Of a stretch of 64,000 bases of DNA, positions 1 through 64,000 are shown in pieces. Positions within the stretch are counted from its first letter, which is position 1. The number at the start of each line of letters is the position of its first letter. The notes below the pieces were generated by a model. That model was not told the DNA's origin. It saw only the letters and a list, made by a program, of their open reading frames with translations, and did no database searches. The DNA lies in NCBI RefSeq assembly GCF_008831545.1, contig NZ_CP044523.1, positions 1,550,001 to 1,614,000 on the forward strand. The letters are read 5' to 3'. Source of the DNA: Halorussus halophilus (GTDB lineage: Archaea > Halobacteriota > Halobacteria > Halobacteriales > Haladaptataceae). The position numbers and the translations under genes are program-made.

Positions 1-113
1 TCCCGACGGTCATCGTCCCCGACGGCACGGGCGGGACGGAAGCCGTCGAAGAGGGCTTCGCCAGCGTCGAAGGCGTCGAGAGCGTCGAAGTCGAGAACGT
101 CGGCCGGATTTAA
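1..113 (+). CDS. ef1b: Translation elongation factor 1-beta, C-terminal fragment
   Basis: Only the last 36 or so codons are inside the window; the gene begins upstream. The reading frame (codons from position 3, stop TAA at 111-113) ends in [19 protein letters not shown] followed by [15 protein letters not shown]. This matches the C-terminus I know from haloarchaeal aEF-1beta, the small nucleotide-exchange factor that recharges EF-1alpha with GTP during elongation. No domain beyond this tail can be assessed. The next gene is on the other strand, so this transcript must end in the roughly 60-bp gap that follows. Confidence 0.85.
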
Positions 114-174
114 CGACCGTTTTTCTCGCGACGTTTTTCTGACATCGTGACCACGTAGCGGTTTGTAAGCGTGA

Positions 175-537
175 CTACGCAGGGGTTACGGTGACGAACG
201 GGGCGATGGCCATGACGAGCAGTGCAGCCGTGAGGAATGCTCCGTACCGTATCTCTCGACCGACTTCGGTCGTCGTCTCGGGTGGGTTGGGTTTCCGGTA
301 GAGGCGTCGAAAGCACAGTTCGTGTTCGATAGCTTGCTCTCTATTCTTCGCGATGTAGACCGTCTTCGCACCGTTCGAGAGGACGTAGACGAACAATCCG
401 ACTGCAAGTAGTATCCCGCCGAGGACGAACGCGTACTCGTTCAGCAAGAGGTACGCCAAACCCCAACACGGGAGCGCGATTAGGAGTCCAAGGAGTGGCA
501 GCTTTTGGACGAACCAAGCGGCATTCTCATCGTTCAT
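175..537 (-). CDS. Small membrane protein, function unknown
   Basis: 120-residue protein starting at the ATG whose complement is 535-537 (MNDENAAWF). Two adjacent hydrophobic segments (about residues 13-32 and 35-55) are followed by a charged, Cys-containing stretch with the sequence REQAIEHELCFRRLYRKPNPPE. A third hydrophobic segment lies near the C-terminus (about residues 97-115), which suggests a three-pass inner membrane protein with a cytoplasmic or external loop of about 40 residues. The frame stays open far upstream of this ATG, but that extension is arginine- and serine-rich antisense of the neighbouring VOC gene and is not believable. I recognise no family. Confidence 0.65.
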   Translation of the reverse strand: MNDENAAWFVQKLPLLGLLIALPCWGLAYLLLNEYAFVLGGILLAVGLFVYVLSNGAKTVYIAKNREQAIEHELCFRRLYRKPNPPETTTEVGREIRYGAFLTAALLVMAIAPFVTVTPA

Positions 538-625
538 ATAATAACGCAGACCTAAAACGGAAGTCACAAAAGTGTTTCTGGGAACTCCCCGGGTAGCTGT
601 TCGATTGTTAATCTGCCAGGCCCGT

Positions 626-1255
626 TCACACACCCGACCCGGTCGGCGCGTCCGGCAGTTCGTGTTTGGTCGCGTCGAGTCCGAGTTCTTCGAGGGCTTG
701 CTCCATGTGGCGCTCCTCGGCGAACTCGGAGCCATCTTCGACGCGGAGTTCGTGGGTTTTCGCCAGCACCTCGCCACGTCGGTCGTCCGGGATGTCGAAC
801 TTGTCAGTCGCGAGTTCGATGACCAGTCCGTTGTGGTCCTGCGTGTACAGCGAGTGGAAGATGCCGCGGTCGAATTCGTTGTAGCCGCGCCACTCCTCTT
901 CGAGGGCTTCCCGGACCTCCACGAACCGCTCGGGGTCGATGCTAAAGGAGAGGTGATGCACCCCACCGACGCCTGCGCGTTGCGGCCCGCGGTGGGACGC
1001 CCGGTCGTCGCTCACGAAGAACGTGATGATGCGGCCGTCGCCCGTGTCGAAGAACAGATGCGTCGAAGTCGGGTCGTCCAGATTCGGTTGGCGAAGCACG
1101 AGCGGCATTCCCAGAATGTCTCGATAGAACTCCACCGTGTCCTCGGTGTTGGACCCGATGAGCGTGATGTGGTCGGTTCCGGTGGTATGGATGGGGCTAT
1201 CTGGCAGTTCCGGAGTGATTTCGAACTCTTCGGCGGGTTTTCGCTCGTTGCTCAT
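626..1255 (-). CDS. VOC superfamily (glyoxalase/extradiol dioxygenase-like) protein
   Basis: 209-residue soluble acidic protein with the paired beta-alpha-beta-beta-beta pattern of the vicinal-oxygen-chelate fold. TDHITLIGSNTEDTVEFYRD near residue 27 supplies a candidate metal-binding His, GVHHLSF near residue 100 a second, and NGLVIELATDKF near residue 150 the metal-binding Glu. YRDILGMPLVLRQ is the usual VOC helix-turn. The substrate cannot be read from sequence; haloarchaeal relatives are usually annotated as ring-cleaving dioxygenase or glyoxalase. It is transcribed alone, divergent from nothing obvious, with about 170 bp to the trans-sulfuration gene that follows upstream on the same strand. 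Confidence 0.8.
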   Translation of the reverse strand: MSNERKPAEEFEITPELPDSPIHTTGTDHITLIGSNTEDTVEFYRDILGMPLVLRQPNLDDPTSTHLFFDTGDGRIITFFVSDDRASHRGPQRAGVGGVHHLSFSIDPERFVEVREALEEEWRGYNEFDRGIFHSLYTQDHNGLVIELATDKFDIPDDRRGEVLAKTHELRVEDGSEFAEERHMEQALEELGLDATKHELPDAPTGSGV

Positions 1256-1428
1256 AGCGGTGCGTACGGGAGCGAAATCAATAGCTCTCAGGTAACATGG
1301 GTGTCACCGCGTTATCGGAATCAGAGAGTGAGATGGTCAGAAAAACCCGGCTCTCACGCAATTCAAGCGTTGCGCTCTGCTCGCCACTCTTCCATCTCCT
1401 AAACAATTCTGGGACGACAATTCCAGAC

Positions 1429-2592
1429 TCAGTTCAGACTCTTCTCGAACGCCTGCTCTAAGTCCCGTTTCAAGTCGCTCACACTTTCAATCCCGATGCT
1501 CGCGCGAATCAGACCGTCACGAAGCCCCGCCGCGAGTCGCTCCTCTTTTGGAATCGCAGCGTGGGTCATCGTCGCCGGTTGCTCGATGAGACTCTCGACG
1601 CCGCCCAGACTCTCTGCGAGCGTGAAGACGTTCGTCTCGGATACGACATCCGCGGTCTCTTCGAGACTCGCGTCCATCTCGAAGCTGACCATGCCGCCGA
1701 AGTCGTCCATCTGCTCGCTGGCGAGGTCGTGGTCCGGGTGGCTCTCCAGTCCGGGGTAGTAGACGCGCGAAACATCGTCGTGGGCTTCCAGCCACTCGGC
1801 CAGTTCGGCGGCGTTCTCGCAGTGGCGGTCCATCCGAACTGGGAGCGTCTTCGTGCCGCGCAGGACGAGGAAACAGTCGTGCGGGCCGGGGGTCGCGCCG
1901 ACGCTGTTCTGGTAGAAGCCGAACTGTTCGTCGAGTTCCTCGTCGTTCGTGACGAGCGCGCCGCCGACCACGTCGGAGTGGCCGCCCATGTACTTCGTCA
2001 GCGAGTGCGACACTGCGTCCGCGCCGAGTTCGAGCGGTCGCTGGAGGTACGGCGTGGCGAAGGTGTTGTCCACGACGCAGAGCGCGCCGTTGTCGTGGGC
2101 GATGTCGGTCGTCGCGTCGATATCGACGATGTTCAGGAGCGGATTCGTCGGCGTCTCGACCCACACCAACTCGGTCGAATCTTTCATCGCCGCTGCCGTC
2201 TCGTCGGTGTCGGTCATGTCCACGAAGTCGAATTCGAGGTCGTACTTGTCGTAGACCTGCGTGAAGATGCGGTGAGTGCCGCCGTATACGTCCTCGCTGG
2301 CGACGACGTGGTCGCCCGCTTCGAGCAGGTTCAGCACCGTGTTTATCGACCCCATCCCGCTGGAGAAACAGCGACCGTACTCCCCGCCTTCGAGGCTGGC
2401 GACGTTGGCCTCCAAGTCGGTTCGGGTCGGGTTGCCCGTCCGGGAGTACTCGTAGCCGCGGTGGTCGCCGGGGCCGTCCTGCACGTACGTGGAGTTGGCG
2501 TAAATCGGCGTCATCAGCGCGCCGGTCTCCTCGTCGGGTTCTTGGCCCGCGTGAATCGAGCGCGTCTCGAACTCGTAGTCCTCGTCGTCCAT
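1429..2592 (-). CDS. Cystathionine gamma-synthase / gamma-lyase type PLP enzyme
   Basis: 387-residue member of the Cys/Met-metabolism PLP-dependent family. Hallmarks visible: [20 protein letters not shown] at the N-terminus, the substrate loop [22 protein letters not shown] for cofactor phosphate binding, [14 protein letters not shown] with the PLP-pyridine Asp, and [13 protein letters not shown] with the Schiff-base lysine (about residue 200). [22 protein letters not shown] is also family-typical. These enzymes run beta/gamma replacement or elimination on cystathionine or homoserine esters, in cytoplasmic methionine/cysteine metabolism. Synthase and lyase cannot be separated by eye. I chose MDDEDYEF (ATG complement 2590-2592); the longer frame reads into the divergent promoter region shared with the aldo/keto reductase. 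Confidence 0.88.
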
Positions 2593-2717
2593 GGGCGAAC
2601 GGACGCAGTGGCGGCAGGTTATTCTTGTCCTTTCGAATACCGAGCGGCGACGCAGAAACACCGGCAAGTCGCGCACCGACGCCAATCACTTTTGGCGTGC
2701 CTACCGCAGGGAGTTCC

Positions 2718-3701
2718 ATGGAGCAACGCGAACTCGGCAGCACGGGCTACGATGTCACCGAAGTCGGACTCGGCACGTGGGAAATCGGCGGCGACTGGGG
2801 CGACATCTCCGAGTCGGAAGGCAAGCGAGCCATCGAGACGGCACTCGACGCCGGAATCGACTTTCTGGACACGGCAGACGTGTACGGCGACGGACGGAGC
2901 GAACAGATTATAGCCGACGTTCTGGCGGAGCGCGACGAGGAGCCAGTGGTCGCAACGAAGGCCGGGCGGCGACTCGACCCTCACGAGGCGGAGCGATACG
3001 ACCGAGAAAACTTAGAGCGGTTCGTGGAGCGGAGCCGCGAGAATCTCGACACCGACACCCTCGACCTCGTGCAACTGCACTGCCCGCCGACGGACGCCTA
3101 CTACCAGCCTGAGACGTTCGACGCGCTTGCGGACCTGAAACAGGACCGCAAGATTTCTCACTACGGCGTCAGCGTCGAGCGCGTCGAAGAGGGCCTGAAA
3201 GCCATCGAGTACCCCGGCGTCGAGACGGTCCAGATAATCTTCAACCCGTTCCGCCAGCGACCCGCCGAACTGTTCTTCGAACAAGCCGAGGAACGCGACG
3301 TGGGCGTCATCGTTCGCGTGCCGCTCGCGTCTGGCTTGCTGACCGGAAAACTGGACGAGACCAGCGAATTCCCGGAGAACGACCACCGCAACTTCAACCG
3401 CGAGGGAGAAGCGTTCGACGTGGGCGAGACGTTCGCCGGGGTTCCGTTCGGGGAAGGACTCGAAGCAGTGGAACAACTGCGCGAATTTGTCCCCGACGAC
3501 GCGACGATGGCGCAGTTCGCGCTCCGCTGGATTCTGGACTTCGACGCGGTGAGCACTGTCATCCCGGGTTCGACCAGTCCCGAACACATCCGAGACAACG
3601 TGGCGGCTTCGGAACTGTCGTCGCTATCGGACGACCAGCTGGCTGGCGTACAGGACGTGTACGACGAGCGCATCCGCGAGTTCGTGCATCATCGCTGGTG
3701 A
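2718..3701 (+). CDS. Aldo/keto reductase
   Basis: 327-residue NAD(P)H-dependent oxidoreductase of the AKR TIM-barrel family. The start MEQRELGSTGYDVTEVGLG is the canonical first beta strand. The catalytic tetrad is visible as Asp51 and Tyr56 in DTADVYG, Lys81 in VVATKAG, and His121 in LVQLHCPP. The cofactor-binding end FALRWILDF...VIPGSTSPEHIRDN is also present. The carbonyl substrate is unknown. The gene is divergent from the PLP enzyme across a 125-bp gap and converges with the next membrane gene, whose stop lies one base past this one's. Confidence 0.9.
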   Translation: MEQRELGSTGYDVTEVGLGTWEIGGDWGDISESEGKRAIETALDAGIDFLDTADVYGDGRSEQIIADVLAERDEEPVVATKAGRRLDPHEAERYDRENLERFVERSRENLDTDTLDLVQLHCPPTDAYYQPETFDALADLKQDRKISHYGVSVERVEEGLKAIEYPGVETVQIIFNPFRQRPAELFFEQAEERDVGVIVRVPLASGLLTGKLDETSEFPENDHRNFNREGEAFDVGETFAGVPFGEGLEAVEQLREFVPDDATMAQFALRWILDFDAVSTVIPGSTSPEHIRDNVAASELSSLSDDQLAGVQDVYDERIREFVHHRW

Positions 3702-3702
3702 G

Positions 3703-4260
3703 CTACGTCGCAACCGAGTCTCCAGCATTCACGTCCTGCCCCTTCCAGTACCACAGTCCCGCGTTGAGCGCGATGCCAACGAACAACAGCGCCCACGTCG
3801 CCCAGAACGACTTGTACCAGAGCACGTCCACCGAGAAAAGTCCACCGTGAAAGAGCGGCCAGAATGGCTCGATGGGGGTCGAAACGTCGGGTGCCGACAG
3901 CATGTCTGCGAACAGGTGCGCGAGACCTGCAACCCAGACCCCGACGAAGCCGAGTGCGATGGCGTTCTCTTCGGCGCGCGCGGAGAACCACTCCGTCCGG
4001 CCGAACAGCTTTCGCATGGTCCACCCGAGCGCGGGACCGAGTACAGCGGCCAGTATCGTGACGACGAGAACCGTGTGGAAGATGCCGTGGTGGTGAATCG
4101 TCTCGACGTAGTTCGAGAGAACCAAGTCCACGTCCGGTAGCATCCCGAACCAGAACCCAGTGAAGACGAACGCGGCGGCCGACTTTCGGTGGTCGATGAA
4201 GTACCACGCTGGCGCGAGCCAGATGAGTGCCATTCCGAGGTGCCCGGTGACGTCAACCAT
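3703..4260 (-). CDS. Membrane-bound metal-dependent hydrolase, YdjM/DUF457 type
   Basis: 185-residue polytopic membrane protein. [20 protein letters not shown] opens with a His in the first membrane segment. [12 protein letters not shown] and [11 protein letters not shown] give the Asp and His residues that define the LexA-binding/YdjM-like putative hydrolase family (DUF457), and [11 protein letters not shown] supplies a further His/Asp pair. About five hydrophobic segments can be drawn. The reaction for this family is not established. The start is the Met at complement 4258-4260; a Met 15 codons earlier is possible but would add a non-conserved polar stretch. Confidence 0.8.
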
Positions 4261-4536
4261 GGAAGTGGCACTACGAACAGTTCCATAGGTGTGGTGGTGG
4301 ACCATGCATGGGGGTTAAACGGACGACGGGACGACCGCAAGACGGCGCGTGCAGTGCGATCGTGGCTCGACACGGTGCCCTGTGGAAGTCCCACCAGTGC
4401 GAGCGAACGGGAGAATTTCGTGCGCTGTACGCGCGGAATTCGAGGGTCGTTTTTGATCCAGATTGTTCTCGGAGTGGTGCCGAGCGCCTGTGTCGCGTTG
4501 GCACCCGACGAGAAGATGTGGATACGGAACGTGCGT

Positions 4537-4544
4537 TTTATAAA
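4537..4544 (+). promoter_or_regulatory. TATA box of the rpl21e cluster
   Basis: TTTATAAA lies 29-36 nt before the rpl21e ATG, the spacing expected of a leaderless haloarchaeal transcript. The remaining 270 bp of this gap (4261-4536) holds no gene I can support; its left end must contain the promoter of the divergent DUF457 gene. Confidence 0.75.
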
Positions 4545-4572
4545 GCCGACAGAACAAGAAGGTCGTACGACT

Positions 4573-4863
4573 ATGCCGAGTTCGAACGGACCCAAACACA
4601 GTACTCGCAAGAAGCTCTCGAACGAACCCCGCGAGAGCGGAACTTCGCCGCCGCAGCGTGCCGTCCAGAAATACGAAGAGGGCCAGAAGGTCCACCTCAA
4701 AATCGACCCGAGCGTCGAGAAGGGTCGCTTCCACCCGCGCTTCAACGGTCTGACCGGCGAAATCGTGGGCAAGCAGGGAGCCGCCTACAAGGTCGCCATC
4801 AGCGACCGCGGCAAGGACAAGACCCTCATCGTCACGCCCGCACACCTGAAGGCACAGCAGTAG
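4573..4863 (+). CDS. rpl21e: 50S ribosomal protein L21e
   Basis: 96-residue archaeal/eukaryotic-type ribosomal protein of the large subunit. [20 protein letters not shown] is the basic N-terminus typical of haloarchaeal L21e. The SH3-like core follows with [20 protein letters not shown] and [20 protein letters not shown], ending in [13 protein letters not shown]. Upstream in-frame codons exist, but the TATA box 30 nt before this ATG fixes the start. It is followed after one base by the RNA polymerase subunit gene, a gene order widely conserved in archaea, so the two are surely co-transcribed. Confidence 0.95.
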
Positions 4864-4864
4864 T

Positions 4865-5221
4865 ATGACCATCTTCAAGGAGAAGGTCGACGAGGAGTAT
4901 CTGACCACCTCGCAGGCCAAGGAGCTACTCTCGGAGGTCGAGCAAGAGCGTGCGCTCGACGAGGACCGAGAGATGCGCTACGAACTCGCTCGGGCCATCG
5001 AACACGTCAACCGCTTCGCGGTTCTCGACGCCGAGGAGTCACAGGAACTCGTCGACGAACTGCTCGAACTGGAGAAGGTCGACGAGCCGACGGCGTACAA
5101 GATCACCGACCTCCTCCCGAAGAACCGCGACGAACTTCGGTCGGTGTACGCCCAAGAGCGCTACACGCTTTCGGGTGACGAATTAGACGAGATTCTGAAC
5201 GTCGTCACGAAGTACGACTGA
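4865..5221 (+). CDS. rpoF: DNA-directed RNA polymerase subunit Rpo4/RpoF (Rpb4 homologue)
   Basis: 118-residue Rpb4-family protein (MTIFKEKVDEEYLTTSQAKE). It has the HRDC-like helical C-terminal domain in which KVDEPTAYKITDLLPKNRDELRSV is the signature. With Rpo7 it forms the stalk of archaeal RNA polymerase, which contacts TFE and nascent RNA; tfe itself lies far away in this window (58.4 kb). It sits one base downstream of rpl21e and shares its promoter. Its stop is followed by a new TATA box for the DUF655 gene. Confidence 0.93.
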   Translation: MTIFKEKVDEEYLTTSQAKELLSEVEQERALDEDREMRYELARAIEHVNRFAVLDAEESQELVDELLELEKVDEPTAYKITDLLPKNRDELRSVYAQERYTLSGDELDEILNVVTKYD

Positions 5222-5234
5222 ATCCGGCCGATTC

Positions 5235-5242
5235 TTTAAGTA
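5235..5242 (+). promoter_or_regulatory. TATA box of the DUF655 gene
   Basis: TTTAAGTA is centred about 28 nt before the ATG at 5266, so the DUF655 gene can be transcribed as a leaderless message in addition to readthrough from rpoF. Confidence 0.6.
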
Positions 5243-5265
5243 TTTCGTCAGCGTAGCCAGTGACA

Positions 5266-5841
5266 ATGAGTGAACAGAACGAAGACGCTGAGCAGGTGCC
5301 AGCGGTCGTCTTGGACTACCTTCCGAACGGTCGTCCGGAGGATGACCGACCACAGTACCAGAAACAGCCAGTGTCACAGGCGCTCGGAATCTCCGATTTC
5401 AGGCTGTTCGAAATCGTCCTCGAAGAGGACGCGAGCGTCGGTGTGACCGACAGAATCGACGCCGACAGGAGCAACGATCTGATAGCAGAAATCCGGGAAA
5501 TCGAGTTCGACGACCTCCTCGGAGCGGCCCAGTCGGAACTCGAACCCGCCATCCGCGACATCGTGGAGAACGACCAACAGCGGTTCGTGGACTTCTACAA
5601 CGACGCGCAACCGATTACGTTGCGCCTTCACCAGTTGAACCTGCTCCCCGGCATCGGCAAGAAACTGCGCAACAACATCTTGGAGGCGCGCAAGCGCAAG
5701 CCCTTCGAGAGCTTCGACGACATCGAAGACCGCGTCTCGGGGCTTCACAACCCCGAGGAAGTCCTCGTGGAGCGTATCCTCGAAGAACTCCGCGAAGACG
5801 ACCTGAAGTATCGGACGTTCGTGCGGCGCGAAGAACAGTAG
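5266..5841 (+). CDS. DUF655 family nucleic-acid-binding protein
   Basis: 191-residue archaeal protein of the DUF655 family, which always travels with rpoF and ksgA. The N-terminal half (VPAVVLDYLPNGRPEDDRPQ...ALGISDFRLFEIVL) is an OB-fold-like beta region. The C-terminal half carries a helix-hairpin-helix, LLPGIGKKLRNNILEARKRK plus FESFDDIEDRVSG, of the kind that binds DNA or RNA backbone. This context suggests a role in ribosome or RNA metabolism, but no biochemical role is known to me. I chose ATG 5266; a GTG two codons earlier is possible. Confidence 0.88.
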   Translation: MSEQNEDAEQVPAVVLDYLPNGRPEDDRPQYQKQPVSQALGISDFRLFEIVLEEDASVGVTDRIDADRSNDLIAEIREIEFDDLLGAAQSELEPAIRDIVENDQQRFVDFYNDAQPITLRLHQLNLLPGIGKKLRNNILEARKRKPFESFDDIEDRVSGLHNPEEVLVERILEELREDDLKYRTFVRREEQ

Positions 5842-5892
5842 CTCTTCTGACTCGGTGGGTTTACCAGCGTTCGGTTGGTAGACCCCGACAAC

Positions 5893-6795
5893 ATGACCGA
5901 TGCCGACGCCAACCGGCGTGACGCCGACGCCAGCGAGCGGCGGGACCCCGACGCGCTCATCCGGCGCGCGGGCCGCCGCGGCGACCCGAACCACGACCAG
6001 CACTTTCTGGTGGACGACCGCGTACTGGACCGGATTCCCGGCTACGCCGAGGAAACCGACGCCGACCTGAGCCACGTCCTCGAAGTCGGTGGCGGACCCG
6101 GCGCGCTGACCGACCGACTGCTCGGGGCCGCCGAGGAGGTCACGGTAATCGAGCGCGACCCCGACTTCGCGGCGTTCCTGCGCGAGGAGTTCGCCGACGA
6201 AGTCGAGGCTGGCCGTCTCCACGTCGAAGAGGGCGACGCGCTCGAACTCGACCTCCCCGACTTTACGACTTCTATCTCGAATCTCCCCTACGGCGTCTCC
6301 AGCGAAATCGCGTTCCGGCTACTTCCCCTGAAGAAACCGCTCGTGCTGATGTTCCAGCAGGAGTTCGCCGAGCGCATGGCCGCGGAAGCCGGAACCGACG
6401 AGTACGGGCGTCTCTCGGTGACGTCTCAGCACTACGCCGACGTGGAAGTCGTGGAACCTGTCCCGAAAGAAGCGTTCTCGCCAGCGCCGGAGGTTCAGAG
6501 CGCAATCGTCCGGACGACACCGCGCGACCCCGACTACGAAGTCGAGGACGAGGAGTTCTTCTTGCGGTTCGTCAAGGCAGTGTTCACCCAGCGGCGCAAG
6601 ACGATTCGGAACGCGATTCGGAACACGCCTCACATCTCTGGTCTCGAAGACGCCGACGCGGCGGTCGATGCCATCGCAGACGGCGAGACCAACTTGGACC
6701 CCGACATTTTAAGCAAACGCGCGGGAAATCTCGCTCCCGAGACGTTCGCCGCGCTGGCCGTCGCTGCGGCCCGGCACGGTGGCTACGACGGGTGA
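5893..6795 (+). CDS. ksgA: 16S rRNA (adenine1518/1519-N6)-dimethyltransferase KsgA/RsmA
   Basis: 300-residue SAM-dependent methyltransferase that dimethylates two adjacent adenosines in helix 45 of 16S rRNA late in small-subunit assembly. Motif I is LEVGGGPGALTDRL, the acidic ribose-binding motif is VIERDPDFA, and the target-base motif is SNLPYGVSS. The C-terminal domain contains FSPAPEVQSAIVR and VFTQRRKTIRNAI, both typical of the family. The first 30 residues are acidic/arginine-rich and variable. ATG 5893 is preferred over an upstream TTG. The gene belongs to the rpl21e-rpoF-DUF655-ksgA block and its 3' end abuts the mechanosensitive channel gene. Confidence 0.95.
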   Translation: MTDADANRRDADASERRDPDALIRRAGRRGDPNHDQHFLVDDRVLDRIPGYAEETDADLSHVLEVGGGPGALTDRLLGAAEEVTVIERDPDFAAFLREEFADEVEAGRLHVEEGDALELDLPDFTTSISNLPYGVSSEIAFRLLPLKKPLVLMFQQEFAERMAAEAGTDEYGRLSVTSQHYADVEVVEPVPKEAFSPAPEVQSAIVRTTPRDPDYEVEDEEFFLRFVKAVFTQRRKTIRNAIRNTPHISGLEDADAAVDAIADGETNLDPDILSKRAGNLAPETFAALAVAAARHGGYDG

Positions 6796-6818
6796 GACAC
6801 GTGAAACACAGAACAGGC

Positions 6819-6824
6819 GGAGGG
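6819..6824 (+). promoter_or_regulatory. Shine-Dalgarno sequence deciding the mscS start
   Basis: GGAGGG, eight bases before the GTG at 6833. It favours that start over an in-frame GTG at 6779, which would overlap ksgA, and over the ATG at 6869. Confidence 0.6.
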
Positions 6825-6832
6825 ATGAGACT

Positions 6833-8086
6833 GTGAGCCTCGTCGCGCTGAGTGTCGTCGCCAGCCTCATGTCGCTCATCGACGAGTTGGCGCAGTTTAC
6901 GACGAACTCTGCCCGGGTCGCCATCTCGGTGGTCATCCTCTTCGGTGTCCTCGTCGGCGTGCTGGCAGTTCGGTACGTCCGACGAGAGATTCGCAAGAGG
7001 TTCACCAGTAACGTCGCAGACGTAATCCTCGTCAGTATTATCGGGACGATTCTGCTGGGAGCCGTCGTCTCCCTACTCGTCCTCTGGTCGAAAGTCGATT
7101 CCGCCGCGGAAGCACTTGAGCAAATCGGCGGTACACTCGGCGTCGGCGTTAGAATTCTCGTCGCACTCACGACCCTCGCGGGCGCGTACATTCTCTCAGG
7201 ATTCGCCAAGCGTGCAATCGACCGCTTCTCGGAGGGCCACGAAGCAATCTCACGCCACCAGAGCGAGATATTCTACCGGGTCTCACAGCTCTCGGTGTAC
7301 GTCGCCGCAGTGGCGGTCATTCTCGGCATGTGGGAAGTGGACTTGAGCGGACTGCTAGTCGGTGCCGGGTTCCTCGGCATCGTCGTCGGTATGGCCGCGC
7401 GCCAGACGCTCGGGGCACTGCTCGCTGGCTTCGTTCTGATGTTCTCCCGGCCGTTCGAAATCGGCGACTGGATACAGATAGACGAAGAGGAGGGCATCGT
7501 CACGGACATCTCCATCGTCAACACACGCATCCAGACGTTCGACGGCGAGTACGTGATGATTCCCAACGACATCGTCAGCGGCGACAAGATAGTGAACAAG
7601 AGTCGGAAGGGCCGCCTCCGCATCGAAGTCGAAGTCGGCGTCGATTACGAGGCGGACGTAGAGGAGGCGGCCGACATCGCGGAGGAGACGATGAAGGAGT
7701 TGGACGAGGTGCTGACCGTGCCGACCCCGAAGGTCGTGCTGAAGGAACTCGGCAGTTCGTCGGTCGTGCTGCTCCTTCGTGCGTGGATAGACAAACCAAG
7801 TGCGCGCCGACAGTGGCGCGCGCGCACCGCGGTCATCGAGAACGTCAAGTCCGCCTACGACGAGGCGGGCATCAAGATTCCGTTCCCCCAGCGCGAACTC
7901 ACGGGCCGCGAAGAGTCGGGCGGCTTGCAGGTGTCCGGTGAGCAGGTCGGCGTGGAGTCTGTAGACCGAAACGAGACGAGAACTGACCGCGCCGAAGAGG
8001 CGACTGCCGACGGCGGCACCGACGAGTCAGACGACAGCACCGAAGACGCCGCGTCCGACGACGATACCGAGGTGAACGAGGAGTGA
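6833..8086 (+). CDS. Mechanosensitive ion channel, MscS family
   Basis: 417-residue channel. Four hydrophobic segments are visible at about residues 23-46, 58-82, 100-120 and 145-200. The last contains the pore-lining TM3 pattern GFLGIVVGMAARQTLGALLAG with the Gly/Ala packing of MscS, followed by the signature FSRPFEIGDWIQID and VTDISIVNTRIQTFDGEYVMIPN. A cytoplasmic alpha/beta domain and an acidic Asp/Glu/Ser tail of about 60 residues follow. Its role is to release solutes on hypo-osmotic shock. It lies between ksgA and a HemK-type gene, and its stop overlaps the next start by 4 bp, indicating translational coupling inside an information-processing cluster. Confidence 0.92.
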   Translation: MSLVALSVVASLMSLIDELAQFTTNSARVAISVVILFGVLVGVLAVRYVRREIRKRFTSNVADVILVSIIGTILLGAVVSLLVLWSKVDSAAEALEQIGGTLGVGVRILVALTTLAGAYILSGFAKRAIDRFSEGHEAISRHQSEIFYRVSQLSVYVAAVAVILGMWEVDLSGLLVGAGFLGIVVGMAARQTLGALLAGFVLMFSRPFEIGDWIQIDEEEGIVTDISIVNTRIQTFDGEYVMIPNDIVSGDKIVNKSRKGRLRIEVEVGVDYEADVEEAADIAEETMKELDEVLTVPTPKVVLKELGSSSVVLLLRAWIDKPSARRQWRARTAVIENVKSAYDEAGIKIPFPQRELTGREESGGLQVSGEQVGVESVDRNETRTDRAEEATADGGTDESDDSTEDAASDDDTEVNEE

Positions 8087-8676
8087 CCGACCTCGCCGAC
8101 AGACGCGGGATGGAGACGGAGGTCTACCAACCGGCAGAGGACTCCCGACTGCTCGCCGACGCCGTAGTGGCAGACTACAAAGAGCGAAGCGAAGACGCCA
8201 GTGACGACCTCCTGCTCGAAGTCGGGACCGGGTCTGGCTACGTCGCCGAACAGGTCGCAGCCCAGACTGGCGCTCGCGTCCTCGGGTCAGACCTGAATCC
8301 GCACGCGAGCAGACAAGCACGCGAACGCGGTGTCGAGACCCTCCGCGCAGACCTCCTGACGCCCTTTCGGGACAACACCTTCGACGCCGTGCTGTTCAAT
8401 CCACCGTACCTCCCGACGGACCCCGACGACGAGCAGGACGACTGGATGGAAGTCGCGCTCTCTGGGGGCGAAGACGGACTGCAAGTAGTCGAACCCTTCT
8501 TGGCGGCCGTCGGGCGCGTCCTCGCACCCGACGGCGCGGTCTACCTGCTGGTTAGCAGTCTCGCGGGCGTAGAAGAGGTCGTAGAAATCGCCGAGAAAGC
8601 GGGATTCTCCGCAGTTGCTCTCCGAGACGAGTCGTTCCCGTTCGAGACGCTGACGATTCTCAAGCTAGTTCGCTGA
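8083..8676 (+). CDS. HemK2/PrmC-family N5-glutamine methyltransferase (release-factor methylase)
   Basis: 197-residue class I SAM methyltransferase. YQPAEDSRLLADAV at the N-terminus is typical of archaeal/eukaryotic HemK2 (Mtq2). LLLEVGTGSGYVAEQVA is the SAM loop, and LFNPPYLPTD carries the NPPY motif that binds the glutamine side chain of the GGQ loop of aRF1. The start GTG at 8083 overlaps the mscS stop (GTGA). It completes the archaeal ksgA neighbourhood, where this gene is usually directly after ksgA. Its 3' end overlaps the convergent secreted-protein gene by 12 bp. Confidence 0.88.
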   Translation: MTDLADRRGMETEVYQPAEDSRLLADAVVADYKERSEDASDDLLLEVGTGSGYVAEQVAAQTGARVLGSDLNPHASRQARERGVETLRADLLTPFRDNTFDAVLFNPPYLPTDPDDEQDDWMEVALSGGEDGLQVVEPFLAAVGRVLAPDGAVYLLVSSLAGVEEVVEIAEKAGFSAVALRDESFPFETLTILKLVR

Positions 8677-9231
8677 GTCGCTCGCGTTGGCCGCTGACTC
8701 TCGTCCCTCGATTGGATTCGGTAGTTGGTGGAGGTCGGCAACTGTGCCGTCGTATTCGACTGTTCTGAGCGTCCGGCCGTTCATCGTGATTTCGAACGAC
8801 TCGTAGTCGGTCGGCAGACTCGTAGCGAGTCTGAGTTCTGTCTCGGTGCAACCGACGGAAGCCGTGTCGTTCATCTTCTGCTGTGCCGCCTCCGAGCGGT
8901 CGCTCTGCACTGTCCGGAGGTCGATGCGGAAATACCCCGGCGAAACCTTGGTGACGCTCGCTTTCACCGTCTCTGTCGGGGCGTGCTGAACCGTCGCGTT
9001 CAGCGTCACGGCGAACGACTTGCCGACCGCTACGTCGTGGACCCATCCTGCGTCTGCCTTCGTTTCTCCGCAACTACCAGTTGCTTTGCCCAGCGAGAGC
9101 GGTGGCGAGTCGAAATCGCGCGAGGTATCGTCGGGAGCGGAACTAACAAATCCCGACCCGGCCCCACCGACCCCTCCGACGAGTACTCCGAGGAGGAAGA
9201 CGAGGACGAACGCGGGGAGTAGTTTTCGCAT
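8665..9231 (-). CDS. Secreted or membrane-anchored protein of unknown function
   Basis: 188-residue protein with a clear Sec-type N-terminus, MRKLLPAFVLVFLLGVLVGG, then GGAGSGF and a mature region of about 160 residues rich in beta-strand-like alternation. Two cysteines (in GSCGETKAD and VGCTETEL) could form a disulfide outside the cell. NATVQ and NDTAS are N-glycosylation sequons. No lipobox and no family I recognise. It is alone on the minus strand, with about 180 bp of divergent promoter space shared with the methionine synthase pair. Confidence 0.7.
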   Translation of the reverse strand: MRKLLPAFVLVFLLGVLVGGVGGAGSGFVSSAPDDTSRDFDSPPLSLGKATGSCGETKADAGWVHDVAVGKSFAVTLNATVQHAPTETVKASVTKVSPGYFRIDLRTVQSDRSEAAQQKMNDTASVGCTETELRLATSLPTDYESFEITMNGRTLRTVEYDGTVADLHQLPNPIEGRESAANASDSAN

Positions 9232-9378
9232 TGTTTACAGCTCTTCCGGACGCGTGAAGTACTTTCTGCTGGGATAGCTTCAGATGCAGTAGCTGGCAGT
9301 TCCGCAGCCCAACACACCGAATATTGAGTCACTTGTTAACACCTATCTAATGCTCACGGGTTATTTTCCTAAGTGGAA

Positions 9379-9386
9379 AATATTAA
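9379..9386 (+). promoter_or_regulatory. TATA box of the methionine synthase operon
   Basis: AATATTAA is centred about 32 nt upstream of the ATG at 9415, in an A/T-rich stretch that contrasts with flanking GC-rich DNA; a leaderless or very short-leader transcript is expected. Confidence 0.55.
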
Positions 9387-9414
9387 GCGTCCGCATTCCG
9401 TACGTCGGGATACA

Positions 9415-10422
9415 ATGACAGAGCGCGTCGCAACCACACCGGGAGTGTTCCCGCTCCCGGACTGGGCGAAAGACGATTTGGCCGACTTGAAAGGCCACCA
9501 GAAACACGACCTCGTCTCCGGCGACGAAGACGAGGAAGTCGTCGCCGTCTACGACCAAGCCCGCAAAGAAGTCATCGAACGCCAGCAGGACGCGACCCTC
9601 GACCGAGTGGTCGAAGGGCAACTCCGCTGGGACGACATGCTCGCGCATCCACTGGCGGTCCACGACAACGTCGAAACGCGGGGCATCGTCCGCTACTACG
9701 ACAACAACAACTTCTACCGGGACCCCGTGGTGACGGACGAGTTGACCTTCGACGGCGACATCGCCAACGAACTGGAAGCAGCAAGCGGGTTCGCCTCCGC
9801 CGACGAACTGCAAGCCGTCGTACCGGGACCGTACTCGCTCGCGGACCTCGCCACCGACGAGTACTACGGCGACGAAGACGACTTCCTCGCCGCTGTCGCC
9901 GACTTCCTCGCCGGAGAAGTCGAAGCGTTCCCCGAAGTCGAGACGCTGTTCGTCCTCGAACCGTCGCTCGTGGAGAACGTCCCCGGTGACGGCGAGGACG
10001 AACGCGCGAGCGATGCTATCGACGCTGTCACGACTGCCGCTCCCGCTGACACCGACGTGGTCGTCCAGACCTACTGGGGCGCGCTCACCGAGAAAGTCCA
10101 CGCCCACCTGCTCGACGCCGACTTCGACGCCCTAGGCTACGATTTTGTCTCGAACCACGAGGAGAACCTGTACAACATCAACGAGTACGGCACAAAAGGT
10201 AGCATCGCGGCGGGCGTCGTGGACGGCCAGAACACGCTGGTCGAGGACCCCGGAGCGATTGCGGAACGTGCCGACTGGCTCGAAGAGAACACGCCCGCGG
10301 CCGACTTCGAGACCATCTACCTGACGACCAACACCGAGACGTTCTACCTGCCGTACTCGACGTTCCAGGAGAAACTCGCCGCACTCGGCGAGGCCACCGA
10401 ACTCACGGAGGTCACAGCATGA
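9415..10422 (+). CDS. MetE-like methionine synthase paralogue lacking zinc ligands
   Basis: 335-residue protein with the beta-barrel layout of cobalamin-independent methionine synthase (VFPLPDWAKDDL, DMLAHPLAVHDNVE, VPGPYSLADLA, VDGQNT). It is usually annotated as 5-methyltetrahydropteroyltriglutamate-homocysteine methyltransferase. Where the catalytic partner has the zinc motif HxC, this protein has VVQTYWGALTEK, and where the partner has DCG it has TTNTETFYLP. The homocysteine-activating zinc site therefore appears absent, and it probably acts as a folate-binding or structural half. Its stop overlaps the start of the next gene (ATGA), so the two are translated together. Confidence 0.8.
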   Translation: MTERVATTPGVFPLPDWAKDDLADLKGHQKHDLVSGDEDEEVVAVYDQARKEVIERQQDATLDRVVEGQLRWDDMLAHPLAVHDNVETRGIVRYYDNNNFYRDPVVTDELTFDGDIANELEAASGFASADELQAVVPGPYSLADLATDEYYGDEDDFLAAVADFLAGEVEAFPEVETLFVLEPSLVENVPGDGEDERASDAIDAVTTAAPADTDVVVQTYWGALTEKVHAHLLDADFDALGYDFVSNHEENLYNINEYGTKGSIAAGVVDGQNTLVEDPGAIAERADWLEENTPAADFETIYLTTNTETFYLPYSTFQEKLAALGEATELTEVTA

Positions 10423-11486
10423 GCAACAACAGAGAGCAGTTCCGGCCGGAGGACCACCCGAACGACCACTTCCTGCTGACGAGCGTCGTCGGCAGCTATC
10501 CCAAGCCCAAGTGGGTAGACCGGGCCCGCGACTTGTACGAGGACGAAGAGGCGGACTTCGACGAGTCGGCGTGGCAAGAAGCCAAAGACGACGCCGCGCG
10601 ACTCATCACCGAAGAACACGAACGCGCCGGACTCGACACTGTCGTAGACGGCGAGATGCGGCGCAACGAGATGGTGGAGTTCTTCGCCCACCGCATCGAC
10701 GGCTACGAGTTCAACGGCCCAGTGAAAGTCTGGGGTCACAACACCTTCGACAAACCCTCCGTCGTCTCGGAGGTCGAGTACGACGAGTCGTGGCTCGTGG
10801 ACGAATACGAGTTCACTGCCAGCGTCTCAGACAAGCCAGTCAAGGTGCCGATTACCGGTCCCTACACCCTCGCCAACTGGAGCTTCAACGAGGCGTACGA
10901 CGACGAGGAGGAACTGGCCTACGCGCTCGCAGATTTGGTCAACACCGAAATCGAGAAACTGGTCGATGCTGGCGCGCGCTACATCCAGATAGACGAACCC
11001 GCGCTGGCGACGACGCCGGACGACCACGCCATCGTCGGCGAGTGTCTCGAACGCATCGCCGACGGCGTGCCTGACGAGGTGCGAGTCGGCCTGCACGTCT
11101 GCTACGGCGACTACTCGCGCATCTATCCGGAGATTCTTTCCTTCCCGGTGGACGAGTTCGACCTCGAACTCGCCAACGGCGACTACGACCAACTCGACGT
11201 GTTCAAAGAGCCGGAGTTCACCGCGGACCTCGCGCTCGGCGTGGTAGACGCCCACGACGCGACTGTCGAGTCAGTCGAAGAAATCAAGGAGAACGTCAAG
11301 AAAGGCCTCGAAGTCGTGCCGCCCGAGCAACTGACGGTGAGTCCCGACTGCGGCGTGAAGCTGCTCCCGCGCGAAGTCGCGTACCAGAAGATGGAGAACC
11401 TCGTCACTGCCGCCCGAGAAGTGGAGACGGAACTCGACGCCGGAAAGATAGACGTCGAGCGAGAAGCCGTCCCCGCTGACGACTGA
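10419..11486 (+). CDS. metE: Methionine synthase (cobalamin-independent, MetE C-terminal type)
   Basis: 355-residue catalytic half of a split MetE. VVGSYPKPKWV is the typical N-terminal strand, followed by VVDGEMRRNEMVEFF, ITGPYTLANWS and YIQIDEPAL. The zinc ligands are visible as His226 and Cys228 in GLHVCYGD and Cys311 in SPDCGVKLLPRE. The enzyme transfers a methyl group from a methylated folate-like donor to homocysteine, the last step of methionine synthesis in the cytoplasm. It overlaps the preceding paralogue by four bases, implying a two-subunit enzyme replacing the two fused domains of bacterial MetE. Confidence 0.9.
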   Translation: MSNNREQFRPEDHPNDHFLLTSVVGSYPKPKWVDRARDLYEDEEADFDESAWQEAKDDAARLITEEHERAGLDTVVDGEMRRNEMVEFFAHRIDGYEFNGPVKVWGHNTFDKPSVVSEVEYDESWLVDEYEFTASVSDKPVKVPITGPYTLANWSFNEAYDDEEELAYALADLVNTEIEKLVDAGARYIQIDEPALATTPDDHAIVGECLERIADGVPDEVRVGLHVCYGDYSRIYPEILSFPVDEFDLELANGDYDQLDVFKEPEFTADLALGVVDAHDATVESVEEIKENVKKGLEVVPPEQLTVSPDCGVKLLPREVAYQKMENLVTAAREVETELDAGKIDVEREAVPADD

Positions 11487-11650
11487 TCGGTCTCCTGCTC
11501 TCGCTGCTTCTCTCGGTCGCTTACGAACAGGCGGCGCGCTTGCGGGGTCCCGAAACGCCGCGCGCCGCGCTCCCGCGGTTGCGCTCCGACCCGGTTCAGG
11601 TCACAGGACGGAGTGGCTTCGGCTTCGTATTTCAACGTTCGTCTCGCCGG

Positions 11651-11989
11651 TCAGACGACGCCTCGGGCCAGCGACCCGACTACTGACGCGGCGATTGGAA
11701 TCGCCGCACTCACGGCCAGAATTTGGCCCATCGCGAAGTACTTCATCGTGATTCCCCCAGTCGCGAGGAACGCGACCCAGACCAGCCACGAGACGACGCC
11801 GACGGCGAATCCCGCGAGGAGTGCGCGCTTGAGATTCTTGGAGGCGAGTCCGGCGAGCGCGCCGCCGAGGACGAATCCGACCCAGTGAATCGTCGCCACC
11901 GCGACGGCGAGTAAGATTGCCAGCGCGAACGCAATCCAGCGCGCTCGGGAATTCGTTCGAAGTGTTTCGAGCGACTCAGTGGCGTTCAT
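11651..11989 (-). CDS. Small polytopic membrane protein, function unknown
   Basis: 112-residue, strongly hydrophobic protein with three to four membrane segments (WIAFALAILLAVAVATIHWV, FVLGGALAGLAS, LLAGFAVGVVSWLVWVAFLA, and the C-terminal AVSAAIPIAASVVGSLA). Its ATG overlaps the stop of the penicillin-acylase-like gene by 4 bp (ATGA), so it is the second gene of that operon and is translationally coupled to it. The coupling suggests a membrane partner or exporter-like helper for the secreted hydrolase, but this is inference. The 164-bp gap before metE's stop (11487-11650) shows nothing I can name. Confidence 0.65.
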   Translation of the reverse strand: MNATESLETLRTNSRARWIAFALAILLAVAVATIHWVGFVLGGALAGLASKNLKRALLAGFAVGVVSWLVWVAFLATGGITMKYFAMGQILAVSAAIPIAASVVGSLARGVV

Positions 11990-14391
11990 CGCTCTGCCTC
12001 CTCGAATTCGACAGCGAGGTCGCCTGTTGCATCGAGACCCATCGGTTTGTACTCGCCGCCTGCCCACAGTTTCAGTTGGTCGTCGTAGTGGTCCGAGAAG
12101 TAGTCGCCCGAGTTACCGCCCGGCAGGATTGCCTGCGAGTCGCCGTCCATCGGGCAGACCATGCGCCAACTGACGCCCGTCGCGCTCTCGACGGAGAAGT
12201 CGTTGACCGTGTGGTCGGTTCCGGCCTTCGGAATCTCTGGGTAGTTGAGGAATCCCAAGTCGAACGGATGAGTCAGCGCACCGGTGTGGCTGTAGTCGCC
12301 GTAGGTGGTCTCTCCTTCGACTTTTTCGAGCGTCTGTCGGAGCGCATCGACCAAGACCGATTTGCGGCCCTTCTCGCCGAACCACCGACTGTCCGCAGGG
12401 AGATTCGCCAGCACCCAGTCACTCGGGTAGTACGACTCGTCGAGACCGGCCTGTTCGAAGTCGTCTTTGAACGTGTCAGTGCGGAATTGATCGAACCAGC
12501 GTGCGAACAGCAGCGCCCCTCGTGAGTCGGTGTCCATCCGGTAGTCCCAGTCGGCGAGCGTCTGGACTGCTTCTCCGAGTGTCCCGCCCTTGCTTCCACT
12601 TCGGACAGCCTTCACCAGTTCGGGGACGAGCGTCGCCGCGCGGCCGTCGAGCGTGTCGAGTTGAATCTCGCGCATGAACTCGGCGTTCATGGGGTCGTCT
12701 GCGGCCACGCGTTCGTCCAGCATGTCGTAAATTCGCTTACCCCGATAGGGAGTCGAATAGGCTTCCGCGATGTAGTGTTCGGGGTCGTCTACGATTCGCT
12801 GGTTCGCAGTGGCGAGGTAGTCAGGGTTGCGGACGTGGGGCTTCTCCTCGAACGGGACGAACCCCTCCCACGAAGAGGTGCCAAAGGGTTCGAAGCCCTG
12901 CCATTCTCCCTCTCCCACAGAGCCGTCGAAGATGCGGTCGCCCGCGATTTCCTCGCCGTCTTTCCCGTCCCTCGCGCCGTTCGTCCGAATCGGTATCTTG
13001 CCGGTGAGATAGTAGAGCGTGTTGCCGTCTCTGTCGGCGTAGACGAGGTTCTGGGTCGGTACGTCGAACTTCTCGGTGGCCCCAATCGCGTCCGCCATGC
13101 CGTCGCTGTGGTTCAGTTCTCGGACCGCGAGCGTCGTCCGGGTGGCTGTGTGGCCGGTCCACGAGACGCCGACGCGCCGGTCTTCGCGTTCGACGAGGGG
13201 GCCGTGAACCGATTTTTTGACCGTCACCTCGCGATTTTTGGCGTCCGAGATCTCGATTTCGCGCGTCTCGGTGTCGAACTCTCGCCAGTTTCCGCGATAC
13301 CGATAACGGTCACCGGACTCGTCGGTCTCGTAGGAGTAAAAGTCGATGACGTCCGCGCCGCCGTTGGTGAATCCCCACGCGCCAGCGTCGTTCTCGCCGA
13401 TGACGACGAACGGGACCCCGGGAAAGGTGACGCCGCGGGCGTTCAACTCTTCGGTCTCGACGTGCATCTCGTACCAGACCGGCGGGGCCATCAGCCCGAG
13501 ATGGGGGTCGTTGGCCAGCAGTGGCGTGCCGCTTTCGGTCATCTCCCCCGAGACTATCCAACTGTTGGACCCGATACCCGGGGGCGACTCGAAGCCGTCC
13601 AACCAGCCCACGAAGTCGGTGTCGATGTCGGCGGTCGGTTGGTCGCTGGCGGGTGCTGACGGGTGCTGAGAGGCCCGGCTACTGTTGCCGTCGCCCCCTT
13701 CGCGGATGATGGGATAATCGTGGTCGAGTCGCGCCGGATAGAGTTCTTCGACCGCCTGCTCACCGAGTTTGTCGGCGAGCAACGCTCTCCTGAGCGTGCG
13801 AAAGCTCCCGGTCAGGTTCCACGAGATTTGCTTCTCCATCAGCATCGTGTCGGCGGGCGTCCACTCGGCGGGTTCGTAGGAGAGCAGGGAGAACTCGATG
13901 GGAAGCGACTCGGTGTCGATGTAGTGGTTGACACCCTCCGAGAACGCTTCGACCAGTGGCTCTGTCTCGGTACCGCCGAGCATCTCCCAGTTGGCCTCGG
14001 CCGCGCCAGCGAAATCCATCTTCACGTGGAACTCGTCGGACTCGAAGGCCCGCTCGCCGACGACGGCCGAGAGTTGCCCGCGCATCAGTCTGCGCTGGAG
14101 GTCGAGTTGAAACAGTCTGTCCGCGGCCTGCGTGTATCCTACCGCGAAATAGAGCGCCTGCTCGTCGTCGGCCGAGAGATGCGGCACGCCGTAGTCGTCG
14201 TATCGCAGTTCCGCAGCGCCGTAGGGATTCTCGACGGTGCCGTCCGGGCGTTCGGTCGCGCCCGCCCACGCCGACCCGCTGTAGGGCGCGAACCGCTCGA
14301 GATAGCCCCGAACCGGCGAGAGTGACCCGGCGGCGACCCCGCCGCCGAGAATCGCCCCGAGGAGCGCCCGCCGCGTGTAGTTGCCGTCCAT
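11986..14391 (-). CDS. Tat-exported penicillin acylase family Ntn-hydrolase
   Basis: 801-residue precursor. MDGNYTRRALLGAILGGGVA is a twin-arginine-like signal, so export of the folded protein is expected. The N-terminal alpha-chain region has RYDDYGVPHLSADDEQALYF and YTQAADRLFQLDLQRR. The autoproteolysis site precedes GSNSW, making Ser275 the predicted N-terminal nucleophile of the beta chain. FVVIGENDAGAWGFTNGGAD and NPDYLATANQRI are family landmarks. Members cleave amide bonds of penicillins, acyl-homoserine lactones or lipopeptides; the substrate here is unknown. The chosen ATG (complement 14389-14391) gives the signal at the very start. It is coupled to the small membrane protein downstream. 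Confidence 0.88.
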   Translation of the reverse strand: MDGNYTRRALLGAILGGGVAAGSLSPVRGYLERFAPYSGSAWAGATERPDGTVENPYGAAELRYDDYGVPHLSADDEQALYFAVGYTQAADRLFQLDLQRRLMRGQLSAVVGERAFESDEFHVKMDFAGAAEANWEMLGGTETEPLVEAFSEGVNHYIDTESLPIEFSLLSYEPAEWTPADTMLMEKQISWNLTGSFRTLRRALLADKLGEQAVEELYPARLDHDYPIIREGGDGNSSRASQHPSAPASDQPTADIDTDFVGWLDGFESPPGIGSNSWIVSGEMTESGTPLLANDPHLGLMAPPVWYEMHVETEELNARGVTFPGVPFVVIGENDAGAWGFTNGGADVIDFYSYETDESGDRYRYRGNWREFDTETREIEISDAKNREVTVKKSVHGPLVEREDRRVGVSWTGHTATRTTLAVRELNHSDGMADAIGATEKFDVPTQNLVYADRDGNTLYYLTGKIPIRTNGARDGKDGEEIAGDRIFDGSVGEGEWQGFEPFGTSSWEGFVPFEEKPHVRNPDYLATANQRIVDDPEHYIAEAYSTPYRGKRIYDMLDERVAADDPMNAEFMREIQLDTLDGRAATLVPELVKAVRSGSKGGTLGEAVQTLADWDYRMDTDSRGALLFARWFDQFRTDTFKDDFEQAGLDESYYPSDWVLANLPADSRWFGEKGRKSVLVDALRQTLEKVEGETTYGDYSHTGALTHPFDLGFLNYPEIPKAGTDHTVNDFSVESATGVSWRMVCPMDGDSQAILPGGNSGDYFSDHYDDQLKLWAGGEYKPMGLDATGDLAVEFEEAER

Positions 14392-14466
14392 ACCGGGAGG
14401 TACAGTTGGTGTTACAAGAACTTTGTCAGCACTTGACACACGTTTATTTGCGTGTACTGAGTCGAG

Positions 14467-14805
14467 CTACTTCCACGGATTCGACACGAGTTCTCTCTGC
14501 ACGTCTACGCCGACTCGAATCCGGCAGTCTGCGCGCGGTTCGGCGATGCACAACAGCACGTAGCCGTCGTCGAGATGCCGGTCTTTCAGCGCCAGCGGTC
14601 GTCGCGCGTGTTCGAGGTCCCCCGTAAGCAGACGACCGGTACAGGACCCGCAGTGGCCGATTCGACAGCCGAACGGCAGGCCGAGGTCCGCGCGCTCGGC
14701 CGCTTCGAGGACTGTTTCGTCCTCGCGCGTGGCGATGTTCGCTTCCCGGTCGGCTTTCTCCGCACCCTCCCAGACCAGTTCCACTTCGTACTCTGTCACT
14801 GCCAC
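14467..14805 (-). CDS. 2Fe-2S ferredoxin
   Basis: 112-residue plant-type ferredoxin. The cluster ligands are Cys47, Cys52 and Cys55 in FGCRIGHCGSC and Cys86 in GYVLLCIAEP, i.e. the CX4CX2C...C pattern. It is shorter than the classical haloarchaeal ferredoxin, which has an added acidic N-terminal domain. Its ATG lies inside the last codons of the selenium-binding-protein-like gene (10-bp overlap), so the two are co-translated. That makes it the likely electron partner of that oxidase-like enzyme, although this is inference from context. Confidence 0.9.
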   Translation of the reverse strand: MAVTEYEVELVWEGAEKADREANIATREDETVLEAAERADLGLPFGCRIGHCGSCTGRLLTGDLEHARRPLALKDRHLDDGYVLLCIAEPRADCRIRVGVDVQRELVSNPWK

Positions 14806-16202
14806 ACGTCGCTGGTGCAGTCGCCGTCCGGCCAGCGCATCTCGTGTGCGCGGGCCGGGCCGTTGGGCATCTCGCCGAAATCAACCATGAACTCCTCGTC
14901 CAGCGTCATCGTGCCCTTGCGTGGGTTCACGTCCGCCTTCAGCATCACCGACCCCTTCTCCGCCTCTTCCGGGAAGAAGGTGTTGTCCCACGTCGAGTAC
15001 AGCGAGGTGGTCCAGTAGAGACGCTCGCCATCGAGACTCAACTGAATCATCTGTGGACCGCCCACGATGTCCCGGCCGCCCAACTCCTGCACGTCGCCGA
15101 AGAGGCCACCGACCGAGAGCGTGTCCGCGCGGCGCGGGTTCTTCGGGTCGCTAACGTCGTACATGTACAACTCGCCGTGAAGCCAGTTGCCGCCGAACAG
15201 GTAGCGGTCGTCCATCGAAAGCAGGATGTCCGTCGGCAGGGCGGGCACCGGCATGTCCCAGTCGGGATGTTCGCGGGCCTCGAAATCGACCACTTTCTCG
15301 GCGCGGTATTCGCCGCTCTCCCTATCCTCCCAGAAATGGAAGATGTTCGAGGAGAGCGCGGCGTTGACGAACCCGTGGGTCGATTCTGGCGTGTGTAGGA
15401 ACCGAACTTCGAGCGGTATCATTCCCTCTTCGCCTAAATCGACGGTCTGGACGACCTCCCTGTTCTCCCAGTCCCAGAAGTGCAGTTGGTGGCCGTAGTT
15501 GCCCGCCTCCACGTCGGCCATATCGAACCCCGGTTGGTAGACCTTCGGCGCGGCCCACTCCGAGGAGACCATCACGTTCTGGCGAGGTTGGTACCAGAAG
15601 TCGTAGTTCTTCTCGATGTCGCCCGGCGCGTCCCAGCGGCCGACGACTTCGAAGTCGTCGTTCAACTCCAGAAAGCCGCCTGGTAGGTCGCCGTCGGCGT
15701 CCCCGAGCATCGAGACCAGAATCTCGCCGTCCGGGATGCAGTGGACCGTGTGCGGTGCCGAAAGGTCGTGGTCGTGGACCTCCTCGGGTTCGATGGTCTT
15801 CACCATCTCGGGATTTTCCCGGTTCTTCGTATCGACGACGTGCAATCGCGACGAGCGGTTGCCCGGTACGATGAGGTGCCGACGCTCTAACCCCTCGACG
15901 TGGCACGAAGACGAACAGGCGTTCCACCCGAAGTGGTGTAGTTCGTCGCCGACGTTCGGCATCTCCACGCGGTCGATGACTTCGGCGTAGGTGTCCGACT
16001 CTGGGTCAACGTCAACCACTGCGAGAAAGTCCGGGGCGTCTACGTCGGTGCCGACGTACAGGCTCATGACGTACGCAACTTTCTCGCGCTCAGATTGCTC
16101 AACGGCGGCCTGCGGCGTGGCGTATCCGGGGCCTTCTACGTCGTGGTGGTGTTCGTGGTGCTCGTGCGCGCTCGCTTCGCTCGGTGACTCGGTGTCGCTC
16201 AT
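14796..16202 (-). CDS. Selenium-binding protein 56 / methanethiol oxidase homologue
   Basis: 468-residue protein of the SBP56 beta-propeller family. HHFGWNACSSSCHVEG carries the conserved metal/selenium-site Cys, and SAPHTVHCIPDGEILVSMLGD, NYDFWYQPRQNVMVSSEW and NYGHQLHFWDWENR are strongly family-like. Related bacterial and human proteins oxidise methanethiol to formaldehyde, H2S and H2O2. An N-terminal His cluster, HEHHEHHHD, is unusual and might bind metal. No signal peptide is evident. The gene ends within the ferredoxin start, which suggests a redox pair acting on a volatile sulfur compound in the cytoplasm. Start ATG complement 16200-16202. Confidence 0.9.
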   Translation of the reverse strand: MSDTESPSEASAHEHHEHHHDVEGPGYATPQAAVEQSEREKVAYVMSLYVGTDVDAPDFLAVVDVDPESDTYAEVIDRVEMPNVGDELHHFGWNACSSSCHVEGLERRHLIVPGNRSSRLHVVDTKNRENPEMVKTIEPEEVHDHDLSAPHTVHCIPDGEILVSMLGDADGDLPGGFLELNDDFEVVGRWDAPGDIEKNYDFWYQPRQNVMVSSEWAAPKVYQPGFDMADVEAGNYGHQLHFWDWENREVVQTVDLGEEGMIPLEVRFLHTPESTHGFVNAALSSNIFHFWEDRESGEYRAEKVVDFEAREHPDWDMPVPALPTDILLSMDDRYLFGGNWLHGELYMYDVSDPKNPRRADTLSVGGLFGDVQELGGRDIVGGPQMIQLSLDGERLYWTTSLYSTWDNTFFPEEAEKGSVMLKADVNPRKGTMTLDEEFMVDFGEMPNGPARAHEMRWPDGDCTSDVWQ

Positions 16203-16353
16203 TGTTCTCCCCCGACCGAACTACGCTGTTGGGGTTGGTGACCGGGCGCGTACCGGCAACATTCTCTGGATAGTTTCAGACACGTCAGATAAAGAGATGT
16301 CTCGAATTTCAATTTCCGAACGCTTTTTCGGCCCCGCTGTCTCCGTTCCGGTA

Positions 16354-17262
16354 ATGCAGCAGTACGACGACGTGTGTGCGCTCGTCCCGACCTACAACGA
16401 GGGGGCGACCATCGGCGACGTAGTCGATGGGTTACGAGCCAACGGCGTCGAAGACGTGCTCGTCGTAGACGGCGATTCGACCGACGAGACGGCCGCAATC
16501 GCCCGCGAACGCGGTGCGACTGTCGTCCAGCAGTCCGGCGACGGCAAGGGCCAAGCAGTCCGCGAAGGCGTCGAACACATCGACGCGGAGTACGTCCTCC
16601 TGCTCGACGGCGACGACACGAATCCGCCCGAGCAGGCCGACCGACTCTTGGAACCACTGGTAGCGGGGGAAGCAGACCACGTCGTCGGCGACCGCTTCGG
16701 CAACATGAAAGCGGGCGCGATGCCGAAACTGAACCAAGCCGGTAACCGACTGATAAATCGAGTATTCGCCCGCATCCACGGGGAGAACTTCGGGGACATC
16801 CTCAGCGGCTATCGCGCGTTCACCCGCGAGTCGTTCCAGCGCATGTCGCTCACCGCCGAGGGGTTCGGCATCGAGACGGAGATGGCTGTCGAGTGCGCAC
16901 GCCGGGACGTTCCCGTCGAAGTCGTCCCGACGACCTATCGGCCGCGACCCGACGGGTCGGAGTCGAACCTCGACCCTGTCTCTGACGGGGGGAAGATCGT
17001 CTACATGCTGTACAGTCTGGCGAAAACCTCGAACCCGTTGTTCTACTTCGGCGCGCTCGGCTTCCTCTCGGGCGGCTTCGGCCTCGCACTCGCTGGTTGG
17101 GTCGGCTACGAGTGGTTCGGCCCGCCCCGCACCTCCCACGAAGTGCTGGCCGTCGTAGCCGCGTTCGGCGTCCTCTTCGGCGTCCAGTTGCTGATGTTCG
17201 GCGTCCTTTCGGACCTCATCGTCAGCGTTCACCGCGAGAAGATGCGGCGGTTGCGTGACTGA
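16354..17262 (+). CDS. aglJ: AglJ-like dolichol-phosphate hexosyltransferase (family 2 glycosyltransferase)
   Basis: 302-residue GT2 enzyme. LVPTYNEGATIGDVVDGLR is the nucleotide-sugar binding start and VVDGDSTDETAAIA and LLLDGDDTNPPEQADRLLE hold the Asp motifs for metal-NDP. FGDILSGYRAFTRESFQRM, GFGIETEMAVECAR and VPTTYRPRPDGSESNLDP follow, the last being typical of AglJ, which adds the first sugar to dolichol phosphate in haloarchaeal N-glycosylation. Two C-terminal membrane helices (about residues 225-250 and 262-285) anchor it to the membrane. Start ATG 16354 is preferred because the GT2 strand begins 8 residues later. Secreted proteins elsewhere in this window carry many N-glycosylation sequons. 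Confidence 0.85.
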   Translation: MQQYDDVCALVPTYNEGATIGDVVDGLRANGVEDVLVVDGDSTDETAAIARERGATVVQQSGDGKGQAVREGVEHIDAEYVLLLDGDDTNPPEQADRLLEPLVAGEADHVVGDRFGNMKAGAMPKLNQAGNRLINRVFARIHGENFGDILSGYRAFTRESFQRMSLTAEGFGIETEMAVECARRDVPVEVVPTTYRPRPDGSESNLDPVSDGGKIVYMLYSLAKTSNPLFYFGALGFLSGGFGLALAGWVGYEWFGPPRTSHEVLAVVAAFGVLFGVQLLMFGVLSDLIVSVHREKMRRLRD

Positions 17263-17275
17263 GTTCGTCGTGTTT

Positions 17276-17719
17276 TCACGGTCTGTGACGCCGATGCTTT
17301 CGCTCGCGTCCACGCTGTCCGTATCGTCGTTCGGAGTATCCCTGCTGGCGGTCGGACTGTCCTTGCTGTTGGGTTTGCGCTCGCTGGTGAGCCTGCGGTT
17401 CTGACTGCACGGGTGCGACGTATCGACCGGTCTTCGAGTTTCGCGGTTGCTGACCGCCTCGTTGGCTTCCCGCGAGGAACCGTCCAGTCTTCGGGTCTCG
17501 ACGTCGTTGGCTGGCCGCTCGGGACTGTCGTCCGCCCCCCTCGTACCGTTCTGGCTCCCGTCGTTTGGTTTCCTCTCTCTCGGAAACCTCCTCGCGATGT
17601 TCCCCGCGCTGTGCGACGAATCGCCCGGTCTTCGGGTCGCGGCGTTGTTGCTGTGCCTGCGCTCGTCGGATTTCGGTTCGTCGGCGCTCGTCTCGTTGAC
17701 TTCCGTATCTCTCGCTCAT
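17276..17719 (-). CDS. Highly basic, Arg/Gln-rich protein with KTGR(F/Y) repeats
   Basis: 147-residue protein that is extremely basic (Arg, Lys, His, Gln), against the acidic rule of halophile proteomes. Three repeats stand out: RRDPKTGRFVAQ (about residues 26-37), RRDPKTGRFLAG (about 73-84) and PRNSKTGRYVAP (about 91-102). The repeat codons differ at third positions while the amino acids stay the same, which argues that the frame is translated. The rest looks disordered (SERYGQRGRERKHRRHRP at the end). No family recognised; binding to nucleic acid is the natural guess. It lies 168 bp downstream of ndk on the same strand and converges with aglJ. Confidence 0.6.
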   Translation of the reverse strand: MSERYGSQRDERRRTEIRRAQAQQQRRDPKTGRFVAQRGEHREEVSEREETKRREPERYEGGGRQSRAASQRRRDPKTGRFLAGSQRGGQQPRNSKTGRYVAPVQSEPQAHQRAQTQQQGQSDRQQGYSERRYGQRGRERKHRRHRP

Positions 17720-17887
17720 AGAGTCTCCCCTCGTCTCACGACGCGCGACGGCAAAAGGACGGCCGACTGTTCGGGACGCAACGAGGAGTTACGCGACAGC
17801 GTCGAGACCGGTTCTGCTCGGTGTCGAGACCGGCCGGTGTTCGGAGTGAGTACGCGATAAAGAGACGAACTGACGGAAAACGTCAGC

Positions 17888-18352
17888 TTACTCGTAGAGC
17901 CACGTCTCGTCGATGCGGGCGTAATCGACGAGTTCCGCTTCGTCGAAGAAGAGGTCGATTTCGCGCTCGTTGGCGCCCTCGTCTTCGTGGTCGGAACCGT
18001 GGATGACGTTGCGACCGAGGTCGAGTCCGAAGTCACCGCGGATGGTGCCCGGAGCGGACTCGGCCGGGTCGGTCTCGCCCATCATGGTGCGAACCTGTCG
18101 GGTCGCGTCCTGGCCTTCCCAGACCATCGCGAAGACGGGACCGGACGTGATGAAGTCCACGAGACCCTCGAAGAACGGCTTGCCTTCGTGCTCGCCGTAG
18201 TGTTCGTGGGCCAGTTCTTGGTCGATCTGCATGAACTTCCCGGCGACCATCTTCAGACCGCGGTCCTCGAAGCGGGAGACGATCTCGCCGATGAGGCCGC
18301 GCTGGACGCCGTCGGGCTTGACCATGACGAAGGTTCGTTCTTCGTCGCTCAT
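17888..18352 (-). CDS. ndk: Nucleoside-diphosphate kinase
   Basis: 154-residue enzyme exchanging the gamma phosphate between NTPs and NDPs. [20 protein letters not shown] is the family N-terminus and [22 protein letters not shown] contains the nucleotide-binding residues. [31 protein letters not shown] contains the phospho-accepting His (VIHGSD). Its ATG overlaps the rpl24e stop by 4 bp, so it is the fourth gene of the rpl7ae-rps28e-rpl24e-ndk operon, a gene order conserved in haloarchaea, where infB normally follows. Here infB is not next. Confidence 0.96.
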
Positions 18353-18537
18353 TGCTCACCCTCTGCTTGGCCGTCCTCGGTCCATTCGAGGTCGCGCGGT
18401 TCGCGGCCGAGGTCGGCGTTCTTCTCGCACTTCGCAGAGCAGTAGTGGATAGTCGTTCCGTCGGTGCGGACGAACATCGTTCCCGTGCCGGGTTCGATGT
18501 CGTCGCCGCAGTAGTCACACTCTCGCGTCTGAGGCAT
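18349..18537 (-). CDS. rpl24e: 50S ribosomal protein L24e
   Basis: 62-residue zinc-binding ribosomal protein. [20 protein letters not shown] and [20 protein letters not shown] provide two CxxC pairs that hold one zinc, as in other archaeal L24e. It sits 2 bp after rps28e and overlaps ndk by 4 bp, both consistent with one polycistronic message led by rpl7ae. Confidence 0.95.
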
Positions 18538-18539
18538 GG

Positions 18540-18767
18540 TTACTGTCCTCCGATGGAGTCGGCTTCGCGGGCGGTTTCGCGCAGTTGCAGCACGTCGCCC
18601 TCGCGGACGGGACCGAGACAGTTGCGCGTGATGATGCGCCCCTGATTCTCGCCCTCACGGATGCGGCACTTGACCTGCATGGCCTCGCCGTGCATCCCCG
18701 TCTTGCCGACGATTTCGATAACTTCGGCGGGCGTGGAGCCTTCCTCTTCAGTCTCTTCTGCGCTCAT
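18540..18767 (-). CDS. rps28e: 30S ribosomal protein S28e
   Basis: 75-residue S1-like OB-fold ribosomal protein. [24 protein letters not shown] and [27 protein letters not shown] are diagnostic of archaeal S28e. An acidic extension of about 12 residues ([11 protein letters not shown]) is typical of halophiles. It is 7 bp downstream of rpl7ae and 2 bp upstream of rpl24e. Confidence 0.95.
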
Positions 18768-18774
18768 GGTTTAC

Positions 18775-19137
18775 TTACCGAAGGTCCTCGACCTTCTGGG
18801 CAATGTCTTCGACGTCGTCCTCCGCCTCACCGGAATCGACGATGGCGGCAGCCGCGCTGCCGACTTCGAGACCGGCGGCGTGACCGACGTCGTCCTGCGT
18901 CTCGACGAAGACGAAGGGGATTCCCTTCTCGTCGGCGAGTTCGGGCAGGTGCATGACGATCTCTTCCGGCGTGACGTCTTCGGCGACGTACACGAGGTCG
19001 GCGTTACCGCGCTCGATTGCCTTGGTCGTCTCGTTCGTTCCTTTCTTTACGCTACCTGTGTCTCGGGCGACCTCCAGCGCCTCGATGGCGCTGTCTTGGA
19101 GGTCGGCTGGGACGTCGAAGTTTACGTATACTGGCAT
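18775..19137 (-). CDS. rpl7ae: 50S ribosomal protein L7Ae, kink-turn RNA-binding protein
   Basis: 120-residue archaeal L7Ae. The RNA-binding signature is visible as [29 protein letters not shown], and the end [24 protein letters not shown] is haloarchaea-like. The protein binds kink-turns in 23S rRNA, box C/D and H/ACA guide RNAs and RNase P RNA. It is the first gene of the rpl7ae-rps28e-rpl24e-ndk operon. Unusually for this window it has a long leader with a perfect GGAGGTGA Shine-Dalgarno seven bases before the ATG, preceded by a hairpin with box C/D-like kink-turn elements, which suggests that it controls its own translation. Confidence 0.96.
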
Positions 19138-19144
19138 TGGTTGT

Positions 19145-19222
19145 TCACCTCCTACGCGTCGGCTCAGGCTCCCCTGCCGGATGAGTCCTGTGCGGCTAGG
19201 AGCATCATCAACCGCGCGTAGG
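19145..19222 (-). promoter_or_regulatory. Candidate kink-turn leader with embedded Shine-Dalgarno of rpl7ae
   Basis: Read on the minus strand, CCTACGCG (19222-19215) pairs perfectly with CGCGTAGG (19158-19151), forming an outer 8-bp stem. Inside it are TTGATGA (19211-19205), close to box C, and CTGA (19167-19164), identical to box D. They flank an inner stem GCTCC/GGAGC (19203-19199 with 19172-19168), topped by GCCG/CGGC. The last two G of the outer stem are also the first two of the Shine-Dalgarno GGAGGTGA (19152-19145). L7Ae binding to this fold should therefore hide the ribosome site. One extra nucleotide beside box D makes it slightly irregular. Confidence 0.65.
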
Positions 19223-19248
19223 TTGTACGCATCAGTTGTTCTTGACCC

Positions 19249-19257
19249 CTTAAAAAC
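19249..19257 (-). promoter_or_regulatory. TATA box of the rpl7ae-ndk operon
   Basis: On the minus strand the sequence is GTTTTTAAG. Placing the start site about 25 nt downstream puts it near 19225-19230, giving a leader of about 90 nt that just includes the whole predicted kink-turn hairpin. Confidence 0.65.
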
Positions 19258-19439
19258 GCTTTCAAATGGCTGGACGGCGTGGGAGAGGAAGACATGGAAA
19301 CCGGGAGTGGATTTGTTGGCGGGATTTCTTTTTGTGAGTGTGAGTTGGGGAGGAGTGTTAGTCCGCAAATCCCGCTCGAATGATGGCGGGTGAAGATAAG
19401 CCGGTTTTTGACCACGGACACCAGTACCGCGATTTTTCA

Positions 19440-19722
19440 CCAGCAACCGGGCGCGCGGGGTCGTGGTTGCGTGAGCGAAGCGAACGCAGGGTCGGCGGGC
19501 GCGGTTTGTCCGTCGGTGTCTCGTGCCGCGACCTGTTCGCGCGAGACCCTCGGGAACGAAGTGACCGAAGGCTCGTCAGAGTTTGCTCTGACGGTGGAGG
19601 AGGACCGGAGGCCCGGGCGGCGCGACCCGTCGCGCCGCCCGTACTGAGGACCGCAGTCGGTTGGGGAGGGTTGGCTGATGCGGTGCAGAGCAGTGCTGTC
19701 GCGGTCTTCTCGGTTTCGGGAG
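19440..19722 (+). repeat. Structured intergenic element, copy A (full or nearly full)
   Basis: Copy A of a family found six times in this window; its left boundary is approximate and its right TAGCTA terminus is missing. Hairpins seen: a long-range GGTCGTGG/CCGCGACC pairing; GCGT-GA-GC-GAA-GC-GA-ACGC at 19469-19487; TCGG-GA-AC-GAA-GT-GA-CCGA at 19550-19568; GTCAGAG/CTCTGAC at 19575-19592 followed by GGTGGA; and an 11-bp stem at 19615-19640. The conserved GTACTGAGGACCGCAGTCGG and GTTGGGGAGGG blocks follow. It ends 115 bp before tmcA. The preceding stretch 19258-19439 holds nothing I can support, and overlapping open frames here lack any recognisable protein. Confidence 0.7.
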
Positions 19723-19836
19723 CAGTGCTGTTCTCTCCCATTTTCTCTCCGCTACGACCAGAAGCCGACCTACCTGGTTCACAATCCCCAAATCACACCG
19801 CATAAACCCCACAACGACCAACTCACACCCAAACAG

Positions 19837-22137
19837 ATGCCGCTCCCCGACGTAGCAACCGAACTCCACACTGAATCCCAAGCCGTCGGCGAGCGTCGCC
19901 TGCTCGTCCTCACGGGGACCCAAGACGCCTGCTACGAGGCTGCCGAAACCGCGCTCGACGCCGCCGAAATCCCCCGAAAGGAGACGACCCTCCTCGCCAG
20001 AGAACGCCACCTCGACTGTGAACGCGTCGGTCCCAAAAAAGCCAAAGAACTACTCGGAACCACCCAGCAGTGCATAGTCCTCGACCTGCACGACGATTTC
20101 CGACCCAACGCCATCGGGCGAACCGTCGGCGCAGTCGATGGCGGTGGCTTGTACGTCCTGCTGATGCCCAACTTCGGGGAGTTCGCCGACCAGCGAACCG
20201 ACTTCGATAGCTCGCTGGCCGTGCCGCCCGCGGACATCGACGCCGTGTCGGGGAACTTCCGTCGGCGTTTCTGCGAGACCCTACAAATGCATCGCGGCGT
20301 CGCCATCTGGAACACCGACACCGAGACACTCGAACAGTCGGGACTCACCCACCCGAAGCCTCGCTTCCCCACTGAACCGCCCGAACTTCCCGACTCACAC
20401 ACCTTCCCCCGCGAAGCCTACGACGCTTGCCTCACCGGGGACCAGATAGCGGTCGTGCAGAAGTTCGAGGTTCTTCGAGGCGGTCCAGAGAAAAACGCCG
20501 TCGTCGTGGAGGCAGACCGCGGCCGCGGGAAGTCCAGTGCCGCAGGAATCGCCGCCGGAAGCCTCGCCGCAGAGGGCGAAGACGTACTCGTGACCGCCCC
20601 CGAGTACCGAAGCGCACGCGAGGTGTTCGTCCGGGCCGCAGACCTCCTCCGCAAACTCGGTCACGACATCTCGACGGACCACGACCCGCCGCGGGAGATT
20701 GCTACCGATTCAGGCAAAATCAGATTCGCCAAGCCCACTGAAGCCGCCGAACTCCCCGACGCCCCGGACGTCCTGTTCGTAGATGAAGCGGCCGCCCTCT
20801 CCGTCGGTTTGCTCGAACGATTCCTGGCGGCCGACCGCGTGGCGTTCACGACTACGGTCCACGGCTACGAGGGCGCGGGCCGTGGATTCTCCGTGCGGTT
20901 CCGCGACCGACTCGCGGAGAGCGACCACGAAGTGACCGAAACGCGACTCGACCAGCCGATTCGCTACGCGGCGGGCGACCCCGTCGAAGTCTGGGCGTTC
21001 CGCGCGCTCTTGCTCGATGCTCGACCGCCCGTCGAGCAGGTGGTTAGAGACGCGAATCCGGAGTCCGACTCTGTCGAGTACCGAACGCTCTCACCCGGCG
21101 ACTTGCTGGCCGACGAGAACTTGCTCCGGGAGGCGTTCGGCCTGCTCGTCCTCGCCCACTACCGCACCGAACCCGCGGACCTCGCGCGACTTCTCGACGC
21201 GCCGAATCTCTCGGTGCGCGCGCTCACTTTCGACGGTCACGTCGTCGGCGTCGCCCTGCTGGCCCGCGAAGGAAACCTCCCCGAAGACGTGCGCGAACAC
21301 ATGTACGACGGCGGGCGCGTGAAGGGCAACATGCTTCCGGACGTGCTGACGACCCAACTGCGCGACGAGTCGGCCGGAATTCCGAAAGGAATGCGAGTCG
21401 TCCGAATCGCGGTCCACGACGCCGTTCGTTCTGCGGGACTCGGGTCACGCTTGCTCGCCGAGATTCGTGCGGAGTTCGAAGACGAACTCGATTGGCTCGG
21501 CGTCGGCTACGGTGCGACGCCCCAACTCCTGCGGTTCTGGCACCGAAACGGCTACCGCACCGTTCAACTCTCGACCACGCGCAACGACACCAGCGGCGAA
21601 CACTCTGCGCTCATGCTCGACCCGCTGAGCGGGGGCGGAAGGGCTCTCCACGACCGTCACGCCGACTGGTTCGCATCGCGAATCACGTCGATGCTCGGCG
21701 ACTCGCTCCGGGGGGTCGATGCTGACGTAGTGCGTGCGCTTTTGCCAACTATCGACGCCCGTATCGAACTCGACCTCTCGCCGTGGGACTGGCGCGCCGT
21801 CGCGGCCAGCGCCTACGGACCCGGACTCTACGACGCCGCGCCCCGACCGTTCCGCCGCGTCGCGCTGAAGTACTTCGTGGAGAAGAGCGAGGCGAACGCC
21901 GAGCGTTCGCCGGACGCCGTCGCGAGTCGCTCGCCGGCGAGCGACTCGCTCACACTACAGCACGAGCGAGTACTCGTTCGGAAAGTCCTGCAAGGCCACG
22001 ACTGGAAGACGGTCGCGGACGAACTCGGGTTTCATTCCACTGGCCAGTGCATGCGCGCGCTCGGCGACGCCTACGAACCGCTAGTCGATGCCTACGGCGA
22101 CGAGGCAGCGATGGCGGAGAAAGAGCGTTACGAGTGA
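19837..22137 (+). CDS. tmcA: tRNA(Met) cytidine acetyltransferase TmcA
   Basis: 766-residue enzyme that forms N4-acetylcytidine using acetyl-CoA and ATP, on elongator tRNA-Met in bacteria and more broadly in archaea. The N-terminal domain (about 1-190) is followed by a RecA/helicase-like module with Walker A EADRGRGKSSAAG (Lys232) and DEAA-box VLFVDEAAALSV. A GNAT acetyltransferase domain then contains MRVVRIAVHDAVRSAGLGSRLL and GATPQLLRFWHRNGYR, and a C-terminal tRNA-binding tail ends the protein. The start ATG follows a CATAAAC element by about 30 nt. Near residues 685-705 the coding DNA carries two perfect hairpin sequences (see separate entry). It converges with the next gene with one base between the stops. 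Confidence 0.93.
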   Translation: MPLPDVATELHTESQAVGERRLLVLTGTQDACYEAAETALDAAEIPRKETTLLARERHLDCERVGPKKAKELLGTTQQCIVLDLHDDFRPNAIGRTVGAVDGGGLYVLLMPNFGEFADQRTDFDSSLAVPPADIDAVSGNFRRRFCETLQMHRGVAIWNTDTETLEQSGLTHPKPRFPTEPPELPDSHTFPREAYDACLTGDQIAVVQKFEVLRGGPEKNAVVVEADRGRGKSSAAGIAAGSLAAEGEDVLVTAPEYRSAREVFVRAADLLRKLGHDISTDHDPPREIATDSGKIRFAKPTEAAELPDAPDVLFVDEAAALSVGLLERFLAADRVAFTTTVHGYEGAGRGFSVRFRDRLAESDHEVTETRLDQPIRYAAGDPVEVWAFRALLLDARPPVEQVVRDANPESDSVEYRTLSPGDLLADENLLREAFGLLVLAHYRTEPADLARLLDAPNLSVRALTFDGHVVGVALLAREGNLPEDVREHMYDGGRVKGNMLPDVLTTQLRDESAGIPKGMRVVRIAVHDAVRSAGLGSRLLAEIRAEFEDELDWLGVGYGATPQLLRFWHRNGYRTVQLSTTRNDTSGEHSALMLDPLSGGGRALHDRHADWFASRITSMLGDSLRGVDADVVRALLPTIDARIELDLSPWDWRAVAASAYGPGLYDAAPRPFRRVALKYFVEKSEANAERSPDAVASRSPASDSLTLQHERVLVRKVLQGHDWKTVADELGFHSTGQCMRALGDAYEPLVDAYGDEAAMAEKERYE
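21891..21949 (+). repeat. Two consecutive perfect hairpins inside the tmcA coding sequence
   Basis: GGCGAAC (21891-21897) pairs with GTTCGCC (21905-21911). Directly after it, 21922-21949 is a 28-bp perfect palindrome, with arms of 14 bp beginning GCGAGTCGCTCGCC and no loop. They encode a low-complexity linker (ANAERSPDAVASRSPASDSL) between the body and the C-terminal helix-turn-helix-like tail of TmcA. Confidence 0.75.
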
Positions 22138-22138
22138 G

Positions 22139-22807
22139 TCACTCCTCTGGTATCGTATTCGGCCCAGTAGCGAGCACTCGCTGGCCGAGCGTCTGCTGTG
22201 CGCGCCGGAGTCGCTTCGAGACCGCCTGTGAGGAGATACCAATCTCGTCGGACAGTTCGCTCAGGTTGGTCTCTCGCGGCACCTCGAAGTAACCCGCTTC
22301 GAGCGCGACGTGGAACGCTTCGTACTGCTTCTCGGTGAGGACGAACTGGCCGCCAGTGGTCGGGAGTTCGGGCGTGTGGAGTCGTTTCAGTTCGGCATCG
22401 ACGCTCGCCCGGTCGAGTTCCGTCTGGAGCTTCGAGAGGTCTTCGCGGTGCCGGAATCGCATCGTGAAGTCCCAACCGTCTCGGGTCGCACACCCTGTCA
22501 ACACGACCGGGTCGCTCGACAGCAGTCGTTCGATAGCCTCCGAGACATGTTCGTTCCACTCGACGTGGTACAGCGTCGCGTTGTCGGTCTCGTTGAGTTT
22601 CGAGACTTCCGCGGTCGTCTCGTCGCTCCGAACTGCCTCGTCCACGGCGTCCGGACTGCCGCCACGAGTCCAGAGATACGGCAACAGTCGCCCGGTCGGG
22701 TGGGCGACGACACGCTCGGCCTCGACGCAGAGCTCTGGCACGGCTTCGAACGCGTCTTCGAGCGCGAATTCGGAGACTGGGAGCGTGAACTCCGCCACGA
22801 GGTTCAT
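22139..22807 (-). CDS. Bacterio-opsin-activator (Bat) type HTH regulator
   Basis: 222-residue transcription regulator with the haloarchaeal HTH-10 C-terminal domain: LTEKQYEAFHVALEAGYFEVPRETNLSELSDEIGISSQAVSKRLRR. The N-terminal 150 residues (LPVSEFALEDAFEAVPELCVEAERVVAHP...) form the Bat-associated sensory/GAF-like region whose ligand is unknown. It lies between tmcA (convergent) and a HalOD1 protein on the same strand. A TATA-like CTTATAAAC on the minus strand near 22860-22868 suggests its own promoter with a short leader. A second protein with the same layout is encoded at 31.7-32.3 kb. Confidence 0.88.
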   Translation of the reverse strand: MNLVAEFTLPVSEFALEDAFEAVPELCVEAERVVAHPTGRLLPYLWTRGGSPDAVDEAVRSDETTAEVSKLNETDNATLYHVEWNEHVSEAIERLLSSDPVVLTGCATRDGWDFTMRFRHREDLSKLQTELDRASVDAELKRLHTPELPTTGGQFVLTEKQYEAFHVALEAGYFEVPRETNLSELSDEIGISSQAVSKRLRRAQQTLGQRVLATGPNTIPEE

Positions 22808-22900
22808 AGACTTGAACCGAAGTACTACGGAGGAAAGAGGGTAACGGGCGACCAGTCAGGTGTTTATAAGCCGTCGGCTACTTCCGTCCTGCACTGTCGA

Positions 22901-23194
22901 TTATTCGTCGCACCGAACGACGACGCGGTCGTCGGCGAACACGACGACTTCACAGTCGCAGTAGTCGAACGAGACGTGGCCGTCACTTCGTTCTCCGTTC
23001 GTTCGCGTGTCCGCGAACAAGGCGTCGAGCGCGTTGGGGTCGATACGCTCGTGTAGCGATGGTAACAACATCGGTTCTCGGTTTCGAACGCTGGCGACGG
23101 CGTAGACGACCGCCCTGCTCGGTAATTCGTCGTCGCCGACGTGGTACGTGTGCTGGTGTTCGTCCTCAGCGAGACGACCTGCGTCTCCATCCAT
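22901..23194 (-). CDS. HalOD1 output-domain protein
   Basis: 97-residue stand-alone HalOD1 domain. The pattern SRAVVYAVASVRNREPMLLPSLHERIDPNALDALF, then GHVSFDYCDCEVVVFADDRVVV, is the typical haloarchaeal output domain usually found alone or behind receiver/PAS modules. It presumably mediates protein-protein interaction in signalling; no catalytic residues are known. The start ATG (complement 23192-23194) gives MDGDAGRLAEDEHQHTYHVG. It is immediately upstream of the Bat-type regulator on the same strand, so a functional link is possible. Confidence 0.85.
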   Translation of the reverse strand: MDGDAGRLAEDEHQHTYHVGDDELPSRAVVYAVASVRNREPMLLPSLHERIDPNALDALFADTRTNGERSDGHVSFDYCDCEVVVFADDRVVVRCDE

Positions 23195-23386
23195 AACCAG
23201 CAAAAAATGCAGCAAGACCCCTTAGTACCCCGGTTGGATGTGAAATGCGTTTAAGTAGTGGTGGACGAAGGGCGCAACGGAATAGAGCGGTGACGAAAAA
23301 CGCGGAGCGAACTACCGGAGGCGAAGGGAGGGGGAGTAACCTAGCGGAGGCGAAACGTGACGTACCTCCGATTCGTACGGTCGCGT

Positions 23387-23548
23387 ATGCCCTGTGCGGA
23401 AGACGACTGCGAAAATCGGGCGGCAGTCCGCCTGCACGTCCCGTGGGCCGAGAACCGAGACGTTTGTGTGGGTCACGCCCGCGTCCTCGCGCAGCGAGAC
23501 GGCGTGGTCGCAGAACCGCTGGCGGAGTCCGACGCGGAGTGGCCGTAG
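23387..23548 (+). CDS. Small Cys-rich, zinc-ribbon-like protein
   Basis: 53-residue acidic protein: MPCAEDDCENRAAVRLHVPW, then DVCVGHARVLAQRDGVVAEP. Cys3, Cys8 and the CxxH pair (C-V-G-H, about residues 27-30) would suffice for one zinc. Similar very small zinc-finger proteins are common in haloarchaea (established as a general observation), but I cannot name this family. The frame extends 10 codons upstream, yet the MPC start is the natural one. A TATA-like GTTTAAGTAG lies about 130 bp upstream (23249-23258); the intervening purine-rich stretch has no gene. Its stop abuts that of convergent gltX. Confidence 0.6.
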   Translation: MPCAEDDCENRAAVRLHVPWAENRDVCVGHARVLAQRDGVVAEPLAESDAEWP

Positions 23549-25267
23549 TTATTCGTGGGCGAAGTACGCGACGGATTCTTCTTGCTCGTGTCGGTCAACG
23601 CGCGCGAATCCGACGCGTTCGAACTGCACCATGTCGTCTACGTCGGTCGTCGCGAACCCGGGTTCTGCGTGGCCCGTCTGGTCGCCGTGCATCGTCCGCA
23701 GTCGGGTCGGAACCGCAGTTTCGGCCGGGACCCAGTGAATCACGTCTACGCCCTCCTCGCGCACGGCGTCGATGTCGTCGCCGGTGTAGTCGAGTTCGTC
23801 GGCCGTGTACCGGAAACAGCCGAGACCCTTCAGCCAGACTCGCTCGCCTTCGGCCGGTAAGTCGTCCAGTTCGAGCATGACGGCGTCCTCGACCGCGATG
23901 TCGCGGGTGCCTCTATCCTCGTGTTCGGGATGCACTGGCGGGTGTGCGGCGTCCGGGGCGTCTTCGGAGACCGGAAGCGACTCGCCGTCACGCACGAAGA
24001 AGAACCGGTTCGCGTCGTCGTCTATCAGGTCGCGGTTCTTCGAGTAGACCGTACTCATCGCCAAGTCCACGTTCGTCGTGGAGGTGCCGAGTTCGACCAT
24101 CGACTCGGTGAGCGCCGCGCCGCGGATGCCCCGTCGTTGGACGCTGGGGATGGTCGGCGCGCGCGGGTCGTCCCAGCCGTCGAGTTCGCCGCCTTCGATG
24201 AGTTCCGAAATCGTGGAGGTGGACATCTTCACGTCGTACTCGTCCACCTGCACGTGGCCCCAGTGGATGACCTCGGGGTACTCCCAATCGAAGTAGTCGT
24301 AGACGAACTGCTGGCGCTTCGCCGAATCCTGCAAGTCGATGCCGCGGATGATGTGCGTGACGCCCGTCAAGTGGTCGTCCACGCCGGACTGGAAGTCGAG
24401 CATCGGCCAGCAACGATACTCTGCGGCGTCTTCGCGTGGGTGGGGCGTGTCGATGATTCGGAACGCGACCCAGTCCCGGAGCGCGGGGTTCTTGTGCTCG
24501 ATGTCGGTCTTCACTCGAAGCACTTTCTCGCCGGAACTGTACTCGCCTTCGACCATCGCCTCGAACTCCGACAAGGTTGTTTCCTTGTCCTTGTCGCGGT
24601 GGGGACACGCCTCGCCGGAGTTTTTGAGGTTCGAGAACTCCTCGCCGGAACAGGAGCACGTGTACGCGGCGTCTTTCTCGATGAGGTCCCGCGCGTGGTC
24701 GTAGTAGATTTCGAGGCGGTCGCTGGCCCGGTAGACCTCGGCGGGTTCGAAGCCGAGATACTCGACCTCTTCCAGAATCTCGTCGTAGGCCGACAGAAGC
24801 GGCCGCTTCGTCTCTGGGTCGGTGTCGTCGAAGCGGACGATGAACTCGCCGTCGTAGAGGTCGGCGTAGGTGCCGATGACCGCGGGCATCCGCGCGTGGC
24901 CGATGTGCCACGGGCCGTTCGGATTCGGCGCACAGCGCATCCGGATTTCGTCGTAATCGTCTGTGTTCGGCAGGTCGGGCAGGACCTGTTCCTCGCCCTC
25001 GTCCTCGCTCTCCAACTCCTCGACCCACTCGGGGTCGAGTTCGACCAATCGCTCACGGCGCTCTTCGACGCTCAGTCCGTTGACTCGCGAGACGACGGGG
25101 CCGATGATGCCCGGAATCTCGTCGCCGTGTTGGCGGAAGTCCGGATTCTCGCCCATCAGCGGTCCCATGACCGCGCCCACGTCGGCCTCGCTCTCGTGTT
25201 TGACCGCGTTGACCAGCGCGTGTAACTCTGCCTCGCGCTCTATCTGCTCGCGTAGTTCGTCGTCCAT
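23549..25267 (-). CDS. gltX: Glutamyl-tRNA synthetase (archaeal GlnRS-like type)
   Basis: 572-residue class I synthetase. The HIGH motif is in MRCAPNPNGPWHIGHARMPA, and the KMSKS equivalent is DVKMSTSTISE, as in archaeal GluRS. The CSCSGEEF...CPHRD segment may hold zinc. The C-terminal half is the GlnRS-like double beta barrel (MLELDDLPAEGERVWLKGLG). It charges tRNA-Glu and, in archaea, tRNA-Gln for later amidation. In haloarchaea gltX often follows the isoprenoid genes idsA and rnj; here it is separated from them by two regulators on the opposite strand, suggesting a local insertion or rearrangement. Confidence 0.96.
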   Translation of the reverse strand: MDDELREQIEREAELHALVNAVKHESEADVGAVMGPLMGENPDFRQHGDEIPGIIGPVVSRVNGLSVEERRERLVELDPEWVEELESEDEGEEQVLPDLPNTDDYDEIRMRCAPNPNGPWHIGHARMPAVIGTYADLYDGEFIVRFDDTDPETKRPLLSAYDEILEEVEYLGFEPAEVYRASDRLEIYYDHARDLIEKDAAYTCSCSGEEFSNLKNSGEACPHRDKDKETTLSEFEAMVEGEYSSGEKVLRVKTDIEHKNPALRDWVAFRIIDTPHPREDAAEYRCWPMLDFQSGVDDHLTGVTHIIRGIDLQDSAKRQQFVYDYFDWEYPEVIHWGHVQVDEYDVKMSTSTISELIEGGELDGWDDPRAPTIPSVQRRGIRGAALTESMVELGTSTTNVDLAMSTVYSKNRDLIDDDANRFFFVRDGESLPVSEDAPDAAHPPVHPEHEDRGTRDIAVEDAVMLELDDLPAEGERVWLKGLGCFRYTADELDYTGDDIDAVREEGVDVIHWVPAETAVPTRLRTMHGDQTGHAEPGFATTDVDDMVQFERVGFARVDRHEQEESVAYFAHE

Positions 25268-25366
25268 TGTCGGCCAGTTCGGGCGTCCCGGGGAAAACTA
25301 AACCGGATTCCGTTCGACGGTAGACCAAGGGGCTTAGGTGCCTTGCCACGAACAGTGGCCAAGAGC

Positions 25367-27352
25367 GTGCCAGACAACCGCCCGACAGTCCCGTCCGTCC
25401 GAGTGCTCGCCGTAGACGAATCTGGGCCGCCAGCGCCGCTCGCGACGGACGACAAGTTCTCGGTCACGACCGTCGAGTCAGTCGAGTGTGCACTCGATTT
25501 GCTGGCCGACGATGCGGGCACTATCGACTGCGTGGTCAGCGAGTACGAACTCCCCGATTCGGACGGCATCGAGTTGTTGGAGAGTGTTCGCGACGACCAA
25601 CCGAACCTCCCGTTCGTGTTTCTCACCGGTGCCGGAAACGAACGAGTTGCCAGCGAGGCCATCGGCAAAGGAGCGACCGACTACCTCCCGAAGTCAGTCG
25701 ATGGAGAGGAACTTCGCAATCGGGTCCAGCGAGCGGTCGCGACGACGACCGTCGAGAGCGACTCGGGGTTGTCCGGCGACCGAATGCGAGAGTTGACCAC
25801 CGCGTTTCCCGACCTGGCGTTCATCTTGGACGAGACCGGCCGATATCTGGAAGTCCTCTCTGGGCCCGGAACCGACAGCCTTCAGACGGTTGGCCAACAG
25901 GAGTTGGTCGGCCGGAACCTCCAGGACGTGTTTCCGGAGGAGCGGGCAGAGCAGTTCCTCGAACACATCGAACTGACGCTGGAAACGGGGTCAGTAGAGA
26001 CCCTAGAGTACGATGCGGAGACGACCGCAGGCATCCGGTGGTACGAGGGGCGAACCGCGCCGCTCGGCGAACCGATAGACGGTCGCGACGTCGTCGTCTG
26101 GGTCGCCCGCGACGTCACCGACCGTCGAGCAGACGAGCGAAGACTAGCCGAACACCGCGACGAGTTGGCGACCCTGAGCCGGGTCAACGACCTGATAAAC
26201 AACATCCTCCAGTCGCTCGTCGGTTCGACGTCGCGCGAAGAGATAGAAGCGACCGTCTGCGAGCGGTTGGCCAACTCCGGGTTCTACCAATTCGCGTGGG
26301 TCGGGACGCCGTGGACTGACACCGACGGAATCCGCTTGAACTGCGTCGCAGGTGCCGAGCGTGACCCAGTCGAGAGTCTCGTCGAGGCGACGACGGGCCG
26401 CGAGGAAGGCAATTCCATCTCGTACGTCGTCGAGGAGAACGACCCCGTCGTGGTCTCCAACGTCGAAGACGAACCGCGGATAAACGAGCGCGAACGCGAG
26501 TTGATGGTCGAACTCGGGATTGCCTCCGCAATCTTAGTTCCGGTCACGTACGGAAACACGAACTTCGGCGTCCTCGGCGTCGCCGGAACCCGGGCCGGAG
26601 CGTTTAGCGACCGGGAGCGGACCGCCTTCGAGGCGTTGGGCGAAATCGTCGGATTCGCTATCAACGCAGTGAAGAACCGTCAGTTGCTCCACACCGACAC
26701 GTCCGTCGAACTGGAGTTTCTGGACACCACGTCCGACAAACCGCTGCGGCGACTGTCGGAGGAGTTTGACTGCCGTTTCGAACTGCAAGGGACAGTCCCC
26801 ATCGCAGACGACTTGCTCATCGAGTACGTCTCTGTCGAAGGCGCATCGCCCGAAAAACTGGTCCAGCGAGCGAGTAGCGATTCGTCGGTCGAGGAGTCGC
26901 GGGTCGTCACCGACGACGGTGATTCCGGCCTCGTGGAACTCGTTCTCTCTTCTTCGGACGTGCACCGACTGATAGACCTCGGAACGGCAGTCAAGACTGC
27001 CGTCACGGACCACGGCGAGGTTCGACTCGTCGCAGAAGCCCCGCCCGACGCCGACGTGCGCGAAATCGTTGACGCGTACCGTTCTGCCTACCCAGACACC
27101 GAACTCGTCGGCAAGCGAGAGGTGACAGACACCGAGCGGACGAGTCGAGAGTACCACCGACCGTTGAGCGAGAAGTTGACCGACAAGCAACTGACCGCGC
27201 TTCGAGCGGCGTACTTCGCAGGCTACTACGAGTACCCCCGCGACAGCACCGCCCAAGAGGTCGCCGAATCGCTCGGCGTCTCGTCGCCGACAGTCCACCA
27301 GCACTTGCAGGCGGCCGAGCGAAAGATGTTGTCTTCCTACCTCGACCAGTAA
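25367..27352 (+). CDS. Multi-domain signal regulator: degenerate receiver, PAS, GAF, Bat-type HTH
   Basis: About 661 residues. Domain order: receiver-like domain (about 1-120; RVLAVDESG, FVFLTGAG, YLPKSVDGEE), PAS (about 140-255; LAFILDETGRYLEVLSGPG), GAF (about 285-430; GIASAILVPVTYGNTNFGVLGVAG), Bat-associated domain, and C-terminal HTH-10 (LTDKQLTALRAAYFAGYYEYPRDSTAQEVAESLGVSSPTVHQHL). At the usual phospho-acceptor position the receiver has Glu in VSEYELP (codon 25541-25543) instead of Asp. It probably senses redox, light or a ligand through PAS/GAF and regulates transcription directly. The start is uncertain: GTG codons at 25355 and 25367 and a TTG at 25343 are all in frame. Confidence 0.85.
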   Translation: MPDNRPTVPSVRVLAVDESGPPAPLATDDKFSVTTVESVECALDLLADDAGTIDCVVSEYELPDSDGIELLESVRDDQPNLPFVFLTGAGNERVASEAIGKGATDYLPKSVDGEELRNRVQRAVATTTVESDSGLSGDRMRELTTAFPDLAFILDETGRYLEVLSGPGTDSLQTVGQQELVGRNLQDVFPEERAEQFLEHIELTLETGSVETLEYDAETTAGIRWYEGRTAPLGEPIDGRDVVVWVARDVTDRRADERRLAEHRDELATLSRVNDLINNILQSLVGSTSREEIEATVCERLANSGFYQFAWVGTPWTDTDGIRLNCVAGAERDPVESLVEATTGREEGNSISYVVEENDPVVVSNVEDEPRINERERELMVELGIASAILVPVTYGNTNFGVLGVAGTRAGAFSDRERTAFEALGEIVGFAINAVKNRQLLHTDTSVELEFLDTTSDKPLRRLSEEFDCRFELQGTVPIADDLLIEYVSVEGASPEKLVQRASSDSSVEESRVVTDDGDSGLVELVLSSSDVHRLIDLGTAVKTAVTDHGEVRLVAEAPPDADVREIVDAYRSAYPDTELVGKREVTDTERTSREYHRPLSEKLTDKQLTALRAAYFAGYYEYPRDSTAQEVAESLGVSSPTVHQHLQAAERKMLSSYLDQ

Positions 27353-27486
27353 TTTACGGCTCGGTGAGACGTTGCCAAAAGCACTGATATTAGGCTCCTG
27401 ACACTGTCTGCGGGCCGTACCTTGATATTGAGGTATAGGTTTGTAGTCCCTCCTATCGAAATGTGAGAGTGGAGGTCACCCGCAGA

Positions 27487-27891
27487 ATGAGCGACAACCC
27501 GGTCCGAGAGAGTGCGAACGAGAGCGACCACGCCCTCCAGCAAGGTCGCGCAGTGACGACCCCCTCGTTCGACACGTTGTTCGACCTCCTCGCAGACCGT
27601 CGGCGTCGATACGCGCTCTACGCGCTGGTCGGTGCAGAAGAAGGTCTCACCGACCTCTCCGCGCTCGTGGACGAAGTAGCGATGCAAGAAGCGCGCAACG
27701 AGGAGCGGAAACTCACCGATTCTCTCTGCGCTGACATCGCTGACGAACTCCGCGAGGAGCATCTCCCCAAAATCGCCGAAGCGGACATCGTCGATTACGA
27801 CGACCGGAGCGAAACCGTCCGCTACTGGCGACAGCCGACGTTAGAGGAGTATCTCGAACACACACACTTCAAAGAATTCGCGGACGCCTAA
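27487..27891 (+). CDS. DUF7344 (winged-helix-like) protein
   Basis: 134-residue protein of the haloarchaeal DUF7344 family. The core FDTLFDLLADRRRRYALYALVGAEEGLTDLSALVDEVA resembles the first helices of an ArsR-like winged helix, and EEHLPKIAEADIVDYDDRSETVRYW is the conserved recognition/wing portion. It probably binds DNA. ATG 27487 is preceded by GGAGGTCA (27471-27478), which supports it over an in-frame GTG at 27463. It lies 134 bp downstream of the multi-domain Bat regulator, so it could be its partner or target. A second DUF7344 protein lies at 31.2-31.6 kb. Confidence 0.8.
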   Translation: MSDNPVRESANESDHALQQGRAVTTPSFDTLFDLLADRRRRYALYALVGAEEGLTDLSALVDEVAMQEARNEERKLTDSLCADIADELREEHLPKIAEADIVDYDDRSETVRYWRQPTLEEYLEHTHFKEFADA

Positions 27892-27910
27892 CCCCCGCTG
27901 ACGTCTTCTA

Positions 27911-27917
27911 ATTTTTT
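27911..27917 (+). terminator. T-tract, likely transcription terminator
   Basis: A run of six T (ATTTTTTG) about 20 nt after the DUF7344 stop; oligo-T tracts terminate archaeal RNA polymerase. The gap 27892-27973 holds nothing else. Confidence 0.45.
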
Positions 27918-27973
27918 GTCGTCTACGAGTAGCACGAGACCGAATAGACGAAGAGAACGACGACCCGTAGTCG

Positions 27974-29029
27974 TCAGTAGCCGCGCTCGATGAGGTAGTC
28001 CGCGATGCCCGCGAGCAGTTCGCGCGCCTCGTTCTCCGGCAGCACCGCCAGTCGGTCCTTACCGCGAGCGACGAGCGTCTCCGCTTTCTCCTTTGCGTAG
28101 TCGATGCTCCCGGCGTCTTCGAGGACGGCCACCGCCTCGGAGATTTCGGCTTCCGTCACCGCGTCTACGTCCTCGGTCTCGACCAGCGACTCCACGTCCA
28201 CGCCCTGTTCGCGGGCGTGGAGCGTGATGATGGTCTGTTTGTTCTCGACGAGGTCGCTACCGCGCTGTTTGCCGAGTTCCTCGCTCGGCACCGTCAGGTC
28301 GAGTACGTCGTCCTGAATCTGGAACGCACAGCCCACGTCGATGCCGTACTGGTAGAGTTGCTCGACGGTCTCGTCGTCGGCACCCCAGAGGATAGCGGGC
28401 ATGGCCGCCGCCGCGCCGTACAGCACGGCGGTCTTGTGCTCTATCATGTTCAGATACTCCTCCGGCAGCACGTTCGTTCGGTTCTCGAAGGCAACGTCGA
28501 GCGCTTGGCCTTCGCAGATGTTCGTGCAGGTCGAAGCCAGCACGTCCATCGCGCCGACGACGCGGTCGGACGGTGCTTCGGCGTCGAGCAGTATCTCGAA
28601 CGCCTTCGAGTAGAGCGTGTCGCCCGCGAGAATCGCCGTCTCCGTGTCGTACTCCCGATGAACCGCCGGAACGCCCCGTCGCAGGTCGTCGTCGTCCATG
28701 ATGTCGTCGTGGATGAGCGTGAACGACTGGATGACCTCTATGCTGACCGCCGCGGCCATCACGTCTACGGGGTCGCCGTTCACGTCCGGGAACGACCGAT
28801 ACGCCGCCGTCTCGGGTTCGACGTCGGCGAGCGCCTCGGCGACGAGCAACAGCACGGTCGGCCGGAGGCGCTTGCCACCGGCGTCCAAGATGTAGCGCGC
28901 GGCTTCGTAGAGCCGTTCGGGGTCGGTTATCGGGAGGTCCTCTCGGATAGCGTCGTTGACGAGTTCGCGTCGCTGTTCGACCACTCCCAACACCCGGTCC
29001 TCCAGTGATTCGGCGCTCGCGTCGGTCAT
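27974..29029 (-). CDS. idsA: Short-chain isoprenyl diphosphate synthase (GGPP/FPP synthase)
   Basis: 351-residue trans-prenyltransferase. The first Asp-rich motif is FTLIHDDIMDDDDLRRGVPA and the second is QIQDDVLDLTVPSEELGKQRGSDLVENK. AGGKRLRPTVLLL and LYSKAFEILL are further family landmarks. It elongates dimethylallyl diphosphate with IPP to the C15/C20 chains used for archaeal membrane ethers, carotenoids and retinal. Its ATG is 1 bp after the rnj stop, so it is co-transcribed with rnj, a gene pair conserved in haloarchaea. Confidence 0.95.
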   Translation of the reverse strand: MTDASAESLEDRVLGVVEQRRELVNDAIREDLPITDPERLYEAARYILDAGGKRLRPTVLLLVAEALADVEPETAAYRSFPDVNGDPVDVMAAAVSIEVIQSFTLIHDDIMDDDDLRRGVPAVHREYDTETAILAGDTLYSKAFEILLDAEAPSDRVVGAMDVLASTCTNICEGQALDVAFENRTNVLPEEYLNMIEHKTAVLYGAAAAMPAILWGADDETVEQLYQYGIDVGCAFQIQDDVLDLTVPSEELGKQRGSDLVENKQTIITLHAREQGVDVESLVETEDVDAVTEAEISEAVAVLEDAGSIDYAKEKAETLVARGKDRLAVLPENEARELLAGIADYLIERGY

Positions 29030-29030
29030 A

Positions 29031-30383
29031 TTATTCGACGAGTTGGATGAGGTTGCCGTTTCGGGTCACGTGCAGGTCTCTGCCCAGCGTGTAGCCCTGG
29101 CTCTCACAGAGGTCCACGTACGGCGCGAACCCTTTCATGTCTTGGTGAGCCGGGATGATGTGCTGGGGCTGGAGCGCGTCTAGCATCTCGTAGTGGCCTT
29201 CCTCGCGGAGGTGGCCCGAAACGTGGACGTCGTCGTAGATGCGCGCACCCTGCATCTTCAGGAGTCGCTCGGCCTGATACCGCTGGCCCTCGTTGGTCGG
29301 CTCCGGAATGACCCGTGCCGAGAAGATGACCTTGTCACCGTCGTTGAGTTCGTACGGCGTCTCGCCGCGAGCCATCCGGGTGAGCATCGCGCGCGGTTCG
29401 CCCTGGTGGCCAGTGACGATAGGCAGGTAGTTCTCCTTGCCCTCCTTCATGATTCGTTTGAACGTGCGGTCCACGCTCTTGCGGTGGCCGAACATGCCCA
29501 TGTCTTCGGGAAAGTCCACGAAGTTCAGGCGCTCGGCGGTGCCGCTGTACTTCTCCATCGAGCGACCGAGGAGTACCGGCTGGCGACCGATGTCGTGGGC
29601 GAACTCCACGAGGCTCTTCACGCGGGCGATGTGGCTGGAGAACGTCGTCGCCACGATGCCGCCGTCGTAGTCCTGGACGGAGTACATCACGTCTTTCAGT
29701 TCCGCACGCGCGACGGACTCGCTGGCCGTGCGGCCTTTTCGGCCTGCGTTCGTACAGTCCTCGATGTACGCGAGGACGCCCTCGCCCTCGCGGCCGATCT
29801 CTCGGAACCGCTCCATGTCGATGGGGTCGCCCAGCACGGGCGTGTGGTCCATTCGCTTGTCCAGTCCGTAGACGACTGCGCCTTCCGGCGTATGCAGGAC
29901 CGGGTTGATTGCGTCGATGATGGAGTGTGTGACGTTGACGAATTCGAGGTCTACGTTTCCGCTGTCCCCGATGGACATCGTCTCGCCGGGGTCCATCTTC
30001 ACGAGGTCGTTTTCGACGCCGAACTTCTCCTCGCCCTGAATCTGCTGTTTCACCAGTTCGATGGTGAACGGCGTGGCGACGATGGGTGCGTTGTATCGGT
30101 GAGCCAGTTTGCTGATGGCACCGATGTGGTCCAAGTGACCGTGCGTCGGCACGATGGCCTGTACGTCGCCTTCGAGGTCCGACATCACGCGGTCGTCCGG
30201 AATCGCGCCCATGTCGATGAGGTCGAGGCTGTGTAGTTTCTCTGTCTCGACGTTGTCGTGCAGCAGCACCTTCGACAGGTTCAGCCCCATGTCGAAGATG
30301 ACAACGTCTTCGCCTGCGCGGACGGCAGTACACTGCCGTCCGACTTCTTCGTAACCGCCAATTGTTGCGATTTCTATTTCCAT
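29031..30383 (-). CDS. rnj: Ribonuclease J (beta-CASP metallo-beta-lactamase family)
   Basis: 450-residue RNase. Motif 2, [10 protein letters not shown], is the HxHxDH zinc motif. [17 protein letters not shown] and [16 protein letters not shown] belong to the beta-CASP insert, and [29 protein letters not shown] carries the late His motifs. Archaeal RNase J acts as a 5'-3' exonuclease with possible endonuclease activity in rRNA and mRNA processing. It heads the rnj-idsA operon. A leader of about 135 nt with three hairpins precedes the ATG, long by haloarchaeal standards. Confidence 0.95.
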
Positions 30384-30402
30384 AGTTTACTCCGTATGCA
30401 AA

Positions 30403-30514
30403 GCCACGTTCGGTGGCACCGATATGCACTCAAACCTCCCCGCGGCACGAGTCCCGGCCGCGGCGTCTTGCAGCCGTCGGTGGGAACCTCGCGGGTTTCC
30501 GCAACGCCGCGAGG
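30403..30514 (-). promoter_or_regulatory. Hairpin-rich 5' leader of rnj
   Basis: Minus-strand reading gives three separate perfect stems between the TATA box and the ATG: CCTCGCGG/CCGCGAGG (8 bp, 30514-30487), CCGCGGC/GCCGCGG (7 bp, 30463-30440) and GCCAC/GTGGC (5 bp, 30417-30403). A structured leader before an RNase gene could serve feedback control by the enzyme, as known for bacterial RNase E; here this is inference. Confidence 0.55.
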
Positions 30515-30545
30515 GATGGGTCTATCGTGGCTTTACGCGCCGGGG

Positions 30546-30554
30546 TAATAAAAA
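30546..30554 (-). promoter_or_regulatory. TATA box of the rnj-idsA operon
   Basis: Minus strand TTTTTATTA; the expected start site near 30520 lies just before the first leader hairpin. Nothing else is visible between here and the trm56 stop at 30620. Confidence 0.6.
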
Positions 30555-30619
30555 CTGCCGGGATGGCCGTGGTCGTCAGACGTATTACTCTGCTCTCGCC
30601 GAAACTGGAGCTATCCTGT

Positions 30620-31165
30620 CTACTCCTCGTCTGTCGGCACGACGGTTTTCCCGGTCGCTTCGGGGACGACGCGCCTGTCTGCGTCCTGCCACTCGCGCTC
30701 TAACTCTCGGCTCTCGAACAGGTGGTCCAGAAACACCGCGAGCCCCGCGACTTCCGAGTGTGGCTGGTTCGTCACGCCGACGTTCATATCTGCGGCCTCG
30801 TACACGTCGAACGAGACCTTCTGTGAACCGACGACCGCCAGAATCGGGTCACCGCCCCCGTGTGCGTCTCGAATCTCGTCTTCCACGTCTTGGACGCGCT
30901 CGCCGTACATCGTCAGGTGGACCACCAGTCCCGGCCAGTCGCGGATGACGGCCTTCGGACTGTCGGTCAACTCCACTTCGAAGGGACCGCCGAAGCGGTC
31001 GGTGATGTCTTCGACAGTGCCCAGCGACTTGCTCGCGTCGCCAGCGAGAATCGCACGGTCGGCCCCCAGTGCCCGCGCGGTCAGGCCGACGTGCGTCGTC
31101 ATCCGCTCGTCGCGGCCCGGCCGATGGCCGAGTCGAAGCACCGCGACTTCGGGTTCGCCTTGCAT
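30620..31165 (-). CDS. trm56: tRNA (cytidine(56)-2'-O)-methyltransferase
   Basis: 181-residue archaea-specific SPOUT methyltransferase that methylates the ribose of C56 in the T-loop of tRNAs. VAVLRLGHRPGRDERMTTHVGLTARALGADRAIL is the family N-terminus, with LVVHLTMYGERV in the middle. ILAVVGSQKVSFDVYEAADMNVGVTNQPHSEVAGLAVFLD forms the deep trefoil knot that binds SAM. The acidic C-terminal tail is halophile-specific. It is transcribed alone between the DUF7344 gene and the rnj promoter. Confidence 0.93.
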   Translation of the reverse strand: MQGEPEVAVLRLGHRPGRDERMTTHVGLTARALGADRAILAGDASKSLGTVEDITDRFGGPFEVELTDSPKAVIRDWPGLVVHLTMYGERVQDVEDEIRDAHGGGDPILAVVGSQKVSFDVYEAADMNVGVTNQPHSEVAGLAVFLDHLFESRELEREWQDADRRVVPEATGKTVVPTDEE

Positions 31166-31189
31166 ACCCGAAGATGGACGACGGGCCGA

Positions 31190-31558
31190 TTAGGGGGTTT
31201 CGGAACGATGCTGTGAGGACTCGTCCAGTCGCTCGAACCACGAACGAGCCTCCTGCCACCCCTCTTCTATCGGTCTCCAGTTCGTGAACTCCACGCGTTG
31301 GGCATCGAAATCGCACTCGACGACGTCTGCGTCGTCTAACTTCGGGAGATGCGTATGTTGGAGCGAGATGTGCATCCGCCGGACGTCTTCGTGAGAGGGG
31401 TCGTCCCACGTCTGCGAGGCGATTCGTTCGGCGAGCTGTTCGACTCCAATCGGGCGCTCTCGTCTTGCGAGGAGATGTATCGTCGCTCGGCGATGACTGT
31501 CTGAGAGCAGCTCGAACAGGTCGTCGATTCGGTTGCCTCGGGGACGATTCTCGGTCAC
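31190..31558 (-). CDS. DUF7344 (winged-helix-like) protein
   Basis: 122-residue relative of the protein at 27.5 kb: IDDLFELLSDSHRRATIHLLARRERPIGVEQLAERIA matches the helix-turn-helix part, and LQHTHLPKLDDADVVECDFDAQRVEF the wing. It is probably a DNA-binding regulator of unknown target. It lies 24 bp upstream of trm56 on the same strand and may be co-transcribed with it. The 31559-31696 gap contains a TTTAAATAA element on the + strand but no gene. Confidence 0.8.
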   Translation of the reverse strand: MTENRPRGNRIDDLFELLSDSHRRATIHLLARRERPIGVEQLAERIASQTWDDPSHEDVRRMHISLQHTHLPKLDDADVVECDFDAQRVEFTNWRPIEEGWQEARSWFERLDESSQHRSETP

Positions 31559-31696
31559 GACTGCCTCCTAGGGAGCCACGGATAGATGGCTGTCTCTCGG
31601 TGACGAGTGGGTTTTTATGACCGGTTTCGGCTAAAAGCGGGGAGTTTGACGTGCCACCGGGTTTAAATAACGCTCGATATTTCCGCTCCGACCGAC

Positions 31697-32338
31697 TCAC
31701 CGGTCGGTGACGAGCGTCTCTCTGACCAGCGTCGAGATGCCACGTCGAATCCGCTGAGAGACCGAGTTGTCGCTGATGTCGAGTTCGGTCGCCAGTTCCG
31801 ACAGCGTGGTGTCTCGTGGCACTTCCCAGTATCCTTCTTCGTACGCAGTGAGGATGGCTTCGGTCTGTTCGTCGGTGAGTATCCCATTTTCGTGGGGGAA
31901 CTCCGGGTTGTAGAGGCGGAGTATCTCGACGTCGAGCGAGTGGTCTCGACACTCCTGGCGAAACGCCGCGACTCGGTCCCTGTCGTGGAAGCGAAGGCGG
32001 AACTCCCACTCCTCGGCGTTGCCCTCGGCTTCGAGGACGCGGCCGTCCGTCTGGACCAGCGGTTGGATGATGCTGTTTATCTCGGGTGCCCAGTCCAACT
32101 GATAGAGCGTTCGGTCGCCCTCCTCCGCGAGAATCGTCACGTCGTTGGTCAAGGGGTCGTCTCGGAGCGAGGCTTCGATCTGTTCGGGATCAGCCCCCGA
32201 AATCCAGAACAGCGGCATGATACCCTTCCCCAGTGGGACCACCTTTTCGAGTTCTACTTCCACGTCGGGTTGGTCCTCGAACACACGTCCGAGAGCGAAC
32301 TGGTCGGCGGGTATCGACACGTCGAGGATGACGACCAT
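31697..32338 (-). CDS. Bacterio-opsin-activator (Bat) type HTH regulator
   Basis: 213-residue regulator starting MVVILDVSIPADQFALGRVF (complement 32336-32338). The N-terminal sensory half (VEVELEKVVPLGKGIMPLFWISGAD...) is typical of haloarchaeal Bat-like proteins. The C-terminal HTH-10 domain reads ILTDEQTEAILTAYEEGYWEVPRDTTLSELATELDISDNSVSQRIRRG. The frame continues 28 codons upstream, but that extension is Arg/Ser-rich and atypical. It is adjacent to the NhaC antiporter on the same strand (90 bp downstream of it), so regulation of that transporter is possible but unproven. Confidence 0.87.
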   Translation of the reverse strand: MVVILDVSIPADQFALGRVFEDQPDVEVELEKVVPLGKGIMPLFWISGADPEQIEASLRDDPLTNDVTILAEEGDRTLYQLDWAPEINSIIQPLVQTDGRVLEAEGNAEEWEFRLRFHDRDRVAAFRQECRDHSLDVEILRLYNPEFPHENGILTDEQTEAILTAYEEGYWEVPRDTTLSELATELDISDNSVSQRIRRGISTLVRETLVTDR

Positions 32339-32428
32339 ACACCGCAAACAAGTTGTGTAAGTATCACTTTTGCCCATGCTCCGACGCCGTCTGCGGAAAA
32401 AAGAGTCGTAGGAACGATGCAACGAAGG

Positions 32429-34054
32429 CTACTCGAACAACTGAGCCACGCCGACCGAGTCCGTAGCTCCGACGAACTCCGAGAAGACGTAGGTCAGACC
32501 AGCGACAACGGTCCCTCCGACCAACAGGAGAACGCCGACTGGTATGTCAGTGTAGCCTGCCGCGAGGAACGAGAACGTCGCGACACCTGCCGCCAAGGCG
32601 GCGTAGGGAATCTGGGTGTTGACGTGGTCCACGTGGTCGCTCGCGGCGAACATGCTCGACAGCACCGTCGTGTCCGAAATCGGCGAACAGTGGTCGCCGA
32701 ACAGTGACCCCGTCAGAATCGCACCGATTGCCGGGGCGATGGGCGCGCCGAGAGTGTGGGCCAGCGGCACCGCGACGGGGAACAGGATTCCCATCGTCCC
32801 CCACGACGTGCCGATAGAGAAGCTAATCAGCGCCGCCGAGAGGAAGATTACCGCGGGGAGCAGTTCCGGCGTGATGATTCCCTCCGAGATGCTGACGACG
32901 TACGGTCCGACGCCGAGCGACTGGCTAATCGCGCCGATGGACCACGCGAGCGTAAGGATGGCGACGGGGAACATCACCATCTTGAACCCCTCGAAGATGG
33001 AGTCGCTCACGTCGTCCAGCGAGATGCGAGCGTGACCGACGAGGATGGCGAGGATGGTCGCACATCCAGCGAACGCGGCCCACAGAATCGCGTCGGCTGT
33101 CGCCGCGTTCTTCATCGCGTCGTCGAAAGTGCCGAACACGGCACCGACCGATTCGGCGAGACCAGTCGCTTGTGCGAGCGCGGCACTCGTCTTCTCGATG
33201 CCGCCACCGGTGAACCAGAGGCTGAAGATGGTGACGACGACGAGCGAGACGATGGGCGCGGCGAAGTACCACCAACGTGGATCCACGTGGTCGGGCGTCT
33301 CGATGTCGCTCGCTTGCGTCTCCATCAGGGGGTTGGCGTCGTCTCGCAACACCTTCCCCTCCTCGCGGGCGCGCCGTTCGGCTTTCTTCATCGGGCCGAA
33401 GTTCCAGTCGCCGAGAACCACGGCGAACACGAGCAACAGCGCGAACAGGCTGTAGAACCGGAACGGAATCGACTGAACGAACACGACGAACGCGTTGCGC
33501 TCGATGCCCAACGCGTTGAACTGCTGTTGGATGAGTCCGACTTCGAAGCCGAGCCACGTCGAGACCACCGAGATGGAGGCCATCGGCGCAGTCGTCGAGT
33601 CGAGAATGTACGCCAACTTCTCTCTGCTGACGTTGAACCGGTCGGTGACCGGTCGCATGACCGACCCCGAAATCATTGTGGAGGCGTAGGAGTCGAAGAA
33701 GATGGTCATCCCCAGCAGGGAGGTTCCTATCTGGGCCTGCCGACTCGTCTTGACGCGCTTTACGATTGCGTCTGCGACCGAACGCATCCCGCCCGAGAGG
33801 AATATCATCCCGAGCATCGCGCCAGTCAGGAACGTAAACAGTAGCAACTTGACGTTGAACGACGCCGTCAACTGCGTGACGACGATGCCGAGTGACTTCG
33901 CCCCGCCAGCGATGGGGTTCCACCCGACGAGAATCGTCGCCCCGAGCCAGATGCCCGCGAACAGGGAGAGCAGTGCCTGTCGGGACGCCAGCGTAAGAGC
34001 GATGGCAAGTAATGCTGGTAGTAAACTTATCAGTCCGTACGTTTCAGTTGGCAT
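32429..34054 (-). CDS. Na+/H+ antiporter, NhaC family
   Basis: 541-residue polytopic membrane protein with about 11-12 hydrophobic segments. TYGLISLLPALLAIALTLASRQALLSLFAGIWLG, FFDSYASTMISGSVMRPVTD and SIGTSWGTMGILFPVAVPLA are typical, as is GSLFGDHCSPISDTTVLSSM, the last being the conserved ion-path region of NhaC/DUF-type antiporters. It would expel Na+ (or exchange another cation or organic acid) at the cost of the proton gradient, which fits a salt-in halophile. It is transcribed alone, with the Bat-type regulator behind it. Confidence 0.9.
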   Translation of the reverse strand: MPTETYGLISLLPALLAIALTLASRQALLSLFAGIWLGATILVGWNPIAGGAKSLGIVVTQLTASFNVKLLLFTFLTGAMLGMIFLSGGMRSVADAIVKRVKTSRQAQIGTSLLGMTIFFDSYASTMISGSVMRPVTDRFNVSREKLAYILDSTTAPMASISVVSTWLGFEVGLIQQQFNALGIERNAFVVFVQSIPFRFYSLFALLLVFAVVLGDWNFGPMKKAERRAREEGKVLRDDANPLMETQASDIETPDHVDPRWWYFAAPIVSLVVVTIFSLWFTGGGIEKTSAALAQATGLAESVGAVFGTFDDAMKNAATADAILWAAFAGCATILAILVGHARISLDDVSDSIFEGFKMVMFPVAILTLAWSIGAISQSLGVGPYVVSISEGIITPELLPAVIFLSAALISFSIGTSWGTMGILFPVAVPLAHTLGAPIAPAIGAILTGSLFGDHCSPISDTTVLSSMFAASDHVDHVNTQIPYAALAAGVATFSFLAAGYTDIPVGVLLLVGGTVVAGLTYVFSEFVGATDSVGVAQLFE

Positions 34055-34201
34055 CGAGTAACAATAGGACGAATCCCGCAGTAAAGTCTGTTGGCCTTAG
34101 CTAAATCCAATAGGAAATCCAATGTTCGCAAGTTAGAGTGTAGTTTAGTCTAATATTTGTGAATTGGTGGCAGTCTACGAGGGCGTCGAATCGGCACGAA
34201 C

Positions 34202-34534
34202 TCAGACCGAGAACTCTGCTCGCGCTTCGACGTCTTCTTCTTGTACTTCCAACGTGGCGACCACCGTGTAGTCCCCGGGTCGAGCGTCGTCCCACGCGGC
34301 CGGATACACCTTCGTTTCCCCGGCGTCGAACGACTCGGTGCGGAGGGCTTGGGTGAACATCTGGCCGTCGCTGGCCCGCCAGATTTCCTCGCCGTCTTCC
34401 AGTACTGCGAAGTCGGCGCTCAGACCGCTCCGGAAGGTCAGGTTCGCTTCCGCTTCGCTCGCGTTCTCGACTTGGAGCGCGAACTCGACGTGGTCGTCGG
34501 ACTGCTGGACTGCGACGGAACTCTCGAATGCCAT
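34202..34534 (-). CDS. BsuPI-like intracellular proteinase inhibitor
   Basis: 110-residue all-beta acidic protein without signal peptide: MAFESSVAVQQSDDHVEFAL, VENASEAEANLTFRSGLSADFAVL, EEIWRASDGQMFTQALRTESFDAGETKVYPAAWDD, PGDYTVVATLEVQ. This matches the pattern of the BsuPI domain, named after the Bacillus subtilis intracellular proteinase inhibitor. It is 64 bp downstream of the first of five subtilases on the same strand, so it may be co-transcribed with it and protect the cytoplasm from unexported protease. The 34055-34201 gap is A/T-rich without a gene. Confidence 0.75.
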   Translation of the reverse strand: MAFESSVAVQQSDDHVEFALQVENASEAEANLTFRSGLSADFAVLEDGEEIWRASDGQMFTQALRTESFDAGETKVYPAAWDDARPGDYTVVATLEVQEEDVEARAEFSV

Positions 34535-34598
34535 ACCGGTACTCCGACGGCCAGACGTGAAAACTTTTCTCCGAAAGACGGAGGGGCGAAAGGAGTGG

Positions 34599-35741
34599 TT
34601 AGTCGTCGCTCGAATCCAGACCGACTGCGGCGGCCGCATCGACCAGTCCGTAGCCCTGCTCGCGGGCGGAGAGGCCGAGGTCCTCGGCGGTGTTCTGCAT
34701 GTGAGTTCGCGCGCCGGTGTTAGTGTAGCCCTCTGCGGCGAGCAGCGCGCCGACGCCAGAAACGTGCGCCGTGGCGAACGAAGTCCCCGAGAGCGTGGTG
34801 CAACCGCCATCCATGCCTATCGTCGTGATGTCTTGGCCCGGTGCGCACAGTTCGATTTCCGAACCTCTGCTGGAGAAAGACGCGAGTTCGTCGTCCTTGT
34901 TGGTCGCACTGACTGCGATGACCTCCGAGTAGGCGGCCGGATAGCCGACACAGCTATCCGAGCACGGACCGCTTCCGCCCGCGGCACCGACGAGCAGGAC
35001 GCCGTTGTCGTAGGCGTACTGGCAGGCGTCCTTGATTGCTTGCGACCCAGAGCTACCGCCGATGCTCATGTTGGCCACGTCCCAGCCTTGGTCGGCGACG
35101 TACTCGATGCCAGTGGCGATGTCGGAGTACGACCCCGAACCCCAGTCGTTCAGCACCTTCACCGAGTGGAGCGTCGCGTCGGGTGCGACGCCAGTCGTAC
35201 AGCTACAGGACTCACTCGCGCCGATGATTCCGGCGACCTGTGTGCCGTGGCCGTTGTCGTCGTCCCACGTGTAGTTGCACGAGGACCCCGAGCAGTCCAC
35301 GACGGCGTACCCAGAACCGACGTTCGGCAGACACCCGTTGTCACTGTCGATGCCGGTGTCGAGGACCGCAACGTCCGCGCCGTCGCCCGTGTAGCCGTTG
35401 ACGTTCGACACGTCGGCGTCGATTCGGTCGTAGTTCCACGGGAGCGCCAGTGCTTCCATCAGGCCGTTGGCTTCGACGTAGCGGACGTTCGGATTCCTAT
35501 CGAGTGCCGTCGCGGCCTTCTTGGGCAGACGAAGCGTCGCGGCGTCGAAGACGAACTCACGAACGACTTCGTCGGCCGCGTCGAGTGCGGCCGCACGGCC
35601 CGCGCCACCGGAGAAACCGACGTTCACTTCGACGGTGTCGTCGGGGGCGGCGGAAGCGAGACCCGTCGCACCGAGTGCGAGCAGCGAACTACCGGTCGTT
35701 TGCAGGACAGTTCGGCGTGTGATGGATTGTCGTTCTGGCAT
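34599..35741 (-). CDS. Tat-exported subtilisin-like serine protease 1 (divergent member)
   Basis: 380-residue S8 peptidase precursor. Tat signal MPERQSITRRTVLQTTGSSL, then an I9-type propeptide (about 35-105). The catalytic triad is Asp128 (VAVLDTGID), His165 (GHGTQVAG) and Ser321 (SGTSFATAHVSG). It is the most divergent of the five: the oxyanion-hole Asn (AAGN in the others) is Gly256 here (GAAGGSGPC), NHPDL/DHPDL is replaced by DNGCLP, and it holds extra cysteines (CSCTTG, CSGSSCNY, GGCTTL). There is no C-terminal domain. It neighbours the BsuPI-like inhibitor gene. Confidence 0.9.
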   Translation of the reverse strand: MPERQSITRRTVLQTTGSSLLALGATGLASAAPDDTVEVNVGFSGGAGRAAALDAADEVVREFVFDAATLRLPKKAATALDRNPNVRYVEANGLMEALALPWNYDRIDADVSNVNGYTGDGADVAVLDTGIDSDNGCLPNVGSGYAVVDCSGSSCNYTWDDDNGHGTQVAGIIGASESCSCTTGVAPDATLHSVKVLNDWGSGSYSDIATGIEYVADQGWDVANMSIGGSSGSQAIKDACQYAYDNGVLLVGAAGGSGPCSDSCVGYPAAYSEVIAVSATNKDDELASFSSRGSEIELCAPGQDITTIGMDGGCTTLSGTSFATAHVSGVGALLAAEGYTNTGARTHMQNTAEDLGLSAREQGYGLVDAAAAVGLDSSDD

Positions 35742-35761
35742 CAATATTCGACACACGCCCA

Positions 35762-35772
35762 AATAACTAAAA
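35762..35772 (-). promoter_or_regulatory. TATA box of subtilase 1
   Basis: Minus strand CTTTTAGTTAT, centred about 26 nt before the ATG, in an A/T-rich spacer. Confidence 0.5.
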
Positions 35773-35889
35773 GTTAACTATTGATACTATGGAATTTAAT
35801 TGGTTCCGCCGTCGGTAGGTTCTGTGAAAGAAGGTAGGAGTCGCGTTCAGGGGCGGTCGTGGATGACAGACTGGCCCCGCAGATACCCC

Positions 35890-37035
35890 TCACGTACTGT
35901 TGCTCGAATCGAGGCCGAGCGCCGCGGCGGCGTCGAGCAGTCCGGAACCGGACTCGTTCGCACCAAGTCCGATGTCCTCGGCCGTGTTCTTCAGCCGACT
36001 CCGCGCTTCAGTGTTGGTGTATCCGTCGGCCATTAGTTGGCCACCAGCGCCGGAGACGTGCGGGCACGCCATCGAGGTGCCCGAGAGCGTGTCGTACGTC
36101 CCGGCGAGGTACGTCGAGTAGATGTTCGACCCGGGCGCGGCGAGTTCGACCTGTGGCCCCTGCGAAGAGAAACTCGACAGTTCATCGTTCTGGTTCGTCG
36201 AACTCACGGCGACGCACTCGTCGTACGCCGCGGGATATCCGACACAGTCCGTACACGGTCCGTCGTTGCCCGCCGCGGCGACGAGTAGGACGCCCTGTCC
36301 GTAAGCGTACTCGCAGGCGTCTTTCAGCGTCTGGGAGGCACCGCCGCCGAGGCTGAGGCTCCCGACGTCCCAGCCCTGGTCGCCGACGTATTCGATGCCG
36401 GCGGCGACGTCCGAGGTAGTGCCGGACCCCGACGCGGTCAGGACCTTCACGGCGTGGAGCGTCGCTTCCGTCGAGACGCCGACGACGCCCTGGCTGTTGT
36501 CGATGGCGTCGGCGATGCCGGCGCAGTGGGTACCGTGACCGTTGTCGTCTTCCCAGTTGGAAGACTCGATGCCGCCCGTGAACGCGCGGCCCTTCCCGAT
36601 GTTGGCCTCCAGGTCCGGGTGGTTGCTGTCGATACCGGTGTCGATGATGGCGACGTCGGCACCAGCACCCGTCTCGCCGTTGCTGTGAGCGACTTCCGAA
36701 TCGACGCGGTCCTGTCCCCACGGGAGCGTCTGGGCAAGTGCCTCGACGGTTTCGTTCGCTTCGACGTACCGGACATTGGGGTTGTTTTCGAGCCCTGCGA
36801 CCGCTTTCTTCGCCGCGCGGAGCGTGACGACGTCGATAGAGCCGAACTCGCGGACGACGTGGTCGGCCGCGTCGAAGGCGGCCTGTCGGCCACGCTCGGC
36901 GGAAAAGCCGACGTTCACCTCGACGGTCTGGTCGTCTGCGGCCGCTCCGAGCGGACTCACAGCTGTCGTCGCAAGCGATGCACCGGCGACTTTCAGAACG
37001 GAACGACGCGAGATGCCATCGGGTTGGTGTACCAT
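35890..37035 (-). CDS. Tat-exported subtilisin-like serine protease 2
   Basis: 381-residue S8 peptidase precursor with Tat signal MVHQPDGISRRSVLKVAGAS and an I9-type propeptide (VNVGFSAERGRQAAFDAADH to NPNVRYVEANE). The triad is Asp132 (AIIDTGIDSNHPDL), His167 (GHGTHCAGI) and Ser321 (SGTSMACPHVSG), with oxyanion Asn in AAGNDGPC. It has the shortest loop between Asp and His and lacks the CNY(A/S/T)W insert found in the other four, but keeps the GPCTDCVGYPAAY motif. It has no C-terminal domain, unlike halolysins. It has its own TATA box. Confidence 0.93.
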   Translation of the reverse strand: MVHQPDGISRRSVLKVAGASLATTAVSPLGAAADDQTVEVNVGFSAERGRQAAFDAADHVVREFGSIDVVTLRAAKKAVAGLENNPNVRYVEANETVEALAQTLPWGQDRVDSEVAHSNGETGAGADVAIIDTGIDSNHPDLEANIGKGRAFTGGIESSNWEDDNGHGTHCAGIADAIDNSQGVVGVSTEATLHAVKVLTASGSGTTSDVAAGIEYVGDQGWDVGSLSLGGGASQTLKDACEYAYGQGVLLVAAAGNDGPCTDCVGYPAAYDECVAVSSTNQNDELSSFSSQGPQVELAAPGSNIYSTYLAGTYDTLSGTSMACPHVSGAGGQLMADGYTNTEARSRLKNTAEDIGLGANESGSGLLDAAAALGLDSSNST

Positions 37036-37060
37036 AGCAAGCTACCAGTCGCACGCCACC

Positions 37061-37068
37061 TTTATATT
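37061..37068 (-). promoter_or_regulatory. TATA box of subtilase 2
   Basis: Minus strand AATATAAA, 26-33 nt before the ATG; leaderless transcript expected. The spacer 37069-37238 holds no gene. Confidence 0.65.
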
Positions 37069-37238
37069 CTTTCTTTGCACATTTGATAAAAATTCACTGG
37101 AGAAAACATTCTCCGAGTATAAGTTCAGAATTTTCTGCTATCACGGGTTCGATTCTCGGGAGTTCGGGCGAAAAGGGGATGACGCGGCTTCGGGGTCTTC
37201 GAAGACGACGACTCCCAGCGCGGGAGTCGAGGTCGGTT

Positions 37239-38432
37239 CTACGTGCTGTCGCTCGAGTCGAGACCGAGTGCGGCCGCTGCGTCGAGGAGTCCAGCACCGG
37301 ACTCGTTCGAACCCAGACCGATGTCTTCGGCCGTACTCGCCAACTGGTTGCGGGCTTCCGTGTTGGTGTACCCGTTGGCCATCAGTAGCCCGGCGACACC
37401 TGCGACGTGCGGGGTCGCCATCGAGGTGCCCGAGAAGGTGTCGTAGGTACCGTTCGCGACCGAGGAGTAGATGTCCGTCCCGGGCGCGGCGATGTCCACT
37501 TCCGGTCCCTGCGAGGAGAAACTCGACAGGCCGTCGCTGGAGTTCGTCGAAGAGACCGCCATGACTTCGGGGTAGGCCGCCGGGTAGCCGACACAGTCCG
37601 TACACGGCCCGGAGTTGCCAGCCGCACCGACGAGGAAGACGCCGTTGTTGACGGCGTACTGGCAGGCGTCTCGGAGCGCCGAGGAGCCCGAGGACGCACC
37701 GAGGGACATCGAGCCAACGTCCCAGCCCTGGTCGGCGACGTACTCGACACCGGCCGTGATGTCGGAGAACGACCCGCTGCCACACTTGTCGAGGACTTTC
37801 ACGGCGTGGAGCGTCGCGTCCGTCGAAGCACCGACGACGCCCTGACTGTTATCTACTGCGTCGGCGATACCGGCACAGTGGGTGCCGTGGTCGTTGTCGT
37901 CGGTCCAACTGTAGTTACACGTGTTGTTCGCAGGCTTCGCACCGTAGCGACAGCCACCCTTCGTGGAACAGGCGACGAACGACTTGCCGGAGCCGATGTT
38001 TGCGCTGAGGTCGGGGTGGTCGTCGTCGATACCCGTGTCGATGATGGCGATGTCGGCACCTGCACCTGTCTCGCCGTTCGCGTGTGCGACTTCCGAGTCG
38101 ATTCGGTCCTGTCCCCAGTCGAGAGTCTGAGCGAGCGCGTGCATCTGCCCGTTCTCCTCGACGTAGCGGATGTTCGGATTTTTGTCGAGCGCCGTGACGG
38201 CCTGCTTCGCCGCCCGAAGTGTGACGATGTTCAGCGAGTCGAAGTCACGGACGACGTGGTCGGCCGCGTCGAGCGCGAGCGAACGACCGCGCTCGGAGGA
38301 GAACCCGATGTTGACTTCGACCGTGTCACCGGGCTTGGCGGCCGCGAGACCACTGCCAGCGGCAGTTGCCACAGAGGCACCGGCCAGTTTCAGAATGTTA
38401 CGTCGAGAGACACCATTGTCATTACCCAACAT
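37239..38432 (-). CDS. Tat-exported subtilisin-like serine protease 3
   Basis: 397-residue S8 peptidase precursor. Tat signal MLGNDNGVSRRNILKLAGAS; propeptide about 36-105. Triad Asp132, His182 and Ser337 (SGTSMATPHVAG), oxyanion Asn274. Between Asp and His it carries a 13-15-residue Cys-rich insert, CSTKGGCRYGAKPANNTCNY, the longest but one of the array. The mature enzyme ends soon after DIGLGSNESGAGLLDAAAAL, so it is a minimal catalytic domain. Start at ATG complement 38430-38432, preferred to a Met 8 codons earlier because of the TATA spacing and paralogue alignment. Confidence 0.93.
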   Translation of the reverse strand: MLGNDNGVSRRNILKLAGASVATAAGSGLAAAKPGDTVEVNIGFSSERGRSLALDAADHVVRDFDSLNIVTLRAAKQAVTALDKNPNIRYVEENGQMHALAQTLDWGQDRIDSEVAHANGETGAGADIAIIDTGIDDDHPDLSANIGSGKSFVACSTKGGCRYGAKPANNTCNYSWTDDNDHGTHCAGIADAVDNSQGVVGASTDATLHAVKVLDKCGSGSFSDITAGVEYVADQGWDVGSMSLGASSGSSALRDACQYAVNNGVFLVGAAGNSGPCTDCVGYPAAYPEVMAVSSTNSSDGLSSFSSQGPEVDIAAPGTDIYSSVANGTYDTFSGTSMATPHVAGVAGLLMANGYTNTEARNQLASTAEDIGLGSNESGAGLLDAAAALGLDSSDST

Positions 38433-38455
38433 GCGTCTTGACGTTCCATGGCACA

Positions 38456-38465
38456 CCTATAATAC
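38456..38465 (-). promoter_or_regulatory. TATA box of subtilase 3
   Basis: Minus strand GTATTATAGG, about 24-33 nt before the ATG. The rest of the spacer up to 38671 is A/T-rich, with one imperfect inverted repeat near 38587-38655 that could be a 3' end of the subtilase 4 transcript. Confidence 0.6.
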
Positions 38466-38671
38466 TTTCTGAAACGGTATTAAAATATCAGAGATAATTA
38501 CTTCTATGCCTGATTCTTTTAGTAAAAGTAACTAAAAATAGTTTCGGAATGGGGGTTCAGCGCGACAAAATAACTGAATCTATGCACATCCTGCCGCTCG
38601 CCCGAAATCCTCGCTTCGCGTCGTTAGGTTGCGAGACCCGAATTGAGCGGGGGATGTAGACCAGGAGGAGC

Positions 38672-39826
38672 TTACGTGCTGTCGCTTGAGTCGAAACCGA
38701 GCGCGGCCGCAGTGTCGAGCAGTCCAGCACCAGACTCGTTGCTCGCCAGACCGATGTTTTCGGCCGTGGACTTGATCGTGCTACGGGTCTGGGAGTTGCT
38801 GCTGCCGTTGGCCATCAACTGACCACCAGTTCCGGCGACGTGCGGAGTCGCCATCGAGGTACCCGAGAAGGTGTCGTAGCCGCCGATGACCGTCGAGTAG
38901 ATGTCCGTCCCGGGTGCGGCGATTTCGACTTCCGGACCGGTCGAGGAGAAACTCGACAGGCCGTCGCTGGAGTTCGTCGAGGAGACCGCCATGAACTCGT
39001 CGTATGCGGCCGGATAGCCGACACAGTCTGTACACGGGCCGGAGTTGCCCGCCGCGGCGACGAGGAACACGCCGTTGTTCTGTGCGTAGACGCCAGCGTC
39101 CTTGACGGCCTGACTACCACTGCTGGCTCCGAGGCTGAGAGAACCGACGTCCCAGCCTTGGTCGGCGACGTACTCGATACCTGCGGCAACGTCCGAGAAC
39201 GACCCGCTCCCTCTGTTGTCCAGCACCTTCACTGCGTGGAGCGTCGCGTCCGTCGAGACGCCGACGACGCCCTGACTGTTGTCCACGGCGTCGGCGATAC
39301 CGGCACAGTGGGTGCCGTGGTCGTTGTCGTCCGTCCACGCGTAGTTGCAGCTACCGCCGCGACAACTGACGAACGCTTCGCCTGCACCGACGTTCGCTTG
39401 CAGGTCCGGATGGTCGTCGTCGATACCCGTGTCGATGATAGCGATGTCGGCACCACTGCCAGTTTCGCCGTTGGCGTGTGCGACCTCCGCGTCCACGCGG
39501 TCGATGCCCCACGGCAGGGTCTGTGCGAGCGCGTGCATCTGCCCGTTCTCCTCGACGTAGCGGACGTTCGGGTTCTTGTCGAGCGCCGTGACGGCCTGCT
39601 TCGCCGCCCGAAGTGTGACGATGTCCAGCGAGTCGAAGTTCCGAACGACTTCGTCGGCCGCGTCGAGCGCGAGCGAACGACCGCGCTCGGATTTGACACC
39701 GACGTTTACCTCTACTGTGTCGTCTGGCTTCGCCGCCGCGAGTCCAGTTACACTGAGCGTCGCCGCAGACGCACCGGCCATTTGCAGCACCTTTCGCCGC
39801 GAAACACCATTGTCGTTGCGTGGCAT
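38672..39826 (-). CDS. Tat-exported subtilisin-like serine protease 4
   Basis: 384-residue S8 peptidase precursor, Tat signal MPRNDNGVSRRKVLQMAGAS. Triad Asp132, His170 and Ser324, with oxyanion Asn in AAGNSGPC. The Cys-rich insert before the catalytic His is short (SCRGGSCNYAW). The propeptide and body are very close to subtilase 3 (identical stretches such as LRAAKQAVTALDKNPN and VEENGQMHALAQTL), so the two are probably recent duplicates. It lacks one Cys that the others have in the helix after SLGASSGS (DAGVYAQN instead of DACQYA). Confidence 0.93.
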   Translation of the reverse strand: MPRNDNGVSRRKVLQMAGASAATLSVTGLAAAKPDDTVEVNVGVKSERGRSLALDAADEVVRNFDSLDIVTLRAAKQAVTALDKNPNVRYVEENGQMHALAQTLPWGIDRVDAEVAHANGETGSGADIAIIDTGIDDDHPDLQANVGAGEAFVSCRGGSCNYAWTDDNDHGTHCAGIADAVDNSQGVVGVSTDATLHAVKVLDNRGSGSFSDVAAGIEYVADQGWDVGSLSLGASSGSQAVKDAGVYAQNNGVFLVAAAGNSGPCTDCVGYPAAYDEFMAVSSTNSSDGLSSFSSTGPEVEIAAPGTDIYSTVIGGYDTFSGTSMATPHVAGTGGQLMANGSSNSQTRSTIKSTAENIGLASNESGAGLLDTAAALGFDSSDST

Positions 39827-39852
39827 GCGATAGAATAATTCACTATGTATCG

Positions 39853-39862
39853 CTATTAAAAA
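39853..39862 (-). promoter_or_regulatory. TATA box of subtilase 4
   Basis: Minus strand ATTTTTAATA, 27-36 nt before the ATG. The remaining spacer to 40104 is A/T-rich near the promoter and otherwise featureless. Confidence 0.65.
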
Positions 39863-40104
39863 TTTCTTCTAGAACAATTCATTAATTAAACTACTGCAAC
39901 TATCGTAGTTACTTTTCAGCCCGATTTAATCGTGTTCCGCTCCTCGGTATTCGCCGCAGTACGCGTCGAAACTAGTCACACGATGCGCGAACCTCTCGAC
40001 GGCACGCCCACGAACTGAGCATGACCGAGACAACTTGACCGAAACAGTGTGACCGAAACAACGCGATGAACGAGAAAAGACCGCCGTAACGGGGGTCAAT
40101 CAGG

Positions 40105-41295
40105 TTAGTTGTCCGACGAGTCGTGGCCGAGCGCCGCTGCAACGTCGAGCAGACCCGACCCAGAGACGTTGTCCGAGAGACCGATGTCTTCGGCCGTACT
40201 CTTGAGCGTGCTGCGAGCGTCGCCGTTCGTCGCACCGTTCGACATTAGTTGGCCACCAGCGCCGGAGACGTGGGGGCACGCCATCGAGGTGCCCGAGAAC
40301 GTGTCGTAGCCACCAGGCACCGTCGAGTAGATGTCCGAACCAGGTGCGGCGATGTCCACTTCTGGACCCTGCGAGGAGAAACTCGACTGCCCGTCGCTGT
40401 CGTTGGTGGACGCGACAGCCATGACTTCGGGGTAGGCCGCCGGGTAGCCGACACAGTCCGTACATTGACCGCTGTTGCCCGCAGCGGCGACGAGCAGGAC
40501 GCCGTTGTCCTGTGCGTACTGACACGCGTCTCGGAGTGCCGAGGAGCCAGAGGAGCCACCGAGGCTCATCGAAGCCACGTCCCAGCCTTGGTCAGCGACG
40601 TACTCGATACCGGCCGCGATGTCCGAGAACGAACCGCTACCACCACAGTCCAGCACCTTCACGGCGTGGAGCGTCGCGTCGGATGCGACACCGACTACGC
40701 CCTGCGAGTTGTCGTCACCAGCCGCGATACCGGCACAGTGGGTGCCGTGGTCGTTGTCGTCGGACCACGCGTAGTTACAGGCGTTGCCGTTGCCTTGGTA
40801 CGAACAGTCGCCGAAGTAGCCACCGGAGCCACACTCGGCGAACGCCCTACCCGCTCCGAGGTTGGCCTGGAGGTCAGGGTGGTCGTCGTCGATACCCGTA
40901 TCGATGATAGCGATATCGGCCCCGCTACCGACTTCGCCGTTCGCGTTCGTAATGTCTGCGTCCACGCGGTCGATACCCCACGGCAGGTCCTGTGCGAGCG
41001 CGTGCATCGTGCCGTTCTCTTCGACGTAGCGGATGTTCGGGTTCCGCTCCAGTGCCGTCGCCGCCTTCTCCGGCAGGCGAAGCGTGAGCGCGTCGATAGA
41101 GTTGAAGTCGCGGACGACTTCGTTGGCTTGGCTCTTGGCCATCGAGCGGCCACGCGCAGAGTTGAAACCGACGTTCACTTCGACCGTGTCTCCGGGCTTC
41201 GCGGCCGCGAGACCACTGCCAGCGGCAGTTGCGACGGAGGCACCGGCCACTTTCAGTACGTTACGTCGGGAAATACCATTGTCGTTTTCTCGCAT
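40105..41295 (-). CDS. Tat-exported subtilisin-like serine protease 5
   Basis: 396-residue S8 peptidase precursor, Tat signal MRENDNGISRRNVLKVAGAS. Triad Asp132, His183 and Ser337 (SGTSMACPHVSG). Its Cys-rich insert before the catalytic His is the longest (ECGSGGYFGDCSYQGNGNAC then NYAW). The propeptide differs from members 3 and 4 (SMAKSQANEVVRDFNSIDAL, LPEKAATALERNPN), resembling member 1 in the LRLPxKAATAL helix. It is the upstream end of the array. Like the others it has no C-terminal extension; activation is expected by autocatalytic removal of the propeptide outside the cell. Confidence 0.93.
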   Translation of the reverse strand: MRENDNGISRRNVLKVAGASVATAAGSGLAAAKPGDTVEVNVGFNSARGRSMAKSQANEVVRDFNSIDALTLRLPEKAATALERNPNIRYVEENGTMHALAQDLPWGIDRVDADITNANGEVGSGADIAIIDTGIDDDHPDLQANLGAGRAFAECGSGGYFGDCSYQGNGNACNYAWSDDNDHGTHCAGIAAGDDNSQGVVGVASDATLHAVKVLDCGGSGSFSDIAAGIEYVADQGWDVASMSLGGSSGSSALRDACQYAQDNGVLLVAAAGNSGQCTDCVGYPAAYPEVMAVASTNDSDGQSSFSSQGPEVDIAAPGSDIYSTVPGGYDTFSGTSMACPHVSGAGGQLMSNGATNGDARSTLKSTAEDIGLSDNVSGSGLLDVAAALGHDSSDN

Positions 41296-41321
41296 TGCAT
41301 TTGTAACTATCTAGCATGGAT

Positions 41322-41331
41322 GTTAAATTTT
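41322..41331 (-). promoter_or_regulatory. TATA box of subtilase 5
   Basis: Minus strand TAAAATTTAA, 27-36 nt before the ATG, in A/T-rich DNA that also serves the divergent DUF2797 gene. Confidence 0.6.
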
Positions 41332-41451
41332 ATCCACCCGGAAATTCATGTATGTTACTCTCTTGAAACATAATTACATTAAAAATTCTGTGAAAATAAC
41401 TCGGCGGTCCCGAACGGTACGCCTATTATCGGGAAGTCCGTAGCCGCCGCC

Positions 41452-42210
41452 GTGCAAGTCGTCGGCTACGAAACGGGTGCAGGGAGTGAGGACCCACCAG
41501 CGCTGTTGCTATCCGACGGCGAAACGGTTCGAGTCGAACCACTCGAACGCGGTACCGACCTCGCCTACTCGCTGGGCGAGCGCCGCTGTGCGGGCGTCCT
41601 CGACGGCACGGACCACCGAAACTGTCCGCGTCCGAACGCCCCGTACTGCGACGTTCACACCCACACGTGGGTCTGCGCTCGCTGTACGGGCACCTGCCTG
41701 AAAGACGAGATGGACTGCTTCGAGGACCACGCCATCTACCTCGCGGCGTTCGCCCCCGCCACGTTCAAAGTCGGCGTCACCAAGGAGTGGCGACTCGACA
41801 CTCGACTCCGCGAGCAGGGAGCCGACCGAGCGGCCCATCTTCGGACGGTCGAAGACGGCCGCATCGCCCGCCGAATCGAGGCCGAGATAGCCAAGGAGTT
41901 CACCGACCGGGTGCGCGTCCCCCAGAAGATGGACGGCCTCCACCGAGCGGTGAACACCGAGCAATGGGAAGAGGCCCTCGCCGAGTTCGAACCACTGGAC
42001 ACCTTCGACTTCGACTACGGCTTCGAACTCGACTCGCGGCCGGTCGTGGAGACGGTTTCGACCGGCGAGGTACTGGGGACGAAAGGCCGGGTGTTGGTCC
42101 TGAGTCGAGGCGGCACGAACTACGCGGTGGACATGCGCGATTTGGTGGGCTACGAACTTCGGGAGGAGGAGAGCGAGCGGGAGTTGCAATCTAGTTTGGG
42201 TGCTTTCTAG
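41452..42210 (+). CDS. DUF2797 family protein
   Basis: 252-residue protein. Zinc-binding cysteines cluster in the first third (ERRCAGVLDGTDHRNCPRPNAPYCDVHTHTWVCARCTGTCLKDEMDC). A GIY-YIG-nuclease-like strand-helix unit follows (HAIYLAAFAPATFKVGVTKEWRLDTRLREQGAD), as in DUF2797 proteins. A nucleic-acid-related role is plausible; the activity is unknown. The only sensible start is GTG 41452, directly before VQVVGYETG (read as Met). It is divergent from the subtilase array and followed by intergenic element B. Confidence 0.85.
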   Translation: MQVVGYETGAGSEDPPALLLSDGETVRVEPLERGTDLAYSLGERRCAGVLDGTDHRNCPRPNAPYCDVHTHTWVCARCTGTCLKDEMDCFEDHAIYLAAFAPATFKVGVTKEWRLDTRLREQGADRAAHLRTVEDGRIARRIEAEIAKEFTDRVRVPQKMDGLHRAVNTEQWEEALAEFEPLDTFDFDYGFELDSRPVVETVSTGEVLGTKGRVLVLSRGGTNYAVDMRDLVGYELREEESERELQSSLGAF

Positions 42211-42292
42211 CAGTTGGGATGGGTGGAAATAGCTGCTACCCTCAGGACTGAAACTGATTACAGAGCGAAGAAAAAGCGGTGAGCGCGACGAC

Positions 42293-42580
42293 GCTAGCTA
42301 CTCCCGAAACCGATGAGAAACCGCACGGCACCGCAACCGCTCCGCGCGCCATGACCCAAGAACGATTTGGCGCGTGCGGTCGCACCCATGTGGTGCGACC
42401 ATCCGCGCGAGGTCTGCGCGAGCGAAGCGAGTGCAGGCTCGGCAGACAAGCGAAGCGCAGTCGGCCGGTGGATGACTGAGTGACGTGCCCGAAGGGCACG
42501 AACGAAGGAATCGGCTGGGGAGGTGTGTGTCTATTGCGGTGCTGTACGGGGCGGTCTTCTAGGCACCGGGAATAGCTAAC
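42293..42580 (+). repeat. Structured intergenic element, copy B (both termini present)
   Basis: A 288-bp copy with intact inverted termini: GCTAGCTACTCCCG at the left and CGGGAATAGCTAAC at the right. Inside, GGTCGCACC/GGTGCGACC is a 9-bp hairpin (about 42378-42400). CTGCGC-GA-GC-GAA-GC-GA-GTGCAG occupies 42414-42436, a GGCAGAC arm leads to GGTGGATGA, GTGCCC-GAA-GGGCAC follows, then the shared AATCGGCTGGGGAGG and GCGGTGCTGTACGG blocks. It sits between the 3' ends of DUF2797 and purM. The flanks 42211-42292 and 42581-42705 contain no gene. Confidence 0.75.
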
Positions 42581-42705
42581 TGCTCGTGGTCCATCGCAGT
42601 AGTAGAGCCGTTCGAAACGAAATATAGCGTCCGAAAAACCCGACTCAAACCTCCGACTCGACACGAACGTTCAAATACCGAACCGAGACCGACTGCACAC
42701 AGAAC

Positions 42706-43719
42706 TCACAACTCTAATCCGCGAATCGCCACCGCATCGCCTTCGCGTACCTCGCCAATCACGCGCCCGTCCGTCTCAGAAACTAACTCCTCGGCGTCCC
42801 CCGCCGGAAGCGCAACGACGAACCCGGTGCCCATGTTGAACGTCCGGTGCATCTCCTCGTCGCTGACGTTCCCTTGCTCTTGCACGAACTCGAAGACGGG
42901 TTGCGGGTCGAACGCGTCGGTAATCTCGTACCGGAACGCGCCCATCCGCGAGAGGTTGGTCCACCCGCCGCCTGTGACGTGGGCCGCGGCGTGAACGTCC
43001 TGTTTCCGCAAGTGTTCGAGCAGATACGTGTAGAGCCGCGTCGGTTCGAGTAGTACCTCTCCCACCGATTTTGTAGCATCCAGCGGAAACACGTCTTCGT
43101 ACTCGTGATTTCTCGTCGCGGCCTCCCTCGCAAGCGTCAGTCCGTTCGAGTGAATCCCCGAGGAGGGGAATCCGACCAGCGCGTCACCCTCCTCTGCCTC
43201 GCCGGGGAAGATGGCGTCCTTCGGTGCCAGTCCCGCGCACGCCCCCGCGAGGTCCAAGCCTTTGATGACGTCCGGCATTACGGCCGTCTCGCCACCGACG
43301 AGAGCAACGCCAGCTTCCTCGGCACCCGCGGCGAGTCCGTCGCCGACTTGCTCCGAAAATTCCTCGCTGGGTTCGTCCACCGCGAGGTAGTCCACGAACG
43401 CGACCGGTTCGACGCCCGACGCGACGAGGTCGTTTGCGTTCATCGCCATGCAGTCGATGCCCACCGTCGAGTAGTCGCCCAGCGCCTCCGCGACGAGCAG
43501 TTTCGTGCCGACGCCGTCTGTTGCGAGCGCCAAGTAGCGGTCGCCGATGTCGATGAGACCTGCGTACTCGCTCTCGTCGATGTCACCGACTGCGCCGACC
43601 AGTGCCGCCGTAGCCGCTTCGCTGGCATCGATGTCTACGCCCGCCTCTGCGTAGGTTAGTTCCTCCTCGTTCCCTCCGTCCTCCGCGCGATTCTCGTCGT
43701 TCGCGCCGTCCTCGCTCAT
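42706..43719 (-). CDS. purM: Phosphoribosylformylglycinamidine cyclo-ligase
   Basis: 337-residue PurM, which closes the imidazole ring of AIR in purine synthesis using ATP. LTYAEAGVDIDASEAATAAL is the N-terminus, LALATDGVGTKLLVAEALGDYSTVGIDCMAMNANDLV the conserved ATP/metal region, and ALVGGETAVMPDVIK, GFPSSGIHSNGLTLAR and HVTGGGWTNLSRM are diagnostic. An acidic N-terminal tail (EDGANDENRAEDGGNEEE) is halophile-type. The ATG (complement 43717-43719) was chosen because the frame further upstream is antisense of the M50 protease gene. A TATA-like CTATTTTACC precedes it. Confidence 0.95.
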   Translation of the reverse strand: MSEDGANDENRAEDGGNEEELTYAEAGVDIDASEAATAALVGAVGDIDESEYAGLIDIGDRYLALATDGVGTKLLVAEALGDYSTVGIDCMAMNANDLVASGVEPVAFVDYLAVDEPSEEFSEQVGDGLAAGAEEAGVALVGGETAVMPDVIKGLDLAGACAGLAPKDAIFPGEAEEGDALVGFPSSGIHSNGLTLAREAATRNHEYEDVFPLDATKSVGEVLLEPTRLYTYLLEHLRKQDVHAAAHVTGGGWTNLSRMGAFRYEITDAFDPQPVFEFVQEQGNVSDEEMHRTFNMGTGFVVALPAGDAEELVSETDGRVIGEVREGDAVAIRGLEL

Positions 43720-43763
43720 GTGCGAGTAGGTGCGTCCGGCGGGTAAAATAGCTCCGCTCTGGG

Positions 43764-44378
43764 TTAGAAGCCCAGACCGAGGAACAACAGCGCCCACGCC
43801 GCGAGGCCGAAGCAGGGAATCGCGGCCCCGAGGAAGACGGTGAAACTCCAGTCCTTGACGGTGTTGCCGTCGAGCGGGCCGAACGGCAGCATGTTGAACC
43901 CTGCGAGCAGGAAGTTGATGCTGACGCCCGTCTGGGCGAGCGTGGCGAGCAACGAGTCGCCCGAAAACACGAGCAAGGCGGGAACGAACAGGGCGCCGAG
44001 CACGACGTTCGTCACCGGTCCGGCCAACGCGATGATGCCGTTCTCGCGCGCAGTCGAACGCCCGCGGTGGTACACCGCGCCCGGCGCGGCGAACAGGAAG
44101 CCAGCGAGTGCGCCGATGATGGCGAACAGGAGCATGCCGTAGTCGGCGCGGAACTCGGCGACCTGTCCGAATTGGATTGCCGTGACCTTGTGGGCCAACT
44201 CGTGCAGGAGGAAGCCGAGTCCCGCAGTCGCCATCGTAATCGGTAGGATGGCAGTGAGCAGTGCAGGCTGGTAGAACAACTGTTGGCCGCCACCGAACAC
44301 CAGCGCGAACGCCACGCCGAGTGCCAACCATGCGAGCGCGAGGTCAAGTAGTTCACGACCGCTGAATCTGATTTTCAT
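43764..44378 (-). CDS. Site-2-type membrane zinc metalloprotease (M50)
   Basis: 204-residue polytopic membrane protein. LLHELAHKVTA contains the HExxH zinc motif inside a membrane helix, and FNMLPFGPLDGNTVK is the NxxPxxxxDG third-ligand motif of the S2P family. About five to six membrane segments. It may cut membrane-bound regulators or signal-peptide remnants; the substrate is unknown. Its start overlaps the TraB stop by 4 bp, so the two membrane proteins are translated together. Confidence 0.88.
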   Translation of the reverse strand: MKIRFSGRELLDLALAWLALGVAFALVFGGGQQLFYQPALLTAILPITMATAGLGFLLHELAHKVTAIQFGQVAEFRADYGMLLFAIIGALAGFLFAAPGAVYHRGRSTARENGIIALAGPVTNVVLGALFVPALLVFSGDSLLATLAQTGVSINFLLAGFNMLPFGPLDGNTVKDWSFTVFLGAAIPCFGLAAWALLFLGLGF

Positions 44379-45688
44379 AGGAGAACTGTGAATGTGTCGA
44401 TGATAAGGTCCGCACTGTTTTGCGCGCCTTCCATCATCAGTCGCGTAATCTCGTCCATGCCGCCGATTTGCGGAGCTAGGATGGGCAGGATGACGAACGG
44501 GAACAGGAAGCTCGCTATCATGCTCCCGACGTTCGTCATGGCGACGATGGCGATGAGTCGGAACAGCGGCACGTCGAGCAGACGCCCGAAGAGGTCACGA
44601 ATCGGTAGCTCCTCGTTCTGGAGCAGTTCGTTCATCTTCCCGATGTCGCCGACGTTGACGGAGGTGTATTTGAGTTCGACGTAGCCTGCGAACCACCCCG
44701 GCGCGAGCAGCGGATTGACGCTGGTCAGCCACGCGATAGCGCCGCCGACGCCCGCGCTCGTCCAGCGCGCTCCGGCGAGTTTGGCGAGTCCGAACGCGAA
44801 GATGCCGTTGAACAGGAACCACGCAGCGAACACTTTGAACAAGAAGGCGTTCTCCACGCCAGCCATGAACAGCAGGACGAAGAAGGCGAAGAAGCCGACC
44901 ATGATAGCGTAGCCGAAGAACTTGAACACCGAGAAGCGACTCCCCGACTCGATGCCGACGAGGTCCTCCATCGGCGGGAGCGTCTGGGGATTCAGCAAGT
45001 ACTCCTCGATGCCAGCTTGGTGGCCTGCACCGACTACCGCGACGACGTTGTGGCCTGCTTCGCGGAGCGCGACGAGTTTGTGCGCGATGAAGGCGTCTCG
45101 TTCGTCGATGAGTGCTTCTGCGCCGCCGGGGGAGAACTGGCGGAACTCCTCCATCATCGCCGTCACCACGTCGCCGTCGGTCATCTGTTCGATAGTGGCT
45201 TGGTCTACCTCCTCGCCGCCGCCGAAGCCGAACATGGCGAGAAATAACTCCCAGACCATCCGTAACTTCTCGACGAAGGTGAGCCGTGCCCAGAACCGTT
45301 GAATCGTCGTCTGAATGTCGCGGTCTACGAGTGCGACGCCACAGCCGACGCGCTCGGCCACGTCCACGGCGGCCTTCATGTCTGCGCCGGGTTCGATGTC
45401 GAACTGGTCGCCCATCCGGGCCTGCACGTAGGATAGCATCCAGTAGGCGATAAATTGGAAGACGGTGTTGCCGTCCAACAGGTCTGAGGCTTCGAGGTCG
45501 TCGGCCACCTCGCCCTGCATCTGGCGATAGCGACCCTCGTCGAGTTCGACCGCGACCACGTCCGGTCGCTCGTCCTCGATGACCTCCTCGACCCGCTCGA
45601 CGCTCTCCGCAGAGACGTGGGCGGTTCCGACGACTTGGACGCTTCCCTCGCCCCCGTCGTCGGCGTCTAAATCGACTCCATCGGTCAT
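44375..45688 (-). CDS. TraB family membrane protein
   Basis: 437-residue protein of the archaeal/eukaryotic TraB family. VQVVGTAHVSAESVERVEEVI is the GTAHVS motif, DVVAVELDEGRYRQ and AGHNVVAVVGAGHQAGIEEYL hold the conserved Glu and His/Gly motifs of the Tiki/TraB-like fold. The last 200 residues form several membrane helices (FGYAIMVGFFAFFVLLFMAG and others). A metal-dependent protease-like activity has been proposed for relatives, not proven here. It is coupled to the downstream M50 protease, which suggests a joint membrane proteolysis role. Upstream, GAGATAATTATCATCTC (45731-45747) is an inverted repeat. Confidence 0.85.
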   Translation of the reverse strand: MTDGVDLDADDGGEGSVQVVGTAHVSAESVERVEEVIEDERPDVVAVELDEGRYRQMQGEVADDLEASDLLDGNTVFQFIAYWMLSYVQARMGDQFDIEPGADMKAAVDVAERVGCGVALVDRDIQTTIQRFWARLTFVEKLRMVWELFLAMFGFGGGEEVDQATIEQMTDGDVVTAMMEEFRQFSPGGAEALIDERDAFIAHKLVALREAGHNVVAVVGAGHQAGIEEYLLNPQTLPPMEDLVGIESGSRFSVFKFFGYAIMVGFFAFFVLLFMAGVENAFLFKVFAAWFLFNGIFAFGLAKLAGARWTSAGVGGAIAWLTSVNPLLAPGWFAGYVELKYTSVNVGDIGKMNELLQNEELPIRDLFGRLLDVPLFRLIAIVAMTNVGSMIASFLFPFVILPILAPQIGGMDEITRLMMEGAQNSADLIIDTFTVLL

Positions 45689-45730
45689 TAGTCGCGTTAC
45701 ACACCCTCGCTTTTTACCGTTGTCGGTGAG

Positions 45731-45747
45731 GAGATAATTATCATCTC
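45731..45747. promoter_or_regulatory. Inverted repeat upstream of TraB gene, possible operator
   Basis: GAGAT and ATCTC flank AATTATC, with GATAATTATC as an inner perfect palindrome; it lies 43-59 bp before the traB ATG and includes A/T-rich sequence where a TATA box would be. The neighbouring stretch 45748-45853 has no gene. Confidence 0.3.
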
Positions 45748-45853
45748 TGTATTCGGTTGTTCTAAGGGATTGGGTAGTTCGTGGGGTGTATCATGAGTTC
45801 GGTGTCGGTGTACTTCGTGTGGGGTCTGGAAGGAATAAGACAGTTGCAGAGCA

Positions 45854-46060
45854 GTTAGCTACTCCCGTGCCGAGGAGGCCGCACCGCGACCGCAACTGCG
45901 AACGCCACGTCCCTCCCTAACCGATTCGCTCCACTCCTTCCAGTCGTTCCGCTCGTCCACCGAAAGACCAAGCTCTTTCGAGCCTTGGCTCACGTTCGTT
46001 CGCCAAAACCTCGCACGAATGGTCGCGGCCTCGTGCCCCGCCGCACGTGCCAGCTAGCTG
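45854..46060 (-). repeat. Structured intergenic element, copy C1 (minus orientation)
   Basis: On the minus strand this copy ends in GGGAGTAGCTAAC (complement 45854 onward) and has all the internal marks. TTGGC-GA-AC-GAAC-GT-GA-GCCAA (46006-45985) is the tandem-GA hairpin. GAAAGA/TCTTTC (45979-45962 on this strand) is followed by GGTGGA, then GAATCGGTTAGGGAGGG. The helix sequences differ completely from the other copies while pairing is kept. A TAGCTAG-type terminus (AGCTAGCTGG) closes it near 46060. Together with C2 it forms an inverted pair in the traB/thioesterase gap. Confidence 0.7.
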
Positions 46061-46082
46061 GTGAAGATTCGACAGAAGGTCC

Positions 46083-46288
46083 TAGCTATTCCGGCGCGCG
46101 CCGTCGGCCTCTCGTGGGCCGACGAGTCGCGCGAGGTCTTTCTGAACGAAGTGAAGAAAGACTCGGCAGATGCGGTCTGTCTGCCGGTGGATGAGTGCTG
46201 AAGGCTGAAAGCCGAAGCGCGAATCGGTTGGGGAGGGTGTGGTCTGCGGAGGCGGTGTGGTCTCTTCTCGGTACTGGGAGTAGCTAGC
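46083..46288 (+). repeat. Structured intergenic element, copy C2 (plus orientation)
   Basis: A compact copy (about 206 bp) with both termini: CTAGCTATTCCGGC at the left and GGGAGTAGCTAGC at the right. GTCGGCC/GGCCGAC forms the first hairpin. GTCTTTCT-GA-AC-GAA-GT-GA-AGAAAGAC (46136-46162) has the longest stem of its type, and GGCAGA/TCTGCC (46165-46185) is followed by GGTGGATGA. The shared GAATCGGTTGGGGAGGGTGTGG block comes next. It ends 112 bp before the thioesterase ATG. Confidence 0.75.
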
Positions 46289-46400
46289 TCGAAACCGATT
46301 TCACTGCTCTCAGCGGTCGGTTGTGCACTCGATTTAACTCCAACGTTGACGTCCAGCCTCTATCCAAAATTAGAAACACCATCCACGAGAATTTCCAGAT

Positions 46401-46886
46401 ATGACCGACGTAGAAGCCGCGACCCTGATGGATTCGTACACCGAGATGACCGAACTTCTCCTCCCGAACGACACCAACAACCTCGGGCGGGCACTCGGTG
46501 GCGCGGTTCTCCACTGGATGGACATCTGCGGGGCTATCGCGGCGATGCGGTTCTCGAACCACCAGTGTGTCACTGCTTCGATGGACCACGTAGACTTCAT
46601 CAGCCCAATCGACCTCGGCGAAGTCGCCGTGGTCGAAGCGTACGTCTTCGCCACCGGCCGGACCAGCATCGACGTGAAGGTAGACGTGCGCGCGGAAGAC
46701 CCACGGAGCGGCGAGGAACGCCAGACGACGACTTCCTTCTTCACGTTCGTCGCGCTGGACGAGGACGGCACGCCGACCCCGGTGCCGGAGTTGGAGTGTC
46801 CGACCGAGAATCAGGAAGCGCTCCGCGACGGTGCCCGAAAACAGCGACTCGAACAACTCTCGGACGTGGCCGAGCGAATCGACTAA
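46401..46886 (+). CDS. Acyl-CoA thioesterase, hotdog fold
   Basis: 161-residue thioesterase of the cytosolic acyl-CoA hydrolase type. MTELLLPNDTNNLGRALGGAVLHWMDICGAIAAMRFSN is the family's hotdog helix with the catalytic Asp/Asn region. VTASMDHVDFISPIDLGEVA and TSFFTFVALDEDGTPTPVPEL complete the beta sheet. It hydrolyses acyl-CoA to free acid and CoA in the cytoplasm; chain length cannot be predicted. Its 3' end overlaps the convergent DUF4397 gene by 4 bp. Confidence 0.9.
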   Translation: MTDVEAATLMDSYTEMTELLLPNDTNNLGRALGGAVLHWMDICGAIAAMRFSNHQCVTASMDHVDFISPIDLGEVAVVEAYVFATGRTSIDVKVDVRAEDPRSGEERQTTTSFFTFVALDEDGTPTPVPELECPTENQEALRDGARKQRLEQLSDVAERID

Positions 46887-47899
46887 CTTCCTGCTCGGGT
46901 TTCCGCTCCGGCAGTCGTCTGGGTTTGGCCGGTCGTCTCAGTTTCGCCGGTCGTCTCAGTTTCGCCGGTCGTCTCGCTCTCCGTCGCTGTGCCGTTCTCA
47001 GTCGTCTCGCGCTCCACCGTCGTACCGTTCTCAGTCGTCTCGTTCCCGTCAACTTCCGACTCTTTCGCAACGTCCTCGGGCGGAATATCGACGACGGAAC
47101 TCAGATTCAGCAGTTCGTCCGACGGACTGTCACCGACCGTGTCGTAGCCAGTCAGGAACGTCGAGTAGCCGCCAGTTCCGTCAAAACTGACCGCGAACTG
47201 CGCCAACACTGGTCCTTCGTTCTCCTCGGTAGCACGCCTGATTTCGAACTCGTAGTCGCCCGCAGGAAGGACACGGTAAGGCGTTCCCGTCCCGAACGTC
47301 GCGCCGTCGAACAGCACTCTACCAGTCTCGTTTATTGTCACGTCCACGGGGCCGATGTCTGGCGAAGCGTGGACGAACCGAACCGCTACCGAGTCGGCGT
47401 CGGGTGTCGCGGCGTCGTCACGGAGGACGAGCGGTCGAAGCGCTGTCGTCCCGTTGTCCGAGAACTCGCCGACCACCGCGACGGTGTAGTTTCGCTCGGC
47501 TTCGAACGAGACTGTATCGTTGCCTAAACTCACGTTGTTCGCCGCCCGGAGAACTGTAATCGTGTGGGAGCCGGGTTCGACTGGCAGGTACTCGCTCACG
47601 TTCTCGAACGCGATGTTTCGGGCGATTGCTCGGCCGTCTACGAGGACGTTCACTTCGGGGGCGTCTGGCGAGACGTGCGCGATGCGAACGTTCGCGTCGC
47701 CACCCTGCGAAACGTCGGTAGTCGTCGTCTCCCCGAAACGCATCGTCGTCGTCTCTTCCTGGCCCGTGGTCGTTTCCGCCGTCGTCTCCTGCGAAAGCGA
47801 CGGAATAGCTGCAGACCCGCCGCCGACGACGAATGCGGCGACGACGAGAAACGCGAGTCCGACACCGGCGACTCGCGCGTTTCGGTCCTTGGCGGTCAT
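46883..47899 (-). CDS. Secreted DUF4397 protein 1
   Basis: 338-residue exported protein. N-terminal hydrophobic signal (VAGVGLAFLVVAAFVVGGGS), then a Thr/Glu-rich spacer (ETTAETTTGQEETTTMRF). Two DUF4397 beta-sandwich repeats each begin with a recognisable phrase: VRIAHVSPDAPEVNVLVDG and VRFVHASPDIGPVDVTIN. The C-terminus is a long low-complexity tail of TTENGT/ETTGET repeats, rich in N-glycosylation sequons, with no clear anchor. DUF4397 proteins are cell-surface proteins of unknown function. Start ATG complement 47897-47899. First of four paralogues on this strand. Confidence 0.87.
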   Translation of the reverse strand: MTAKDRNARVAGVGLAFLVVAAFVVGGGSAAIPSLSQETTAETTTGQEETTTMRFGETTTTDVSQGGDANVRIAHVSPDAPEVNVLVDGRAIARNIAFENVSEYLPVEPGSHTITVLRAANNVSLGNDTVSFEAERNYTVAVVGEFSDNGTTALRPLVLRDDAATPDADSVAVRFVHASPDIGPVDVTINETGRVLFDGATFGTGTPYRVLPAGDYEFEIRRATEENEGPVLAQFAVSFDGTGGYSTFLTGYDTVGDSPSDELLNLSSVVDIPPEDVAKESEVDGNETTENGTTVERETTENGTATESETTGETETTGETETTGQTQTTAGAETRAGS

Positions 47900-48049
47900 G
47901 GACCGCCCTGCGACCGACGAGCCAATAAAGCGCGTAGTCGCTCCATCGTTGTAAGCCGACGTAGTCGGGCACGAACCACGGATTTCCCAGAGAATCGCCC
48001 GTGCGACGAGTCGCACGGGCAGTCGTCTATCAGACAGCCATCTCGCTCA

Positions 48050-49054
48050 TCAGACAGTCGTCTCGTTCAGTTCGGTCGTCTCGGTGGCAACGACGGCGGT
48101 CGTTTCGGTCCCCGGCATGGCCGTCTCGGTTTCCGGCATCGCCGTCTCAGTCTCCGCAACGGTCGTGGTCTCGTTGCCCACGGTCGTCACGTTCTCCGAT
48201 TCGGTCACGTCCAAGACGACGAACGGCCGGAAGGAGTTGTTCGTCGGCGCGTCCTCGGAGACGTATCCAGAGGCGAATCCTGAGTAGGCGCTCCGCTCTG
48301 CCAGACTGATGTTAAACGTCCCGACGACGGTGCCGTTGTCGTCCTCGGTCGCGTTCCGCACGTCGATTCTGTAGTCGCCAGCGGGAACGGTCACGTACTC
48401 GGTGTCGTCGCCGAACGCCACGTCGTCGAACAGCACGGCACCGGTCGAGTTGACGGTCACGTCCACGGCCGGAGCGTCGGGCGCGACGTGGACGAGTCGG
48501 ACCGATGCTTCACCGGCACCCGGTGCCTCGGACGCGTCTTCTAAGACGATAGGCTCGAACGGTTGGGTCGCGTTCTCGGACACCTCGCCTGCGGCGGCGA
48601 CGGTGTATCGGGTATCCGCCGAGAGCGAGACGTTCCCTTCGAAGACGACCGAGCCGTTCTCGGCCGTGAGGATGGTGACCGAATGCTCGCCTGCGGCAGT
48701 GGCGACGTAACTGCTCACCTCGCCGTAGCTGACGTTCTGGTACAGCGTCTGATTATCGACTCGAACTTCCACTGCTGGCGCGTCGGGCGACATGTGCGCG
48801 ACGCGGATTTGTGCGTCGCCCTCCGCTCCTACGGCCGTCGTCTCTTCTCCTTCGACGGTCGTTTCTTCGCCTTCGACTGTGGTTTCCTCACCTTCGACTG
48901 TGGTCTCTTCGCCGACCGTCGTCTCTCCGTCTTCTGTCGTGTCTTGGGCCGTCGCCAACGTCGCAACCGACCCGCCGAAGCCAGCGAAACTGGCGACGAC
49001 GAGGAGTGCGACGGCGAGCACCCCGATTTTTGCACGTGTATCTATTTTCACCAT
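48050..49054 (-). CDS. Secreted DUF4397 protein 2
   Basis: 334-residue paralogue of the previous gene. Signal IGVLAVALLVVASFAGFGGS, an N-terminal spacer built of 8-residue EGEETTVE repeats (about residues 45-75, visible as 24-bp tandem repeats in DNA near 48837-48925), and two DUF4397 units (IRVAHMSPDAPAVEVRVDN and VRLVHVAPDAPAVDVTVNS). The tail has NVTTVGNETTTVAETETAMP. Its own promoter is suggested by minus-strand CTTTTTAGAG about 30 nt before the ATG (near 49083-49092). The 49055-49302 spacer holds no gene. Confidence 0.87.
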   Translation of the reverse strand: MVKIDTRAKIGVLAVALLVVASFAGFGGSVATLATAQDTTEDGETTVGEETTVEGEETTVEGEETTVEGEETTAVGAEGDAQIRVAHMSPDAPAVEVRVDNQTLYQNVSYGEVSSYVATAAGEHSVTILTAENGSVVFEGNVSLSADTRYTVAAAGEVSENATQPFEPIVLEDASEAPGAGEASVRLVHVAPDAPAVDVTVNSTGAVLFDDVAFGDDTEYVTVPAGDYRIDVRNATEDDNGTVVGTFNISLAERSAYSGFASGYVSEDAPTNNSFRPFVVLDVTESENVTTVGNETTTVAETETAMPETETAMPGTETTAVVATETTELNETTV

Positions 49055-49302
49055 GCGGACCGTCTCTGCGACCGACCACTCTAAAAAGGCGCGCGACCGT
49101 CCACGAACGTAATCGGCCGCAGTACCTCACAAACCTGTTCTTTCAGGGGTTAGGCCGGGTCTCACGGAATCGAAACGCCCGTTACGCCACCGAACGAGGC
49201 GGTCTCGTCGTCGGTTTCAGAGCGAGTACCACGTTCGTCGCTCGCCACCGGTCGCTCGGTTCCAGCGAGCGCGAAAAAGTGCGTGGACTCCCAACGGCGA
49301 CT

Positions 49303-50469
49303 CTAGCTCGAATTCACCGTCTCCGTGTCGTTGAAGAACCCGTCTTCGGTCGTGTCGTTGAATCGGCCGTCCGTCGTCCCGTCGAAGAAGCCGTCATCCG
49401 TGGTCGCCGTGTCGGTGAATCGGCCATCCGTCGTGTCGTTGAAGAAGCCATCCTCGGTCGTCGCGGTGAACCGGCCGTCCGTCGTTCCGTTGAAGAAGCC
49501 ATCCTCGGTCGTGCCGCCGAAGAACCCGCCGTTCGTCGTCCCGTTGTAGAACCCGTCGACAGTCGTGCCGAACCGTCCGTCTCCACCGGAGCGGACGCCA
49601 TCGACGTTGACGAACACGTCGAGTGAGTCTTCCGCGGTATTTGCGCCCTGCCCGCGTCCGGCGACGAACACCGTGTACACCGTGCCGCGTTCGAGCGACC
49701 GGTTGACGCTGGCGAAGACGATGCTCCTATCGCTCGCCTGCACTACGTCGATGGTGTAGAATCGAGCGGAGACGGACTGGTACTGTGAGGCCTGATTCGA
49801 CGCGACTCGCCGAGCGACGATGCGACGAGACTGGTTCCCTTGTCGCTGGCCGTCCCGTGGACGGGTGACGCGGAGCGACACCGCGGGCGCGTTCTGCGCG
49901 AGGTTGACGACTCGAACTGACGCTTCGCCCGGGCCGGGTCGCACGATGCGGTCACGGAACGTTTGCAGTCGTAGGCCGTCGTTGGTCCGGCGAGTCGCCG
50001 CGAGCGTGAACCGGCCGTCGCGCGCGAACGTTATCGTCCCCCGGAACCGCCGGTCGCTCCGGTCGTTAGCGGCCGTGACGGTGACTCGATGTTCACCCGC
50101 AGGAACCCGGAGGTAACCGGTCACGTTACCGTAGCCGAGGTCCCCGAACAGCACGTTCGACTGGTTCAATCGCCGACCGTCCACGTACACGTCTACTGCC
50201 GAGGCGTTCTGAGCCATGTGCGCGAATCTGACGAGCGCCGTCCCGCGCTGTCGGCGTTGCTGTCGGTCGCTTCGATTTCGAGTTCGATTCTCCCGCACCG
50301 TATCGTTGAACGTCGTCTCTGTCGTGTCTACGAACGACGTCGTCCCTTGAGCATTTGCTCTGTTCGCCGGGTCACTCGGGGCGTTCGCTCCCACGAGTAG
50401 ACTCCCGACGACCACCAGCACGAAAATCATCGCCGTCGTCCGCTTCAGAAACTCGTACTTCTCCCCCAT
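49303..50469 (-). CDS. Secreted DUF4397 protein 3 with FFN(G/D)TTDGRF repeat tail
   Basis: 388-residue paralogue, the most divergent. Signal-anchor TTAMIFVLVVVGSLLVGANA; then an Arg/Asn-rich spacer (ENRTRNRSDRQQRRQRG), odd for a halophile. The two DUF4397 units are recognisable but altered (VRFAHMAQNASAVDVYVDG and VRVVNLAQNAPAVSLRVTR: MSPDAP has become MAQNAS). The C-terminal 85 residues are a tandem repeat around TTEDGFFNGTTDGRF, giving about eight copies of the NxT glycosylation sequon. ATG complement 50467-50469, preferred to a Met 26 codons upstream because it begins right before the signal. The 50470-50744 region contains no gene. Confidence 0.82.
   Translation of the reverse strand: MGEKYEFLKRTTAMIFVLVVVGSLLVGANAPSDPANRANAQGTTSFVDTTETTFNDTVRENRTRNRSDRQQRRQRGTALVRFAHMAQNASAVDVYVDGRRLNQSNVLFGDLGYGNVTGYLRVPAGEHRVTVTAANDRSDRRFRGTITFARDGRFTLAATRRTNDGLRLQTFRDRIVRPGPGEASVRVVNLAQNAPAVSLRVTRPRDGQRQGNQSRRIVARRVASNQASQYQSVSARFYTIDVVQASDRSIVFASVNRSLERGTVYTVFVAGRGQGANTAEDSLDVFVNVDGVRSGGDGRFGTTVDGFYNGTTNGGFFGGTTEDGFFNGTTDGRFTATTEDGFFNDTTDGRFTDTATTDDGFFDGTTDGRFNDTTEDGFFNDTETVNSS
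49320..49560 (-). repeat. Tandem repeat encoding TT(E/D)DGFFN(G/D)TTDGRF units
   Basis: Degenerate tandem repeat of about 33-45 bp in the 3' end of DUF4397 gene 3. Units share GTCGTTGAAGAAGCC-like sequence on the plus strand with base differences mainly at third codon positions, so the repeat is kept at protein level. Confidence 0.7.
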
Positions 50470-50744
50470 GTCGTCTGCACTGACAGACGATTCGGTATTA
50501 AACACAGACGACCGTCCGGACCGGTAATCCGCGTTCCGACGATTCAATCGGTCGTAGTCGGAACGCGGGCGACGGGCCGCCGTTCGTAAACGTTACCCCA
50601 CCACTCGACAACTATCGATTTTACCGATTAGGCGCGTTGTAACGCCGTCGAATCGTCGGTTACGAGTCCCGAGCACGCTCGAACGAGCCCCGAGTACGCT
50701 CGAAAAAGAACTGGCCACACAGCCTACGCGCGAACCACCGACTC

Positions 50745-51500
50745 CTACGCTCGGACCATCGACTCGTTCATCGCCTCGCTGTCCGAATCGACGGCGACGA
50801 CGAGGTCGAACGCCTCGTCAGTCGGCGCTTCGTCCGGGTTCAGGTAGCCTGCCGCGAACGCCGAGTACGCCGTGTCACCGTCGAGCGACACGTCGAACGT
50901 CGCGACGACTTCACCGTCGTCGTCTTCGGTCGCGGGCCGAACTTCAAGTGTGTAGTTGCCAGCGGGCACCTCGGCGTAGTCGGTCGCGTTGCCGAAGCTC
51001 ACGTTGTCGTAGAGGACCGCACCGCTCTCCTCGACGGTCACGTCAACGGCCGGAGCGTCCGGCGAGACGTGAATCAGCCGGACCGAGGCGTTCTCTTCGT
51101 CCGTCTCGAAGTCGTCTTCGAAGATGAGCGGTTCGAAGGTCTCTTCGGTGACCTCACCTGCCGCCGCGACGGTGTAGCGAGTGTCCGCTTCGAACGACAC
51201 CGTGTCCTCGAAGACGACCGTCTCGTCCTCCGTCGTCTGGATGGTCACCTCGTGTTCGCCAGCGGATAGCTGGAGGTAGTCACTGACTGCACCGAACTCG
51301 ACGCCTTCGAGGGCCGCTTCGCCGTCCACCAGCACGTCCACTGCTGGCGCGTCGGGCGACATGTGCGCGACCCGTACGTGTGCTGTGTCGCCGCTCCCGC
51401 TCCCACTGAACGCCGCTCCGAGTCCGCTGAATCCCACCAGCACGACTACTGCGAGTGCGATTGCGATACGCCCATTCGATTTTAGTTGTTTATTCCACAT
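50745..51500 (-). CDS. Secreted DUF4397 protein 4
   Basis: 251-residue paralogue, the simplest of the four: signal MWNKQLKSNGRIAIALAVVV then GFSGLGAAFSGSG, and two DUF4397 units (VRVAHMSPDAPAVDVLVDG and VRLIHVSPDAPAVDVTVEE), with almost no low-complexity tail. It is probably closest to the ancestral form of the array. Start ATG complement 51498-51500; the frame upstream is the GC-rich leader and divergent promoter region shared with the next gene. Confidence 0.88.
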   Translation of the reverse strand: MWNKQLKSNGRIAIALAVVVLVGFSGLGAAFSGSGSGDTAHVRVAHMSPDAPAVDVLVDGEAALEGVEFGAVSDYLQLSAGEHEVTIQTTEDETVVFEDTVSFEADTRYTVAAAGEVTEETFEPLIFEDDFETDEENASVRLIHVSPDAPAVDVTVEESGAVLYDNVSFGNATDYAEVPAGNYTLEVRPATEDDDGEVVATFDVSLDGDTAYSAFAAGYLNPDEAPTDEAFDLVVAVDSDSEAMNESMVRA

Positions 51501-51676
51501 AACGCACGCGACTCTGAGGACGTTCGGTACATAAATCGAGACGACCGTCCACGCCGAAAGCGAGGATTTGACGGTTCGCAAGAGGTCAATACGCACGGTC
51601 CGGCGACCGAGACACCGCCTCATTCGCTCGCGGGCGGAGCGAAGGCTTATCCGACATCTCGGCGTACTCCTCGAAC

Positions 51677-52141
51677 ATGACACTCGACGTGGCGACCCCG
51701 GACCCGCCGGAGTTGGAGACCGGCAAGGACACCCAAGAGTACGACGACGTGGAGGTGCAGGGTGACACCGACTATCGGCGCGACGAACTCGAAACGTTCC
51801 TCCGAGACGGCGCGTGGGCGCAGGCGTTCGGTGAGTGGTCCGAACACACCGACCTGACCGAAGCTGAATTCACAATCGTCGAGGACCTCGGACTCCTGCG
51901 CGAGTTCGACTTCTTCTGGGACGACTTCGCCGACAGAGTGGGCTACCACGCGCCGGGCATCCCCGAGGACTGGAAGGTCAAGGAGTACCACGAAGAGTTG
52001 AACTCGTGGAACACCGTGTCTGGTATCAACGCCGCGATGACGGAACTCGGCCAAGTCGTCTGTGACGTACTCGAAACGGACTTCATCGACTGGGAAGCCG
52101 AGTACGAAGCCCCCGAGGACTTGCCGGACTTCGAAGTGTAG
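51677..52141 (+). CDS. Acidic cytoplasmic protein, function unknown
   Basis: 154-residue very acidic protein with many aromatic residues: MTLDVATPDPPELETGKDTQ, RDGAWAQAFGEWSEHTDLTEAEF, FDFFWDDFADRVGYHAPGIPEDWK, ELNSWNTVSGINAAMTELGQVV. No signal or membrane segment. It looks like a conserved haloarchaeal protein but I do not recognise a family or motif. The N-terminal ATG is the first in frame. It stands alone, divergent from DUF4397 gene 4 and convergent with the solute-binding protein gene (12 bp between the stops). Confidence 0.65.
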   Translation: MTLDVATPDPPELETGKDTQEYDDVEVQGDTDYRRDELETFLRDGAWAQAFGEWSEHTDLTEAEFTIVEDLGLLREFDFFWDDFADRVGYHAPGIPEDWKVKEYHEELNSWNTVSGINAAMTELGQVVCDVLETDFIDWEAEYEAPEDLPDFEV

Positions 52142-52153
52142 CGGTCCTCGAAC

Positions 52154-52984
52154 TCAGATTTTCAGCGATTTCGGATACGACTCCGGAACGCCGAACCCCG
52201 CATCCTGTAGCGTCTCTCTTGTCTCGGTGACCGTAGATACCCATTGCTTGCCACGTTCGGTCCGCGCCAGCGCGCCGTATCGAATCGGCGCGCCCTGCAC
52301 GGTTCTGTCCGATAGCTCGACGCTCGCGCTGGCGTAGTGGTCGGCCAGCGCGGGATTCGAAAAGTCGATTTCCTCCGGCAGTTCGAGGTACGGCAGGTCG
52401 TGTTCGACGGCCATGTTCCGGTAGGCGAACGCGGCGTCGATACCGCCTCCTTCGAGGGTGCGGAGCAGACTCGTCTCGGGGAATAGCTTCGTCTCCGAGA
52501 GCGCCGACTCGGCGTCGATTGCGTCGTCGAGACGGAGCGCCATCACCGTTCGATAGCCGAGTGGGTCGCGGTCGGGGTCGGTACGCCCGACGGTGAGGTT
52601 CGAATCGCGGACGACCGCGCGCCAGTCGCTCGTGCTCGACTCACTCCCTTCGTCGGCGAGTCCCGGCCGCAGGACCAGCACCACCGCGTTGGTAGCGAAC
52701 GTCGTCACCTGCTTGGCGAGTCCCGAGAAGAGTGCAGGGTCGGCCAGCGCGACGGCGTCGGGGTCTCGCAGGCCGTCTTCGAGCAGGCGTCGGCAGGCGA
52801 CGCTTCCGTGGGCCTCGACGGTCGCTTCGCCGACGTTCGTGGCGACCGACTGGAGGCTTCCGGCGACGAGAACGTCGGCGGACTTCCGCGGGTCGCTCCC
52901 GGTCTCGGCGACGGCGAGCGTGCCGAGACCGCCGACTGCCAGCACGCTCGCGCCTCGCCGAATGGTCTCCCGCCGGGTTGGCAT
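52154..52984 (-). CDS. Tat-exported solute-binding protein, ModA/WtpA-like
   Basis: 276-residue protein. MPTRRETIRRGASVLAVGGL is a Tat-like signal (RR followed by hydrophobics). SADVLVAGSLQSVATNV corresponds to the first strand of molybdate/tungstate-binding proteins. Further periplasmic-binding-fold features are VALADPALFSGLAKQVTTFATNAVVLVLRPGL, NLTVGRTDPDRDPLGYRTVMALRL and GGIDAAFAYRNMAVEHDLPYLELP. The natural reading is an oxyanion (molybdate or tungstate) receptor, which would fit the Mo-dependent sulfite oxidase 1.5 kb away. No permease or ATPase gene is nearby. Confidence 0.8.
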   Translation of the reverse strand: MPTRRETIRRGASVLAVGGLGTLAVAETGSDPRKSADVLVAGSLQSVATNVGEATVEAHGSVACRRLLEDGLRDPDAVALADPALFSGLAKQVTTFATNAVVLVLRPGLADEGSESSTSDWRAVVRDSNLTVGRTDPDRDPLGYRTVMALRLDDAIDAESALSETKLFPETSLLRTLEGGGIDAAFAYRNMAVEHDLPYLELPEEIDFSNPALADHYASASVELSDRTVQGAPIRYGALARTERGKQWVSTVTETRETLQDAGFGVPESYPKSLKI

Positions 52985-53083
52985 GGACGTAACGATTATC
53001 CCCACCGTCAAAACGTTTCTGTAACCAAAATTGGTTACTCAGTGGTCGTGAGGCTCAAGAGGACCCGCGTCGTGCGGTAGCAC

Positions 53084-53563
53084 ATGACTTCCGAGGGAGA
53101 AATCGCGGTCGTCCACCTTACGGGGCGAATCGCAGCGGGGGAAGACGTGGGCGAAGTGTTCGAGACGACGGACGTGGACGTCGCACTCGACGAGGGCGTC
53201 TACCACGACCACCGCGACTACAAACCGCTAGAGTTCCGCGTCGGCGAGGGGAAGGTCGTTCCGGGGTTGGACGAAGCCGTCGAGACGATGCGCGTCGGCG
53301 AAGAGCGAACCGTCAGAGTCGGTCCCGAGAAGGCGTTCGGCGAGCGAAACGACGAGAAAGTCGTGGAGGTCTCGCGGGAAGAACTCGAAGCGCGGAGCGA
53401 CGTGACTGCCGAACCGGGTGAACTCGTCAGGAGCGAGGCGGGCGACACTGGCTGGATTACCGACGTCGGCGAGGAGATGGTCACGGTGGACTTCAACCAC
53501 GAACTCGCGGGCGTGCCGGTCGAGTTCGAGTTGAAACTGCTGGACGCCTATCAGGACGGCTGA
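53084..53563 (+). CDS. FKBP-type peptidyl-prolyl isomerase (SlyD-like)
   Basis: 159-residue FKBP with the SlyD layout. AVVHLTGRIAAGEDVGEVFETT opens the FK domain and LEFRVGEGKVVPGLDEAVETMRVGEERTVRVGPEKAFGERN is the central conserved motif. The inserted flap domain (EVSREELEARSDVTAEPGEL) precedes VTVDFNHELAGVPVEFELKL, which returns to the core. It catalyses proline cis-trans isomerisation and chaperoning in the cytoplasm. No His-rich metal-binding tail is present. Confidence 0.93.
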   Translation: MTSEGEIAVVHLTGRIAAGEDVGEVFETTDVDVALDEGVYHDHRDYKPLEFRVGEGKVVPGLDEAVETMRVGEERTVRVGPEKAFGERNDEKVVEVSREELEARSDVTAEPGELVRSEAGDTGWITDVGEEMVTVDFNHELAGVPVEFELKLLDAYQDG

Positions 53564-53613
53564 ACAACGGAGCGAGTACCAGCGAGTGCTGGCTACCAAA
53601 AGAGACGCGAACG

Positions 53614-55170
53614 CTACGACGACGAGTTGTCTGTCGTCGTCTCACTACCCGTAGTCGTCTCGCCACCTACCGTGGTGGTCTCGCCACCTGTCGTCGTGGT
53701 TTGTCCGCCCGTCGTCCCGCCAGCCGTAGTCGTCTCGCCGCCGGGCGTCTCCGTCTCGCCCTGCGACACCGTGACGGCAACGCCGAGCGGTTCGTATGCC
53801 GTCGCACCGTAGCCGTCCACGTTCCACGGGTACTTGTCGTCGGTAATCCGGACCAGTTTCTCGTCGGGTGCCGAGATGGTCGCCGGTTGTGTTCTCCCTC
53901 GGTCGTCGGTCGCCCGCGACATGACGGTGTAGTCGCCCGGCTCTGGCTCCCAGACGTAGCGGAACTGTCGCCACGAGGTCGCTCCGACGACGGGACCGAA
54001 GAACTCCGCTTCCGACCAACTCTCGCCGCCGTCGGTCGAAACTTCGACGCTGGCTACTTCGTCGTCGCCCGCCCACGCTACGCCGACCACTTCGATAGTC
54101 CCGGCTGGTCCGGGCGTCACCGTCGCGTCTTCCGGCGGATAGCCGACCAGCGACTTCACCATCTGGTCGTACATGTACGGGTAGCGGATGTCCGGGTCGT
54201 CCATCTGGTCCTGCGTGTCGAACACGTCGATTCGCGGTCGGGTGTTCACCTCCTCGTCTATCGGGATGAGACGGTAGGAGTACTGCTGCCAGTGGGTGTA
54301 GGTCTGCTGGTCTTCGGTCTCCCACTCAGGTCCGTACACCATCATGTCCATGAGGTGGAGCCGTTGGACCCATTTGACGTTGTTGTTGCCGAACCACCCA
54401 GGCACGAGCAGTCGTACCGGAAACCCGTGGTCGTCGTTCATCGGACTCCCGTTCATCTCGTAGGCGAGCAGACAGTCGTCCATGACCTTCGACATGGGAA
54501 TCGAGCGCGTGAAGATGTCCTCACCCTCCGGGGCTTCCCCGCCCATCGCCGACAGCCACATGTTCTGGCTCGTGTCCGCACCGTACTCCTCCAAGATGTC
54601 GCTCAGCGGCGTGCCCGTCCAGACGGTGTTGCCGACCGCGCCGAACGTCCACTGGTTGCCACCGACCTGCGGTTCGAAGTACGACCGGCCGTTGCCCGAA
54701 CACTGCATCGTGTGCGTGACCGTTTCCGTCGAGAAGTCGTTGCGAATCTCGTCCATCGTCAGTTCGACTTCCTCATCGAACGCGCCCGTCAACGAGACGG
54801 TCCACTCCTCGGCGTCGATGTCCGGCGTCGAGTAGTGGTTCCGGATGTAGTGTTCCTCTCTGGGCGTGATGAAGCTCTCGTAGGTCGTCCGCGAGGCTGC
54901 CTCCGCGTTCTGCGGGTCCGCCGAGAGGATTCGAAGGCCAGGATACTGTTCCTGTAAGCTCGGTTCTTCGGGCTGTTGTGTCGTCGTTCCGGACTCCGTG
55001 GTAGTCTCACCACCCGCTGTCGTCGTGCCGCCGTCTTGTCCCCCGACGTTCCCCGACAGCACGCCCACTCCTGCCAGCGTCCCCGTCGCCATCAGGAACC
55101 GTCGTCTGTCGAGATACCGTTGTCGCCCCGTTCGATGCTCCGCGTCGTTCTCCCCATTCTCCCCAGACAT
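53614..55170 (-). CDS. Tat-exported molybdopterin sulfite oxidase family protein
   Basis: 518-residue precursor with Tat motif DRRRFLMATGTLAGVGVLSG. After a Thr-rich spacer comes the oxidoreductase Mo-cofactor domain with the Mo-ligand cysteine Cys157 in THTMQCSGNGRSYFEP, FGAVGNTVWTGTPLSDIL, and GFPVRLLVPGWFGNNNVKWVQ. The Mo-Co dimerisation (Ig-like) domain follows (VEVSTDGGESWSEAEFF, YTVMSRATDDRGRTQP). The C-terminal 50 residues are TTTxGGETTT repeats, perhaps a glycosylated wall spacer. It is predicted to oxidise sulfite to sulfate outside the membrane, with the neighbouring cupredoxin as a plausible electron acceptor. Confidence 0.92.
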   Translation of the reverse strand: MSGENGENDAEHRTGRQRYLDRRRFLMATGTLAGVGVLSGNVGGQDGGTTTAGGETTTESGTTTQQPEEPSLQEQYPGLRILSADPQNAEAASRTTYESFITPREEHYIRNHYSTPDIDAEEWTVSLTGAFDEEVELTMDEIRNDFSTETVTHTMQCSGNGRSYFEPQVGGNQWTFGAVGNTVWTGTPLSDILEEYGADTSQNMWLSAMGGEAPEGEDIFTRSIPMSKVMDDCLLAYEMNGSPMNDDHGFPVRLLVPGWFGNNNVKWVQRLHLMDMMVYGPEWETEDQQTYTHWQQYSYRLIPIDEEVNTRPRIDVFDTQDQMDDPDIRYPYMYDQMVKSLVGYPPEDATVTPGPAGTIEVVGVAWAGDDEVASVEVSTDGGESWSEAEFFGPVVGATSWRQFRYVWEPEPGDYTVMSRATDDRGRTQPATISAPDEKLVRITDDKYPWNVDGYGATAYEPLGVAVTVSQGETETPGGETTTAGGTTGGQTTTTGGETTTVGGETTTGSETTTDNSSS

Positions 55171-55268
55171 ACACCCCGTCTACCGGTACCGACGAGCATA
55201 AAATTCCCTCTGGGGTCGCCCCCGATTCACCGTTAATCGAATCGTGTCGAGAGTCTAATTATTCTCGC

Positions 55269-56210
55269 CTACTCGCTCACCACGACGCGCCCGACCATCC
55301 CTTGGTCCTCGTGGGGCGCACAGACGTAGACGTAGGTTCCCGGCACGGTGAAGGTATGTTCGAACGTCTCGCCGACTTCGACTATCATGAACGAGCGATT
55401 CCCCTCGTAGGTCGCGAACGGTTCGGCACCCTCCGGTAGTTGGACTTTCGAGGACGCCTCAGACTTTGCAGTCACGTTGTGGCCCTCGCTCTCGAACGTC
55501 CAGCGCACGGTGTCACCCACCGAAATCTGGACTTCTTCGGGGACGAATCGGAGGTAGCTCCCCTCCGGGCCGACGGCGACATCGACCGTCTGGCCACCTT
55601 CGGCACCAGTAGTCGTCTCTCCATCCCTAGTAGTCTCTCCTTCTCCCGTCGTCGTCTCTCCGCCTTCGGTCGTCTCTTCTGCTGTCGTCTCGCTTCCGAA
55701 TCCGTCGCCGAGTTCGAGACTTCCGCGCATCTGCTCGGGGTGGAACTCACACTGGTACTGGGCCATCGACTCGTTGGCGACGAAGGGCAGTGCCCGCTTC
55801 GCCCCGACTGCCTCGGAGAAGTCGCCCGTTTCGAGCGTCTCGCCGGAATCGTCGTTTATCAGAAGTCGGTGTCGCTCGCCGTCCAAGTTGACCCAGAGTA
55901 GCTGGTACTGCCCGTCAGCGCGGAGCGGAAGCGTCGGATTCTGGACTCCCTCAATCTCCTGCGGTGCGAGGCCGAGCCAGTAATCGGTCCGCGCGCCGAG
56001 CAATATCGTCGTCACGTCGCCCGTTACGCTGGTCGTTTCCTCGCCACTGGTCGTCGTCTCTTGCTCAGTCGTCGTCTCCTGCGCCCCGACAACACCTGCA
56101 CCCCCGAGCGCACTGGCCGCCCCGACAGTCCGCAAGAAGGTCCGGCGCGATTCGCCCCCGCTCGACGCGTCGTCGTCCACACCCGTTTCAGTCCCGTCGT
56201 GTTCCCCCAT
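55269..56210 (-). CDS. Two-domain secreted cupredoxin (halocyanin-like)
   Basis: 313-residue precursor with Tat signal ESRRTFLRTVGAASALGGAG. A first cupredoxin-like domain ends in QYQCEFHPEQMRGSLEL and a second in YVYVCAPHEDQGMVGRVVV; both hold the Cys-x-x-His-x-x-x-x-Met copper-ligand pattern, and GHNVTAKSEAS (domain 2) and ERHRLLIND (domain 1) supply the N-terminal His. The two are joined by a Thr/Glu/Gly-rich linker (ETTAEETTEGGETTT). Two blue-copper sites would let it carry electrons, most simply from the sulfite oxidase encoded 98 bp downstream on the same strand. ATG complement 56208-56210. Confidence 0.88.
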   Translation of the reverse strand: MGEHDGTETGVDDDASSGGESRRTFLRTVGAASALGGAGVVGAQETTTEQETTTSGEETTSVTGDVTTILLGARTDYWLGLAPQEIEGVQNPTLPLRADGQYQLLWVNLDGERHRLLINDDSGETLETGDFSEAVGAKRALPFVANESMAQYQCEFHPEQMRGSLELGDGFGSETTAEETTEGGETTTGEGETTRDGETTTGAEGGQTVDVAVGPEGSYLRFVPEEVQISVGDTVRWTFESEGHNVTAKSEASSKVQLPEGAEPFATYEGNRSFMIVEVGETFEHTFTVPGTYVYVCAPHEDQGMVGRVVVSE

Positions 56211-56258
56211 GACGAAGCAACTGTCGGCATTGTCGCGCAAAAGCGTTCGGGTGGTTTT

Positions 56259-56582
56259 CTACTGGGTGTCGTCCAGTTGGACCGTCTCCTCGACGATTAC
56301 TTGCGGGCCTTCTTCCATCTTGATGAACGACTCGGCGTCGGCCATCACTTCCTGCCCGATTTCGGAGTCGAACGCCGCCCCGAGTGCGGCCATGTCTTCG
56401 AAGTAGAGTTCGAGGACGCCGTCGAATTTGGACTGCTCGGGGTCGGTCGGCGTGGAGGTGACGTACTTTTGCAGGCCGGGCAACTGCTCGGCGAGTTCGG
56501 CGTGGTCGTTCAGCCAGTACTCGACGAACTCCTCGTGGGTGTAGTCGTCCTCGCGGACGAGCATGTTGACCATCTTAATCAT
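56259..56582 (-). CDS. EthD family (dimeric alpha/beta barrel) protein
   Basis: 107-residue protein: MIKMVNMLVREDDYTHEEFVEYWLNDHAELAEQLPGLQKYVTS, then DGVLELYFEDMAALGAAFDSEIGQEVMADAESFI. This is the EthD/stress-responsive dimeric ferredoxin-like fold, with the HAEL helix typical of the family. The activity in archaea is unknown; relatives act in degradation of ethers and polyketide cyclisation. It lies between the cupredoxin and PEBP genes on the same strand, but is cytoplasmic. Confidence 0.85.
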   Translation of the reverse strand: MIKMVNMLVREDDYTHEEFVEYWLNDHAELAEQLPGLQKYVTSTPTDPEQSKFDGVLELYFEDMAALGAAFDSEIGQEVMADAESFIKMEEGPQVIVEETVQLDDTQ

Positions 56583-56649
56583 TACAGTCGAACCCCCGCC
56601 CGGAACCGACTTGGAATTGTCGGTCTGCAGAACTGCTCTCAGTCGTTGT

Positions 56650-57297
56650 TTATCCACCCCCTCTCGCGTACTGCCCGACGAATCGCGCTCGCTCGATGGC
56701 TCGCGGGAACAGCGCGCGGAGCACTTCGCGGTACTCCGCGCCCGGTTCGAGTCCGAGCGGTTCATCCAGCGCGAAGAGGCTGAACAGGTAGGTGTGTCGC
56801 GGGTCGTCCTCCGGCGGGCACGGCCCCGCGTAGCCGACATCTCCAGCTCCGTTCGTTCCCTGCACCGCACCGAGCGACTCGACTCGCCTGCCCGGCGGAA
56901 CGTTTCTCGGAATTTCCCGCGTGTCGGCCGGGATGTCCCACACGAGCCAGTGGATGAACGGCGGACTCGGCGCGTCCGGGTCGTCCATCACGAGCGCGAA
57001 CGACTGGGTTCTCTCCGGCGGATTGGCGATGCGGAGCGGCGGCGAGACGTTTCGCCCGTCGCAGGTGAATCTGGTCGGGAACGTCCCGCCGTCCTCGAAC
57101 GCCGGAGTCGAGAACGTGAACTGGCCGTCCCCGGCGGCAGTGGTCGTCGTTTCTCCCGTTGTCGTCCCTTCGGCAGTGGTGGTTGGCGTATCTCCTCCGG
57201 TCGTGGTCTCTTGCCCGCCACGGCCCCGACTCCCCGTCACGACGCCCATCCCCATCGTCGCAACCGCGATCGCGCGCAGCAGCGTGCGTCTACGCAT
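56650..57297 (-). CDS. Secreted PEBP-like (YbhB/YbcL, Raf-kinase-inhibitor-like) protein
   Basis: 215-residue protein. MRRRTLLRAIAVATMGMGVV is a signal with RR at the N-terminus, followed by ETTTGGDTPTTTAEGTTTGE, a Thr-rich spacer. The phosphatidylethanolamine-binding-protein core has FTCDGRNVSPPLRI, FALVMDDPDAPSPPFIHWLVWDIP and CPPEDDPRHTYLFSLFALDE. A ligand-binding pocket is predicted; function in archaea is not known. The same kind of Thr-rich spacer occurs in its neighbours, suggesting a common cell-surface architecture. A 162-bp gap with promoters follows toward HEWD. Confidence 0.88.
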   Translation of the reverse strand: MRRRTLLRAIAVATMGMGVVTGSRGRGGQETTTGGDTPTTTAEGTTTGETTTTAAGDGQFTFSTPAFEDGGTFPTRFTCDGRNVSPPLRIANPPERTQSFALVMDDPDAPSPPFIHWLVWDIPADTREIPRNVPPGRRVESLGAVQGTNGAGDVGYAGPCPPEDDPRHTYLFSLFALDEPLGLEPGAEYREVLRALFPRAIERARFVGQYARGGG

Positions 57298-57428
57298 AGC
57301 GGTCGGTGTACATCTCCATCGGTGAAGCGACTTTGGGCCGCAACGAGTCGTTTTCGCGCCGCAACCGGCGATACTGGCGAGCGAGTCCCGTCGAGACGGT
57401 CGCTCTAATCATCGCCGCGGCAGTTTCG

Positions 57429-57436
57429 TTTAAGTA
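57429..57436 (+). promoter_or_regulatory. TATA box of the HEWD gene
   Basis: TTTAAGTA, 24-31 nt before the ATG at 57460; a leaderless transcript is expected. Confidence 0.65.
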
Positions 57437-57459
57437 GCCTCGCGTCGTCGTATCGACTG

Positions 57460-57630
57460 ATGGCTCGACTGCACCCGCCCGAAAGCCGGGAATGTCAGCG
57501 CTGTGGACGCCGCGACGAATGGGACGCGGAGGTAGACAACTGGACGATTGCCAGCGAGGAGGAGTCTGGCAACGCCTTCTGCATCCACGAGTGGGACATC
57601 AACGGCTCCCACAATCCGATTCGGAACTAG
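57460..57630 (+). CDS. HEWD family protein
   Basis: 56-residue small protein: MARLHPPESRECQRCGRRDE, DNWTIASEEESGNAF, then CIHEWDINGSHNPIRN, which contains the HEWD motif that names this haloarchaeal family. Cys13, Cys16 (CQRC) and the later CIHEW Cys/His could bind zinc. Function is unknown. It has its own TATA box and is followed by element copies D1/D2. Confidence 0.85.
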   Translation: MARLHPPESRECQRCGRRDEWDAEVDNWTIASEEESGNAFCIHEWDINGSHNPIRN

Positions 57631-57785
57631 CGGAGTTTAGATACCGATTTGTTGATTTTGACGTTGTGAATTTGGCGAGGGTAGCTACTGGTGAGTAGAA
57701 GTAAATTGAGTTGAAGTGGCTACTGCTGAGAACGTGATGGACTCGAACGAATTCGTAACTGCTGGACCACTGTGAACTCGTCAGA

Positions 57786-58018
57786 GCTAGCTATTCCCGA
57801 TACTTAGAAGACCGCACAGCACTGCTCCGCATGAGCCACACGCTCGCGGCTTCGCCGCTCGCAATCCGAGGCCCGCTCTCCGCACTGCCCGCGCGCCTCG
57901 CGTTCCTCCCCACCCGACTGCGGTCCTCAGTACGGACGACGCGCCGGAGCGCGTCGTCCGGGCCTGTGGTCCTCATCCCTCGCGCGAACGTCGCGGCGGT
58001 CACGCGCTTCGAGTGACC
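57786..58018 (-). repeat. Structured intergenic element, copy D1 (minus orientation)
   Basis: On the minus strand it ends in CGGGAATAGCTAGC (complement of 57799-57786) and runs back through GCACTGCTGTGCGGTCTTCT-like sequence. It holds the block GTACTGAGGACCGCAGTCGG, identical to copy A, preceded by an 11-bp hairpin at 57934-57959 whose stem differs from copy A's by three compensating pairs. An extra insert (about 57835-57900) separates two halves that are adjacent in copy A. The left flank 57631-57785 contains no gene. Confidence 0.7.
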
Positions 58019-58039
58019 GCCGCGACCGCACGCGCCGGT

Positions 58040-58318
58040 TCGGCAATGGAAATTCGAGAAACCATTCAACCACCCTCGGCGCGCGCGGTCGCGCTCAGCG
58101 TGAGCGAAGCGAACGCAGGCTCGACGGACGCGGTTGTCCGTCGGTGCCTCGTGGTGCGACCTGTTCGAGCGAGGTCTGCGCGAGCGAAGCGAGTGCAGGC
58201 TCGGCAGACAAGCGAAGCGCAGTCTGCCGGTGGATGACTGAGGGACGACCGGTCGGGAGGACCGAAGGAATCGGTTAGGGAGGCGTGTGGCCCAGGCGGT
58301 GCTGTGCGGAAGTCGTAC
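58040..58318 (+). repeat. Structured intergenic element, copy D2 (plus orientation)
   Basis: Facing copy D1, with approximate left boundary. GCGT-GA-GC-GAA-GC-GA-ACGC at 58098-58116 and CTGCGC-GA-GC-GAA-GC-GA-GTGCAG at 58176-58198 are both present. GGCAGAC/GTCTGCC (about 58203-58228) is followed by GGTGGATGA, then GAATCGGTTAGGGAGGCGTGTGG. It ends in GCGGTGCTGTGCGGAAG without a TAGCTA terminus. The remaining 58319-58393 holds an AGAATTCTGGC/GCCAGAATTCT inverted repeat (58337-58366), which may be a terminator or operator before tfe. Confidence 0.7.
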
Positions 58319-58336
58319 CAATGCGAAGAAGACGCG

Positions 58337-58366
58337 AGAATTCTGGCTGTCTTGCGGCCAGAATTC
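58337..58366. promoter_or_regulatory. 11-bp inverted repeat upstream of tfe
   Basis: AGAATTCTGGC is followed after TGTCTTGCG-type spacer by GCCAGAATTCT, giving an 11-bp perfect stem with a loop of eight or so bases, about 60 bp before the tfe ATG and upstream of its TATA box. It could be a terminator for readthrough from element D2 or an operator. Confidence 0.45.
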
Positions 58367-58393
58367 TCCGCGTCCGTTTTTTGGTCCCGATGG

Positions 58394-58401
58394 TTTTAAA
58401 C
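58394..58401 (+). promoter_or_regulatory. TATA box of the tfe operon
   Basis: TTTTAAAC, 25-32 nt before the tfe ATG; leaderless transcript expected. Confidence 0.7.
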
Positions 58402-58425
58402 GGTCGAACGCCCCCATATACGATA

Positions 58426-58962
58426 ATGGCTTTTGAGGACTTACTGGGCGACCCAGTAATTCAGAAATATCTTCACGAGTTGGTCGGTCCGAAAGGCATG
58501 CCCGTGGCGGCGGCCCCGCCGGACGGCGAAGTGACGGACGAGGAACTCGCCGAGGAGTTGGACCTCGAACTGAACGACGTGCGCCGCGCGTTGTTCATCC
58601 TCTACGAGAACGACCTCGCCACCTACCGTCGCCTGCGCGACGAGGACTCGGGGTGGCTCACCTACCTCTGGACGTTCCAGTACGACAACATCCCCGGTAA
58701 CTTGGAAGAGGAGATGTACCGCCTGCTCGACGCGCTCGAACACCGCCGCGAGTACGAGTACCAACACGAGTTCTACCTCTGTGAGGTCTGCTCGATTCGC
58801 TTCGAGTTCGGCGAGGCGATGGACTTCGGCTTCGAGTGCCCCGAGTGTGGCTCCCCGCTCGAATCGATGGAGAACAGTCGCCTCGTCGATTCGATGGAGG
58901 AACGCATCGAGCAGTTGCGGTCGGAACTCAACGTCGAGCAACGCGAAGAGGCAGAGGCGTAG
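58426..58962 (+). CDS. tfe: Transcription initiation factor E, alpha subunit homologue (TFE)
   Basis: 178-residue basal factor. An N-terminal extended winged helix (DPVIQKYLHELVGPKGMPVAA, ELAEELDLELNDVRRALFILYENDLATYRR) is followed by the zinc ribbon FYLCEVCSIRFEFGEAMDFGFECPECGSPLE with four cysteines. A C-terminal acidic coiled helix ends the protein. TFE helps open promoter DNA and touches the Rpo4/7 stalk. Start ATG 58426 fits the TATA spacing. It is immediately followed, without a gap, by the DUF2110 gene. Confidence 0.95.
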   Translation: MAFEDLLGDPVIQKYLHELVGPKGMPVAAAPPDGEVTDEELAEELDLELNDVRRALFILYENDLATYRRLRDEDSGWLTYLWTFQYDNIPGNLEEEMYRLLDALEHRREYEYQHEFYLCEVCSIRFEFGEAMDFGFECPECGSPLESMENSRLVDSMEERIEQLRSELNVEQREEAEA

Positions 58963-59646
58963 ATGGTCGTACTCGCCACCAAGGTGTACGTCAGCGGTGA
59001 CGCCTACGAACGCTCACGAGACGCGCTCCGGTCGCTCGTGGACAACGAAATCGGCGACTTAGACGTGGAGTACACCATCGGGGTGCGCGAAGACAACTTC
59101 GCAATCGTGACCATCGAGGGCGACGACGAAGTCGTCGCGCGAAACGTCCTCCGCGAGGCCTACGGCGAAGTTACGCCGAACTTCGAGGACGGCGAGACGT
59201 ACCTCGGCACGCTTGAATCGTGGGGCGAGGACGGCATCGTCCTCGACGCAGGACGAGACATCGAGATTCCCGCCGACAACCTCGGACTCGGACAGGGGAC
59301 GCCCATCCAAATCGTCGAGCGGTTCGGTCTCGTCCAGCACATGCCGCTCCGGTTCGTCTACCGCGAGGGCGACGGAAACGCCGGCGCATCCGAACTCGCA
59401 GACGAAGAGCGCGACCGACTGTACGACTGGACCCGTGGCACGGGTCGGGTGAACGTCAACAGCGCGACTCGCGGCGAAGTTCGCGCGACGGTCAACCGTG
59501 CAGGACACGCTAACGACATCGTCACCGTCGAACGACTCGGTCTGCTCGAACAGAGCATCGTCTGCAAGGAAGGGACGGACCCGCCGGGCCTGCTCGCGGC
59601 CATCGGCGAGTACCTCCCCGCTGAGATTCGCTGCGTCATCCCGTAA
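58963..59646 (+). CDS. DUF2110 family protein
   Basis: 227-residue archaeal protein beginning one base after the tfe stop. VVLATKVYVSGDAYERSRDALRSLVDNEIGDL, TYLGTLESWGEDGIVLDAGRDIEIPADNLGLGQGTPIQIVERFG and GLLAAIGEYLPAEIRCVIP match the DUF2110 family, which is regularly next to tfe. The ribosomal-like beta segments hint at nucleic acid binding, but the role is unknown. Context (tfe operon) suggests transcription or RNA metabolism. Confidence 0.88.
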   Translation: MVVLATKVYVSGDAYERSRDALRSLVDNEIGDLDVEYTIGVREDNFAIVTIEGDDEVVARNVLREAYGEVTPNFEDGETYLGTLESWGEDGIVLDAGRDIEIPADNLGLGQGTPIQIVERFGLVQHMPLRFVYREGDGNAGASELADEERDRLYDWTRGTGRVNVNSATRGEVRATVNRAGHANDIVTVERLGLLEQSIVCKEGTDPPGLLAAIGEYLPAEIRCVIP

Positions 59647-59648
59647 CG

Positions 59649-60422
59649 ATGAACTCACGACACCGCCTCCTCCTCGCGTTCGGTTCGCTCGCCCTCCTCG
59701 CGGTTACGGCGGGGTGTACCGGCGGTATCTTCGGACCGGGCGAAATCAGCGACGAGAAACTGAACCAGTCGGCTAGTTACGACTGGAACACTTCCTCGGA
59801 CGTGACCATCAACATCAGCGGCGACCAGTATCAGGCCGTCTACAACGTCTCGAACCGGACCCAGTTGGGCGTCTACGAGTTCGAGTCGCTCGGCGGGAAG
59901 CGCCCCGTCGAAATCGCGGCCGTGCAGTTCCAGTATCCGAACGGCACCGTCGTGGGAGCCGAGAAGATAGAAGTCGAGAAGAAAGACTCTAGGACGATAG
60001 TACACACGCCCGCGAAGAACGGGAAGTTGGCCTACAGCGCCCCACACCGCGGCAAGTCGTTCAGCATGCCCGCCTACGTCGAAGGCTCCTACGAGGTCGT
60101 CTTGCCGCGCGGGATGCGCGTCGATAACTTCCTGCTGAGCCACGTCCGCCCGGACGACTACCAGACGACCGACCCGCCCGAACGGGTTCACATCACGTGG
60201 GACGACGTGAGTGCCAAGAGCATCAACGTGCAGTACTACCTCGCTCGCGACCTGACGATACTCGCGGGTATCGTCGGCGTCGGCGTCCTGCTTGCGCTGC
60301 TCGGACTCGGGTACTTCCGACTCCAGATTCGTGAACTCGAACGGAAGCGCGAGGAGATGGGCCTCAACGTCGATACGTCGGGCGACGAGTTCGACGACGG
60401 GCCGCCGCCGGGGATGGGCTGA
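59649..60422 (+). CDS. DUF5803 family membrane lipoprotein
   Basis: 257-residue protein with a lipobox, LLAVTAGCTGG (Cys about residue 23), so its N-terminus is likely lipid-anchored outside. An external domain of about 170 residues with several N-glycosylation sequons (NTSSD, NISGD, NVSNRT) precedes a C-terminal membrane helix, DLTILAGIVGVGVLLALLGLGYF, and a cytoplasmic charged tail. This layout matches haloarchaeal DUF5803. It is 2 bp downstream of the DUF2110 gene and in the tfe operon; function unknown. Confidence 0.85.
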   Translation: MNSRHRLLLAFGSLALLAVTAGCTGGIFGPGEISDEKLNQSASYDWNTSSDVTINISGDQYQAVYNVSNRTQLGVYEFESLGGKRPVEIAAVQFQYPNGTVVGAEKIEVEKKDSRTIVHTPAKNGKLAYSAPHRGKSFSMPAYVEGSYEVVLPRGMRVDNFLLSHVRPDDYQTTDPPERVHITWDDVSAKSINVQYYLARDLTILAGIVGVGVLLALLGLGYFRLQIRELERKREEMGLNVDTSGDEFDDGPPPGMG

Positions 60423-60463
60423 GGAACTCACTCTTTTTGTCGCTGCCGGGACTACCGAGTCGT

Positions 60464-61159
60464 ATGCAAGTAGCCCTCGTCTCCGTCGGCGACGAACTGC
60501 TGGTCGGCGACACCGTCAACACGAACGCCGCGTGGCTCGGTGAACGGTTGGCCGACCGCGGTGCGACCGTCGAGCGCGTGGTCGTCCTCCCCGACCGAAT
60601 CGCAGACATCGCTCGCGTCGTCAACGAACTTCGCGCCGACTACGACGCCGTAATCGTCACGGGCGGTCTCGGTCCGACCCACGACGACCTGACGATGGAA
60701 GCCGTCGCGGCGGCCGTCGGCGTCCCGGTCGAAGAACATCCGGACGCCGCAGCGTGGATAGCCGACCACGACGACTACAGCCACGCAGACCTGGTCGATG
60801 GCACGACGCATCTCCCGAAAGGGTCGCGCCTGCTCGAAAACGAAGTTGGGGTCGCTCCGGGGTGTGTCGTCGAAAACATCTACGTGCTGCCCGGCGTTCC
60901 GGCAGAGATGAAGGCGATGTTCGAGTCGGTCGCCGAGGAGTTCTCGGGCGAGAAGCGACACAGCGTGAGCGTGGCCGTAGACGAGCCAGAGAGCGCCCTC
61001 ATCGACAGGTTTGCAGAGCTACAGGAGCACTTCGACGTGACAGTCGGAAGCTACCCCGGCGACCACGTGCGGGTCAAACTCGAAAGTACGGACGAAGCGG
61101 AACTCGACCGGGCGACGGCGTGGCTCCGCGAACGAGTGACGGAAGTAGAAAACGAGTGA
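60464..61159 (+). CDS. cinA: CinA/MoaB-like molybdopterin-binding domain protein
   Basis: 231-residue protein with the MoCF-binding fold of the CinA N-terminal domain. ALVSVGDELLVGDTVNTNAAWLGERLADRGATVERVVVLPD, DAVIVTGGLGPTHDDLTMEAVAAAVG and VYVLPGVPAEMKAMFE are the family's signature loops. The C-terminal NMN-deamidase domain of bacterial CinA is absent. It may act as a nucleotide pyrophosphatase or in molybdopterin metabolism; which one cannot be told. Start ATG 60464 begins at the first strand, with a T-rich CTCTTTTTGTC just upstream. Confidence 0.9.
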   Translation: MQVALVSVGDELLVGDTVNTNAAWLGERLADRGATVERVVVLPDRIADIARVVNELRADYDAVIVTGGLGPTHDDLTMEAVAAAVGVPVEEHPDAAAWIADHDDYSHADLVDGTTHLPKGSRLLENEVGVAPGCVVENIYVLPGVPAEMKAMFESVAEEFSGEKRHSVSVAVDEPESALIDRFAELQEHFDVTVGSYPGDHVRVKLESTDEAELDRATAWLRERVTEVENE

Positions 61160-61165
61160 GCGAGA

Positions 61166-61279
61166 CTACCGATAGAGATAGACGAACCAGCCGATTGTGA
61201 ATGCGAGACCGATAGCAGTCGTGACGATGCCCGCCGCGTTGGCGGGAAGACTCGAACCGGATTGCGCGAGTGCGAACAT
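61166..61279 (-). CDS. 37-residue membrane microprotein
   Basis: MFALAQSGSSLPANAAGIVT, followed by a hydrophobic stretch ending TIGWFVYLYR: one membrane helix of about 20 residues with a short outside tail. A minus-strand GTTAAGAC element lies about 25-30 nt before the ATG (near 61297-61305), consistent with a leaderless transcript. Codon use (GC-rich third positions) looks like that of neighbours. It converges with cinA (6 bp between the stops). I know no family; haloarchaea have many such small single-helix proteins. Confidence 0.55.
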   Translation of the reverse strand: MFALAQSGSSLPANAAGIVTTAIGLAFTIGWFVYLYR

Positions 61280-61757
61280 ACGCGACGGTTTTACTGCCGC
61301 CGTCTTAACGCTTGTCAAGGGCGATTACAGTTCCTGATTTGGAGTTAGCAGACGTTGATTCAGAGTTAAGACGCATAGTCACGCGTGACACGAACCGTGC
61401 GAGTGAGCTAGTCAGTACTCGCCCCACGACGAGTCGCGAGCCGTTCTACCGGAGATAATATTTATTTTGAAATGTCGATTACTCCACCGACCTAACCGTT
61501 GTGGCCCGGAATGGCGCGCTTCGTCCGAAAGGAGCCGTTGAAGCTGTCCGCCGAACAGAACGCTCGGAGAAATCGTCGCTTTCTGCACCGGTCACGTGGC
61601 GTTTTTTCGTGCTTCCACGAGAGAGAAACACAAGCTTGTCGGCGCTGAACGATTGGGAACGGTCGCAGTCGTTTATGCGGGAATCGACTGAATAGAAATT
61701 TGCTCGCAAGGGCGCTCGGCCGGATAAGACGTGCCTAAGCGAAGGGGAGTACCAATC
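61280..61757. other. Gene-free spacer before the Gln-rich gene
   Basis: 478 bp with only the microprotein promoter at its left end, an A/T-rich ATAATATTTATTTT element at 61455-61468 that could be a distant TATA box, and a good Shine-Dalgarno GGGGAG at 61744-61749 (8 nt before the ATG at 61758). Short open frames here show no coding signature. A long leader for the Gln-rich gene is possible. Confidence 0.5.
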
Positions 61758-62606
61758 ATGACGCACCATCAGCAACACGCCGGGAGTGGGGAACAGACGC
61801 AGTACGGCCAGACCAGCCAGCAACCGCAGTTCGGCCAGCAGTCACAGATAGGCCAACAACAGCCACAGTTCAGTCAGCAGTCACAGATGGGCCAGCAACA
61901 ACCGCAGTCGCTCGGCACACAGCAGATGGGCGGGAAGGTAAGTTCGATGGGCCAGCGCAAGCGAATCGGCCAGCAGTTCGAGTCGGAACTGTCGAACGAA
62001 CTGCGCGAGTCGCTCGCACTGTTCGACGAGGTGTCGGACGTCGCCGAGTGGTGTGCGGACAAGTGCATCGAACACGGCCCGCAGATGGCCGAGTGTGCGC
62101 GACTCTGTGAGGACGTCGCCGACATCGCGGAACTGAACAAGAAGATGATAGCGCGCGACTCGGTCAACGGACCGGAACTCGCAGACGCCTTCCTGCGAGT
62201 CGCCCAGCAGGGCCGCCAGACACTCCAGCAACACCAGCAACAACCACACGTCCAGGAGACGCTGCAGGTGCTGGACCAAACTGTCGATGCGACGAACAAG
62301 TTGTTGTCCTCCATCGGCCAGCAGTCGGTGGGCCAACAGGGCACCCAGTGGCAGGGCCAGAGCCAGCAGTTCGGCCAGAGTAGCCAGCAGACGCCGCAGA
62401 TCCAGCAGCACAGTCAGCAGAGTCCGCAGATGGGTCAGCAGAGTCCGCAGATGGGTCAGCAGAGTCCGCAGATGGGTCAGCAGACACCACAAATGGGTCA
62501 GCAGACTCAGCAGTCGCCACAGGTGCAGAGTCAGCAGATTCCGCAGACCCAGCAGTACGGCCCGACCCAGCAGACGCCGCAGTTTCAGCAGGGTTCGAGC
62601 TACTAA
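61758..62606 (+). CDS. Gln-rich prion-like protein with CxxxC helical core
   Basis: 282-residue protein. Residues 1-58 and about 188-282 are low-complexity Gln/Ser/Gly/Pro (GQQSQIGQQQPQ; then QQSPQMG in four near-identical tandem copies). The core (about 68-185) is predicted helical with Cys99, Cys103, Cys113 and Cys117 in WCADKCIEHGPQMAECARLC, like the CxxxC helices of four-helix copper- or metal-binding proteins. Gln content is extreme and acidic residues are rare outside the core, unusual for a halophile. A metal-storage or stress-condensate role is inference. Start supported by Shine-Dalgarno GGGGAG 8 nt upstream. Confidence 0.8.
   Translation: MTHHQQHAGSGEQTQYGQTSQQPQFGQQSQIGQQQPQFSQQSQMGQQQPQSLGTQQMGGKVSSMGQRKRIGQQFESELSNELRESLALFDEVSDVAEWCADKCIEHGPQMAECARLCEDVADIAELNKKMIARDSVNGPELADAFLRVAQQGRQTLQQHQQQPHVQETLQVLDQTVDATNKLLSSIGQQSVGQQGTQWQGQSQQFGQSSQQTPQIQQHSQQSPQMGQQSPQMGQQSPQMGQQTPQMGQQTQQSPQVQSQQIPQTQQYGPTQQTPQFQQGSSY
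62415..62498 (+). repeat. Four 21-bp tandem repeats coding QQSPQMG
   Basis: Units at 62415-62435, 62436-62456, 62457-62477 (identical) and 62478-62498 (several third-position differences) encode the heptapeptide QQSPQMG, in the C-terminal Gln-rich tail. Confidence 0.9.
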
Positions 62607-62648
62607 GCGCTACCGCATCAGCTCGTATTTTTCGGGGGAGAAGCCGCA

Positions 62649-62744
62649 CTGGTTTCCTGTGACGGAGTCGCACTGATTACCTGCGACAGAGTCGCACTGA
62701 TTACCTGCGACAGAGTCGCACTGATTACCTGCGACAGAGTCGCA
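62649..62744. repeat. Four 24-bp tandem repeats, each with a 15-bp inverted repeat
   Basis: Units start at 62649, 62673, 62697 and 62721; the last three are identical and the first differs at 4-5 bases. Each ends in TGCGACAGAGTCGCA (6-bp arms, 3-bp loop). The array lies 34-129 bp upstream of the ATG of the NAD kinase gene and is followed by CCGTTTTTTGCGAC. It also begins 42 bp after the Gln-rich gene's stop, so it could be an operator array, an attenuator/terminator cluster, or both. Confidence 0.85.
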
Positions 62745-62777
62745 CCGTTTTTGCGACCGACGCCCGTAGCAACTGCC

Positions 62778-63845
62778 ATGCGACGTATCGGCGTGGTCGT
62801 CAACCCAATCGCCGGGATGGGCGGCCGCGTGGGACTGAAGGGAACCGACGGGAAGGTCGTGGAGGCGCGCGAACGCGGTGCGGAACCGCGCGCATCCGAG
62901 CGAGCGAGCGCAGCGCTCGCGGCACTGCACGAGAGCACACCCGACACGGAAATCGTAACCTACGGCGGCGAGATGGGCGAGCGAGCGGCGCGAACGGCAG
63001 GCTTCGACCCGCTCGTCGTCGGCAAACCAGATAGTGAGGAAACCACCGCGAGCGACACCCGCGAGGCAGTTCGACGGTTCGTGGACGAGGGCGTAGAACT
63101 CGTGCTATTCGTCGGCGGCGACGGAACCGCAGTAGACGTCGCGCAGACACTGAAAGAATTGGATTCTGCAGTTCCTATCCTCGGAGTTCCGGCAGGCGTG
63201 AAAGTCTACTCGGCCGTGTTCGCGGTGACACCCGAGGCGGCCGGACGGGTGGCCGCTGACTTCGACGGCACCGAGACGCGCGAAGTCAACGACATCGACG
63301 AGGACGCGTACCGCGAAGGGGAAGTCCGTGCCGAACTGAAGGGACTCGCCGAAGTACCGGTCGCCGAGGACCTCCAGTCGAGCAAGCAACTCGGCGGCGG
63401 AAGCGTCGAAGGTGTAGCGGCGGGGTTCGCTGACGACGTGGAGGAGGGCGTCACCTACGTTCTCGGGCCAGGCGGAACCCTCGGCAAGATAAAAGCCGAG
63501 TTGGGATTCGAGGGATCACCCCTCGGCGTGGACGTGTGGCGGGATGGAGAACTCCTCGCCACCGACGCCAGCGAAGCAGAGATTCTGGAAAACCTTGCCG
63601 AGCGAAACGTGGTCGTCGTCTCGCCAATCGGCGGACAGGGGTTCGTCTTCGGCCGCGGCAACGACCAGATTTCGCCGGACGTGCTTCGCCAATCTGACGT
63701 GGAAGTCGTCGCCTCGAAGCGCAAACTCGACGGCATCGGTGTTCTGCGAGTCGATACCGGCGACGAGGACGTAGACGAGTCGCTTCGAGGTTGGCGGAAG
63801 GTTCGTGTCGGCCGGTTCGAGCGCCGGATGATGAAGGTGGTCTGA
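62778..63845 (+). CDS. ATP-NAD kinase family protein
   Basis: 355-residue protein: MRRIGVVVNPIAGMGGRVGL, VELVLFVGGDGTAVDVAQTL (the GGDGT motif of NAD/diacylglycerol kinases), PILGVPAGVKVYSAVFAVTPEAAG, and a C-terminal beta domain (VYVLGPGGTLGKIK-like; VVVVSPIGGQGFVFGRGNDQISPDVL). It belongs to the COG3199-type ATP-NAD kinase family, which may phosphorylate NAD+ to NADP+. A 16-residue charged stretch (ERGAEPRASERASAALAALH) is inserted near residue 40. It is likely regulated through the palindrome array upstream. Confidence 0.88.
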   Translation: MRRIGVVVNPIAGMGGRVGLKGTDGKVVEARERGAEPRASERASAALAALHESTPDTEIVTYGGEMGERAARTAGFDPLVVGKPDSEETTASDTREAVRRFVDEGVELVLFVGGDGTAVDVAQTLKELDSAVPILGVPAGVKVYSAVFAVTPEAAGRVAADFDGTETREVNDIDEDAYREGEVRAELKGLAEVPVAEDLQSSKQLGGGSVEGVAAGFADDVEEGVTYVLGPGGTLGKIKAELGFEGSPLGVDVWRDGELLATDASEAEILENLAERNVVVVSPIGGQGFVFGRGNDQISPDVLRQSDVEVVASKRKLDGIGVLRVDTGDEDVDESLRGWRKVRVGRFERRMMKVV

Positions 63846-63927
63846 GCCAGTTATACCGTGGGCGTCTGACCGAAACGTGATGAAGGACGTTTGAAGATTC
63901 GAGCGACAATTATTGGCATCTAGGGAA

Positions 63928-63935
63928 GCTTAAGG
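63928..63935 (+). promoter_or_regulatory. TATA box of the PhoU-like gene
   Basis: GCTTAAGG, about 25-32 nt before the ATG at 63960; leaderless transcript expected. The rest of 63846-63927 shows no gene. Confidence 0.55.
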
Positions 63936-63959
63936 TGACTCGAATGCAATGAACTGTAC

Positions 63960-64000
63960 ATGGATACGCGGAAGGTCCAGCGATTAGGTCCCTCGACGCT
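63960..64000 (+). CDS. PhoU/AbrB-type phosphate regulator, N-terminal fragment
   Basis: Only 13 codons are inside the window: MDTRKVQRLGPSTL. This matches the start of archaeal PhoU-family proteins that carry an N-terminal AbrB/SpoVT swapped-hairpin DNA-binding domain (METRKVQRLGPSTLAM-type), involved in phosphate uptake control. The rest lies past the window end. Its promoter is the TATA box 25-32 nt upstream. Confidence 0.6.
   Translation, partial: MDTRKVQRLGPST

Follow-up and report, generated by a model that had tools for sequence, protein, structure and literature searches.

A conserved kink-turn leader of the haloarchaeal l7ae operon and its probable role in autogenous control by L7Ae

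The window analysed here is a 64,000-nt stretch of the Halorussus halophilus genome (contig NZ_CP044523.1, positions 1,550,001 to 1,614,000), and window positions are used throughout. Its minus strand carries the gene for ribosomal protein L7Ae (l7ae, eL8; 18775-19137, ATG start), whose product matches Pfam PF01248 above the cut-off and has haloarchaeal eL8/L7Ae chains as its closest solved structures. Three genes follow on the same strand: rps28e (18540-18767; PF01200), which begins 7 nt past the l7ae stop codon (junction TAAGTAAACCATG), rpl24e (18349-18537; PF01246), and ndk (17888-18352; PF00334), the start of which overlaps the rpl24e stop codon (ATGA). By tblastn, the order l7ae-rps28e-rpl24e-ndk was found in 107 of 108 loci, the one exception arising from the way a single locus had been oriented, so that the operon described by an earlier, sequence-only reading of this DNA is widely kept. 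Since the operon is retained and its junctions are short or overlapping, translational coupling is plausible, and the downstream genes could plausibly be controlled through it. Downstream of ndk lies a 147-aa ORF (17279-17719, minus strand) with three (D/S)(P/S)KTGR(F/Y)(V/L)A-like motifs in an arginine- and glutamine-rich context, for which no Pfam match was found. The divergent neighbour is the gene for the tRNA(Met) cytidine acetyltransferase TmcA (19837-22134, plus strand), some 0.6 kb past the promoter of l7ae.

Upstream of l7ae, the minus strand contains a candidate promoter, recognized by its sequence and by its spacing in relatives, which consists of a BRE (GAAAGCG, 19263-19257) and a TATA box (TTTTTAA, 19256-19250). 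Across 89 leaders, the distance from the start of a TATA-like hexamer to a conserved UAC is 26-29 nt, and 64 of them have exactly 28 nt. This conserved spacing predicts a transcription start at most a few bases from 19228; the structured element described below should therefore form the 5' end of the transcript. The sequence-only reading, which had drawn attention to the leader as a possible L7Ae-binding kink-turn (k-turn), depended on transcription starting upstream of 19205, and the TATA-box spacing indeed suggests such a start. The unpaired 5' UAC(A/G) (19227-19224) is itself near-invariant (U in 72, A in 73 and C in 72 of 73 distinct leaders); no pairing partner for it was found among these leaders, and it could act as an initiator element or contribute to what the RNA does.

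The whole structured leader, from the UAC to the ATG, occupies 19227-19135 of the minus strand, with its 5' base at 19227 and the l7ae ATG at 19137-19135, one base off the boundary used in the sequence-only reading. Counted from the predicted start, the 94-nt leader folds with -40 kcal/mol (z = -4.08; none of 200 shuffles as good), compared with z = -2.69 for the boundaries used previously. The 5' strand of the outer stem P1a (CCUACGCG, 19215-19222) pairs over 8 bp with CGCGUAGG (19158-19151). Past a single bulged A (19159), P1a continues as P1b, in which CGGU (19214-19211) pairs with GCCG (19163-19160), and together they make a 12-bp lower helix, P1. Above P1 lie the two k-turn strands, a box C-like UUGAUGA (Kt-b, 19211-19205) and a box D-like CUGA (Kt-n, 19167-19164), followed by the non-canonical helix P2 (GCUCC, 19203-19199, with GGAGC, 19172-19168) and by P3 (GCC, 19196-19194, with GGC, 19178-19176), which is extended here to GCCG (19196-19193) and CGGC (19179-19176). 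The apical region contains the motif CAGGA (19190-19186), whose form across the class is AGG(G)A. The outer stem, UUGAUGA, CUGA and the inner stems had all been placed correctly by the sequence-only reading, to which the continuation of the lower helix through P1b, the apical motif and the class-wide conservation documented below are the newer additions.

The Shine-Dalgarno sequence (SD) AGGAGGUGA (19153-19145) matches the anti-SD complement at nine exact bases. Its first three bases are the last three of the P1a 3' strand; two of them belong to the haloarchaeal SD consensus GGAGGUGA (PMC8241225), in agreement with the earlier statement that the SD begins inside the outer stem. The remark that strong SDs are uncommon in this window also held: in a rough survey that took in 41 coding-like ORFs at least 150 aa long, one ORF had an SD of at least six exact bases, compared with nine for l7ae.

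To evaluate the fold, leaders were drawn from 110 haloarchaeal loci. They resemble one another strikingly, and the differences among them preserve the pairing. An alignment of 29 diverse leaders made from sequence alone contained 28 cells with both-sided changes, against 7.3 in shuffles. For 73 distinct leaders the numbers were 79 against 16.6 (none of 500 shuffles as high; slid controls 10-22), with 96.2% of cells paired, although this alignment was fitted to a covariance model and its covariation therefore leans towards the structure. The fold and the covariation of the l7ae leader are not due to chance. All eight pairs of P1a vary in relatives, six of them with both-sided changes (56 cells against 13.4 shuffled), and all five pairs of P2 show both-sided changes. 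In P1b, the pair two below the k-turn is G-C in 73/73 leaders and the one next to the k-turn is U-G in 68/73; P3 is paired in 95.8% of cells and shows no both-sided changes among the 73 leaders. Identity of relatives to the window is 85-89% in the P2 and P3 strands and 67% at l7ae third codon positions, and it is 43% in the spacer between TATA box and start (the 17 nt before the UAC) and 31% farther upstream.

Between these helices, the k-turn nucleotides are nearly fixed. In the Kt-b strand, the G and A and the terminal UGA occur in all 73 distinct leaders, and UGAUGA occurs in 63. In the Kt-n strand the G is found in 70 and the A in 73 leaders, whereas the other two box D bases vary, so that CUGA as such is limited to about 14. 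A k-turn-like element is thus conserved in l7ae leaders just 5' of the SD, as had been proposed; the UUGAUGA half of the proposal is conserved, and on the opposite strand a GA dinucleotide takes the place of CUGA. The tandem G-A positions expected at 1b-1n and 2b-2n are present and their neighbours vary, with covarying helices on either side, consistent with the G-A/A-G core that is invariant in standard k-turns. In one lineage (L190), the whole of P2 is swapped for an unrelated, perfectly complementary 10-bp helix (GGAGCCACCG/CGGUGGCUCC), while both GAs and P1 are retained.

Most leaders nevertheless depart from the standard k-turn, which has a three-nucleotide bulge with C-G beside it. In these, four unpaired nucleotides separate the lower helix from the GA, and the adjoining pair is U-G. 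A three-nucleotide bulge was counted in 7 of 73 leaders, and the rest have four nucleotides (or a U bulge plus three). The standard bulge is seen in L026, L045, L065, L080, L184, L197 and L147, some of them with C-G below, and the lineages with three and four nucleotides offer a natural series for relating bulge length to L7Ae affinity. The U-G beside the bulge, together with U opposite C or U at 3b:3n, lies outside the combinations known to fold in ions alone, and by the published sequence rules kinking of the haloarchaeal leader is thus likely to depend on L7Ae.

The apical region is otherwise variable, and within it the GGA is near-invariant (its first G in 71 of 73 distinct leaders). In many genomes, lineage-specific hairpins are inserted directly after AGG(G)A. 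No covariation of AGG(G)A with P1, P2 or the SD was detected in the 73 leaders, and local alignment of the leader with its own 23S rRNA, as a search for rRNA mimicry, was no better than with shuffles (87 of 300 as good). AGG(G)A may make a tertiary contact, bind a second protein or touch the ribosome.

The covariance model matches 285 of 294 genomes of Halobacteria, in 74 of 78 genera and nearly always once. In the 4.45-Mb genome of H. halophilus the l7ae leader is the sole match at E ≤ 1 (E = 1.1e-30), and the match ends at the l7ae ATG, as it does in relatives. Beyond the order, about 300 genomes of the phylum gave a single match (G475), unrelated to l7ae. This match and weak second matches in G127 and G323 were taken as chance, since all are sited elsewhere than at l7ae and miss much of the element. 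Nine genomes of the class were unmatched, and seven of their leaders were inspected. Five are divergent and expanded (L172, L174, L177-L179) and two have a compact form (L180, L181); L191, also without a model match, has a compact leader. The three compact leaders come from early-branching halobacterial lineages. L189, from a low-GC lineage, was assigned to neither form. The compact form also occurs in most of the other Halobacteriota sampled (L199-L218). Compact leaders share the gene and a GAU/GA k-turn with the enlarged form, for instance GUAAUGA-CGCGC...GCGCG-GAAC followed by GAGGU, but have neither the P1a outer stem nor the apical AGG(G)A domain, and their k-turn directly adjoins the SD. 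Judged by lineage branching inferred from L7Ae identity rather than from a tree, the enlarged architecture appears to have been derived within Halobacteria, and the compact form is apparently ancestral.

Autogenous control through an l7ae leader has been reported before. In Sulfolobus, L7Ae bound the k-turn of its own leader and lowered expression (Daume et al. 2017, PMC5539422); in Archaeoglobus, the leader folded when it bound its ligand, and the ribosome binding site was covered (Huang et al. 2019, PMC6298567); and such control was proposed for archaea generally, including Haloferax volcanii (PMC5539422, PMC6298567). The interpretation offered here is therefore not new in kind, and that of the sequence-only reading, which had itself cited self-control of L7Ae through its mRNA as reported in archaea, proves largely right and largely already known. 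The haloarchaeal leader has in common with the published elements the gene, the protein family, a UGAUGA-type bulged strand, the tandem G-A and the adjoining SD, as well as the proposed outcome of translational repression. The differences are as follows: First, the published elements are short stem-loops with few pairs in the C-helix, the compact form of other Halobacteriota resembling those of Sulfolobus and Archaeoglobus, whereas the haloarchaeal leader has a 12-bp C-helix, predicted to be pre-formed, with the SD at its far end. Second, the A. fulgidus element is largely unfolded without L7Ae, in contrast to haloarchaeal leaders, for which P1 is predicted to be formed. Third, the NC-helix of the haloarchaeal leader has a conserved motif at its apex, together with hairpins that vary. 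Finally, Daume et al. describe highly conserved leaders in Sulfolobales only, while that of the haloarchaeal leader spans Halobacteria.

Few archaeal cis-regulatory RNAs have been confirmed or predicted (PMC7247131). The halobacterial leaders of S15 and eL15 described by Eckert and Weinberg (2020, PMC7247131) are likewise covariation-supported and presumed to be autogenous archaeal ribosomal protein leaders; no halobacterial l7ae leader is among the 20 new motifs of that paper, though the legend of its overview figure names an eL7 leader. Rfam gave no match, neither at the gathering score in a scan of the window nor at E ≤ 1 for the leader. In the literature searched, which took in few subscription journals, no description of the haloarchaeal architecture was found, and the enlarged form, with its 12-bp lower helix, invariant tandem GA, covarying upper stem, AGG(G)A and lineage-specific hairpins, seems to be undescribed. 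The l7ae leader would be an addition with strong covariation support, found in almost all genomes of a tractable class for which good genetic methods exist, and its compact and enlarged forms permit one regulation to be compared in two architectures.

We consider it likely that the l7ae leader is an autogenous ribosomal leader read by L7Ae through the k-turn. Free L7Ae, when more is made than its rRNA and sRNA sites can take up, would bind the k-turn that UUGAUGA and (N)GA form in the leader of its own message; translation of l7ae would be repressed, and rps28e, rpl24e and ndk would follow by coupling. Given the Sulfolobus and Archaeoglobus precedents (PMC5539422, PMC6298567), binding and repression of this kind very probably operate here, by a proposed mechanism that would differ in detail from that of the published compact form. 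Several observations argue for control by L7Ae: the helix-k-turn-helix covaries and sits at the predicted mRNA 5' end, with the SD always at P1; its GA positions stay invariant even where P2 is exchanged; and the model match is almost class-wide, single in its own genome and attached to a kept operon.

How repression would be achieved is constrained by the SD and by P1. The 85 leaders measured all have an SD that starts between -3 and +4 nt relative to the P1 end; it overlaps P1 by 1-3 nt in 48 leaders and lies 0-4 nt outside in 37. The overlap noted by the sequence-only reading is thus real in this genome and not general, and since it is not conserved, masking of the SD by base pairing cannot be the general mechanism. 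Folding predictions that use standard energy parameters rather than haloarchaeal salt give P1 a protein-free pairing probability above 0.8 in 99% of 89 leaders, which makes a fold-on-binding switch unlikely. The predicted pre-formed P1 agrees with control by L7Ae in the form favoured here, in which L7Ae would stabilize a steric block to the 30S subunit next to the SD. L7Ae would clamp and kink the pre-formed P1 rather than convert an unfolded RNA into a hairpin; P1 with its bound protein and the apical domain would block 30S access to the SD, and where the SD overlaps P1 the clamp would also keep the SD from melting free. More speculatively, and with considerable doubt, L7Ae may bend the constant 12-bp helix so that the AGG(G)A domain is brought back to the SD end, where AGG(G)A or a second partner blocks the 30S subunit, an arrangement that would have arisen once in Halobacteria from the compact form. 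If true, such a kink-driven, pre-folded regulator would embody a principle distinct from the fold-on-binding switch of Archaeoglobus.

Three points speak against autoregulation by L7Ae. The pre-formed P1 could hamper translation even without L7Ae, and most leaders, with four unpaired nucleotides and U-G, are not textbook k-turns. Furthermore, the published repression in H. volcanii was obtained with about 50 bp of upstream sequence (PMC5539422). In two Haloferax leaders (L047, L056), UUGAUGA ends 99-101 nt before the ATG, so that by these layouts the construct cannot contain UUGAUGA and should hold only the 3' half of the element; a figure legend in PMC5539422 places an H. volcanii Kt-b strand farther upstream than the one in the construct. 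Going by the Haloferax layouts, the construct would lack the conserved 5' k-turn strand, which bears on the published test.

L7Ae need not be the only ligand. L7Ae might occupy the k-turn while another protein, or the 30S subunit, recognizes AGG(G)A; we regard this as possible but rather unlikely. The GGA is near-invariant and without a covarying partner, as expected of a contact and not of a helix. On the other side, the motif is not known to have a partner, and it could be an intramolecular contact or a requirement of the hairpin fold.

Autogenous control by L7Ae would be dispensable if the leader were a constitutive 5' hairpin that makes the mRNA more stable or tunes basal translation, with the k-turn present and no regulation by L7Ae. 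This agrees with the predicted stability of P1 without protein, and many haloarchaeal genes function without an SD or leader (PMC8303175, PMC8241225). A plain stem, however, needs neither invariant non-Watson-Crick GAs, nor a bulge on one strand, nor a covarying helix beyond them, and the element is restricted, in its own genome, to the gene of a k-turn-binding protein. We consider this reading improbable.

A switch between two states, with an alternative pairing that exposes or hides the SD, is suggested by the complementarity of the P2 CUCC to the SD and of the apical AGGA to the P2 UCCU. The three alternative helices, however, show 2, 3 and 0 both-sided changes against 4.1, 4.0 and 0.5 in shuffles, and where the CUCC changes it is the P2 partner that changes with it (L090, L190), which makes such a switch very improbable.

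The archaeal L7Ae superfamily includes several k-turn binders, and on this general ground the ligand could be another of them, such as L30e. The first regulated gene is l7ae in every genome checked, and in Sulfolobus and Archaeoglobus the protein that binds the l7ae leader is L7Ae itself (PMC5539422, PMC6298567), leaving an L30e-type ligand hardly credible. An equally slight chance attaches to the leader being the source of a box C/D guide sRNA or of a small upstream peptide. With box C/D sRNAs it shares the UGAUGA and (C)UGA strands, which make a k-turn of the kind read by L7Ae, and the AUG within UGAUGA opens a short ORF in this genome; but, unlike such sRNAs, which combine RUGAUGA and CUGA with internal C'/D' boxes and a guide, it is embedded in an mRNA leader, has one k-turn between long stems and no guide region, and its box D is not conserved as CUGA (about 14 of 73 leaders). 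The upstream ORF was rejected as a candidate: across 89 leaders neither its length nor its frame is conserved (36, 31 and 22 leaders in the three frames), and 28 leaders have no stop codon before l7ae.

An annotated protein gene does cover part of the element in one Natrinema record, which might be read in favour of a peptide. This record, from Natrinema thermotolerans, holds the l7ae locus that was the only match in a search of plasmid and phage records. At CP031304.1 401666-401869 (1410-1613 of locus L225), the leader RNA lies under the CDS DVR14_22140 ('hypothetical protein'), which is probably a false gene call over the leader element. The replicon, labelled a plasmid, is 987 kb long and holds the entire l7ae operon.

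Follow-up and report, generated by a model that had tools for sequence, protein, structure and literature searches.

The stretch of DNA analysed here (the window) comprises 64,000 nucleotides of Halorussus halophilus contig NZ_CP044523.1. Its minus strand carries five complete open reading frames for paralogous S8 peptidases (S8_1 to S8_5), arranged head to tail, with a gene of the BsuPI/IPI family at the downstream end and a divergently oriented DUF2797 gene at the other (Table 1). The five S8 proteins share 59–82% mutual identity and match Peptidase_S8 with E-values from 8e-47 to 5e-57. This layout, including the absence of a leader from the BsuPI-like product, agrees with an earlier description of the locus (the first-pass annotation).

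Table 1. Features of the S8–BsuPI locus; coordinates are relative to the window.
Feature	Position	Strand	Basis or remark
BsuPI/IPI-family protein of 110 aa without signal peptide	34202..34534	-	PF12690, E 7e-28
Loop QMFTQAL codons (BsuPI residues 58-64)	34343..34363	-	Alignment to 3ISY; docking in PMC3901451; conservation in 101 sequences
64-nt spacer between S8_1 and BsuPI	34535..34598	-	No TATA-like box
S8_1, Tat-signal subtilase; Asp/His/Ser intact, Asn155 to Gly, Pro225 to Ala	34599..35741	-	Subtilisin alignment
Ala325 codon of S8_1 (Pro225 position)	34767..34769	-	Subtilisin alignment
Gly256 codon of S8_1 (oxyanion-hole Asn position)	34974..34976	-	Subtilisin alignment
S8_2, canonical Tat-signal subtilase, 381 aa	35890..37035	-	PF00082, E 9e-54; D-H-N-S intact
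S8_3, canonical Tat-signal subtilase, 397 aa	37239..38432	-	PF00082, E 3e-53; D-H-N-S intact
S8_4, canonical Tat-signal subtilase, 384 aa	38672..39826	-	PF00082, E 5e-51; D-H-N-S intact
S8_5, canonical Tat-signal subtilase, 396 aa	40105..41295	-	PF00082, E 5e-57; D-H-N-S intact
DUF2797 gene, divergent conserved flank, no working part proposed	41452..42210	+	PF10977, E 4e-22

The subtilase array and its BsuPI-family neighbor

All five S8 proteins carry a Tat motif (RRxVL or RRNIL) near the N-terminus and no lipobox, in keeping with the Tat signals originally assigned to them, with TAT profile matches that were sub-threshold or at threshold only. Each also ends right after its catalytic domain. 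The missing C-terminal extension, which the first-pass annotation had pointed out as well, excludes only the classical halolysin type, since extension-less halolysins are already known (Hou et al. 2022, as cited in PMC12893001). The propeptides had been assigned to the I9 type: a prodomain is indeed present, but its closest Pfam family is Fervidolysin_NPro-like (sub-threshold in most of the proteins), and the I9 profile gave a sub-threshold match in just one of the five. Sub-threshold NCBIfam matches (mycosin, IteS and others) were disregarded.

A separate TATA box had been proposed for each S8 gene. Most S8 starts are preceded, ∼30–36 nt upstream, by AT-rich, TATA-like boxes, but the gap before BsuPI (58% GC) contains no such element, which suggests that BsuPI is probably co-transcribed with its nearest S8 gene, S8_1.

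The identity of the BsuPI-family protein is clear from its PF12690 match (96.9 bits against a cut-off of 22.9, covering profile positions 2–100 of 101) and from its similarity in sequence to the B. subtilis inhibitor IPI (3ISY; E 5e-8); its predicted pI is 4.05. An AlphaFold2 (AF2) model (pLDDT 86.8) gave 3ISY as the top Foldseek match (TM 0.90/0.85), so that the protein is predicted to have the wedge-shaped, Ig-like fold of IPI. The two proteins have the MFTQA core of a loop in common (QMFTQAL in the window, KMFTQAF in IPI). In IPI this loop, residues 62–68 in the numbering that we derived by aligning the window protein to 3ISY, was docked into the subtilisin cleft as the proposed reactive loop (PMC3901451). 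Across 101 haloarchaeal BsuPI sequences it conforms to the consensus G(R/Q)MF(A/T)Q and is among the most conserved parts of the protein. None of these 101 proteins has a hydrophobic N-terminus or signal peptide, and the few hydrophobic candidates found upstream require remote alternative starts. The products should consequently remain in the cytoplasm, which would also be their place of action.

The S8 copy adjacent to BsuPI has a divergent active site, a feature that had been overlooked in the first-pass annotation. Alignment to subtilisin places Gly256 at the position of the oxyanion-hole Asn155 and Ala325 at that of Pro225, with the catalytic Asp, His and Ser retained; S8_2 to S8_5 have the complete triad and the oxyanion Asn. 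The same Gly and Ala pair is found in exactly one intact S8 copy in 17 of the 24 arrays of the host's family, as the first to third copy counted from BsuPI, and in two further arrays (G351 and G360) the variant copy is interrupted by frame breaks. In the S8 tree the variants of both genera, Halorussus and Haladaptatus, lie in a single region (the deepest joining branch has a modest support of 83), and their pairwise dN/dS values (0.10–0.28) compare with 0.10–0.24 for canonical copies. The conserved pair of changes, the grouping in the tree and the low dN/dS all argue that the variant is an old paralogue under purifying selection, mostly maintained rather than decaying. A structural model of S8_1 that was built with AF2 from the five window paralogues reached a pLDDT of only 33.5 and was not used.

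Subtilisin turnover falls about a hundredfold or more upon loss of Asn155. We tentatively raise the possibility, which we hold to be doubtful, that the N155G/P225A paralogue, present once per array since before the split of Halorussus and Haladaptatus, is no longer an ordinary protease and instead serves as a very slow enzyme, a transpeptidase or ligase, or a partner that has no hydrolytic activity and binds the inhibitor or the propeptides. The island would then consist of enzymes, a regulator and an inhibitor, and not of a row of redundant proteases.

Linkage and co-occurrence across haloarchaea

Of 341 Halobacteria genomes, 181 contain PF12690, as a rule in single copy, and we surveyed ∼16 kb around each of 101 haloarchaeal BsuPI genes. 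Conserved linkage in other genomes, on which the first-pass annotation had staked its interpretation beforehand, was indeed found: S8 genes lie beside BsuPI in 33 of the 101 loci, distributed over six families (f1–f5 and f7). The linked S8 genes are on the BsuPI strand in every one of the 33 loci, upstream of BsuPI in 31 (usually immediately so; median gap 64 nt) and downstream in 2, both of family f4, where the order is reversed and three S8 genes follow BsuPI. Linkage by chance would be expected at roughly 1% per locus, taking ∼2.7 halolysin-like S8 genes per genome, a figure that is our own estimate and is applied to species that are not independent. Because the arrangement recurs across haloarchaeal families, we regard it as more than a product of chance. 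Within the host's family all 28 genomes contain exactly one BsuPI gene, which abuts an array of 1 to 10 S8 genes in 24 of them; by coordinate comparison, the genomes with no array at BsuPI are G024, G162, G352 and G348.

A divergent DUF2797 gene flanks the BsuPI locus in 81 of the 101 cases, separated from BsuPI by 0 to 5 S8 genes, and this DUF2797 frame is the ancestral state of the locus. Clustering of six-frame ORFs had pointed to a conserved gene of 92 aa on the upstream side of BsuPI, which was rejected because it looked like an antisense shadow of DUF2797; a direct search identified DUF2797 itself as the conserved divergent neighbor. In eight loci the S8–BsuPI pair stands without DUF2797 in the fetched stretch. 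About two thirds of the BsuPI loci have no adjacent S8 gene, especially in family f4, where S8 genes lie elsewhere in the genome, and in most loci of families f4, f8 and f9 BsuPI adjoins DUF2797 despite the absence of S8 genes.

Co-occurrence in other haloarchaea, which the first-pass annotation had proposed to check, was likewise observed at the level of whole genomes. Halolysin-like S8 proteins, defined by an E-value of at most 1e-40 to a profile built from the five window proteins, are encoded in 100 of 115 BsuPI-positive genomes versus 21 of 80 BsuPI-negative ones (Fisher 4e-18, a plain p-value that is inflated by shared ancestry within families). Stratification by family, in the first 160 genomes, gave an odds ratio of 6.6 (p 5e-7); among the same genomes, family f3 displayed no positive co-occurrence and a trend in the opposite direction. 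Twelve of the 15 BsuPI-positive genomes without halolysin-like S8 proteins have more distant S8 proteins and three have none that could be detected, and several of the 15 retain an intact loop; strong halolysin-like S8 genes are present in four BsuPI-negative genomes. The association is therefore strong and not absolute. The M/L-F of the loop is kept in 7 of 15 sequences from genomes without halolysin-like S8 proteins versus 87 of 99 from the other genomes (p 7e-4). The idea that the loop decays in every genome without these enzymes was borne out only weakly, in that the 15-genome set is phylogenetically clustered and several genomes of genus g7 retain the loop.

The loci that have BsuPI beside DUF2797 and no S8 gene, together with the three BsuPI-positive genomes without a detectable S8 gene, fit a reading of BsuPI as a general regulator of intracellular proteolysis, or else as an unrelated Ig-fold protein, with the DUF2797–BsuPI locus simply a favored site for the gain and amplification of S8 genes. 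An insertion site of that kind accounts poorly for an S8 gene on the BsuPI strand in every linked case, for the eight linked loci without DUF2797, for the two with reversed order, or for a genome-wide co-occurrence that extends to unlinked S8 genes, and we judge this explanation unlikely, albeit deserving of some weight.

A second short gene was found in the Haladaptatus-type arrays, i.e. those of the sister genus g2. All nine contain a short ORF that encodes an S8 prodomain alone (∼66–78 aa from the likely start, with neither Tat signal nor protease domain), located between DUF2797 and the S8 array, at the opposite end from BsuPI. Its frame and stop position are conserved, with dN/dS values of 0.10–0.38; TTTAATAA-type promoter-like boxes occur just 5' of its GTG start in most arrays; and Pfam places it with the subtilase prodomains (Fervidolysin_NPro-like), with a match near the cut-off. 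None of the Halorussus arrays examined, that of the window among them, contains the gene. It, too, had gone unmentioned in the first-pass annotation. Subtilase prodomains inhibit their own enzymes, so that together with BsuPI this gene brackets the Haladaptatus-type arrays with two unrelated, signal-less genes of inhibitor type.

A proposed cytoplasmic safeguard and its alternatives

We consider it probable, while leaving appreciable room for doubt, that the locus is an island of exported proteases in which a cytoplasmic BsuPI inhibitor acts as a safeguard. Their Tat signals imply that the S8 proteins would fold in the cytoplasm, where they could activate themselves before export. BsuPI, which has no export signal, would stay inside the cell and, through its conserved wedge loop (MFTQA), would block the active site of proteases that mature prior to export or without being exported; a single inhibitor gene, placed at the 3' end and probably transcribed together with the S8 gene closest to it, could serve the whole array. 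By analogy with IPI, the window protein is a candidate inhibitor of the linked S8 enzymes. The need for such a safeguard is documented by the Tat-dependent halolysin SptA: when retained by a mutated Tat signal in Haloferax volcanii, it matured inside the cell and caused cell death, and mature SptA builds up inside Natrinema in death phase (PMC6085418). Since the pairing recurs across haloarchaea, BsuPI probably shields the cell from enzymes that reach their folded state ahead of export, and we infer that protection is its purpose.

The safeguard agrees with the conserved linkage, the co-occurrence, the IPI fold, the lack of a signal and the conservation of the loop, as well as with the second signal-less gene of inhibitor type in the sister arrays. 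Weighing against it are the S8-free BsuPI loci, the BsuPI-positive genomes that lack halolysin-like S8 genes or any S8 gene that could be detected, family f3 and the BsuPI-negative genomes that have strong halolysin-like S8 genes. A further objection is the doubt raised by MEROPS, which once dropped the IPI family (former I22) because IPI is perhaps a competing substrate (PMC3901451). The secreted-protease system with internal protection that the first-pass annotation had put forward is partly supported by these results, and the S8-free loci and genomes speak against an exclusive tie between BsuPI and S8 genes.

Linkage, co-occurrence and cytoplasmic location would be equally expected if BsuPI bound the Tat proteases in the cytoplasm but served chiefly as a chaperone of folding or export, keeping the zymogen ready for export, a role made more plausible by the inhibitory prodomain that the S8 proteins already possess. 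Against this we set the conservation of the very loop that is proposed to enter the active site, and the activity of the characterized homolog, which is an inhibitor with a Ki around nM (PMC3901451); a mainly chaperone-like function appears improbable to us. It is highly improbable that BsuPI leaves the cell, through lysis or by an unrecognized route, to limit extracellular protease activity or protect surviving kin, even though halolysins take part in death-phase lysis (PMC6085418) and in antagonism between haloarchaea (PMC12893001) and a secreted form has been considered for B. subtilis IPI (PMC3901451), as the 101 haloarchaeal homologs have no signal peptide and hydrophobic candidates upstream depend on remote alternative starts.

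The components of the proposed safeguard all come from known families. What is new, so far as the searched literature shows, is the linkage of halolysins to an IPI-family gene (no report of it in archaea was found in that literature, which covered few subscription papers), the existence of arrays in which many proteases share a single inhibitor-family gene, the conservation of the N155G/P225A paralogue and, in the sister arrays, a gene for a prodomain alone. The safeguard would explain how self-digestion is avoided in cells that fold proteases before exporting them via Tat, and the linkage provides a setting in which genetics can decide whether members of the disputed IPI family are true inhibitors. 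The locus also brings to light a subtilase with an altered oxyanion hole that appears to have been naturally selected.

Comparison with known systems

B. subtilis IPI (BsuPI, BSU11130, 3ISY), a subtilisin inhibitor with a Ki around nM (PMC3901451), is like the window protein in fold, family, MFTQA core and, putatively, S8 target class, and its annotated form also has no signal. Its known target, however, is intracellular (subtilisin Isp1), whereas the S8 proteins linked to the window gene are Tat-exported; and, unlike the B. subtilis system, haloarchaeal BsuPI is physically linked to arrays of 1–10 proteases. Closer in host is NSI, an intracellular subtilisin inhibitor purified from Natrialba magadii, whose gene had yet to be identified in 2012 (PMC3403918). 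NSI is intracellular, haloarchaeal and active on subtilisin, and our guess is that PF12690 is a reasonable candidate family for this orphan inhibitor.

Stand-alone inhibitors of the I9 type are likewise prodomains encoded alone and without a signal, as is the gene of the Haladaptatus-type arrays, which differs from them in its Fervidolysin_NPro-like match and in its position within an array of BsuPI-linked S8 genes. The Pro225 to Ala change of the S8_1 clade recurs as the second mutation of subtiligase, an engineered S221C/P225A subtilisin (PMC7921005). In the natural clade, in contrast, the nucleophile is still Ser221 and the oxyanion-hole Asn is Gly; ligases of the subtiligase type combine Cys221 with Ala225, and S8_1, which has the latter and not the former, is not classed among them.

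Finally, the window S8 proteins have a Tat signal, a prodomain, an S8 domain and a haloarchaeal host in common with the halolysins SptA, R4 and Nep and with the extension-less halolysins, and differ from the classical three in lacking the C-terminal extension, a known variant. The array as a whole is set apart from known halolysins by its tandem arrangement, by the altered oxyanion hole of one copy and by its linked inhibitor-family gene.

A subtilase paralogue with an altered oxyanion hole

An exchange of Asn155 for Gly in the oxyanion hole, together with Pro225 to Ala (subtilisin numbering; N155G/P225A), defines a single subtilase paralogue, represented in the window by S8_1, the subtilase nearest the BsuPI gene. 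Exactly one intact copy is present in 17 of the 24 arrays (tandem S8 genes beside a BsuPI gene) found in the host's own family, and the paralogue is under purifying selection. The copies of two genomes (G360 and G351) are broken across two frames, reflecting either real decay or sequencing error.

A lone prodomain gene in Haladaptatus-type arrays

All nine arrays of the Haladaptatus type (sister genus g2) contain, at their DUF2797 end, a signal-less gene that encodes a subtilase prodomain alone. A DUF2797 gene is the divergent neighbour at 81 of 101 haloarchaeal BsuPI loci.

Array variation and non-coding sequence

The largest array observed, in genome G350, comprises 10 tandem S8 genes beside one BsuPI gene, and arrays of genus g12 include an additional, divergent S8 type with the oxyanion loop AAGNGR and without the usual Cys pair. 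Several genomes of genus g7 carry an insertion within BsuPI that breaks the profile match in two (among L223-L232, from g7 and g35 genomes); most of these g7 genomes lack halolysin-like S8s. In the window, the S8_1-BsuPI spacer contains a short inverted repeat (CTCCGTCTTTCGGAG then AAAAGTTTT), which might act as a weak terminator or as a site of processing. Repeated AGTTACTTTTACT / AGTAACT-like sequences upstream of several S8 genes are perhaps a site for a shared regulator.

Positions of the features in the window and in loci (L) from other haloarchaeal genomes
Feature	Window	Other loci
N155G/P225A paralogue	34599-35741	L057, L059-L062, L195-L205
Frame-split copies (G360, G351)		L209:661-1820, L210:653-1836
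Lone prodomain gene		L061:3713-3946, L062:13611-13841, L201:7215-7523, L202:2551-2796, L203, L204:5878-6111, L205:4822-5055, L206:6046-6285, L207:2372-2611
DUF2797 gene	41452-42210	
Ten-gene array (G350)		L195:529-13748
Divergent AAGNGR-type S8 (g12)		L046:5334-6689, L055, L090, L103, L109
Spacer with inverted repeat	34535-34598	
Upstream regions with repeated sequences	35742-41400
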